DNA of 33,591 nucleotides from Betaproteobacteria bacterium (lineage in GTDB: Bacteria; Pseudomonadota; Gammaproteobacteria; Burkholderiales; JACQAP01). This document shows positions 1 to 33,591 of this stretch, piece by piece; position 1 is the stretch's first letter; the number at the start of each line of letters is the position of its first letter. Made by a program: the position numbers and the translations under genes. The notes beneath the pieces were generated by a model that was not told the origin of the DNA, ran no database searches, and saw nothing but the letters and a program-made list of their open reading frames with translations. The DNA lies in contig JANXVW010000217.1 in assembly GCA_025351455.1 (NCBI GenBank), forward strand, positions 1 to 33,591, written 5' to 3'.

Positions 1-3000
1 CGATGTTGCCGACGAAGCTGCGGTCGCCGGAGCGCTCCGGTACAAATCCGGGCGCTTCGTCGCAGCACCAGATGACGACGTCCGCCGCGGCCTCGATTTC
101 GGCGACTTTGTAACGGTCGATGATTTTCTTGTAGCCGGCAAAATACAGCACGCGCGACCCCGCGGCACGCAACGCCTGCCCGATGGAAAACAGCACGGCA
201 TTGCCCAGGCCGCCGCCAACCAGCGTGACGGTCTCGTTGGCGTGGATTTCAGTCGGCGAGCCGGTGGGACCCATGAGGATGACGGGTTCGCCGGGCTTGA
301 GCAATGCGCACAAGTCCGAAGACCCGCCCATTTCCAGCACGATGGTCGAGACCAGGCCTCGGTCGCGATCCACCCAGGCGCCGGTCAGCGCCAGGCCTTC
401 CATGGCCAGGCGCGTCCCGTCCACCGATCTGGCCAGCGATTCGAAATTCTGCAGGCGATAGAACTGTCCGGGCCGGAATTTCCTGGCTGCCTGCGGCGCG
501 CGCACGACCACCTCGACAATGTTCGGGGTGAGGCGGATGACTTCATGCACCGTGGCGCGTAATTCGCCGTTAAGGCGCGCAAAGAATTCGGCATCACTCG
601 CCGTGGATGCCGGCTCTACCTTCCCCAGCACGCTGCTGATCACCGGGTAGCCCAGCTTGGCGCTGCCCATGGCTTTCACCACGTTGCCGAAGAAGGAGGG
701 ATGCAGGTCGCCGAAGAAACTCACGAAGCGGCCATCCGCGCGGCGCGACAACAGAACCTGCGGTGTCGCCGGCTTGGCGCTGCGCTCCGGCTTGACCGGA
801 TTGCCTGATTCGTCGCAGGCCTGGAAATAGCGGCCGTCCAGCGCGAAGTTGCGCGCGTCTTCGCGCGCGAGCACCGTGTTGGGTTGCGTGCCCGCGGCGA
901 CCAGCACGGTACGCGCGGGCAGGGTGACATCGAATTTATCGGCGTTCGGCCTGATGCCGGTCACCGTCAGACCGCTGGTGTAGCCGAACTCGTCGACCAC
1001 AACCGCGGCTGGTGTGAGGTTCTCGGCAAAGCGGATGCCTTCTTCCAGCGCCTTTTCGATTTCCTCGTGGTTCAGCGTATACGAGGGACTGTCGATCATG
1101 CGCTTGCGGTAGGCCAGCGTGACGCCACCCCAGGATTTCAGCAACTCGAGGACACGCGGTTCGCGACCGGCATCGGCCGCACTGGCGCGCTCGGCGCGGA
1201 TGGTCCGCGCATGCGCGAGGAACTCGTCCGCGATCTGCCGCTCGGGTAATGTCCAGGCGGCGCGCACTTTGTCTTCATTGCCTTCCGTGCACAGCGTCTC
1301 GTAGCGGCGCAGGAATTTTTCCACCTGCAACGGGTAGTACGCCAGCGATTCAGTCGCGGTATCGACCGCCGTCAGGCCGCCACCGATCACGACCACCGGC
1401 AGCCGCAATTGCATGTTGGCAATGGAATCGTTTTTCGCCGCACCGGTGAGCTGCAGCGCCATCAGGAAGTCGGAAGCGGTGCGCACGCCGGGAGCAAGGC
1501 CATTGGGGATGTCGAGTACGGTTGGCCGGCCGGCGCCGGCTGCCAGCACGATGTGATCGAAGCCGAGCGCGAAAGCGTCGTCGACTTCCAGCGTGCCGCC
1601 GAAGCGCACGCCGCCGAACAGGGCGAACTCCGCGCGACGCTGCAATAGCAGGCGGATCACCTTCAGGAAATTCTTGTCCCAGCGCACCGTGATGCCGTAC
1701 TCGGCAACGCCGCCAAAGCCAGCCATGATGCGGTCGTCCAGGGATTCGTAAAGCGATTCGACGTCGTGGATGGGTTCAAAGGCGACGCGAGTGCCTGCCG
1801 CATCGACGCCGGAGAGCTGCGCCGGCAGCGGTTCGATCTTGAGTCCGTCCACGCCCACCACGCTATGGCCGTCATTCATCAGGTGGTGGGCGACTGTGAA
1901 ACCTGCAGGACCCATTCCAGCGATCAGCACGCGGCGGCCGCTCGGCGCATGCGGGAAAGGCCGCTTCAGGTCGAGAGGATTCCAGCGCGTGAGCAGCGAG
2001 TAGACCTCGAAGCCCCAGGGCAAATCCAGAACATCCTTCAGGGTGCGCGTCTCGGCCTGCGGAATATTGACCGGCTCCTGCTTCTGGTAGATGCAGGATT
2101 TCATGCAATCGTTGCAGATGCGATGGCCGGTCGCCGCCGCCATCGGGTTGTCCAGCGTGATCATCGCCAGCGCGCCAACCGACACGCCTTCGGACTTCAG
2201 TTTCTGGAATTCGGAAATGCGTTCTTCCAGCGGACAGCCGGCGAGCGGCACACCGAACACGGTTTTTTTGAACGCGGGCCTGGCTTCCGGCGACGCGGGC
2301 TTTTCCTTCAATCCATGCGAGCAGGAATCCTTTTCCTGTTCATGGCACCAGATGCAGTAGTTGGTTTCGTTCAGGGCCCCCACCAGGTCGGTGCCGGAAT
2401 CGGTCAGCGCGAAGCCGTGGCGCCGGCGAATGTGCGAGAGCGTATGGACCGTAACGCCATGCTCGTCATGGGTCTGCGCCGGAACCAGATGCTGGAAGTC
2501 GAGTTTCTTCGGCAACTTGAACAGCACGCCCGCATGATGCTTGTGCCGCCCGTCGTGCGTATGCACCGCCCAGGCCGCATAGCGCATCGCCGTATCGAGC
2601 TTGTCCACATTGGCGGCTTCGTCCTTCTGCCACCTGGTGACGTGGCTCGCGAACTCCAGTTCGCTGAATTCCGTATCGAACCATGCAGCGAGTTGCGCTT
2701 CGAGGCGGCTGCCATCGAAGCCCGCGGCAGCCTCGGCTTTGTAGGTGTTGACGGCCTTGCGCTGCACGAACAGCCGCTTGCAGGAATACAGTGGGGCGAG
2801 TTCGACATGGCGCGCGGCCAGCGCATCGACTTCGTCTTCAATGGCGAACAGGCGGGCAACGAAATCGTCGAGATGGCTGGCCACGGCGATCAGAAATTCC
2901 GATTCCTGTTTTGGCGGCAGCTTGTCCTGAGCGCTGCGCAATTGTTGCAGGCGCTCTTTTAGAACCGGGTCTGCTTCACCCAGAAATTGCAGAAAGGCGG

Positions 3001-3094
3001 CATCCACCCGCAGCAGGCCATCGCGACGGTAGAGATCCTCGAAACATAAATCGAACTGGAGCTTCAATTGCGGGAGGTCGGCACGGATATTCAT
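1..3094 (-). CDS. Large multidomain FAD/Fe-S pyridine-nucleotide oxidoreductase (3' end off window)
   Basis: An open frame runs on the minus strand from ATG at 3094 to the window edge without a stop, giving 1031 codons of a longer protein. The first ~240 residues match no domain I recognise. Next come cysteine motifs YCIWC (C247, C250) and CNDCMKSC (C327, C330, C334), which resemble the Fe-S segment of the glutamate synthase small subunit. A dinucleotide-binding stretch VLIAGMGPAGF follows near residue 390, and a second one (VVVIGGGLTAVD) lies further on. Near the visible C-end a segment resembles a ferredoxin-reductase/PyrK-type FAD and NAD domain (FRPGQFYRL, then VTLVGGGLGNAVL). I infer a soluble flavin/Fe-S electron-transfer enzyme combining GltD-like and PyrK-like modules. 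The substrate is unknown. It lies 96 bp downstream of pyrD, but a class 2 PyrD needs no PyrK partner, so a functional link is only a guess. Confidence 0.8.
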   Translation of the reverse strand, partial: MNIRADLPQLKLQFDLCFEDLYRRDGLLRVDAAFLQFLGEADPVLKERLQQLRSAQDKLPPKQESEFLIAVASHLDDFVARLFAIEDEVDALAARHVELAPLYSCKRLFVQRKAVNTYKAEAAAGFDGSRLEAQLAAWFDTEFSELEFASHVTRWQKDEAANVDKLDTAMRYAAWAVHTHDGRHKHHAGVLFKLPKKLDFQHLVPAQTHDEHGVTVHTLSHIRRRHGFALTDSGTDLVGALNETNYCIWCHEQEKDSCSHGLKEKPASPEARPAFKKTVFGVPLAGCPLEERISEFQKLKSEGVSVGALAMITLDNPMAAATGHRICNDCMKSCIYQKQEPVNIPQAETRTLKDVLDLPWGFEVYSLLTRWNPLDLKRPFPHAPSGRRVLIAGMGPAGFTVAHHLMNDGHSVVGVDGLKIEPLPAQLSGVDAAGTRVAFEPIHDVESLYESLDDRIMAGFGGVAEYGITVRWDKNFLKVIRLLLQRRAEFALFGGVRFGGTLEVDDAFALGFDHIVLAAGAGRPTVLDIPNGLAPGVRTASDFLMALQLTGAAKNDSIANMQLRLPVVVIGGGLTAVDTATESLAYYPLQVEKFLRRYETLCTEGNEDKVRAAWTLPERQIADEFLAHARTIRAERASAADAGREPRVLELLKSWGGVTLAYRKRMIDSPSYTLNHEEIEKALEEGIRFAENLTPAAVVVDEFGYTSGLTVTGIRPNADKFDVTLPARTVLVAAGTQPNTVLAREDARNFALDGRYFQACDESGNPVKPERSAKPATPQVLLSRRADGRFVSFFGDLHPSFFGNVVKAMGSAKLGYPVISSVLGKVEPASTASDAEFFARLNGELRATVHEVIRLTPNIVEVVVRAPQAARKFRPGQFYRLQNFESLARSVDGTRLAMEGLALTGAWVDRDRGLVSTIVLEMGGSSDLCALLKPGEPVILMGPTGSPTEIHANETVTLVGGGLGNAVLFSIGQALRAAGSRVLYFAGYKKIIDRYKVAEIEAAADVVIWCCDEAPGFVPERSGDRSFVGNI

Positions 3095-3133
3095 GCGGCT
3101 TTGGTCAGGGAAACAGCTCGGACAAAGCCGTGG

Positions 3134-3139
3134 ATTATA
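3134..3139 (-). promoter_or_regulatory. Possible -10 box (TATAAT) before the FAD oxidoreductase
   Basis: The 96-bp gap between pyrD and the oxidoreductase contains a perfect minus-strand TATAAT, 39 nt upstream of the ATG. No good -35 box sits at 17 bp; a TTGCAT lies 21 bp upstream. The gene may therefore have its own promoter in addition to read-through from pyrD. Confidence 0.35.
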
Positions 3140-3190
3140 ACGCCCCACGCTCGATATCTTATGCAAGCTGGGACTAAGGAAATAACGCAG

Positions 3191-4222
3191 TCAGGCTTTT
3201 GCAGGTAATTCCGCCAGCGCTTCGGCAACTTTGCCGATCAAGGCGGGACCGCCATACACCAGCCCGCTATAGAGCTGCACCAGACTCGCGCCAGCCGCCA
3301 TTTTTTCGCGTGCGTTCGCTGCCGACAGGATGCCGCCGGCGGCGATGATCGGAAGCCGGCCCGCAAGGGCCACGGCCAATTGCTTGACGACCAGCGTGGA
3401 GCGCGCCGTCAGCGGTGCACCGCTCAATCCGCCCGCCTGATCCGCATCCGGCAGGCCTGCGACGCCGTGCCGGTCGATCGTCGTGTTAGTGGCAATGACC
3501 GCGTCGATGCCATATTCGGTAAACAACGCTGCCATGCCGGCAATATCGGCCTCGGTCAGGTCGGGCGCGATCTTGACGGCCAACGCAACGCGTTTGCCGT
3601 GCTGATCGGCCAGTTTGCGGCGTTCCCCGGCGAGTGCGGCCAGCAGGCGGTCGAGTTCTCCGGCCTGTTGCAACTGGCGCAGATTGGCCGTATTCGGCGA
3701 CGAAATGTTGACCGTAATGTAGCTCGCCGCGCCATAGACCCTGCGCATGCAATACAGGTAGTCGTCCGCCGCGCGTTCGATGGGCGTATCGAAATTCTTG
3801 CCGATGTTGATGCCGAGGATGCCGCGATAGCGCGCGCGCGATACATTCATCACCAGGCGTTCCACGCCTTCGTTGTTGAAGCCCATGCGGTTGATGATCG
3901 CGTTTGCCGGCGCAAGTCGGAACATGCGCGGCTGCGGATTACCGGGCTGCGGCCGCGGCGTGACGGTGCCGATCTCGATGAAGCCGAATCCGAGCGCGCC
4001 AAGCGCATCGATATGATCGCCATTCTTGTCCAGCCCGGCGGCAAGCCCCACCGGGTTGGGGAATTCCAGGCCCATGACCGTGCGCGGCGAAGACGCAGGC
4101 CGGCCCGCAACCAGTCCGCTCAATCCGGCGCGATGCGCAAGATCGAGTGCGTGCAATGCGGCGCGGTGCGCGAGTTCCGGGTTGAGCTTGAACAGGAAGG
4201 GTCGGACGAGGCGATAAAGCAT
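3191..4222 (-). CDS. pyrD: Dihydroorotate dehydrogenase (quinone), class 2
   Basis: This 343-residue protein is the membrane-associated quinone-dependent dihydroorotate dehydrogenase, which oxidises dihydroorotate to orotate in de novo pyrimidine synthesis. The sequence shows the class 2 N-terminal helical extension ([17 protein letters not shown]), the substrate loop RMGFNNEG near 113-119, and NISSPNT at 172-178. S175 there is at the position of the catalytic serine of class 2 enzymes. The C-terminal FMN phosphate-binding region reads AAGGIL...[16 protein letters not shown]. Length and start fit the family (about 336 residues in E. coli). It is co-directional with the oxidoreductase downstream and with bpt upstream (50-bp gap). 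Confidence 0.97.
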
Positions 4223-4272
4223 TCAGGGTCGCGTGCCAGTGCGCGCCGTTGCGGGAACCGCGATGCGAAATG

Positions 4273-5022
4273 TCAAACCGCCTCGGGAGGCGAGGCGTCG
4301 CGGGCTAGTCGCCGCCACTGGCCGTTTATCAGACCTTCCAGCGGCTGGAAGTTGATCTTGTAGGCCATTTTACGGCTCTGCGCGATCCAGTAACCGAGAT
4401 AGAGGTAGGGCAGGCCCAGCCGCCGGCACAGCTCGATCTGCCAGACGACATTGAAGGTGCCGAGGCTGGCGCCGGCGACCTCGGGTTCGAAAAACGTATA
4501 GACCGATGACAGGCCATCTTCGAGCCGGTCGACGATGCTGACCATGCGCAGCCTGCCCTCCTCGCGGAACTCGACCAGGCTTGAGCGCACATTGCTTTGC
4601 AGGAGGAAATGCCGGTATTGCTCGCGGCTGTCGTGGTCCATCCCGCCGCCGCTGTGGCGATGCGATTGGTAGCGCAGGTATAACGCGTAGTGCTCCGGGT
4701 GGTACTTGAGTTCGAGCATGCGTGCCTCCAGCCGGTCATGGCGCGCATGGGCGCGGCGCTGCGAACGGTTGGCGACAAAGTCCGCAGTGACGATGCGCAC
4801 CGGCACGCAAGCTCGGCAATGATCGCAATAGGGACGGTAGGTAAAGGCGCCGCTGCGGCGGAAGCCGACCTTGACGAGCTCGCTGTAGACCTGGCTGTCG
4901 ATGGCATGGCTCGGCGTCGCGACCTGCGAGCGCGCAAGCTTGTCGGGCAGGTAGCTGCACGGGTAGGGCGCCGTCGCGTAGAACTGCAATACCGAGAAGG
5001 GCAGGTCGTTGAGCTGAGTCAT
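4273..5022 (-). CDS. bpt: Aspartate/glutamate leucyltransferase Bpt (N-degron pathway)
   Basis: This 249-residue protein belongs to the Ate1-like bacterial family that moves leucine from Leu-tRNA onto N-terminal Asp or Glu, marking proteins for ClpS/ClpAP. The N-terminal domain has the family's cysteines C22 ([10 protein letters not shown]) and C66, C69, C72 ([13 protein letters not shown]), followed by the GNAT-like C-terminal part ([30 protein letters not shown]). The reading frame stays open upstream to 5430, but the family start [10 protein letters not shown] fixes the ATG at 5022. It begins 11 bp after the aat stop, so the two are almost certainly co-transcribed. Confidence 0.95.
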
Positions 5023-5033
5023 CGCCGGTTTGT

Positions 5034-5726
5034 TTATCGCACTGGCGCCAGGTGCCAGTGCGCCGGAACCGGGGGATAGTGTATCAATTCCCGCAGCCGG
5101 CGCGTGAAATCGGTACGCGCTATTTCGCGCGCCCCGAAAGAGGCAAGGTGGCCCGTATTCATCTGGCAGTCCACCAGACCGAAACCCCAGCGCTCGAGCT
5201 GGCGCACCAGCGTGAACAGCGCGACCTTGGAGGCGTCGGTGGCGCGCATGAACATGGATTCGCCGAAGAAGGCGCGCCCCAGGGCCACACCGTACAGGCC
5301 GCCGACCAGTTCGCCATCCAGCCAGGTTTCCACGCTGTGCGCGATGCCCGCCCGGTGCAATCCGCAATAGGCTTCGACCATGGGTGCAGTGATCCAGGTG
5401 CCGGCCTGATCCCGCCGTGGCATGCGGCAATTCTGCATTACGTCGCGAAATACGGTGTCGGCGCGGACTTCGAAGCGGGTCGTGCGCAGGGTCTTGGCCA
5501 GCGACCGTGAAACTTTCAGCTCGTCAGGGAACAGCACCATGCGCGGGTCGGGACTCCACCAGAGTATCGGCTGGCCTTCGCTGAACCAGGGGAAAATGCC
5601 GCTGCCGTAGGCTTCGACCAGCCGTGCCGCCGAAAGGTCACCGCCCGCGGCAAGCAGGCCATTGGGCTCCGCGGCGGCCTGTTCGACCGGCGGGAAATCC
5701 TCGTCCTCCCCGAGCCAGGGAATCAA
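5034..5726 (-). CDS. aat: Leucyl/phenylalanyl-tRNA--protein transferase
   Basis: Aat attaches Leu or Phe from tRNA to N-terminal Lys or Arg of proteins, creating primary N-degrons. Diagnostic stretches are [31 protein letters not shown] and [18 protein letters not shown], plus the C-terminal [14 protein letters not shown]. Length is 230 residues, as usual for the family. The start is a TTG at 5726 (reading [11 protein letters not shown]). There is no ATG nearby in frame and no clear Shine-Dalgarno sequence, so the start could lie a few codons upstream in the 34-bp gap after sodC. The gene lies between sodC and bpt on the same strand. Confidence 0.94.
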
Positions 5727-5760
5727 CTGACGTTCGTTGGCCGGCCGCTGCCCGCGAAGC

Positions 5761-6303
5761 TCAGAAGAACTTGTCCGGATTCTTGCTGATCAGACCGCAG
5801 GCCACGCGCGCGCCGGAATTGCCGGCCGGCTGGGACTTCAGGTCATCCGCGCCGGCGTGCACGATCACGGCCCGGCCGGTGACGCTGTTGGGCTCGGTGC
5901 CCAGCGAAATGCCGCCGACTTCGACCGACATCTGCGCGTACCCGTTTGCATCGGCCTTCAGGTTGCCAAGGTCGCCGCCATGGCGCGTTGTGCCGGCGGG
6001 CCCGCCGTGCAGGGATGAGGAAGGATTGAAATGGCCGCCGGCGCTGGAACCGTCCGCAGCACTGCAATTGCCCTTCTCGTGGACATGGATGCCATTTGTG
6101 CCATTGGGCTTGAGGCCGTTAATCTTGGCTTCGACCAGCACCATGTCGCCCTTCTGGGTGAAGTTGACGGTGCCGCTGACCGAATTGCCCTTGGTTGGGG
6201 CCAGAATCGCGGTTGCGGACTGTTTCTTGCTGAAGATATTGCTGTTGCCGCTGCAAGCCGCCAGCAATGCACAGCCAACGATCAAAATCCAGACGGATTT
6301 CAT
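5761..6303 (-). CDS. sodC: Cu,Zn superoxide dismutase, predicted lipoprotein
   Basis: A 180-residue periplasm-facing Cu,Zn SOD that converts superoxide to peroxide and oxygen. The N-terminus is a lipoprotein signal ending in LLAAC (lipid-accepting C17), so it is probably anchored to a membrane. Metal ligands are all visible: H73 and H75 (GIHVHEKG), H91 (GGHFNP), H99, H108 and D111 (RHGGDLGN), and H149 (VIVHAGADD). C80 and C169 are placed to form the conserved disulfide. The ATG at 6303 faces the divergent methyltransferase across 166 bp, which probably holds promoters for both. It is followed at 34 bp by aat. Confidence 0.96.
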
Positions 6304-6469
6304 TGCGTTCTCCCGATTGATGCCGAGGCGTGGTGCGCCGAAAACAGGGCGTTATTTAGCACTCGCCTTCCGAGGTGTCAAATCAATACCGAGCGCAAGC
6401 ATCGCCGGCCGCTCAGCGCAGTACCGTAAAATCCACCCGCCAAAGGCAAACACGGATGATTTCAGCCCG

Positions 6470-7024
6470 ATGACCTCCGTTTCGACACTGGTTCGCGCGC
6501 ACGGCCCCGACTCGCCTTCGGAGTGGGCTGCACGCTGGGCCCACGCTATTGCGCCACACGGCGCGGTGCTCGATCTTGCCTGTGGCAGTGGCCGCCACAG
6601 CCGCTTTCTCGCCGGATTGGATTTCCAGGTTTGCGCCGTCGATTGCGACCAGCGGGCGCTCGATGCCCTGGGCGGCGTAACGGGCCTTACAGTGCGCCAC
6701 GCCGACCTGGAAAGCGGCGCCTGGCCGCTCGACGGTTTGCAATTCGACGGCATCGTTGTCACCAACTATCTGCACCGGCCGCTGTTTCCCCGCATTCTCG
6801 ACGCCCTGGCACCTGACGGCGTGCTCATCTACGAAACCTTCGCCGCCGGCAACGAACGCTTTGGCAGGCCGTCGAATCCGGATTTCCTGCTGCAGCCGGG
6901 CGAACTGCTTGACGTCGTTCGCGGCCGCCTGCGTGTAGTCGCGTTCGAAGAGCTGGAAGTTGCGCCGCCAAGACCGGCATGCATTCAACGCATCTGTGCC
7001 TGCGCCTTGCCCGCGCGAGTGTGA
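6470..7024 (+). CDS. Class I SAM-dependent methyltransferase (TehB-like)
   Basis: A 184-residue Rossmann-fold methyltransferase. Motif I is VLDLACGSGRHSRFL near residues 34-48, followed by the acidic end of strand 2 (CAVDCD), HADLE, and a motif IV-like stretch DGIVVTNYLHRPLFP. The frame is open far upstream (from 5624), antisense to aat and sodC. I chose the ATG at 6470 because it precedes the fold and lies outside the oppositely oriented sodC. The substrate cannot be read from the sequence; TehB-like small-molecule methylation is the closest family. It is divergent from sodC and 58 bp upstream of dapA. Confidence 0.82.
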   Translation: MTSVSTLVRAHGPDSPSEWAARWAHAIAPHGAVLDLACGSGRHSRFLAGLDFQVCAVDCDQRALDALGGVTGLTVRHADLESGAWPLDGLQFDGIVVTNYLHRPLFPRILDALAPDGVLIYETFAAGNERFGRPSNPDFLLQPGELLDVVRGRLRVVAFEELEVAPPRPACIQRICACALPARV

Positions 7025-7082
7025 TGCGCATGCGACAGGAGGAATCGGTTAAAATCCGGCTTTCTTGTTGAGGAAAGCCGCC

Positions 7083-7988
7083 ATGCTAAAGGGCAGCCTC
7101 GTCGCCATCGTCACCCCCATGTTCGAGGACGGCAGTCTGGATCTGCCAGGATTGCGTGCCTTGATCGACTTTCACATCCATGAAGGCACCAACGGGATCG
7201 TCATCGTCGGCACCACCGGCGAATCGCCGACCGTGGATTTCGAAGAGCATTGCCTGCTGATCCGTATTGCAGTTGAACATGCGGCCGGACGCGTGCCTGT
7301 CATCGCAGGCACCGGCGCGAATTCCACCCGCGAGGCGATTGAACTGTCCGCTTACGCCAAGCAGGCCGGCGCCGGCATGGGCCTGTCGGTCGTGCCTTAC
7401 TACAACAAGCCGGCCCAGGAGGGCCTGTACCGCCATTTCCGCGCCATCGCCGAGGCGGTGGATATGCCGCAGATCCTGTACAACGTGCCCGGGCGCACCG
7501 TTGCTGACATGCAAAACGACACGGCAATGCGGCTCGCACAGGTGCCCAACATCGTCGGTATCAAGGATGCCACCGGCAACATGGAGCGCGGGGCGGAACT
7601 GCTGCGCCGGGCGCCGAAGAATTTCGCCGTCTACAGCGGCGACGACGGCACCGGACTGGCGCTGCTGATGCTGGGTGCGCATGGCGTGATTTCCGTCACT
7701 GCCAATGTCGCGCCGCGCCTGATGCAGGAAATGTGTGCCGCGGTTTTTGCCGGAGATTTTGCCCGGGCAAGGGCGCACAACAACAAGCTGCTCGGGCTGC
7801 ATCGCCACCTGTTCGTCGAGGCCAATCCGATACCGGTCAAGTGGGTGCTGCAGCAGATGGGCCTGATGGAAGGAGGCATCCGGCTGCCGCTGACGCCGCT
7901 GTCGTCTTCTTTCCATGATCTGCTGCGCGGCGCGATGGAGCAGGCCGACATCAAGACCGCCGTTTCGATGTCCGCCATGTCCAAGTGA
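7083..7988 (+). CDS. dapA: 4-hydroxy-tetrahydrodipicolinate synthase
   Basis: DapA condenses pyruvate with aspartate semialdehyde, the first committed step of lysine and diaminopimelate synthesis. The 301-residue sequence has GTTGESPT at 43-50, the Schiff-base lysine K161 in GIKDATGN, and the catalytic Y133 and R138 in LYNVPGR, all at E. coli numbering. The start at 7083 is supported by a GAGGAAAG ribosome site at 7069-7076; an in-frame upstream start at 7065 lies ahead of this site and is not used. The C-terminus is about 10 residues longer than E. coli DapA. It begins the conserved order dapA, bamC, MBL hydrolase. Confidence 0.97.
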
Positions 7989-8053
7989 AGCCGTAGCCAA
8001 GTGAACCCGTTGCGACCAGGATGGTCGCAGCCTAGATTGGAAGATTCCCACGC

Positions 8054-9184
8054 ATGAATTCATCGCAGTTACTGGCCGCCGCAATGACGGCGGTGCTCGC
8101 ACTGGCCGGTTGCTCGGGTACCTTGCTCGAAGGCAAGAAGATCGACTACAAATCGGCAGGCAACGTCAAACCGCTCGATGTCCCGAAAGACCTGTCGACG
8201 CCGCCGACCAGTGATCGCTACAACATTCCGGAAGCGAGTTCGGGGTCGGCAACGGCTTCCGAGTATGCAGCCGAGGGGCAAGGAAAGGGTTCCAGCGCGA
8301 CACCGGGTCCGACGCCCGTGCTGCCGCAGCAGGACAAGATCCGTTTTGAGCGCGCCGGCAGCCAACGCTGGCTGGTGGTCGATGCGGAGCCGGAGGCGTT
8401 GTGGCCTGTCATCAAGGAATTCTGGCAGGACAACGGTTTCCTGATCGATATCGAGTCGCAGCAGACCGGAATCATGGAAACCGATTGGGCGGAGAACCGC
8501 GCCAAGATTCCGGGCAGTACGATACGCAATCTGCTGACCAGGTTCCTGGACAGCGCTTATTCCTACCCGGAACGCGATAAATTCCGCACGCGTCTAGAGC
8601 GTAGCCCGAATCCCGGTTCGACAGAGGTCTACATCAGCCATCAGGGCATGGCGGAGATCAATATCTCCAAAGACCGCTACACGGAGAAAACCGTCTGGCA
8701 GGTCAGGCCCGTCGATCCGGATCTCGAGGCGGCGATGCTGTCGCGCATGGCGATCCGGCTGGGCGCACGCGACGAACAGATGCAGGCCCAGGCGAAAGCA
8801 CCGGAACAACCGAAAGCGACCATTTCCAAAAACGGCGAACTGCCGGAAGCGCTGTTGCTGGTGGACAGTTTCGATCGTGCCTGGCGGCGCGTCGGCCTTG
8901 CGCTGGATCGCGTCGGATTTACCGTTGAGGATCGCGACCGCTCGAACGGGCTGTATTACGTACGCTATGTCGATGCCGATGCGGCAGACAAGGCGGAGAA
9001 GGGGTTCTGGTCGAAGCTGGCGTTCTGGAGCAGCGACAAAGCGAAGAAAGACGAGCAGTATCGCATCAGTGTGGCCGGTGCGACCCAGGGCACGGAGGTC
9101 AAGGTGCTCGATGGCAAAGGCGTGAAATCCAGTTCGCCGACGGCAGGACGCATCCTCTCGCTGCTGCAACAGGAGTTGAAATAG
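8054..9184 (+). CDS. bamC: Outer-membrane assembly lipoprotein BamC
   Basis: A 376-residue lipoprotein with a signal peptide and lipobox LALAGC (C20). It is followed by the unstructured N-terminal tail typical of BamC (YKSAGNVKPLDVPKDLSTPP), which in E. coli contacts BamD. Two helix-grip domains follow, the second beginning near LLLVDSFDRAWRRVGLALDR. BamC is an accessory part of the BAM complex that inserts beta-barrel proteins into the outer membrane. Position directly after dapA (65-bp gap) matches E. coli dapA-bamC (formerly nlpB). Confidence 0.94.
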   Translation: MNSSQLLAAAMTAVLALAGCSGTLLEGKKIDYKSAGNVKPLDVPKDLSTPPTSDRYNIPEASSGSATASEYAAEGQGKGSSATPGPTPVLPQQDKIRFERAGSQRWLVVDAEPEALWPVIKEFWQDNGFLIDIESQQTGIMETDWAENRAKIPGSTIRNLLTRFLDSAYSYPERDKFRTRLERSPNPGSTEVYISHQGMAEINISKDRYTEKTVWQVRPVDPDLEAAMLSRMAIRLGARDEQMQAQAKAPEQPKATISKNGELPEALLLVDSFDRAWRRVGLALDRVGFTVEDRDRSNGLYYVRYVDADAADKAEKGFWSKLAFWSSDKAKKDEQYRISVAGATQGTEVKVLDGKGVKSSSPTAGRILSLLQQELK

Positions 9185-9219
9185 TCATCGATCCGCTGCA
9201 GACGAGATCCGCATTCTGA

Positions 9220-9987
9220 ATGCGGTTCGCGTCTCTCGGCAGCGGCAGCCAGGGTAATTCGCTCGTCGTCGAAGCGGGCGTTACGCGCGTGCTGCTCGAT
9301 TGCGGCTTCGGCCTGGCCGCCACCGTAGCCAGGCTCGCCCGCCTCGGGCTCGTTCCTGAAGACATCGGCGCCATCGTCGTGACCCATGAGCACGAGGATC
9401 ACATCGGCGGTGTTGCGCGCCTGGCTCGCCGCCACGGCATCCCGGTATGGCTAACACCCGGAACCCTTTCCGGTTTCGAGGCGTTGTTCGCGGGCGTGGC
9501 CGACGTCAGGATGATCCACAACTACGAAGTCTTTGCGGTTGGCGACGTGCAAATCGAGCCGTTCCCGGTGCCGCACGATGCCCGTGAACCGGCGCAGTTC
9601 GTTTTCGGCGACGGGGCGAGCCGGCTCGGTGTGCTGACCGATGTGGGTTGTTCCACCAGGCATATCGAAGCGACGCTGAGCGGCTGCGACGCCCTGGTCC
9701 TGGAATGCAACCACGACGCGGAAATGTTGCGCACGAGCAGCTATCCGCAAAGATTGCGCGAGCGCATCGCAGGCCGCTTCGGCCACCTCGACAACAGTGC
9801 CGCCGCCAAATTGTTGGGCAGCCTGGACAATAGCAGGCTCAAGCATCTGGTCGCGGCGCACCTGAGCCAGGAAAACAATCATCCTGACCTGGCGCGCGCT
9901 GCGCTGTCGGCGGTGATGAATTGCGCGCCGGAATGGATTGGAATCGCGGACCAGGGCGAGGGCTTGGCCTGGCGCGAAATAATCTAG
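9220..9987 (+). CDS. MBL-fold metallo-hydrolase (YycJ/WalJ-like)
   Basis: A 255-residue metallo-beta-lactamase-fold protein. It opens with the family motif FASLGSGSQGNS and has the dinuclear metal site THEHEDHIGG (H56, H58, D60, H61), with further ligands likely at PVPHDA and in VLTDVG. The later stretch LVLECNHD also fits the YycJ/WalJ group of predicted exonucleases or hydrolases. No substrate can be assigned. It starts 35 bp after bamC and ends 21 bp before a strong terminator, so it is the last gene of the dapA operon. Confidence 0.88.
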   Translation: MRFASLGSGSQGNSLVVEAGVTRVLLDCGFGLAATVARLARLGLVPEDIGAIVVTHEHEDHIGGVARLARRHGIPVWLTPGTLSGFEALFAGVADVRMIHNYEVFAVGDVQIEPFPVPHDAREPAQFVFGDGASRLGVLTDVGCSTRHIEATLSGCDALVLECNHDAEMLRTSSYPQRLRERIAGRFGHLDNSAAAKLLGSLDNSRLKHLVAAHLSQENNHPDLARAALSAVMNCAPEWIGIADQGEGLAWREII

Positions 9988-10008
9988 CAATTGGCGGTCC
10001 GCAAAAAG

Positions 10009-10035
10009 AAAAAGCCGGTCGAAGACCGGCTTTTT
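10009..10035. terminator. Strong intrinsic terminator, probably bidirectional
   Basis: Perfect 12-bp inverted repeat AAAAAGCCGGTC / GACCGGCTTTTT with a GAA loop. Seven T follow on the plus strand and an A-run precedes it, so it can stop the dapA operon and also the convergent small lipoprotein gene. Confidence 0.93.
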
Positions 10036-10053
10036 TTATCGCCAGACCCGAAA

Positions 10054-10260
10054 TTACTTTTTCTCTTCGGGCTTTTTGTCCGTCGCTGCAGGAGCGGCCG
10101 GGGCCGCGGTGTCGGCGGGCTTGGCCGCGTCGGCGGCAGCGGGTGCCGGTACAGCGGCGGGTGCGGGAGTCGGTGCAGCAGGCGCGGGGGCCTGTTCCTT
10201 CTTGCCGCACGCAGTCAAGGTAATGGCGAGGAGGGCTGAAACGAGAAGCGTACGATTCAT
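10054..10260 (-). CDS. Small Ala/Pro-rich lipoprotein
   Basis: A 68-residue predicted lipoprotein: hydrophobic signal MNRTLLVSALLAITLTAC with a lipobox-like LTAC (C18), then GKKEQ and a low-complexity Ala/Pro tail ending DKKPEEKK. Such short tails are common in proteobacterial lipoproteins of unknown role. The frame is open further upstream, but the signal peptide fixes the ATG at 10260. It is convergent with the MBL hydrolase across the shared terminator, with a 138-bp gap to the next gene upstream. No catalytic function is suggested. Confidence 0.75.
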   Translation of the reverse strand: MNRTLLVSALLAITLTACGKKEQAPAPAAPTPAPAAVPAPAAADAAKPADTAAPAAPAATDKKPEEKK

Positions 10261-10398
10261 TATTGGTTGGTCCTGGATGATGGTGACAGAGGATTGGATT
10301 GCGGAGAAAAAAATAACGGTGCCCCGAAATCCGGCGCGGATTCTAGCAGAATCCGCCACCGCTGCTACAAAATGTAACGGTGGAATAAATACGCGCGG

Positions 10399-10890
10399 TC
10401 AAAGTCCCAGCGTCGTCGCCGAGACCGCCGGCGATGAGGCCTCCCAGATTTCCGAAAAACGTTCGATGAACGTGTGCGTTTGGATCGGGTCGTCGATGCC
10501 CGACAGGCCCTTCATTTCGTCGAAGTGGAAGCGGTGCACGAAGCAGCGGTCATCGACGATGACGAAAGGATCGTAGACCAGTTTGGCAGAAGGATGGGTC
10601 TCGTTAATGCTGATCGCGTGCCCGTAGGTGCGCAGGAGATTGAATATGCGCGGGCAGTTGCGATCCATCGTCCCGGTATCATGCACCACGATCTGCAGGG
10701 TGTTGCGACGGCTCGCGAGCAGGAACCGGCGCAGCAACTCGATGCGGCGTGAGGAGTTGTATTCCCTGCCCAGCGCGTTATCGAATATGCGGATCTTGTT
10801 CGAGGCCTTCTGCAGGACCGTATCGATTGCCGTTTCGTATTCGGCATTGCCGAAGATCTGCGTGTGCTGCGGTTTGGGTTCGTCTGCCAT
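10399..10890 (-). CDS. DUF7931-type conserved protein
   Basis: A 163-residue soluble protein with no signal or membrane segment. It carries conserved-looking stretches IRIFDNALGREYNSSRRIELL, LQIVVHDTG, and KLVYDPFVIVDDRCFVHRFHFDE. I recognise it as the betaproteobacterial DUF7931 family, which often follows roxA; the pattern of alternating strands and helices is loosely phospholipase-D-like but lacks an HKD motif. The ATG at 10890 lies 5 bp after the roxA stop, so the two are translated from one message. The function is unknown; a role with RoxA is only suggested by linkage. Confidence 0.7.
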   Translation of the reverse strand: MADEPKPQHTQIFGNAEYETAIDTVLQKASNKIRIFDNALGREYNSSRRIELLRRFLLASRRNTLQIVVHDTGTMDRNCPRIFNLLRTYGHAISINETHPSAKLVYDPFVIVDDRCFVHRFHFDEMKGLSGIDDPIQTHTFIERFSEIWEASSPAVSATTLGL

Positions 10891-10895
10891 TGGCG

Positions 10896-12044
10896 TCAGC
10901 TTGCCTGACCGGGTCCGGACAAATAAATATAACCGGCGCGATACCAGCGGTAAAGCAGGTCGGCGGCCGGCCCGTTTGGCTGAATGAGCCGGCCAGGCAG
11001 CCGGCGCGCGTTGGCGAGCCGGCGCAGCGGCGTTGCCGTCGCCTTGTCAATTTTATGCGCCTCGCCGTTGATGAAAAGCTTGGCGCTGCCGTAGAGCATC
11101 AGCGAGGCCAAGGCAAGTTCCACGCCTCGGCGCCTGGCCACGCCCGAGAATGCCATTGCTGAAAGCGGTTTGCGCGGCGATGCAAACACCACCTGCGGCT
11201 TGGGTTCGGTCAGGTAGCTGCCCAGAAATTCGGTCACGTCACGTTGCGTCCAGTTTATTTCGCCGACGATGCGTTCGACCTTGGCGACCATGTCCGCGCC
11301 GAGCAGGGCCGGACGGGATTGCACGGCTAAATCCGGATCGGCATAGCGACCGCTTTCGGTCAGCCTTTCCTCCAGAAAAATCAGGAACTGGGACATCAAT
11401 TCCCGGTGCGACGGTGCGCGAAATCCGATCGAATAGGTGTAGCAAGTGTCCAGCGCAACGCCGTCGTGTGCAAATTCGGGCGGCAGGTACAGCATGTCGC
11501 CCGCGTGCATAAGGCATTGTCCGTCGGGCGAAAAGCGCTTGAGGATTTTCAGCGGCGCATTTTCCAGCACGGTCAGGTCGCGTTGCCGGCCTACCCGCCA
11601 GCGCCGCTGGCCCGGACCTTGCAACAGGAATACGTCGTAAGAATCGAAATGTGCACCGACGCCGCCCCCTGCAGGGGCGTAACTGAGCATCAGATCATCG
11701 AGCCGGCTGTAGGGGATGAAATTGAAATTCGACAACAACTGTCGCGCCGCGGGCAGCCTTTGCTCAAGGCCCTGCACCAGAAGCGTCCAGTTGCGCCGCG
11801 GCAGCCTGGAAAACCGCTTGCGCTCGAAGGGGCCGTGTTCGACGCTCCAGCGCCCATCGTTGCGCACGACCAGCCGCGATTCGCAGTCGTCGCGGGCGGC
11901 CAGTTCGATCATGCCATCGAGATCGAGTATGCCGTCGAAACCGGGCAGCGCACCGCGCACGAGCAGCGGTTGCTTTTGCCAGTGCTGCCGCAGAAATGCC
12001 GGGGCGGTCAGGCCGCCGAGGAGTCGCTTTTTCACGACGGCCAT
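10896..12044 (-). CDS. roxA: Ribosomal oxygenase RoxA/YcfD (JmjC-type cupin, uL16 arginine hydroxylase)
   Basis: A 382-residue Fe(II)/2-oxoglutarate oxygenase. E. coli YcfD hydroxylates an arginine of ribosomal protein L16. The JmjC core shows the iron ligands H132 and D134 (GAHFDSYDVFLLQ) and H193 (PPEFAHDG); E. coli uses H125, D127 and H187. The family N-terminus (FLRQHWQKQPLLVRGA) and a winged-helix-like C-terminal region are present. The frame is open upstream to 12395, antisense to the peroxiredoxin; the ATG at 12044 fits the family start. Followed after 5 bp by the DUF7931 gene. Confidence 0.92.
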   Translation of the reverse strand: MAVVKKRLLGGLTAPAFLRQHWQKQPLLVRGALPGFDGILDLDGMIELAARDDCESRLVVRNDGRWSVEHGPFERKRFSRLPRRNWTLLVQGLEQRLPAARQLLSNFNFIPYSRLDDLMLSYAPAGGGVGAHFDSYDVFLLQGPGQRRWRVGRQRDLTVLENAPLKILKRFSPDGQCLMHAGDMLYLPPEFAHDGVALDTCYTYSIGFRAPSHRELMSQFLIFLEERLTESGRYADPDLAVQSRPALLGADMVAKVERIVGEINWTQRDVTEFLGSYLTEPKPQVVFASPRKPLSAMAFSGVARRRGVELALASLMLYGSAKLFINGEAHKIDKATATPLRRLANARRLPGRLIQPNGPAADLLYRWYRAGYIYLSGPGQAS

Positions 12045-12128
12045 TTTATCGCCCCGAATCCGGGAAGGCGCGACATTCGCGCATTTGAAATCGGTTAGAA
12101 TCCGCCCTGATTGCGATCGGAGTTGTTC

Positions 12129-12599
12129 ATGCTGAAAGTAGGTCAATCTGCACCCACCTTCGATCTGCCTGATGGCGACATGAATCTGGTGAGTTTGAAC
12201 GGCTATCGCGGCGTCAACAACGTCGTGCTGTATTTTTATCCCAAGGACGATACGCCGGGCTGCACGCTGGAAGCGATCGATTTCAGCGATCTTCAGGACG
12301 AATTCCTCAATCTCGACACTGTGGTGCTGGGTGTGAGCATGGACGATTGCATGAGCCACGGCGCTTTCCGCGACAAGCATGGACTTGCAGTGCAACTGCT
12401 GGCAGATGCCGAAGGGGAAGTCTGCGAACAGTACGGTGTATTGCAGGACAAGGACCTGGAAGGGAATGCGAGGAAGCGGTGCATCGTGCGTTCAACTTTC
12501 GTCATCGACAAAAGCGGAACGCTGCGACATGTCCTCTACAGGGTCAACGCGCGCGGACACGCGTCCAATGTTTTAAACCTGGTCAAGGAGTTGAAGTGA
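12129..12599 (+). CDS. bcp: Bcp/PrxQ-type thiol peroxidase
   Basis: A 156-residue thioredoxin-fold peroxiredoxin that reduces hydroperoxides. The peroxidatic cysteine is C45 in YPKDDTPGCT. The usual alpha-2 resolving cysteine at position 50 is isoleucine (TPGCTLEAID), so the standard C45-C50 disulfide cannot form. Other cysteines are C74, C99 and C118. The ATG at 12129 is preceded by CGGAG at 12118-12122. It overlaps or abuts the downstream FKBP gene, and is divergent from roxA across 84 bp. Confidence 0.93.
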   Translation: MLKVGQSAPTFDLPDGDMNLVSLNGYRGVNNVVLYFYPKDDTPGCTLEAIDFSDLQDEFLNLDTVVLGVSMDDCMSHGAFRDKHGLAVQLLADAEGEVCEQYGVLQDKDLEGNARKRCIVRSTFVIDKSGTLRHVLYRVNARGHASNVLNLVKELK

Positions 12600-12601
12600 G
12601 C

Positions 12602-13081
12602 ATGCAGATCGGCAAGGATACGGTAGTGTCTCTGAACTATGAGCTGTCGGACACCAGCGGCAAGGTAATCGAAAAAACAAAGGCGCCCATCACCTATCTG
12701 CACGGCGGATACGATGGCATTTTCCCGTTGGTGGAAACCGCCTTGCAGGGTAAAGGCGTAGGCGACAAATGCAAGGTGACCCTCGAGCCGGACGACGCCT
12801 TCGGGGAATACGAGGCAGACATGGTGCGCACCGAGCCGAAGAACCTGTTCCCGGAAAATATTTCAGTCGGCATGCAGTTCGAAGGCGCCACAGAAGGCTC
12901 CGACGACTACACCCTCTACACGGTCAAGGAAATCAGGGGTGAGGATGTCGTTGTCGACGGCAACCATCCCCTGGCGGGACAGACGCTGGTGTTTTCGGGC
13001 ATCGTCACGGGAGTGCGGGCTGCCACGCACGAGGAACTCCATCACGGCCACGTGCACGGTCCGGAAGGACATCATCATTGA
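12602..13081 (+). CDS. slyD: SlyD-type FKBP peptidyl-prolyl cis-trans isomerase
   Basis: A 159-residue FKBP prolyl isomerase and chaperone. It aligns from its first residues with E. coli SlyD (IGKDTVVSLNYEL, TYLHGGYDGIFPLVETALQG, VDGNHPLAGQ), including the inserted chaperone flap. The C-terminus is histidine-rich (EELHHGHVHGPEGHHH), a likely Ni/Zn-binding tail, though shorter than in E. coli. I chose the ATG at 12602 by homology. An in-frame GTG at 12596 overlaps the bcp stop as GTGA and sits at a better distance (5 nt) from AAGGAG at 12585-12590, so translation may begin there. Confidence 0.93.
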   Translation: MQIGKDTVVSLNYELSDTSGKVIEKTKAPITYLHGGYDGIFPLVETALQGKGVGDKCKVTLEPDDAFGEYEADMVRTEPKNLFPENISVGMQFEGATEGSDDYTLYTVKEIRGEDVVVDGNHPLAGQTLVFSGIVTGVRAATHEELHHGHVHGPEGHHH

Positions 13082-13087
13082 GCGTTT

Positions 13088-13106
13088 GCCGGCGCGCTGC
13101 GCCGGC
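13088..13106. terminator. GC-rich hairpin between convergent genes
   Basis: Perfect inverted repeat GCCGGCGC-GCT-GCGCCGGC just after slyD and facing the ABC permease end. No T-tract follows on either strand, so any terminator activity would be weak or Rho-assisted. Confidence 0.4.
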
Positions 13107-13120
13107 GGCGTTCCTGCTTT

Positions 13121-13933
13121 TCAGCCGTCGCGTTTGCCGGTGAGGATGCGTATCATCGGTTCGTAGGCGCTCTCGCGGGAGAAGCGCCAGCTCGCGACCA
13201 GCAGCGCGGCAACGGTAAAGCCAGCGAGCACGGCAATGTCAGTAGAGGCCGCGAAATCCGCTCCCATCCCAGAAGGAAGCACCCCGAGCACGGCGTGCTT
13301 GAGCAGGTCCACACCGTAGGTATAGGGATTGGCCAGGGCCACCGCCTTGAGCGCAGCGGGCAGGCGGTTCACCGGATACAACGATCCGGAGAGGAAAAAT
13401 ACCGGAAAGATCACGAAATTCATGATGGCCGCGAAATTATCCAGCGTGCGGGTGAAGGCGGCCACCAGCATGCCGATGCCGGCGCACGCCGCCGATGTGG
13501 CCAGCAATGCCAGCGCGAGCAGGCCGAAGCGCATGTGCGCATCCAGATAGCCGAGCAGAGCGAGCAGAACCAGCAGCAGCGAGGCTTGCAGGAGTGCGGC
13601 CAGCGCGGCCGCCAGCATCTTGGCGACGACGATCCAGTAGTGGGGGAAGGGCGCCATGATGAGCATGCGCATCACGCCGGATTCTTTGTCGTACACCATG
13701 GTCAGCGCCGCGAGCATGGCACCGAACAGCATCGTCATGCCCAGTACGCCCGGGACAAGGAATTGCTGGTAGCTGACCCCGCCCGCCTGCTGCAGGACAG
13801 CGCCGAAACCCGCACCGATCACGAACAGCCAGATCAGGGGACGCACCATTGCGGAGACCAGCCGGGTGCGCTGCCTGACCATGCGCACCACCTCGCGCTC
13901 CAAAACCGCGTAGACCGGCCGCCAATGCGCCAT
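13121..13933 (-). CDS. ABC-2 type transporter permease linked to the pqq cluster
   Basis: A 270-residue integral membrane protein with about six hydrophobic segments, for example LIWLFVIGAGFGAVL, LLLVLLALLGYL, LLALALLATSAACAGIGMLVA and FVIFPVFFLSGSLYPV. FFLSGSLYPV and the preceding helices are typical of ABC-2 exporters. The ATG at 13933 overlaps the ATPase stop by one base (TGATG), so the pair is translationally coupled. ABC-2 exporter pairs of this kind recur in PQQ-dependent alcohol oxidation clusters (PedC-like permeases). Export of PQQ, a peptide remnant or an alcohol-related compound are all possible, and the sequence does not decide. Confidence 0.88.
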   Translation of the reverse strand: MAHWRPVYAVLEREVVRMVRQRTRLVSAMVRPLIWLFVIGAGFGAVLQQAGGVSYQQFLVPGVLGMTMLFGAMLAALTMVYDKESGVMRMLIMAPFPHYWIVVAKMLAAALAALLQASLLLVLLALLGYLDAHMRFGLLALALLATSAACAGIGMLVAAFTRTLDNFAAIMNFVIFPVFFLSGSLYPVNRLPAALKAVALANPYTYGVDLLKHAVLGVLPSGMGADFAASTDIAVLAGFTVAALLVASWRFSRESAYEPMIRILTGKRDG

Positions 13934-14865
13934 CAGGCTTTTCCTTCCGCGACCCACAGGAATACGTCGTTGAGATTCGGCTGTCGCCAGCGCAGTGCGC
14001 TGACCTGGATACCCGGTTCGGTTTGCAGGCCAGCGAGGCGGCTGACGTCATCGTGCGCATAACGGAAATGGGCGACATTCCCGTCGCGCAGGTGGTTTCC
14101 AAGCGAGGGCATCAATCGTTGGGCCAGCGCTTCGACGTCCGGGCTTTCAATTTCGACGATATAACGTCCGAGGCTCGCGATCAACTCGGCCGGTGAGCCG
14201 CTCTGCACGAGCTTGCCGTTCTTGATGAAGGCCACGCGGTCGCAACTGTCCGCCTCTTCCAGATAGTGCGTAGTGAGCAGCACGGTCATGCCGGTCTGCT
14301 CGCGCAGATTCTCGATGAAGCGCCAGATCTTGCGGCGGTTCGGCAGGTCGAGCCCGATCGTCGGTTCGTCGAGGAAGAGAATCTTCGGGTGATGGATGAC
14401 GCCGCGTACGATATCGAGCGCGCGGCGCATGCCACCGGAGAGCGATCCCACCGGCCGGTTGCGTTTTTCCTCGAGTCCGAACAACGCGAGGAGTTCCGCG
14501 GAGCGTTCCTCGATGACTTTGGCGGGCAGGTCATACAGCAGCCCCGCGAAGCGCAGGTTTTCCGCAATGGACAAGGTCCGGTCGAGTGCCGATTCCTGGA
14601 ACACCAAGCCGATCGAAGCGCGCGTCGCTACTGCGTCGCGCACGACGTCGTTGCCGAATATTTTCGCGCTGCCGCTGTTCGGGCGAATCAGCGTAGCCAG
14701 CATGTGGATCGTTGAAGTCTTGCCGGAGCCGTTTGGCCCGAGCAGCCCGAAGAACTGCCCTGCGGGAATATCGAGATCAAGGCCGTCGACGGCAAGTACA
14801 TCGCCGTAACGCTTGACGAGTCCGCTGGCGTTGACGGCCAACTGGATGGCGGGCGCCGGATTCAT
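13933..14865 (-). CDS. ABC transporter ATP-binding protein linked to the pqq cluster
   Basis: A 310-residue ABC ATPase with Walker A GPNGSGKTS, signature LSGGMRRALD, Walker B ILFLDEP and the switch histidine in LLTTHYLEE. After the ATPase domain (about 1-235) a C-terminal extension of ~75 residues is present, as in DrrA/NodI-type exporters. It starts 16 bp after the pqqE stop and overlaps its permease by one base, so it is the tail of the pqq operon. Similar ATPases are known beside PQQ-dependent alcohol dehydrogenase systems. The substrate is unknown. Confidence 0.92.
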   Translation of the reverse strand: MNPAPAIQLAVNASGLVKRYGDVLAVDGLDLDIPAGQFFGLLGPNGSGKTSTIHMLATLIRPNSGSAKIFGNDVVRDAVATRASIGLVFQESALDRTLSIAENLRFAGLLYDLPAKVIEERSAELLALFGLEEKRNRPVGSLSGGMRRALDIVRGVIHHPKILFLDEPTIGLDLPNRRKIWRFIENLREQTGMTVLLTTHYLEEADSCDRVAFIKNGKLVQSGSPAELIASLGRYIVEIESPDVEALAQRLMPSLGNHLRDGNVAHFRYAHDDVSRLAGLQTEPGIQVSALRWRQPNLNDVFLWVAEGKA

Positions 14866-14881
14866 GGCGCGACAGTTTGGA

Positions 14882-16036
14882 CTAGGCGGGCGTCTTGCTC
14901 AAGGCGCGAGAGTTCTTGTCATCCCTGAACAGGATCGGCTTGACTTCGGCTTTGGGCGACACCGGCAACTGCGCCTGGTCGACGACTTCGGTAACCAGAT
15001 GGTGCAGCGGCGACAAGCCGCAGACCGGATCCGTGTTGGTCGCATCGCCGGTCAGCATGTAGGCCTGGCAACGGCAGCCGCCGAAGTCCTTGACCTTCTC
15101 CGGACAGGAGCGGCACGGCTCCTTCATCCAGGAGTCGCCGCGATAGGCATTGAAACCCGGGGAGTCGTACCAGATCCAGCCCAGGTCATGATCGCGCACG
15201 TTGGGGAAAGTCAGTCCGGGAAGCTGACGCGCTTCGTGGCAGGGCAGGGCCAGGCCGTCGGAAGTGACAGTGAGGAACAGCGCTCCCCACCCGTTCATGC
15301 ACGCTTTCGGACGTTCCTCGTAGTAGTCGGGAACGACGAAAAAGATTTTCATTTTGTTGCCGACGCGCTCACGGAATTTGTTGGTGACTTCCTCGGCGCG
15401 CTTGAGTTGCTCGCGCGTGGGCAGTAACTGTTCCCGGTTAACGTAGGCCCAGCCGTAATACTGCGTGTTCGCCAATTCCACATACTCGGCGTTCATCGCT
15501 TCGGCCATTTCCAGGATCTGCTGCACGTGATCGATGTTGTGCCGATGCAGGACGCAGTTGAGCACCATCGGGTAGTCGTATTGCTTGATCAGCTTCGCTA
15601 CTTTCTGCTTCAGCTCGAAAGTCTTCGTGCTTGACAGGAAATCGTTCATTTCACGAGTGGAGTCCTGGAACGAGAGCTGGATGTGGTCTAGCCCTCCCTC
15701 CTTGAAGGCGGCGATGCGCTTCTCGCTCAGACCGATGCCGGAGGTGATCAGGTTCGAGTAATAGCCGAGTTTGCGCGCCTCGGTGACCATGATTTCGAGG
15801 TCGTCGCGCATCAACGGTTCGCCTCCCGAAAACCCCAACTGGGTGGCGCCGAGTTCGCGGCCCTGCCGCAACACCCGCAGCCAGTCGTCGGTGGTCAGTT
15901 CTTCGCCGTAACGCGTGTAGTCGATCGGGTTGTAGCAGAACACGCAGTGCAGCGGGCACTTGTACGTGACTTCAGCCAGCAGCCAGAGCGGATTACCCGG
16001 CTTGCTTGGGACGGATCCAGCCTTTTCCATGTACAT
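14882..16036 (-). CDS. pqqE: PqqE, radical SAM PqqA cross-linking enzyme
   Basis: A 384-residue radical SAM/SPASM enzyme that joins Glu and Tyr side chains of PqqA by a carbon-carbon bond. The radical SAM cluster motif CPLHCVFC gives C27, C31 and C34, and the motif LGFSGGEPLMR follows. The C-terminal auxiliary cluster cysteines lie in CRSCPEKVKDFGGCRCQAYM and VCGLSPLHH. The start overlaps the pqqD stop by 44 nt; an ATG two codons later (16030) is an alternative, and the conserved part begins at PLWLLAEVTYKCPL. It is preceded by pqqD, its required peptide chaperone. Confidence 0.98.
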   Translation of the reverse strand: MYMEKAGSVPSKPGNPLWLLAEVTYKCPLHCVFCYNPIDYTRYGEELTTDDWLRVLRQGRELGATQLGFSGGEPLMRDDLEIMVTEARKLGYYSNLITSGIGLSEKRIAAFKEGGLDHIQLSFQDSTREMNDFLSSTKTFELKQKVAKLIKQYDYPMVLNCVLHRHNIDHVQQILEMAEAMNAEYVELANTQYYGWAYVNREQLLPTREQLKRAEEVTNKFRERVGNKMKIFFVVPDYYEERPKACMNGWGALFLTVTSDGLALPCHEARQLPGLTFPNVRDHDLGWIWYDSPGFNAYRGDSWMKEPCRSCPEKVKDFGGCRCQAYMLTGDATNTDPVCGLSPLHHLVTEVVDQAQLPVSPKAEVKPILFRDDKNSRALSKTPA

Positions 16037-16286
16037 GCTCCAGGAATCCCATGACGTCCCCTTTCAGGTCCATACCGGGAAATGCGGTTTGCAAATCTTC
16101 AATGATGCCGCGTACAGTCAATTTGCCGTCGATGCGCTTCATGATTTCGCCGGAACTGCCGGGCAGTTTGACCATGCCCTCCGGATAGAGCAGGACGAAG
16201 CCCTGTTGCGCCGGTTCCCACTGGAAGCGGAAATGGCGCTGCAGCTCGAACACTGTATCGTCGGTGAACGGGGTTGTTTCAGACAT
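15993..16286 (-). CDS. pqqD: PqqD, PqqA-binding peptide chaperone
   Basis: A 97-residue RiPP recognition element that binds PqqA and presents it to PqqE. Recognised by [23 protein letters not shown] and the helix with ILM-type pattern ([23 protein letters not shown]). The frame continues upstream, but the ATG at 16286 matches the family start. It overlaps the pqqC stop by 8 nt and pqqE by 44 nt, so C, D and E are tightly coupled. Confidence 0.97.
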
Positions 16287-16998
16287 ATTTCGTGGCGCCG
16301 ATGCCGTAGTTGATCTGCATTGCGTCGAGCATGCTCCACAGCACGTCGAGTTTGAACTGCAGGATGCCCAGCGCACGCTCCTGTTCCGCGCGGGTCTTGA
16401 AATACTCGAGCGTGATCTGCAGGCCATGCTCAACATCGCGGCGCGCTTCCGACAGGCGCTTGCGGAAGTAGGCATAGCCCTCCGCATCGATCCACGGATA
16501 ATGCTGCGGCCAGTTCTCCAATCGCTTCTGGTGGATCTCCGGAGCGAACAATTCAGTCAGCGACGAGCACGCGGCTTCCTGCCAGGGCGCGCGTCGGGCG
16601 AAGTTGACATAGGCATCCACGGCGAAGCGCACACCGGGCAAAACATATCTCAGTGAAGTGACATCATCGCGTTTCAAGCCACAGGCTTCGGCCAATCGCA
16701 ACCACGCCTCGATGCCGCCTTCCTGCCCTTCGATACCGTCGTGGTCGATGATGCGCTGGATCCATTTCCGGCGCTGGTCGCGATCGGGCATGTTGGCGAG
16801 CACTGCGGCATCCTTGACCGGAATGCTGATCTGATAATAGAAGCGGTTGTAAACCCAGCCCTGCACCTGCTCCTTCGTGAACTTGCCGCTGTTCATGGCG
16901 ATATGGAACGGGTGGTAGATATGGTAGCGCTTGCCCTTGGCACGCAGTTCGGCTTCGAATTCCTGCTTGCTCCACGGCAGATCGTCGGCGGCACCCAT
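16279..16998 (-). CDS. pqqC: PqqC, pyrroloquinoline-quinone synthase
   Basis: A 239-residue all-helical cofactorless oxidase that performs the final ring closure and eight-electron oxidation to PQQ. Family stretches include [38 protein letters not shown], and the histidine-containing [20 protein letters not shown]. The length is close to the usual 250 residues. The gene starts 12 bp after pqqB ends. Confidence 0.98.
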
Positions 16999-17010
16999 GT
17001 TCTTCTCCGG

Positions 17011-17925
17011 TCAGAGCTTCACGTCCATGCCGTCGAACGCGACTTCGATTCCCGCGCTGGCCAGCTGCCTGCGCTCGTCGGAGTCTTCATCGAGGATGGG
17101 GTTGGTGTTGTTGATGTGAATGAGGATCTTGCGCGACGCCTTCAGCGGCTTCAGCACTTCGATCATGCCGCCGGCGCCCGATTGCGGCAGGTGGCCGATG
17201 TCGCGCGCGCGTTTCTTGGAAAGTCCCAGTCCGATCATTTCGTCGTCCGTCCAGAATGTGCCATCGACCATCAGGATATCGGCTTCTTCCAGAAACGGCT
17301 TCAGGTGAGGTTCGATTTCCCCCAAGCCGGGGGCGTAGAACAATACCTTGCCGGAGCGCGGGTCGGCGATGCGCATGCCGATGTTGTCACCCTCAAGCGG
17401 GTTGTCGCGATGCGGAGAATAGGGCGGCGCATTGCTCTTCAGCGGCACCGCGGTGAACTTGAGGTCTTCCGCACCGATGACGGGGAAGCTGTTCCCGCGT
17501 TCGGTCGGAACCTTGTGCCAGTGGACCCCGCAATAGTGTCCGAGAATCTTGAACAGGGGATTGCCGGTACTCAGATCTTCGCGGGCCATCTCGGTGCAAT
17601 AGATTTCCAGCGGGCGTCCCTCACGCAGCATCAGCAAGCCGGTGGTGTGGTCGATCTGCGCATCCATCAACACCACCGAACGGATGGCCGTATCGCGAAT
17701 GGCGCGTGCGGGTTGCAGTGCCGCAAAACCCTTGTATTGCGCCAGCAGGTCCGGTGAGGCGTTGAACAACACCCAGTTGACGTCGTCTGCGCTGACCGCG
17801 ATGGAAGATTGCGTCCGCGGCGTGGCGCGCAGGCTGCCTTTGCGAACGCCGTCGCAGTTGCGGCAATTGCAGTTCCACTGCGGGAAGCCGCCGCCGGCTG
17901 CGGCACCCAATACCCTTATTCTCAT
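17011..17925 (-). CDS. pqqB: PqqB, MBL-fold hydroxylase of PQQ synthesis
   Basis: A 304-residue metallo-beta-lactamase-fold protein, shown in other bacteria to be an iron-dependent hydroxylase acting on the Glu-Tyr intermediate. Visible family features are MRIRVLGAAAGGGFPQWNCNC with the CxCxxC zinc-type cysteines, DAQIDHTTGLLMLREG as the modified metal motif, and LPQSGAGGM. The frame is open upstream to 17994, but MRIRVLG at 17925 is the family start. It is separated from pqqA by 79 bp that hold a strong hairpin. Confidence 0.98.
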   Translation of the reverse strand: MRIRVLGAAAGGGFPQWNCNCRNCDGVRKGSLRATPRTQSSIAVSADDVNWVLFNASPDLLAQYKGFAALQPARAIRDTAIRSVVLMDAQIDHTTGLLMLREGRPLEIYCTEMAREDLSTGNPLFKILGHYCGVHWHKVPTERGNSFPVIGAEDLKFTAVPLKSNAPPYSPHRDNPLEGDNIGMRIADPRSGKVLFYAPGLGEIEPHLKPFLEEADILMVDGTFWTDDEMIGLGLSKKRARDIGHLPQSGAGGMIEVLKPLKASRKILIHINNTNPILDEDSDERRQLASAGIEVAFDGMDVKL

Positions 17926-17956
17926 GGCGTCAATTCGTTGTAAGCCTTGCAAGAAA

Positions 17957-17985
17957 GACAAAAGCCCCATGAAGGGGCTTTTGTC
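17957..17985 (-). terminator. Hairpin between pqqA and pqqB (attenuator or RNA-processing site)
   Basis: Perfect 12-bp inverted repeat GACAAAAGCCCC / GGGGCTTTTGTC around a 5-nt loop. On the transcribed minus strand it is followed by a T-rich stretch (TTTCTTGC). It starts 20 nt after the pqqA stop. Partial termination or mRNA protection here would raise PqqA over PqqBCDE. Confidence 0.8.
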
Positions 17986-18004
17986 CAAGCCCAACGCTGA
18001 TGAA

Positions 18005-18076
18005 TTAGCGGTTGGCGATGTACATCGTGACTTCGAAGCCGAAACGCATTTCGGTGTACTCAGGCTTGGTCCACAT
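18005..18076 (-). CDS. pqqA: PqqA precursor peptide, copy 1 (operon copy)
   Basis: A 23-residue ribosomal precursor whose Glu15 and Tyr19 become the PQQ skeleton. The sequence begins [14 protein letters not shown], then has EVTMY (E15 and Y19 in the required ExxxY spacing) and ends IANR. Residue numbers match K. pneumoniae PqqA. A GGAG ribosome site lies 9 nt before the ATG (GGAGAAAAATTATG). Too short to be found by ordinary ORF length limits. Confidence 0.97.
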
Positions 18077-18225
18077 AATTTTTCTCCAAAAGTTTAGGTT
18101 GTAAAATCAGCGGGATGTTCCCCGACGCTGCCGAACTACCGGCTGCTTGACTGCTGAGTTGGCCAATGCAACCTTGCCCAGCGAGTCACATCTATTCTGC
18201 GCAATACGCGAGCTTCTGGCCCTAC

Positions 18226-18260
18226 GAAAATCACCAAATCTGCGTCATGATTTTCATTAG
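18226..18260 (-). promoter_or_regulatory. Putative regulatory element upstream of pqqA copy 1
   Basis: On the minus strand this holds CTAATGAAAATCATGA followed by GATTT and TTTTC blocks. The first 16 bases are identical to those upstream of pqqA copy 2 (22840-22874), and 28 of 35 positions match overall. The core ATGAAAATCAT is a dyad (ATGA-AAA-TCAT). The element is 149 nt (nearest edge) upstream of the pqqA ATG and 51 nt upstream of the divergent TonB-family gene, so it could serve both. It may bind the regulator encoded at 22144. Confidence 0.7.
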
Positions 18261-18311
18261 TCTGGGTGTTCAAACTTTACTTACCTCAATGGCTTGCACT
18301 ACCCTTCGAAC

Positions 18312-19376
18312 ATGTCAGACGCCGCCCTCGACAGAGGACTCTATTTCCCTACTTCCATGACCGACTGGTACCGCGAGCGCTCTTTCAGAGTGGCCTTTGC
18401 GGTGTCCGTGGTGATTCATGCGGTTCTGATCGCCTTTATACCCGGTTTTCGTTCCGTCTCGATCGAAACGCCAAAGGTGATGGAGGTTGAGATCATGGCG
18501 CAAGAAGCGCCGCCGATTCCTCGTGTCCAGGAAAAGCCGGTCGTGCCGCCGAAAGCGGTCGAACCGAGAATAGAGCCGAAGCCCGAATCGCTAGTGCAAA
18601 AGCCGCAACCTGAGCCGATTCCCGGACCCGTCGTGAAACAAGCATTGCCTGAGCTCCCGCCCGTTCCCCGATCGGAAATCATCCGGGCCACACCGCGCGC
18701 CGAGCCAAAGCCGGAGTTTGTGGTGCCGAAGCCCGAATTGCGCCCGGAACCCAAAGCCGAACCCAAACTCGAATCCAGACCCGAGCCGAAGATCGAGCCG
18801 CGGCCCGAGCCGCCGCCCCTGGCACGAGTGGAGCCGCGACCGGAGCCGCGACCGACGCCAACGGTAGAACCCCGGCCAGAGCCACGCATCGAGCCCAGGG
18901 CTGAGGTTCGGCCGGAAATAAAGCCGGTTCCGAGCGAAACGCCTCCACCTGTCGTTCAGCCTCGCGTCGAACCGTCTATTGCCGCGCCAACCGCCGCGCG
19001 TCCCGCGCCCGCTCCCGTGGCGGTACAACCCCCGCCCGTCGTCGCCCCGCAGCCCAAAGCGATCGATGAAAGTCGTGAGCGCACGTTGAGGGATCAATAT
19101 CAGCAGATCATCTCGGCGCGGATCAAGCAGTTCGAAGAGTATCCACCGGTTGCGAAGCGGCGTCACTGGGAGGGGACCACCGTGGTTCAATTGCGCCTGA
19201 GTCCCGACGGCATGGTGACGGATATTTCGGTTGTGGAGAAAAGCGGCCACGAAATCCTCGATGAGGCGGCCGTGAACATGATCCGCAGGGCATCGCCATT
19301 GCCGGCCCCGCCGGAAGGTCTGCGCGGGCGGGATCAAACCGTCCTCGTTCCGATCAAATTCAAACTCGAATCCTGA
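18312..19376 (+). CDS. TonB-family energy transducer
   Basis: A 354-residue inner-membrane protein that would couple the proton motive force to outer-membrane receptors. It has one N-terminal membrane helix (FRVAFAVSVVIHAVLIAFIP), then a long periplasmic Pro/Glu/Lys/Arg-rich spacer of repeated EPKPE and EPRPE units (about 65-245). The C-terminal TonB domain starts near DQYQQIISARIKQFEEYPP and includes TTVVQLRLSPDGMVTDISVVEKSGHEILDEAAV. The start is uncertain: ATG 18312 is used here, with TTG 18294 and ATG 18357 as alternatives, and none has a good ribosome site. ExbB/ExbD are not in the window. Divergent from pqqA, it is the natural partner of the receptor at 23187. Confidence 0.88.
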   Translation: MSDAALDRGLYFPTSMTDWYRERSFRVAFAVSVVIHAVLIAFIPGFRSVSIETPKVMEVEIMAQEAPPIPRVQEKPVVPPKAVEPRIEPKPESLVQKPQPEPIPGPVVKQALPELPPVPRSEIIRATPRAEPKPEFVVPKPELRPEPKAEPKLESRPEPKIEPRPEPPPLARVEPRPEPRPTPTVEPRPEPRIEPRAEVRPEIKPVPSETPPPVVQPRVEPSIAAPTAARPAPAPVAVQPPPVVAPQPKAIDESRERTLRDQYQQIISARIKQFEEYPPVAKRRHWEGTTVVQLRLSPDGMVTDISVVEKSGHEILDEAAVNMIRRASPLPAPPEGLRGRDQTVLVPIKFKLES

Positions 19377-19395
19377 GCTTCCAAATTTCCCGGCC

Positions 19396-20358
19396 ATGGC
19401 CGCAGACCAGAATCAGGCCGACGGCGCTGCGTTATATCCGCAGCTGGAGCCTTATCGCCGCGACTGGCTTGAGGTGGGCGGCGGACATCGGGTTTATTTC
19501 GAGGAGAGCGGAAATCCCGAAGGGTTTCCGGTACTTTTTGTGCATGGCGGACCGGGCAGCCAGTCGCGTCCCGCGCACCGCCGATTTTTCGATCCTGCAT
19601 TTTTCCGCATCATCCTGTTCGATCAGCGCGGTTGTGGCCAGAGTACGCCACGTGGTTCCCTGGCCGACAATACGACGGCGCATCTGATTGCCGACATGGA
19701 CGGGTTGCGCCGCCACCTTGGCGTGGAGCACTGGCTGCTGTTTGGCGGTTCGTGGGGCAGCACGCTGTCGATGGCCTATGCGGTGGTGCACGCGGATCGG
19801 GTTGCCGGCATGATATTGCGCGGCGTATTCCTCGGCAGTCGCGCGGAAGTGGACTGGTTCCTGTCCGGCGTGCGCAACATTATTCCCGAGGCGTGGGCGG
19901 AGTTTGCCGGCGGTGCGGACCAGCCCCTTGTGCAGCATTACCGCAGACTTATCGACAATCCGGCGGAAGGAATCGCCGCTGCAGCCGCCAGGCGCTGGAA
20001 TGACTACGAGGCGAGGGTCATGGATCCTGCCAATCCGTCTGCGTCAGCAGGGACGGCTTCCGCGCCGGAGGTTCTGGCTAGCGTGAAAGTCCAGTTGCAC
20101 TATCTCGCCAACGAGTTCTTTCTGCGTCCCGAGGAATTGCTCGATAATCTATGGAGAATACCGAACCTGCCCGTGATCATCGTGCAAGGAAGAATGGACC
20201 TTGTCTGTCCCCCCTTGACCGCATTCGCCGTGGCGCGTGGCATCGGCAACGTGGAATTGTGCATGGTCGCAGACGGCGGCCATTCGGCTTTGCAGCCGCA
20301 AATGGCGGCACAATTGAGTGCGGCGACGCGGCGCATTCAAACCCGCATCAGGCGCTGA
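19396..20358 (+). CDS. pip: Proline iminopeptidase (alpha/beta hydrolase)
   Basis: A 320-residue prolyl aminopeptidase that removes N-terminal proline from peptides. It has the oxyanion motif FVHGGPGSQSRP, DQRGCGQSTPRG, the nucleophile S119 in GGSWGS, the acid near QGRMDLVCPP and the catalytic histidine in GGHSAL. The length and motifs fit the classic PIP family (peptidase S33). It lies 19 bp after the TonB-like gene and 4 bp before the sensor kinase, so all are one transcription unit. Because PqqA has a conserved Pro5 in its leader, a role in leader clean-up is a reasonable guess but not shown. Confidence 0.92.
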   Translation: MAADQNQADGAALYPQLEPYRRDWLEVGGGHRVYFEESGNPEGFPVLFVHGGPGSQSRPAHRRFFDPAFFRIILFDQRGCGQSTPRGSLADNTTAHLIADMDGLRRHLGVEHWLLFGGSWGSTLSMAYAVVHADRVAGMILRGVFLGSRAEVDWFLSGVRNIIPEAWAEFAGGADQPLVQHYRRLIDNPAEGIAAAAARRWNDYEARVMDPANPSASAGTASAPEVLASVKVQLHYLANEFFLRPEELLDNLWRIPNLPVIIVQGRMDLVCPPLTAFAVARGIGNVELCMVADGGHSALQPQMAAQLSAATRRIQTRIRR

Positions 20359-20362
20359 CCCG

Positions 20363-22129
20363 ATGCGCAACCTGAGCTTGCGCTTTCGCATCAACGTGGT
20401 CATCACGCTTGTGATCGTGGCCTTCGTCATTGCAACCGGCAATCTGCTCATCGAAGAAACCCGGCGATCCATCCGCGAAGAAATGGAGGCGGGAACGCGG
20501 ATCACCGCGCAATTGCTCGAAACGGTCATTGTGAACACCCGCCCGAATATTCAGGACGCACCCCACAATCAGGTCTTGTTGTCCTTTCTGCAACGCGTGG
20601 GCCGGGTCAGGGCAAACGAAATCCGGCTCTACGATGAAAACGAAAAGCTCCTTTACACTTCTCCGCCGCCCGTCTATAAGCGCGGCCGGTGGGCGCCGCA
20701 GTGGTTTACCGGACTTGTTCGTCCCAAATTGAGCGACTACCGCTTGAACCTTTCCAATGGAAGCGTGGTGATCACGCCCGACCCGTCGCGTTCCGTGCTG
20801 GATGCGTGGGATGACCTCAAGCAGTTTTTTTGGCTGATTCTCGGATTCTTCGTGCTCGTGAATGTCATCGTATTCTGGCTGCTTGGGCGGTCACTGCGGC
20901 CCGTCGGAAAAATTCTTGGGGGATTGTCCCTGATGGAAAAGGGGCGGTTTGAGACGCGGTTGCCGATGTTCGGTTCGCCCGAATTCGATTCCATCGGTCA
21001 GGTTTTCAACCGCATGGCGCAAACCCTGGAAGAGAGCCTCGCCGAAAACCGGCGGCTGGCGCTGGTGGCGACGCAATCCAGCGATGCGATCATCATTCAC
21101 GATCTCGAGGGCCGGATTTCATTCTGGAATCCTGCTGCAGAACGGATGTTCGGCTATCGGGTGGAGGATATCGTCGGGCGTTCCGCCACATTGTTGACTA
21201 CGCCCGATCGGCAGGGTGAATTGCAGGAAAATCTTGATACGGTGAAGCGGCGCGTCCTGATCGAGATGATAGAAACCCAGCGTGTTAGCAAAGACGGGCG
21301 GGTGGTCGACGTCGCCCTCTCCGCGGCACCACTGGTCGATCCCGTAAGCGATGAGGTGATCGGTGAAATCTGCAGCATGCGCGACATCACGGAGCACAAG
21401 CTCGCGCAGCAGGCCGAACTCGAGCTGGAGCAGAACCGCCAACTGACCCACGCGATCCAAAGCAGGCTGGAAGAAGAACGCCGCAGTATCGCGCGCGAAC
21501 TTCACGATGAACTCGGGCAATGCGTTACGGCGATCAAGACCATCGGCACGGCGATAGCCAATCGCACGCAGGACAGTTCGCCCGACGTCCATGCCAACGC
21601 ACTGACAATCGTGTCCGTCGCTTCGCACATCTATGATGTCGTGCACGGTATCATTCGCCAGCTCCGGCCGACCGCGCTCGATCATCTGGGGTTGAGTGAA
21701 ACACTGAAGGATTTCGTCTCGGCGTGGCGTGACAGGCATCCGGAAATCGTGTGCGAGCTGCAACTCGACGGTGCAATCGAGGGAATGGGAGAGACCATCA
21801 ACATTACCGTGTATCGCATCGTCCAGGAGTGCCTGACCAACGTCGCTCGCCACGCTGCCGCGACCCGTTCGGATATTCACGTGACGAGGATCAACGATTC
21901 CCGGCACCGGGACGTCGTGAAAGTGGCCGTGCACGACAATGGCAAAGGATTTGCGCAGCGGCGCGAACGGGAGGCCACCCGCTTTGGTCTCATTGGCATG
22001 CGCGAACGCGTGCAGGCGCTCAACGGTGAATTCAACATCGACAGCCGACCGGGGGAGGGCGTAACGGTAACCGCGGTCATCCCGGTGCGGATCCCCGGGT
22101 CCGGTTATCCTGGCGCCGCAACCGGCTAG
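20363..22129 (+). CDS. Sensor histidine kinase, MoxY/LapD-N type with HAMP and PAS
   Basis: A 588-residue membrane kinase. The order is: TM1 (about 10-28), a periplasmic domain of ~125 residues resembling the LapD/MoxY N-terminal domain (ending near 150), TM2 (FFWLILGFFVLVNVIVFWLL, 155-174), HAMP, a PAS domain (about 232-345, with ATQSSDAIIIHD and FGYRVEDIVGRS), then a HisKA_3 dimerisation domain with phospho-acceptor H381 (RSIARELHDELGQ). The HATPase domain has the N box (RIVQECLTNVARHA), and G boxes (VHDNGKGF, GLIGMRERV). It is in the NarL/UhpB-type family. In Paracoccus, moxYX control methanol oxidation genes, so a signal linked to alcohol or PQQ metabolism is likely. Confidence 0.93.
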   Translation: MRNLSLRFRINVVITLVIVAFVIATGNLLIEETRRSIREEMEAGTRITAQLLETVIVNTRPNIQDAPHNQVLLSFLQRVGRVRANEIRLYDENEKLLYTSPPPVYKRGRWAPQWFTGLVRPKLSDYRLNLSNGSVVITPDPSRSVLDAWDDLKQFFWLILGFFVLVNVIVFWLLGRSLRPVGKILGGLSLMEKGRFETRLPMFGSPEFDSIGQVFNRMAQTLEESLAENRRLALVATQSSDAIIIHDLEGRISFWNPAAERMFGYRVEDIVGRSATLLTTPDRQGELQENLDTVKRRVLIEMIETQRVSKDGRVVDVALSAAPLVDPVSDEVIGEICSMRDITEHKLAQQAELELEQNRQLTHAIQSRLEEERRSIARELHDELGQCVTAIKTIGTAIANRTQDSSPDVHANALTIVSVASHIYDVVHGIIRQLRPTALDHLGLSETLKDFVSAWRDRHPEIVCELQLDGAIEGMGETINITVYRIVQECLTNVARHAAATRSDIHVTRINDSRHRDVVKVAVHDNGKGFAQRREREATRFGLIGMRERVQALNGEFNIDSRPGEGVTVTAVIPVRIPGSGYPGAATG

Positions 22130-22143
22130 CAGAAGGAATCAAA

Positions 22144-22800
22144 TTGGAGAGCAAATTGGCAATCGGGAACATCAGCGTGATGCTTGTCGACGATCACGCC
22201 GTCGTGCGCATGGGCTTTCGATTGCTTCTGGAGGGGTCGTCGGACATCCGAGTGGTGGCCGAGGCCGAAAGCGGGGAAGAGGCCTGCCGCAAATATCCCG
22301 AAGTCAGGCCGGACGTTGTGGTCATGGACATTTCCATGCCCGGAATCGGAGGCCTCGAAGCGATCGATCGCATCCTGGCGCGCGAGCCCACAGCGCGCAT
22401 CCTGGTCCTGTCAGCACACGAAGATGCGATGCATGCGCGCAGGGTGCTGAAGGCGGGCGCGGCGGGCTATCTCACCAAGCGCAGTGCGGCGGAAGCCCTC
22501 ATGCAGGCAATCCGCCAGGTGCGCCAGGGTAAGACATTTCTCGAGCCGGAAATTGCGCAGCAGCTTGCCATGCACCAACTCAATGGTGAGCGCAATCCAC
22601 TCGACATGCTGAGCGAAAAGGAATTCAAGGTCTTCCTTTCCCTGGCCAAGGGCCAGTCGGTTGCTGATATCGCGGGAGTCATGTCGCTTAGCCCTCGCAC
22701 CATCGGTACCCACCTCTACAACATCAAACAGAAGCTGGGTGCTTCGAATTCCGCTGAACTGGCCATCATTGCCATTCGCGCCGGACTCATAGAACCTTGA
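22144..22800 (+). CDS. NarL/LuxR-family response regulator (MoxX-like)
   Basis: A 218-residue two-component regulator. The receiver domain has the acidic pair D16, D17 (VMLVDDHAVV), phospho-acceptor D62 (VVVMDISMPG) and the lysine in GYLTKRSA. The C-terminal LuxR helix-turn-helix reads LSEKEFKVFLSLAKGQSVADI...LSPRTIGTHLYNIKQKLG. The start is a TTG at 22144 with AAGGAA at 22133-22138 as ribosome site; later starts would delete the first receiver strand. The gene begins 14 bp after the kinase stop and is its evident partner. Its targets probably include the adjacent pqq promoters. Confidence 0.93.
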   Translation: MESKLAIGNISVMLVDDHAVVRMGFRLLLEGSSDIRVVAEAESGEEACRKYPEVRPDVVVMDISMPGIGGLEAIDRILAREPTARILVLSAHEDAMHARRVLKAGAAGYLTKRSAAEALMQAIRQVRQGKTFLEPEIAQQLAMHQLNGERNPLDMLSEKEFKVFLSLAKGQSVADIAGVMSLSPRTIGTHLYNIKQKLGASNSAELAIIAIRAGLIEP

Positions 22801-22822
22801 TTAAGCGGAATTATTCAGATTC

Positions 22823-22837
22823 TTGGGGCTGCCCCAA
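22823..22837. repeat. Perfect palindrome TTGGGGCTGCCCCAA
   Basis: A 7-bp inverted repeat around a single T, 22 bp after the response regulator stop and 2 bp before the conserved pqqA element. It has no T-tract, so it is more like an operator half or small stem than a terminator. Confidence 0.5.
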
Positions 22838-22839
22838 AT

Positions 22840-22874
22840 CTAATGAAAATCATGAGTCGGATTTCAGGGTTTTC
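22840..22874 (+). promoter_or_regulatory. Putative regulatory element upstream of pqqA copy 2
   Basis: Plus-strand CTAATGAAAATCATGA followed by GATTT and TTTTC blocks, matching the pqqA copy 1 upstream element at 28 of 35 positions and in the same orientation relative to pqqA. It ends 110 nt before the ATG. The flanks between it and each pqqA are not similar, so the element has been kept selectively. Confidence 0.7.
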
Positions 22875-22984
22875 CGGTGGGGATGGCGCAGGGGTTCACC
22901 CAGAATGTGTCTCACGGTCGTGATGAACGGCCCCGATGCCCGAAAAGTGGATTCAACTCTCTAATCTCTCTAAGGAGCTCTACC

Positions 22985-23056
22985 ATGTGGACGAAACCCG
23001 AATACACCGAAATGCGCTTTGGCTTTGAAGTCACGATGTACGTGTTCAATCGCTAA
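22985..23056 (+). CDS. pqqA: PqqA precursor peptide, copy 2 (orphan)
   Basis: A second complete 23-residue PqqA. It is identical to copy 1 through residue 19 (including E15 and Y19 in EVTMY) and differs only at 20-21 (VF in place of IA) before the shared NR end. Several synonymous codon differences show that it is not a recent exact duplication. AAGGAG at 22972-22977 gives a strong ribosome site 7 nt before the ATG. It lies alone between the response regulator and a terminator, with no pqqBCDE next to it. Confidence 0.95.
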
Positions 23057-23073
23057 ATAGCACAGCGCGATCC

Positions 23074-23105
23074 AAAGGGCTGCTTTCGAGCAGCCCTTTT
23101 TTATT
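23074..23105 (+). terminator. Intrinsic terminator after pqqA copy 2
   Basis: Perfect 10-bp stem AAAGGGCTGC / GCAGCCCTTT with a 6-nt loop, followed by TTTTTTATTT. It starts 17 nt after the pqqA stop and isolates the small gene as its own transcript. Confidence 0.93.
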
Positions 23106-23186
23106 TCCTGCGGTACGCTATCGGCGCTCGCGGAACACAAGATAAAATCAAAAAGAGAACAGAACAACATCAAGGGAGGCCGCAAC

Positions 23187-25355
23187 ATGCGCGCTGTTTC
23201 ATTCGAACTGGCACTAAAGCCGGTCTGCGTCGCCGTATTTATTCTGGGTTCGGGTATTTCTGTGGCGCAAGAAGACGCAGTGCGCCTTGCGCCGATTGTG
23301 GTTACGCCGACACGCGTGGAGCAGTCGAGCTTCGACTTGCCAACCGCAATCAATTCGATCGACAAGGAAACAATCCAGGAACAACGGCAGGGCGTCAATA
23401 TTTCGGAGGCGCTGGTTCGTGTGCCGGGAACTGTAGTGCAGAACCGTGAGACCTTTTCCCAGGAGCAGCAGATCATTGTGCGGGGATTTGGCGCGCGCGC
23501 CGGTTTTGGCGTACGCGGCGTCAAGCTTCTGGCTGATGGCATTCCGGCAAGTACGCCCGACGGCCAGGGGGGCACAGGCCTATTTGACCTGGAGTCGGCA
23601 AAAAGCATAGAGGTATTGCGCGGTCCGTTTTCAGCACTTTACGGCAACCACTCTGGCGGAGTCGTACAGGTATTCACCGAAGACGGACCAGATCGGCCCA
23701 CCATCACGCCATACTATTCCTTCGGCAGTTATGAGACGTGGAGGGTTGGCCTGAAATTCGGCGGGCAGCTCGGCGACCTGAATTACATTGCCAATGCCTC
23801 GCATTTCGAGACCGACGGCTATCGCGACCACAGCTCCGCAATCAAGGACCAGTTCAATTCCAAGTTCAAGGTCAAGCTAAGCGAGTCGACGTCGCTAACC
23901 TTCATCGTCAATTACATCAACCAGCCCGACAACGAAGACCCACTCGGACTGACCGCGACCCAGGTACAACAGAACCGGAAGCAGGCGATTCCGGCGGCTT
24001 ATCAGTTCGAAACCGGCCGCAGTCTAAGCAACCTGCAGACTGGGGCCGTCATCGAGCACGCGCTGACGGACCAGGACCGGCTGCGACTCATTGCTTACGT
24101 GGGCAACCGCAAAAATGACGGCAACATCGCGGTCGGCACCAATACCATCACGACCTCGGGTGGCGTAACGGTTCTGGATCGCGATTTTTACGGCTTGGGG
24201 GCGAGATGGACCCACAGCACGGATCTCTTGTCGCGACCTTTATCCATTACCTTTGGCGCTGATTACGATTCCGCAACCGATGGCCGCAAGGGTTATGTCA
24301 ACAACAACGGCGTTGCAACCTTCCTGAAGCGCGACGAGGCCGATTCGGCCGCAAGCGCTGGCGGTTACGTCCAGGCCGAGTGGGCGTTCGCCGAACAATG
24401 GAGCGCCAGTGCAGGTTTGCGCTATACCAAGGTCAACTTCGAATCTGACGACCATTACGTCTGCCGCGCGCCGGGCAATGCTTCTGCTCTGCCGATCTGC
24501 CCCGGCATCGTCGCGGGAAGCGGAGTCAATCCCGACGACAGCGGGTCGCTGAGTTTCGATGCCTGGACGCCGGTCGCGGGACTGGTGTTCAAGGCGACGC
24601 CGACCTGGAATATCTATGCGAACGTCGGCAAGAGCTTTGAGACGCCCACGCTGATTGAACTGGCCTACCGGCCAGACGGTTCGCCCGGATTGAACTTCGG
24701 CATGCAGCCGAGTAGCAGCATCCATTACGAAGTGGGCACGAAGATATTCGCTGGCACGAGTACGCTGGTGGAAATGGCGGTTTTCCAGATCGATACGCAA
24801 AAGGAAATCGTGGTCGCATCGAACATCGGCGGGCGCCAGGCATTCAAGAATGCTGGGGACACCCAGCGCAGGGGCGTCGAATTGTCGGCGAATTCGCGCT
24901 GGGGCCACGGCTTTACGACCTATCTCGCGGCCACATACCTGAATGCGACCTTCGAGGAAGCTTTCACCAGTTGTGCGGGAACGCCTTGCACCGCTTTCAC
25001 GGTGCCCGCCGGAAACCGAATACCGGCGGTGCCGCGCTACAACGTTTACGGCGATATCGGATGGCGTTACCCGGCTTTGGGTTTTTCGACTGGATTGGAA
25101 CTGCGCTGGCAGGGAAATGTCCCCGTCAATGATTCCAATTCGGAATTTGCCAACAGCTATTTCGTCGCTGCTGTTCGTGGAGGTTTTGAACAACGTACCA
25201 GTGATTGGCGGTTTACGGAATTCGCGCGAGTCGACAACGTGTTCAACGAGCTCTACATTGGCGCGGTCTACGTAAATGACGGCAATGGGCGCTTCTATGC
25301 TCCTGCAGCAGAGCGCAACTATACGGTCGGCGTTTCGGCGAGTTATCAATTTTGA
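23187..25355 (+). CDS. pqqU: TonB-dependent receptor, PqqU/YncD-like (probable PQQ uptake)
   Basis: A 722-residue outer-membrane receptor. It has a signal peptide ending near ISVAQ, a TonB box region APIVVTPTR, a plug domain (about 45-160) with IRGFG/VRGFGARAGFGVRG-type motifs and LRGPFSALYGNHSGGV, and a 22-strand barrel ending in the aromatic residue of ASYQF. From memory, many segments match E. coli YncD: DGIPASTPDGQG, GYRDHS, SFETPTLIELAYRPDGSPG, EIVVASNIGGR, FKNAGDTQRRGVEL and NDGNGRFYAPAAERNY. YncD was shown to import PQQ and was renamed PqqU. AAGGGAGG at 23171-23178 supports the ATG. The neighbouring propeller and pqqA genes fit the same role. A different quinone or metal chelate cannot be excluded. 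Confidence 0.85.
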   Translation: MRAVSFELALKPVCVAVFILGSGISVAQEDAVRLAPIVVTPTRVEQSSFDLPTAINSIDKETIQEQRQGVNISEALVRVPGTVVQNRETFSQEQQIIVRGFGARAGFGVRGVKLLADGIPASTPDGQGGTGLFDLESAKSIEVLRGPFSALYGNHSGGVVQVFTEDGPDRPTITPYYSFGSYETWRVGLKFGGQLGDLNYIANASHFETDGYRDHSSAIKDQFNSKFKVKLSESTSLTFIVNYINQPDNEDPLGLTATQVQQNRKQAIPAAYQFETGRSLSNLQTGAVIEHALTDQDRLRLIAYVGNRKNDGNIAVGTNTITTSGGVTVLDRDFYGLGARWTHSTDLLSRPLSITFGADYDSATDGRKGYVNNNGVATFLKRDEADSAASAGGYVQAEWAFAEQWSASAGLRYTKVNFESDDHYVCRAPGNASALPICPGIVAGSGVNPDDSGSLSFDAWTPVAGLVFKATPTWNIYANVGKSFETPTLIELAYRPDGSPGLNFGMQPSSSIHYEVGTKIFAGTSTLVEMAVFQIDTQKEIVVASNIGGRQAFKNAGDTQRRGVELSANSRWGHGFTTYLAATYLNATFEEAFTSCAGTPCTAFTVPAGNRIPAVPRYNVYGDIGWRYPALGFSTGLELRWQGNVPVNDSNSEFANSYFVAAVRGGFEQRTSDWRFTEFARVDNVFNELYIGAVYVNDGNGRFYAPAAERNYTVGVSASYQF

Positions 25356-25518
25356 TCATTGATTCCTGTTCCGAGTCGGACGCAATGCATCGGTAACTCA
25401 GCATGGCAACGTAGAGCATTCCTGCGCGATCGAAACTTCCCGCGCGCGTCGGGGCACAAAAAAAGTGCTGGCTGGTTGTCAAAAGGGCCGGTCGCAACTC
25501 CGCTTTAGAAGGTAGAAC

Positions 25519-26466
25519 ATGAAGAAGTCATACTGGAAGTTCGCGAGCGCCATGTCTGGAATGCTGGTTTCCTGTGCCATAGCCGCTCCATTTGCCTATG
25601 TCCCGAACGAGGAGAGCGGAACGATCTCCGTAATCGATACGAGTACGGACCAGGTCGTCAAGGAAATCAAGGTCGGCGACAAGCCGCGCGGCATGGCTGC
25701 GTCAATAGATGGAAAGAAACTGTACGTCAGCGATCAGCCGCATAACGCCCTTGTCGTCATCGATCTGGAAATGCTTGAGCGGGTCGGCAGTATTTTTCTC
25801 GGTGAATCGCCCGAAGGCGTGAGCATTTCGCCGGACGGGAAATGGGTGGTAGCGGCAGTCGAAGTCAGCAATTCGATTGCGTTCATCAACACTGAAACCA
25901 ACGAGAAAGAATTCCTGGTCAAGGTGCGTGGGCAGAATCCGGAGCACGCCGTGTTCAGCCCGGATGGAAAATGGGTTTTTTCGAGCGCGGAAGAGGCACA
26001 TCAGATCGACGTCATCGATGTCGCGCAACGCAAGCAGGTCGCTCAGATCGAAGTCGGCAAGCGCCCGCGCGGCATCGGATTTACGTCGGACGGCAAGACC
26101 GCTTACACCGCGTCGGAATTTGCCAGCACGGTCTACGCAATCGACGTGGCTCAGCAAAAGGTGAAGGCGATCATACCGGGTGGTCTATTTTCCAATGGAG
26201 TGACGGTACATCCCGATGGTTCGCGCGTGTTCATTTCGAATGGCAAGGATGGAACAGTCTCGATGATCGACACGTCGACCAACAAGATCATAGCGACCAT
26301 CGAGGTCGGCAAACGGCCGTGGAACATGGCGATTACGCCGGATGGTGGAAAACTCTACGTCGCCAACGGCCGGTCGGATTCCGTTTCGGTAATCGATACG
26401 GCGACCAACACGAAGATCAAGGATATTCCCGTGGGCAAACGGCCCTGGGGGGTTGTGATCCGATAG
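25519..26466 (+). CDS. YVTN beta-propeller protein, PQQ-associated (YncE-like), periplasmic
   Basis: A 315-residue secreted protein with a signal peptide (MKKSYWKFASAMSGMLVSCAIAAP) and about seven ~40-residue YVTN-type repeats, each with a form of GTISVIDTST followed by VGDKPRGMA or VGKRPWNMA and DGKKLYVS. This fits a seven-bladed propeller like those called PQQ-dependent catabolism-associated beta-propeller proteins. The last repeat closes at GKRPWGVVIR. It follows the PqqU-like receptor by 163 bp; in E. coli the propeller gene yncE adjoins yncD. A periplasmic binding or carrier role for PQQ is an inference. A GAAGGTAG ribosome site precedes the ATG. Confidence 0.88.
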   Translation: MKKSYWKFASAMSGMLVSCAIAAPFAYVPNEESGTISVIDTSTDQVVKEIKVGDKPRGMAASIDGKKLYVSDQPHNALVVIDLEMLERVGSIFLGESPEGVSISPDGKWVVAAVEVSNSIAFINTETNEKEFLVKVRGQNPEHAVFSPDGKWVFSSAEEAHQIDVIDVAQRKQVAQIEVGKRPRGIGFTSDGKTAYTASEFASTVYAIDVAQQKVKAIIPGGLFSNGVTVHPDGSRVFISNGKDGTVSMIDTSTNKIIATIEVGKRPWNMAITPDGGKLYVANGRSDSVSVIDTATNTKIKDIPVGKRPWGVVIR

Positions 26467-26520
26467 CGCTTGCCTGACATGGAGCGACAGGTAGTTTGGA
26501 TTGGTTGTTGAAGGGGAGGA

Positions 26521-27078
26521 GTGGCCTTGGATATCAATAACAGCGGCAGTTCGCGCTACACGACGGCAGCCATCGTTTTTCACTGGATCATCGCGATCCT
26601 GGTTCTGACGATGATTGGACTGGGCTTGTATATGACGGACGTTCCCAAGGGGAACCCCGATCGCGCCTTTTTCTTCAACCTGCATAAATCGATCGGCGTC
26701 ACCACCGCGCTGCTGGTCATCGCGAGGCTGTGGTGGCGGGCAAAAAATCCGCCGCCTGCGCTTCCATCGTCGATGCCTGACTGGGAGGTCCAGGCCTCCA
26801 GGATCAGCCACGCGCTCCTTTACATGTGCATCATCGTGATGCCATTGTCCGGGTTTGCCGCCACGCAGTTCACCAAGTACGGTGTGAAATATTTCGGATT
26901 GTTCAAGATTCCGCCGATGGGATCGGAGAACAAGGTCGTCTATGATCTGCTCCAAGGTGTTCACGGCGTGACCGCAACGCTGTTGATTGTCCTGGTTGTG
27001 ATCCATATCCTTGCGGCGTTCAAGCACCTGCTGATCAATCGCGATAAGGTTTTCCAGCGCATGCTGCCTGGAAAATAA
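26521..27078 (+). CDS. Cytochrome b561 family di-heme membrane protein
   Basis: A 185-residue four-helix membrane cytochrome of the bacterial b561 (CybB/YceJ) type, transferring electrons between the periplasm and the quinone pool. Helices lie at about 15-38, 54-72, 94-115 and 147-170. Candidate heme ligands are H21 (VFHW), H55 (LHKSIG), H97 (SHALLY) and H162 (VIHILAAFKH). The listed start is GTG 26521; a TTG at 26527 is better spaced from GGGGAGGA at 26513-26520 and may be the real start. It follows the propeller by 54 bp and may link periplasmic PQQ-dependent oxidation to the membrane. Confidence 0.9.
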   Translation: MALDINNSGSSRYTTAAIVFHWIIAILVLTMIGLGLYMTDVPKGNPDRAFFFNLHKSIGVTTALLVIARLWWRAKNPPPALPSSMPDWEVQASRISHALLYMCIIVMPLSGFAATQFTKYGVKYFGLFKIPPMGSENKVVYDLLQGVHGVTATLLIVLVVIHILAAFKHLLINRDKVFQRMLPGK

Positions 27079-27097
27079 TGTAGAAAGTCTCTACGGC

Positions 27098-27124
27098 GGC
27101 CCCCGCATTCGGGAGGCCTTTTTT
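27098..27124 (+). terminator. Intrinsic terminator after cytochrome b561
   Basis: GGCC-CCCG / CGGG-A-GGCC stem (one bulged A, CATT loop) followed by six T. It ends the receptor/propeller/b561 unit. Confidence 0.85.
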
Positions 27125-27463
27125 GCGTGCGGCTTGAAGTCCCGAAGTCAAACAGTGTGCACGCAGCAGGATAAAGCTTCATCGTGCAGGCATATTCAGC
27201 CTTCTGCTCGTAGAGCCGAATACAGAAAAATTTTCTGAAACCGCCCAAATAAATCGTAAAACCCGAAGCCTTTTCGCATAACTCCTAATTACAATGCTAG
27301 TCAGCAGCGGGGCCCGCCCTAGCCACGCATTAGCGGGGCCAAAGAGAGTCGGGTATGGGGGATACATCCCGCCCCGCCTCACGGCGCGACCTACGACAGA
27401 AGAAGAGTCGACGCCCAATCTGCGCATTCCATAACTCTCGTAGCCGTGAGGAGCGGCGAGACC
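27125..27463. other. Intergenic stretch between the PQQ island and the sugar-acid operon
   Basis: No convincing gene. The stretch is AT-richer around 27220-27300 and contains the palindrome CAGAAAAATTTTCTG at 27223-27237. Further on is a possible long-loop hairpin (GGGCCCGC at about 27310 with GCGGGGCC near 27335). It probably holds the promoter and operator of the downstream operon. Confidence 0.6.
27223..27237. promoter_or_regulatory. Palindrome CAGAAAAATTTTCTG, candidate operator
   Basis: Perfect 7-bp dyad around one A in the AT-rich part of the gap before the RuBisCO-like operon. The size suits a LacI-, GntR- or IclR-type dimer. No regulator gene is visible within the window for this operon. 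Confidence 0.45.
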
Positions 27464-27715
27464 ATGAGTTCAGAGGACGGTAAGGCGCCCCTCGCGCGCC
27501 ATTGCCATGGGCGGGCATCCCTTGGCTGGCTGGCAGTGGCGGCCCACGTGGACGACCTGATCGCCTCGCGCAAGGTCGAATTGCGCACGGCGCTCGCTAC
27601 GCGTCCGCTCGGCGACGGACCCAGGCGAAGGGCAGACACCGCGCAGGACGGTGCAGGCATCGCGGACTTCGTCGCCAGCGACTTCAAGAATCTCGCCACC
27701 CAGCTCGGCGTGTAG
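27464..27715 (+). CDS. Small unknown ORF upstream of the RuBisCO-like operon
   Basis: An 83-residue reading frame from ATG 27464, with AGGAG at 27449-27453 (10 nt upstream). It is rich in Ala and Arg and includes VAAHVDDLIASRKVELRTAL and GAGIADFVASDFKNLATQLGV. I recognise no family and see no signal peptide or membrane helix. It could be a small real protein, a leftover of a lost gene (for example the operon's regulator or an oxidoreductase C-end), or chance in GC-rich DNA. It ends 33 bp before the RuBisCO-like gene on the same strand. Confidence 0.3.
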   Translation: MSSEDGKAPLARHCHGRASLGWLAVAAHVDDLIASRKVELRTALATRPLGDGPRRRADTAQDGAGIADFVASDFKNLATQLGV

Positions 27716-27748
27716 CGCTGATTTCAAGCCAAAGAAAAAGAAGCCGTC

Positions 27749-29017
27749 ATGAACCAGGATCTAGTTTTTGCAACTTATCTGATCGAGACGCCGCACTCGC
27801 TTGAGCATGCCGCAGCCGTACTCGCTGGCGAGCAATCGAGCGGTACGTTCGTTTCCGTCCCCGGCGAAACCAGCGAATTGAAGGAGCGTTTCGGCGCGCA
27901 GGTGGTGCGTATCGAACCGCTCGACACCGTACCTGCGCCGAGCCTGCCTGGCAGCAAGGCCCCGCATTCGGGTTCGGGCCGTCCCGCATACCACCGGGGC
28001 CGCGTCGTCATCTCGTTTCCTTTGCACAACTTCGGTCCATCGCTTCCCAGCCTGCTCGCCACCGTTGCAGGCAACCTGTACGAGCTGCAGGAACTGTCAG
28101 GAATTCGGCTCGAGGATCTCGAGCTGCCGCAGGCTTTTGCACAACGCTACCCCGGCCCGGGTTTCGGCATCGAGGGTACGCGCAAGCTTGTTCAAGTATC
28201 GGGCCGCCCGCTGATCGGAACGATCGTCAAGCCCAGCATCGGCCTGTCCACCGAGGCGCTGTGCAAGCTGGTGCGTGACCTGGCGTCGGCCGGGCTGGAC
28301 TTCATCAAAGACGACGAGCTGCAGGCCGATCCGCCGTACGCGCCGCTGGCTCAGCGAATTGCTGCGGTCATGCGCGAGATCGAGCGCGTAGCCGATGCAA
28401 CCGGCAAGAAGGCCATGTATGCCTTCAACATTACCGGCGACGTGGACCACATGCTGCGCGCCCACGACCTGGTGAAGAAACACGGCGGCACCTGCGTGAT
28501 GATCAACATCAACAACGTCGGCTTCGCGGCGCTTGCGCATATGCGGCGCCACTGCGCGTTGCCGATTCATGGCCACCGCGCAAATTTCGGCGCGATGGCG
28601 CGCCACCCGCTGCTTGGCATCGGTTTCACCGCGTACCAGAAGCTGTGCAGGCTCGCGGGCGTGGATCATCTGCACGTGGGCGGCTTCAACAGCAAATTCT
28701 ATGAGACCAACGATGAGGTTGGCCGCTCGATCAAAGACTGCCTTACACCACTGTTTGCCGACTATCGCGTCATGCCGGCGATCTCGTCCGCGCAATGGGC
28801 CGGCTCGGCGTTGCCGATCTATGCCGCCACGAAGACCATCGACGTGATCCACCTGGCCGGCGGTGGAATCATCGCGCACCCGGGAGGCACCGCCGCCGGT
28901 GTGCGCAGCATGCAGCAGGGCTGGGAAGCCGCCCTTGCCGGTGCGACGCTGGAAGGCTATGCGCAGACGCATCCGGAGTTGCGGGCGGCGATCGAAAAAT
29001 TCGGAGGTCGTAGCTGA
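27749..29017 (+). CDS. RuBisCO-like protein (form IV), probable 3-oxo-isoapionate-4-phosphate processing enzyme
   Basis: A 422-residue member of the RuBisCO large-chain superfamily. The carbamate/metal site is intact: K187, D189 and E190 in FIKDDELQ (RuBisCO K201, D203, E204), and K161 in GTIVKPSIGLS. The histidine region reads PIHGHRANFGA, and the phosphate loops HVGGFNSKF and HLAGGGIIAHPGG are present, but the loop-6 lysine context of true RuBisCO is absent, so CO2 fixation is unlikely. Located with a DUF1537 kinase and an ApnO-like gene, it fits the OiaC (decarboxylase) or OiaX (transcarboxylase/hydrolase) types of D-apionate catabolism. Sequence alone does not separate them. It overlaps the kinase start by one base. 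Confidence 0.88.
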   Translation: MNQDLVFATYLIETPHSLEHAAAVLAGEQSSGTFVSVPGETSELKERFGAQVVRIEPLDTVPAPSLPGSKAPHSGSGRPAYHRGRVVISFPLHNFGPSLPSLLATVAGNLYELQELSGIRLEDLELPQAFAQRYPGPGFGIEGTRKLVQVSGRPLIGTIVKPSIGLSTEALCKLVRDLASAGLDFIKDDELQADPPYAPLAQRIAAVMREIERVADATGKKAMYAFNITGDVDHMLRAHDLVKKHGGTCVMININNVGFAALAHMRRHCALPIHGHRANFGAMARHPLLGIGFTAYQKLCRLAGVDHLHVGGFNSKFYETNDEVGRSIKDCLTPLFADYRVMPAISSAQWAGSALPIYAATKTIDVIHLAGGGIIAHPGGTAAGVRSMQQGWEAALAGATLEGYAQTHPELRAAIEKFGGRS

Positions 29018-30390
29018 TGGCGATGGGCTCGAATCTGCTGCTCGCCTTCTACGGCGATGATTTCACCGGGTCCACCGACGCGATGGAGGCGCTCGCCGTG
29101 TCGGGATTGCGCACCGTGTTGTTCCTGTCGCCGCCTACGCCGGAGTTCCTGCAGCAGAGGTTTCCCGATCTGCGCTGCATCGGCGTAGCCGGCACCAGCC
29201 GCGCAATGTCCCCGGCTGAAATGGACGCGCAGCTCGAGCCGGTCCTGCGCGAACTGTGGTCCCTGCGCGCGCCGCTCACGCATTACAAAGTGTGTTCGAC
29301 CTTCGATTCATCGCCGGAGGTGGGCAACATCGGCCATGTGGCGGACATGGCGCGCCGTGCTCTCAACGCCGGCCCGATGTCGGTGTTGGCCGGCGCACCG
29401 CCGTTGCGGCGGTACACGATCTTCGGCAATCACTTCGCGGCGGCGGGAGATGACGTGTTCCGGCTCGACCGGCATCCAACCATGTCGCGCCATCCGGTCA
29501 CTCCCATGCACGAGGCCGATCTGCGCGTGCACTTGTCGCGCCAGACGCAAGCCAGTATCGGATTGATGAGCCTGCCCGAGCTGGCGGGCGACGAGGGCAG
29601 CGTGGATGTGCGCCATGCCCGCAAGCTGGAAAGCAAACCCGATCTGCTGCTCTACGACTGCGCCGACGACACAAGCCTGCGCATGGTGGGCCGCCTGATT
29701 TGGCAGCAAGCGCAGCGTGCACAACACTTCGCCATCGGATCGTCCGGTGTTGAATACGCCCTCGCAGCGCACTGGCGCGCAAGCGGCGAGATCCCGGCCG
29801 CACGGGCAACGTTCAAGCCCGTCGCGCCGGTATCGCAATTGCTGGTCGTGTCCGGCAGCGCTTCGCCGATGACGGCGGCGCAGATTCAATGGGCATCGGA
29901 GCACGGCTTCGACTGCATTCGCGCCCCAACCGAGGAACTCTGCCGCCCGCAGGGGATGGAGACCACAGCCCGGGTTTTGTACGAGCGCGCCCAGTCCTCT
30001 TTGTCTGCGGGGAAGAGCGTGGTGGTCTACACCGCTGCCGGCCCCGACGATCCGAGTATTCGAGCGACCCGCGAAACGCTGGCGACGGGTTCCGGCGGCA
30101 GTTCCGGGAACACCGCAAAGACCCTGGGCACGGCACTCGGACGAATCGCACGCGATCTGCTTGCGCGCACCGGCCTGCGGCGCGTGGTTGTGGCAGGCGG
30201 CGACACGTCGAGCTATGCCACGCAGGAGCTGGGGTTGTACGGGCTGGAGATGCTTGCCGAACTGACGCCCGGGGCTCCACTGTGCCGTGGCTATTCCGAA
30301 GATCCGAAATTGGACGGCCTGGAGATCGCGTTGAAGGGCGGCCAAATGGGTAAGGCAGATTATTTTGGCATGGCGCGAGGAGATCGCTGA
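29017..30390 (+). CDS. oiaK: Four-carbon acid sugar kinase family (DUF1537), probable 3-oxo-isoapionate kinase
   Basis: A 457-residue kinase. The N-terminal substrate domain begins with the hallmark LLLAFYGDDFTGSTDAMEAL, and the C-terminal nucleotide-binding domain has VVVAGGDTSSYATQELGL and LKGGQMGKADYFG. The family phosphorylates sugar acids such as erythronate, threonate or 3-oxo-isoapionate. Its TGATG overlap with the RuBisCO-like gene shows coupled translation and points to a kinase whose product feeds that enzyme, as OiaK does. The specific name rests on context and should be read as probable. Confidence 0.85.
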   Translation: MAMGSNLLLAFYGDDFTGSTDAMEALAVSGLRTVLFLSPPTPEFLQQRFPDLRCIGVAGTSRAMSPAEMDAQLEPVLRELWSLRAPLTHYKVCSTFDSSPEVGNIGHVADMARRALNAGPMSVLAGAPPLRRYTIFGNHFAAAGDDVFRLDRHPTMSRHPVTPMHEADLRVHLSRQTQASIGLMSLPELAGDEGSVDVRHARKLESKPDLLLYDCADDTSLRMVGRLIWQQAQRAQHFAIGSSGVEYALAAHWRASGEIPAARATFKPVAPVSQLLVVSGSASPMTAAQIQWASEHGFDCIRAPTEELCRPQGMETTARVLYERAQSSLSAGKSVVVYTAAGPDDPSIRATRETLATGSGGSSGNTAKTLGTALGRIARDLLARTGLRRVVVAGGDTSSYATQELGLYGLEMLAELTPGAPLCRGYSEDPKLDGLEIALKGGQMGKADYFGMARGDR

Positions 30391-30456
30391 TACCGGGAGC
30401 GCCGGGTCGACGGGTTCGCAGTTAATCGAATTGAATTTTATCAGGGAGACAGCATC

Positions 30457-31290
30457 ATGAAGAAAGTCACAGTTCTTGGCGCGGGCGGCAAGATGGGCTA
30501 CCGCGTATCGGCGAATCTGAGGGGCGCGCCCTATCAGGTAAGCCACGTCGAGGTCAGCGAAGCGGGTCGCAACCGGCTCAAGGAGCTGGGGATCACATGC
30601 GTGGAGGCCGATCTCGCGCTTCCCGAGGCGGACGTGGTGATCCTGGCGATTCCTGACAACATGATCGAGAAGGTCACCGCAAAGCTGGTGGACAAGTTCA
30701 AGCACGGCGCGACGCTGATCGCACTCGATGCGGCGGCACCGTTCGCCGGCCATCTGCCCGAGCGCGCGGATCTGACGATCTTCGTCGCCCACCCCTGTCA
30801 TCCGTCCATCTTCAACGATGAGACCGACCTGGAGGCAAAGCGCGACTACTTCGGCGGCCTTAAAGCCAAGCAGGCGATCGTGTGCGCGCTGCTGCGCGGC
30901 GACGAGAAGAATTTCGCGGTGGCCGAGGACGTGTCCAAGCGCATGTACGCACCGGTGATCCGCTCGCACCGGGCCACCGTGGACCAGATGGCGATCCTCG
31001 AGCCGGTCCTGTCGGAAACCGTGTGCGCCACCTGCCTCACCATCATTCGCGAAGCCATGGACGAAGCGGTGCACCGCGGGGTGCCGGAAGCGGCTGCGCG
31101 CGACTTCATCCTCGGCCACCTCAATGTCGAGCTGGCGATCCTGTTCGATCAGCTTCCTGGCGTAAGGATGTCGGACGCGGCCAATAAGGCAGTGGCGCGC
31201 GCAAAGACGGAGATCATTGCGCCCGACTGGAAGAAGGTGTTCGAGCGCGATGCCATCGCCGAGAACATCCGCATGATCACATCGGTTTGA
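30457..31290 (+). CDS. apnO: ApnO-like NAD(P)-dependent dehydrogenase (PGDH_C-type)
   Basis: A 277-residue oxidoreductase with an N-terminal Rossmann fold (KKVTVLGAGGKMGYRVSANL), AIPDNMIEKV, VAHPCHPSIFND, and a long helical C-terminal domain (TVDQMAILEPVLSETVCATCLTIIREAMDEA). This is the phosphogluconate-dehydrogenase-C-like family that includes D-apionate oxidoisomerase, which makes 3-oxo-isoapionate. That product is the substrate of OiaK, so gene order and chemistry agree. A GGGAG ribosome site precedes the ATG. Other branched or ordinary sugar acids remain possible substrates. Confidence 0.75.
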   Translation: MKKVTVLGAGGKMGYRVSANLRGAPYQVSHVEVSEAGRNRLKELGITCVEADLALPEADVVILAIPDNMIEKVTAKLVDKFKHGATLIALDAAAPFAGHLPERADLTIFVAHPCHPSIFNDETDLEAKRDYFGGLKAKQAIVCALLRGDEKNFAVAEDVSKRMYAPVIRSHRATVDQMAILEPVLSETVCATCLTIIREAMDEAVHRGVPEAAARDFILGHLNVELAILFDQLPGVRMSDAANKAVARAKTEIIAPDWKKVFERDAIAENIRMITSV

Positions 31291-31305
31291 TAAGGGGAGG
31301 CTCAA

Positions 31306-31701
31306 ATGCTGAAGAAGGAAGCCGCAAAAGGAAGTGGGGGCCGGGTGATCCTGATGGACTCGATTACCAAGGTCACGTCCGAGGATAAGGGCGCCATCGT
31401 CGTGTGCGCTTCGCACGGCGGTACAAGCTCGGGAGAGTTTGCACTGGAAGTGCCGCTCAAGGCGGTGATTTTCAACGATGCCGGCGTGGGCAAAGATAAC
31501 GCCGGCATCGCCGCACTGGACATGCTGCAGAAGCGCGGCGTCGCCGCAGCGGCGGTCGCGCACACCAGCGGGCGCATCGGCGATTCGATGGACATGTGGG
31601 AAAACGGCGTGCTGTCTCACGTGAACGCGCTTGGGCAAGCCGCGGGGCTCACGCCCGGCGCACGCGTGCGCACAGTGCTCACGCAAATCGTGTCGCGCTG
31701 A
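31306..31701 (+). CDS. Conserved-looking protein of unknown function in the sugar-acid operon
   Basis: A 131-residue soluble protein I cannot place in a family. Notable stretches are AIVVCASHGGTSSGEFAL, LKAVIFNDAGVGKDNAGIAAL, VAAAAVAHTSGRIGDSMDMW and GVLSHVNALGQAAG. The glycine-rich loops and acidic residues after hydrophobic strands suggest a small alpha/beta fold with a nucleotide- or acid-binding site. No signal peptide or membrane helix is present. It has a strong GGGGAGG ribosome site, starts 15 bp after the ApnO-like gene and ends 17 bp before the dehydratase, so it is a true operon member. Confidence 0.8.
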   Translation: MLKKEAAKGSGGRVILMDSITKVTSEDKGAIVVCASHGGTSSGEFALEVPLKAVIFNDAGVGKDNAGIAALDMLQKRGVAAAAVAHTSGRIGDSMDMWENGVLSHVNALGQAAGLTPGARVRTVLTQIVSR

Positions 31702-31718
31702 GAAAAAGGAGAACCCCG

Positions 31719-33425
31719 ATGGCCGTCGACCCAAGACACAAGAGCCGCCCGCTGCTGGAAGGCCCCGACCGCGCGGTGGCGCGCTCGATGATGAAAGCAA
31801 TCGGATTCACCGACGAGGATCTGTCACGGCCGCAGATCGGCGTGGCGCACTGCTGGATCGGCACCATGCCGTGCAACTGGAACCACCGCGAACTGGCACA
31901 AAGGGTGATGGCGGGGATCCGCGCCGCCGGCGGCACGCCGCTCGAGGTGAACACCATCGCGATCAACGACGCCATCACGACGGGCACGGAAGGCATGAAG
32001 ACGTCCCTGATCAGCCGCGAACTGATCGCGGATTCCGTGGAACTGGTCGCGCGCGGCCACATGTTCGACGGCATCGTCACCATCTCGGGTTGCGACAAGA
32101 CGATTCCGGCCATGGGCATGGTGATGGGACGGCTCAACATCCCCTCGCTCACCCTGTACGGAGGCTCGATCCAATCTGGCGCATGCACGCGCCCGAACAG
32201 CATGTTCGGCGGGCGCAAGCTGACCATCCAGGACGCGTACGAGGCGCTGGGCGCATTCAACGCGGGCAGGATCACCGCCGAGGAGTTCAAGGACGTCGAG
32301 GACCACGCCTGCCCGGGCGCGGGGGCCTGCGGCGGTCAGTTCACCGCCAACACGATGGCCACCGCCTACGAGATGCTCGGCATCGCTGGCATGGGGTGGA
32401 ACGACGTGCCGGCGACGAATCCGGCGAAGGCCGATGTGGCGTTCGAGTGCGGCAAGCTGTTGATGGAGCTGGTGCGCAAGGGCACTACGCCGCGCTCGTT
32501 GGTGACGCAGCGCAGCTTCGAGAACGCGATCACGGGCGTGATGGCGACCGGCGGCTCCACCAATGCGGTGCTGCATCTGCTCGCCACCGCGCACGAATTC
32601 GGTGTGCCGCTGGCCATCGACGACTTCGACCGGATTTCGCGCCGTACACCCGTGCTGGCCGACCTGAGGCCGTGGGGCACCTACACCGCGCCGGAAATGT
32701 ACGAAGCGGGCGGCATGGCGGTGGTGGGCAAGCGCCTGCTGCAGGCCGGACTGCTGCACGCGAATGAGATGACCGTCAGCGGGCGCACGCTGGGCGAGGA
32801 GATCGAGCGTGCGTCGGAGCCGGCGGGACAGAAGGTCATCAAGCCCCTGGACCAGGCGCTGAAGAAGGAAGGCGGCCTGGCCATCCTGCGTGGAAATCTG
32901 GCACCCGGCGGTTGCGTGATCAAGATCTCCGGGCAGAAGAAGGCGATCCACCGTGGGCCCGCGCGCGTGTTCGAGCGCGAGGAAGACGCATTTCAGGCGA
33001 TCAAGGACAACCGCATCCAGCCTCACGACGTCATGGTCCTGCGCTACGAGGGCCCGCGTGGCGGCCCCGGCATGCGCGAGATGCAACTGGTGACCGGCGC
33101 GCTGCAGGGTTCGGGATTGGGCGAAACGGTGGCGTTGATCACCGACGGGCGCTTCTCCGGCGCGACGCGCGGCTTCGTGATCGGGCACATCGTGCCCGAA
33201 GCCGCCGAGCGGGGTCCGATTGCCGCCGTGCGCGAAGGCGATATGGTCATCATCGACGTCGAGAACCGGCGGCTCGATGTGGATCTGAGCGAGGCGCAGA
33301 TACAGCAGCGCCTTGCCAGCTGGAGCGCGCCGCCGCCGCGCTACACCAGCGGCGTGCTGGCCAAATATGCGCGGCTGGTGGCCGATGCATCGCGTGGCGC
33401 CGTGACGGATGCCGCGGCGCGCTGA
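31719..33425 (+). CDS. IlvD/Edd family dehydratase
   Basis: A 568-residue dehydratase. Candidate [2Fe-2S] ligands are C52 (MPCNWN), C125 (SGCDKTIPAM) and C198 (DHACPGAGACGG); the 73-residue spacing between each pair equals that of IlvD-type dihydroxy-acid dehydratases. FTANTMATAYEMLG, GGSTNAVLHLLA and TDGRFSGATRGFVIGH are present. I chose ATG 31719 (AAGGAG 8 nt upstream) over the long upstream open frame, which overlaps the previous gene out of frame. It could be a real IlvD for branched-chain amino acids, but its position points to dehydration of a sugar acid. It is followed after 4 bp by a TRAP permease gene. Confidence 0.93.
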   Translation: MAVDPRHKSRPLLEGPDRAVARSMMKAIGFTDEDLSRPQIGVAHCWIGTMPCNWNHRELAQRVMAGIRAAGGTPLEVNTIAINDAITTGTEGMKTSLISRELIADSVELVARGHMFDGIVTISGCDKTIPAMGMVMGRLNIPSLTLYGGSIQSGACTRPNSMFGGRKLTIQDAYEALGAFNAGRITAEEFKDVEDHACPGAGACGGQFTANTMATAYEMLGIAGMGWNDVPATNPAKADVAFECGKLLMELVRKGTTPRSLVTQRSFENAITGVMATGGSTNAVLHLLATAHEFGVPLAIDDFDRISRRTPVLADLRPWGTYTAPEMYEAGGMAVVGKRLLQAGLLHANEMTVSGRTLGEEIERASEPAGQKVIKPLDQALKKEGGLAILRGNLAPGGCVIKISGQKKAIHRGPARVFEREEDAFQAIKDNRIQPHDVMVLRYEGPRGGPGMREMQLVTGALQGSGLGETVALITDGRFSGATRGFVIGHIVPEAAERGPIAAVREGDMVIIDVENRRLDVDLSEAQIQQRLASWSAPPPRYTSGVLAKYARLVADASRGAVTDAAAR

Positions 33426-33429
33426 TCAG

Positions 33430-33591
33430 ATGAACCCCGGCTCCGAATTCACCGATCCCCAGGCGATCCTCGCACCGCGGGCAAGGGCGCCGAAGTGGCT
33501 GGTGGCGCTGGAAGCCGCAGTCGGGACCGCCGTCGAAACCGCTGCCGCCCTGCTCGTCGCGGTCGAGGTGGTCATCCTGTTCGCAGGGGTG
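33430..33591 (+). CDS. TRAP transporter membrane subunit, N-terminal part (3' end off window)
   Basis: Only 54 codons are visible. After ~30 hydrophilic residues (MNPGSEFTDPQAILAPRARA, then PKW) a hydrophobic helix begins near ALEAAVGTAVETAAALLVAVEVVILFAGV. This fits the start of a TRAP small subunit (DctQ), either separate or fused to a large subunit. TRAP systems import sugar acids and other carboxylates, which matches the operon. The identification is tentative because so little is present. Confidence 0.6.
   Translation, partial: MNPGSEFTDPQAILAPRARAPKWLVALEAAVGTAVETAAALLVAVEVVILFAGV

What the first reader, a model, noticed from the sequence alone, without database searches (positions are those of the whole stretch)
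22840..22874. Same 35-nt element upstream of both pqqA genes
CTAATGAAAATCATGA occurs upstream of pqqA copy 2 (22840-22855) and, on the other strand, upstream of pqqA copy 1 (18245-18260), in the same orientation relative to each gene. GATTT and TTTTC blocks extend it to 35 nt with 28 matches. The surrounding sequence is unrelated. The core is an ATGA-AAA-TCAT dyad. I did not see a third copy elsewhere in the window. The most economical reading is an operator for the LuxR-type regulator encoded just upstream, tying both precursors to one signal.
Basis: partly seen in the sequence, partly recalled or inferred. Interest (0 to 1): 0.8.

Follow-up and report, generated by a model that had tools for sequence, protein, structure and literature searches.

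The report
Shared control switch for PQQ genes
A 17-base mirror-image DNA sequence sits in front of most genes for the peptide from which bacteria of this order make the cofactor PQQ, and is very probably the landing site of the regulator protein encoded next door, which would switch on the copies together.

Summary
The 16-mer occurs twice in the window and, exactly, nowhere else in the 3.94-Mb genome. It is part of a 17-bp inverted repeat, CTMATGA-WWW-TCATKAG. In 300 genomes of the order the exact repeat occurs at 69 places, 60 of them just upstream of pqqA; in 365 genomes of other orders of the class, at none. A weaker second site lies 23 bp downstream and a -10-like box at a near-constant distance, which puts the sites at about -65 and -42 of an inferred start: the layout of an activator-dependent (class II) promoter. 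The element tracks an orthologue of the neighbouring NarL/FixJ-type response regulator, whose recognition helix is near-invariant; the six assessed pqqA genomes without such an orthologue lack it at 0-1 mismatch. The regulon is mainly pqqA (including scattered copies), sometimes pqqB or pqqDE, and, unexpectedly, a DUF1800-DUF1501 operon; no site was found at the own genome's PQQ alcohol dehydrogenases. No description of this operator turned up in the open-access library. The kind of thing (response-regulator operator) is known; this member appears new.

The parts
22840..22856 (+). operator site 1 of pqqA copy 2, CTAATGAAAATCATGAG, exact 17-bp inverted repeat; centre about -65 of an inferred start
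22863..22879 (+). weaker operator site 2 of copy 2, TTCAGGGTTTTCCGGTG; centre 23 bp downstream of site 1, about -42
   Evidence: 14 of 17 bases invariant in the 4 genomes of the genus
22901..22906 (+). -10-like box CAGAAT of copy 2; start inferred near 22913
   Evidence: 6 of 6 invariant in the genus
22985..23056 (+). pqqA copy 2 ([23 protein letters not shown])
23074..23099 (+). intrinsic-terminator-like hairpin after pqqA copy 2
18244..18260 (-). operator site 1 of pqqA copy 1, CTAATGAAAATCATGAC, one mismatch
18221..18237 (-). operator site 2 of copy 1, TTGGTGATTTTCGTAGG
   Evidence: 13 of 17 invariant in the genus
18194..18199 (-). -10-like box CAGAAT of copy 1; start inferred near 18187
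   Evidence: 4 of 6 invariant in the genus
18005..18076 (-). pqqA copy 1 ([23 protein letters not shown])
22144..22800 (+). response regulator, receiver plus LuxR/GerE-type HTH; proposed operator-binding protein
20318..22129 (+). sensor histidine kinase (HAMP, PAS, HisKA_3, HATPase), proposed partner of the regulator; start as listed mechanically
17011..17994 (-). pqqB ORF, downstream of pqqA copy 1 (family match from residue 25, so the true start is probably further in)
16279..16998 (-). pqqC-like (TENA/THI-4/PqqC family)
14882..16036 (-). pqqE-like radical SAM protein (named from domains and gene order)
18294..19376 (+). tonB-like gene divergent from pqqA copy 1, sharing the intergenic region
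23187..25355 (+). TonB-dependent receptor, best NCBIfam match PqqU (602.6 bits, below the cut-off of 1200)

Best explanation
The element is the operator of the two-component system encoded beside it. A dimer of the phosphorylated response regulator would bind the strong inverted repeat (centre about -65), and a second dimer the weaker site 23 bp (about two helical turns) downstream (centre about -42). There it would sit where a -35 box would be and help RNA polymerase use the -10-like box. The same promoter module stands before both pqqA copies here and before most scattered pqqA copies in relatives, so one signal would raise the sources of the peptide that is consumed to make PQQ. Shown by sequence: the repeat, second site, -10-like box, near-constant spacing, conservation, specificity to pqqA, co-occurrence with the regulator. 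Inferred: binding, phosphorylation, activation rather than repression, the transcription start, and the signal.
For: pqqA genes found without using the motif: of 107 upstream regions (150 nt or more) from genomes with the histidine kinase, 83 carry the repeat at 0-1 mismatch of 14 scored positions, and 9 of 16 from other genomes; 20 single-base shuffles of each region gave none. Exact repeats: 69 sites in 42 of 300 order genomes, 60 of them within 450 nt upstream of a pqqA core; none in 365 genomes of the class outside the order. In 89 sites chosen for the repeat, two features that were not chosen for also stand out: site 2 (positions 24-34) and a box at 63-67. A -10-type box (A at 2, T at 6) lies within 1 nt of position 62 in 84 of 87 sites, against 4-14 of 87 in five control windows; a TTGACA-like -35 box (4 of 6) at the matching spacing occurs in 5 of 87, control 12. 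Genus footprint of copy 2: site 1 16/17, site 2 14/17, box 6/6 invariant, spacer 3/21. Regulator orthologue against element, genome by genome: 44 with both, 6 orthologue only, 0 element only, 6 neither, p = 2.8e-5. Two within-family contrasts: f10 (G060 has both, G298 neither) and, more weakly, f49 (G263 regulator with a 3-mismatch site, G051 neither). The recognition helix SPRT(V/I)GTHLYNIKQKL is almost unchanged in the orthologues and absent from the paralogues sampled and from the best regulators of G006, G051, G119 and G284. In family f25, where no pqqA was found near the regulator, 21 of 31 pqqA genes carry the element. A sequence model hits 33 of 38 chosen genomes and none of the 5 pqqA genomes without the regulator; 32 of the 33 had supplied training sites.
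Against: No binding or expression data. 24 of the 107 regions, and 10 of 31 in family f25, miss the 1-mismatch cut. Six genomes with the regulator have no site at that cut (G004, G053, G097, G173, G263, G274); four of them are family f2, where most sites have one altered half although the recognition helix is unchanged. The second half of site 2 is hardly conserved. The association test ignores relatedness, and orthologues were assigned by hand; one of the six 'neither' genomes, G136, is 79% complete and has an f2-type 3-mismatch site. In G217 the regulator is not beside pqqA. For copy 1 a consensus scan also found a -35/-10 match at 18105-18078, just before the start codon (0.3 expected by chance). 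Another regulator with the same distribution is not excluded.
Confidence: 0.8

Rival explanations
1. The repeat is the operator of another, unlinked transcription factor that regulates PQQ synthesis; the neighbouring two-component system acts elsewhere.
For: In G217, and in family f25, the regulator is not next to pqqA, so physical linkage is not universal; family f2 sites changed without a change in the regulator's recognition helix.
Against: At 0-1 mismatch the element is found only with this regulator's orthologues (0 of 6 assessed pqqA genomes without one); the recognition helix is near-invariant; repeat symmetry and position fit the NarL/FixJ type.
Confidence: 0.12
2. The same regulator binds, but as a repressor that keeps pqqA off until a signal comes.
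For: Sequence alone does not give the sign; site 2 overlaps the -35 region.
Against: A -35-like box is no commoner than in a control window (5 of 87 against 12; one base, G at position 41, is 67% conserved), and the strong site lies upstream of the core promoter, as expected of an activator.
Confidence: 0.06
3. RNA-level element: a hairpin, terminator or leader regulator.
For: It is palindromic, and copy 2 lies after the stop codon of the regulator gene.
Against: It lies upstream of the inferred start; the gene on the far side of copy 1 (tonB) is divergent; the terminator scan found nothing at the repeat, but did find a terminator-like hairpin after pqqA copy 2 and one in the copy 1 leader (18124-18111).
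Confidence: 0.01
4. Chance, or the residue of a recent promoter duplication.
For: Two copies 4.6 kb apart.
Against: The repeat recurs at pqqA in 44 genomes of 14 families (families counted by hand from the table); surrounding sequence is unrelated; each copy is separately conserved in the genus.
Confidence: 0.01

Closest known systems
CrbR / ACTU motif of acetate-utilisation promoters (Pseudomonas fluorescens, PMC5715377; passages read)
   Same: LuxR-family response regulator; imperfect inverted repeat of about 17 bp at -52 to -36 of acs (centre about -44), found upstream of 91 of 112 target homologues, not found in enterobacteria that lack the regulator; four mutations abolish activation.
   Different: Motif letters differ (listed matches such as TACTACCATCGTCGAAT), targets are acetate genes, and the passages speak of one repeat per promoter.
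MxaY/MxaB and MoxYX-type regulators of methanol dehydrogenase (PMC5018670; passages read; the name MoxYX recalled)
   Same: Histidine kinase and response regulator controlling PQQ enzymes.
   Different: There the reported targets are mxaF, xoxF and mxaB; here the element sits at pqqA, with none found at the own genome's PQQ alcohol dehydrogenases. Orthology not tested; the words binding site and palindrome do not occur in that paper.
PedS2/PedR2 of Pseudomonas putida (PMC6115532; passages read)
   Same: LuxR-type response regulator tied to PQQ-dependent alcohol oxidation.
   Different: Targets are dehydrogenase genes; the words motif, binding site and palindrome do not occur in that paper.

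Membership tests
NarL/FixJ (LuxR-type) response-regulator operator | inverted repeat of dimer-binding size | tested here: met
   17 bp, 7-3-7
NarL/FixJ (LuxR-type) response-regulator operator | fixed position relative to a core promoter | tested here: met
   -10-type box within 1 nt of the expected place in 84 of 87 sites, controls 4-14 of 87
NarL/FixJ (LuxR-type) response-regulator operator | cognate regulator with receiver and GerE HTH domains in the same genomes | tested here: met
   domains shown for the window's protein; orthologues by identity and helix
NarL/FixJ (LuxR-type) response-regulator operator | regulator binds the DNA | not testable with these tools
   needs gel shift or footprint
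NarL/FixJ (LuxR-type) response-regulator operator | element needed for activation | not testable with these tools
   needs reporter assays
CrbR ACTU motif | ACTU sequence upstream of acs/actP | tested here: not met
   by eye the letters differ from the ACTU matches listed; targets here are pqqA
MoxYX/MxaYX regulators of methanol dehydrogenase | control of methanol/alcohol dehydrogenase genes | tested here: inconclusive
   no model hit at E up to 0.1 on the contigs with PQQ dehydrogenase matches in the own genome; the assembly is fragmented and only 130 of 1068 first-look candidates were scored
MoxYX/MxaYX regulators of methanol dehydrogenase | orthology to MoxX/MoxY | not tested
   no reference sequence was fetched

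The most novel reading that the evidence does not exclude
An order-wide PQQ-supply regulon in which one two-component system sets the total amount of PqqA substrate peptide by firing the pqqA copies, wherever they lie, from one promoter module, and which also includes the uncharacterised DUF1800-DUF1501 operon, making those proteins candidates for a role in PQQ or quinoprotein biology.
Probability: 0.35. Interest if true: 0.65.

Novelty: new member of a known kind. Interest (0 to 1): 0.5.

Why it matters
Many of these bacteria carry several pqqA copies; for Methylophilaceae it is reported that typically only one copy of the other pqq genes is present (PMC4109929, passages read). The operator also gives a sequence tag for finding further PQQ-linked genes, starting with the DUF1800-DUF1501 operon.

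Tried and rejected

PQQ alcohol dehydrogenases as targets: no model hit at E up to 0.1 on their contigs in the own genome; rejected for this genome, with the limits named in the membership table. Kinase relatives on plasmids, to name the system: 16 records, none covering 80% of the query, no help. A standard -35/-10 scan found nothing at either inferred start; it found one match elsewhere, 18105-18078 before pqqA copy 1. Terminator/RNA and chance/duplication readings were rejected as stated under rivals.

Left undecided: a weak own-genome model hit (C66, E 0.0041, near a protein that by eye has a signal peptide), a G253 site (E 1.5e-4), and 1-mismatch 16-mers before TonB-dependent-receptor-like genes in G050 and G093 that the model did not find. 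Of the nine exact repeats not within 450 nt of a pqqA core, seven (G021, G031, G044, G090, G112, G164, G169) have no explanation and may be chance.

Rows dropped or weak in the counts: of 126 pqqA places, 125 were read (one G274 place was not fetched); G085 and one G097 place had too little upstream sequence. One G173 place at a contig end was misparsed and stayed in the 107 as a miss. Some tandem pqqA pairs share one site (G032, G223, G281), so the 107 and 16 are not all independent. G085 was left out of the association table. The 89 sites were chosen for having the repeat at 0-1 mismatch, so the conservation of site 1 there is by choice; that of site 2 and the box is not. The model used 60 of the 87 sites listed.

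Full report
What is there. The 16-mer CTAATGAAAATCATGA occurs exactly twice in the window, at 22840-22855 (+) and 18260-18245 (-), each upstream of a pqqA gene and in the same orientation to it. Shuffles give 0.13 matches at up to 3 mismatches. In the own genome (3,940,266 bases, 353 contigs) there are no other exact copies and three places with 2 mismatches. The family as held has 4 genomes, all of one genus, the own one included: 3 have both copies exactly and the fourth one copy with one mismatch; in the fourth the second pqqA has the variant CTAATGATATTCATGAG.

What it really is. In relatives the element is a 17-bp inverted repeat, CTMATGA-WWW-TCATKAG. To avoid choosing by the motif, I found pqqA by a degenerate pattern for its conserved core: 126 places in 57 of 300 genomes of the order. 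Of 125 places read, 123 had at least 150 nt upstream: 107 in genomes with the window's histidine kinase and 16 in others. At 0 or 1 mismatch of 14 scored positions the repeat was found in 83 of 107 and 9 of 16 (92 of 123); 20 single-base shuffles of each region gave none at 0 or 1. Searching the other way, the exact repeat occurs at 69 places in 42 of 300 order genomes; 60 are within 450 nt upstream of a pqqA core, one of the other nine lies about 400 nt before a pqqB-like gene (G163), one about 680 nt before a pqqA core (G038), and seven are unexplained. In 369 genomes sampled from the class, 365 of them outside the order, only the own genome had it.

Promoter layout. Aligning 89 sites without gaps, chosen only for having the repeat at 0-1 mismatch, shows two further blocks: a second site whose first half and spacer stand out (about TT[C/G]A[T/G]GATTTT, positions 24-34, second half hardly conserved) and a box A.AAT (63-67); a few other positions (-2 to 0, 19-20, 23, 41, 73) carry some information and the rest little. 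A -10-type box (A at 2, T at 6) lies within 1 nt of position 62 in 84 of 87 sites, against 4-14 of 87 in five control windows; a -35-like box (4 of 6 to TTGACA) at the matching spacing is found in 5 of 87, control 12. The site centres are 23 bp apart. If the last T of the box is -7, site 2 is centred at about -42 and site 1 at about -65. That is how activators of the NarL/FixJ/LuxR group commonly sit at class II promoters (established knowledge; the CrbR repeat lies from -52 to -36, PMC5715377, passages). In the genus, copy 2 keeps 16/17 of site 1, 14/17 of site 2 and 6/6 of the box but 3/21 of the spacer and 20/60 upstream; copy 1 is less sharp: 14/17, 13/17 and 4/6, with 10/21 of the spacer and 33/60 upstream. 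A consensus scan found a different promoter-like match for copy 1, at 18105-18078 just before the start codon (0.3 expected).

Which regulator. The gene just upstream of pqqA copy 2 encodes a response regulator with receiver and LuxR/GerE domains; PDB relatives include VraR, DevR and NarL. Strong matches to its kinase (E below 1e-130) occur in 43 of 300 order genomes; 46 match at the 1e-60 cut. In 30 of 49 loci with the regulator a pqqA lies on the same strand within 700 nt after it. Among pqqA genomes without a strong kinase match, those with the element (G019, G032, G060, G141, G165) have a regulator orthologue of 57-71% identity near pqqA, and G217 one of 55% elsewhere; G006, G051, G119, G284 and G298, without it, have only 36-45% relatives or none at E up to 1e-30. 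Genome by genome: 44 with orthologue and element, 6 with orthologue only (G004, G053, G097, G173, G263, G274), 0 with element only, 6 with neither; Fisher p = 2.8e-5, without correction for relatedness and with orthologues assigned by hand. The 44 span 14 families (hand count). One of the six with neither, G136, is 79% complete and of family f2. The recognition helix SPRT(V/I)GTHLYNIKQKL is almost invariant in the orthologues (SPST and YH/NV variants in a few, GTHMFHVKQKL in one of two in G169) and is absent from the paralogues sampled. In family f25 no pqqA was found in the stretches around the regulator, yet 21 of 31 pqqA genes elsewhere in those genomes carry the element, which argues for a factor acting in trans.

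Against. In family f2, with orthologous regulators, 7 of 9 readable pqqA sites have one half-site changed to an ACGTA type (two of the seven with one further change), with no change in the recognition helix. Ten of 31 pqqA genes in f25 have 2-5 mismatches. G263 has the regulator and a 3-mismatch site. Binding, sign of regulation, phosphorylation and signal are untested.

Regulon. A sequence model from 60 sites gave four hits in the own genome at E up to 0.1: both pqqA promoters, one before a DUF1800-DUF1501 operon (C209, E 3.9e-7; not among the training sites) and one weak (C66, E 0.0041). Only part of the first-look candidates is scored by that search (130 of 1068), so weak sites may be missed. 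The DUF1800 site recurs in G001 (4.7e-6) and G002 (4.0e-6), and more weakly before DUF1800-like genes in G076 (0.0046), G223 (0.026) and G067 (16-mer match only); outside the own genome these genes were recognised by their sequence, not by a family search, and DUF1501 was seen only in the own genome. Sites also precede pqqB-like genes in G163 (9.9e-10), G050 (1.6e-5) and G093 (3.4e-5) and a pqqD-pqqE-like pair in G067 (2.7e-5) (recognised by sequence). Thirteen stretches in the own genome match the PQQ alcohol-dehydrogenase family; none of their contigs had a model hit. So the evident target is supply of the cofactor, mostly of its precursor peptide.

Known or new. The kind of element, an inverted repeat bound by a LuxR-type response regulator, is well known. 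I found no description of this one: a search of the open-access library for three 15-mers of the motif gave 0 papers; searches for the core with regulator names and for pqqA with regulation terms listed none whose title or abstract start describes it (listings only, some cut at 20 rows); and the passages seen of five papers do not mention it. Most subscription papers are not held, so this is not proof of novelty. Multiple pqqA copies are known in Methylophilaceae.

Verdict. Observation confirmed, interpretation supported and extended; a new, broadly conserved operator of a known kind.

Noticed in passing
L130 7714-10667 (own genome C209:15713 onward); L235, L236: DUF1800 gene with the pqqA-type element upstream in three genomes of the genus (followed by DUF1501 in the own genome); function unknown, possible PQQ link.
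   Followed up: partly
window 17957-17985: Perfect 12-bp hairpin (by eye) between pqqA copy 1 and pqqB, possibly making a short pqqA transcript more abundant than the rest of the operon.
   Followed up: no
window 18275-18281: CTTTACT box before the divergent tonB gene, also seen beside the repeat in G003 (same distance) and G041 (about one helical turn further); the palindrome may serve tonB too.
   Followed up: no
L388 and L389 (G004), L381 (G053), L384 and L385 (G097), L383 (G173), L387 (G136): Family f2 operators with one normal half-site and one ACGTA-type half-site, although the recognition helix of the family's regulators is unchanged.
   Followed up: partly
window 23187-25355: TonB-dependent receptor nearest to PqqU (PQQ importer), below the curated cut-off, directly after pqqA copy 2 and its terminator-like hairpin.
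   Followed up: partly
window 27749-30390: RuBisCO-like and kinase genes nearest to OiaX and OiaK (3-oxo-isoapionate pathway), both below the curated cut-offs.
   Followed up: no
L182 7721-8032 (G223); L247 (G032 C201): Tandem pqqA genes 103-115 nt apart behind one shared element.
   Followed up: no
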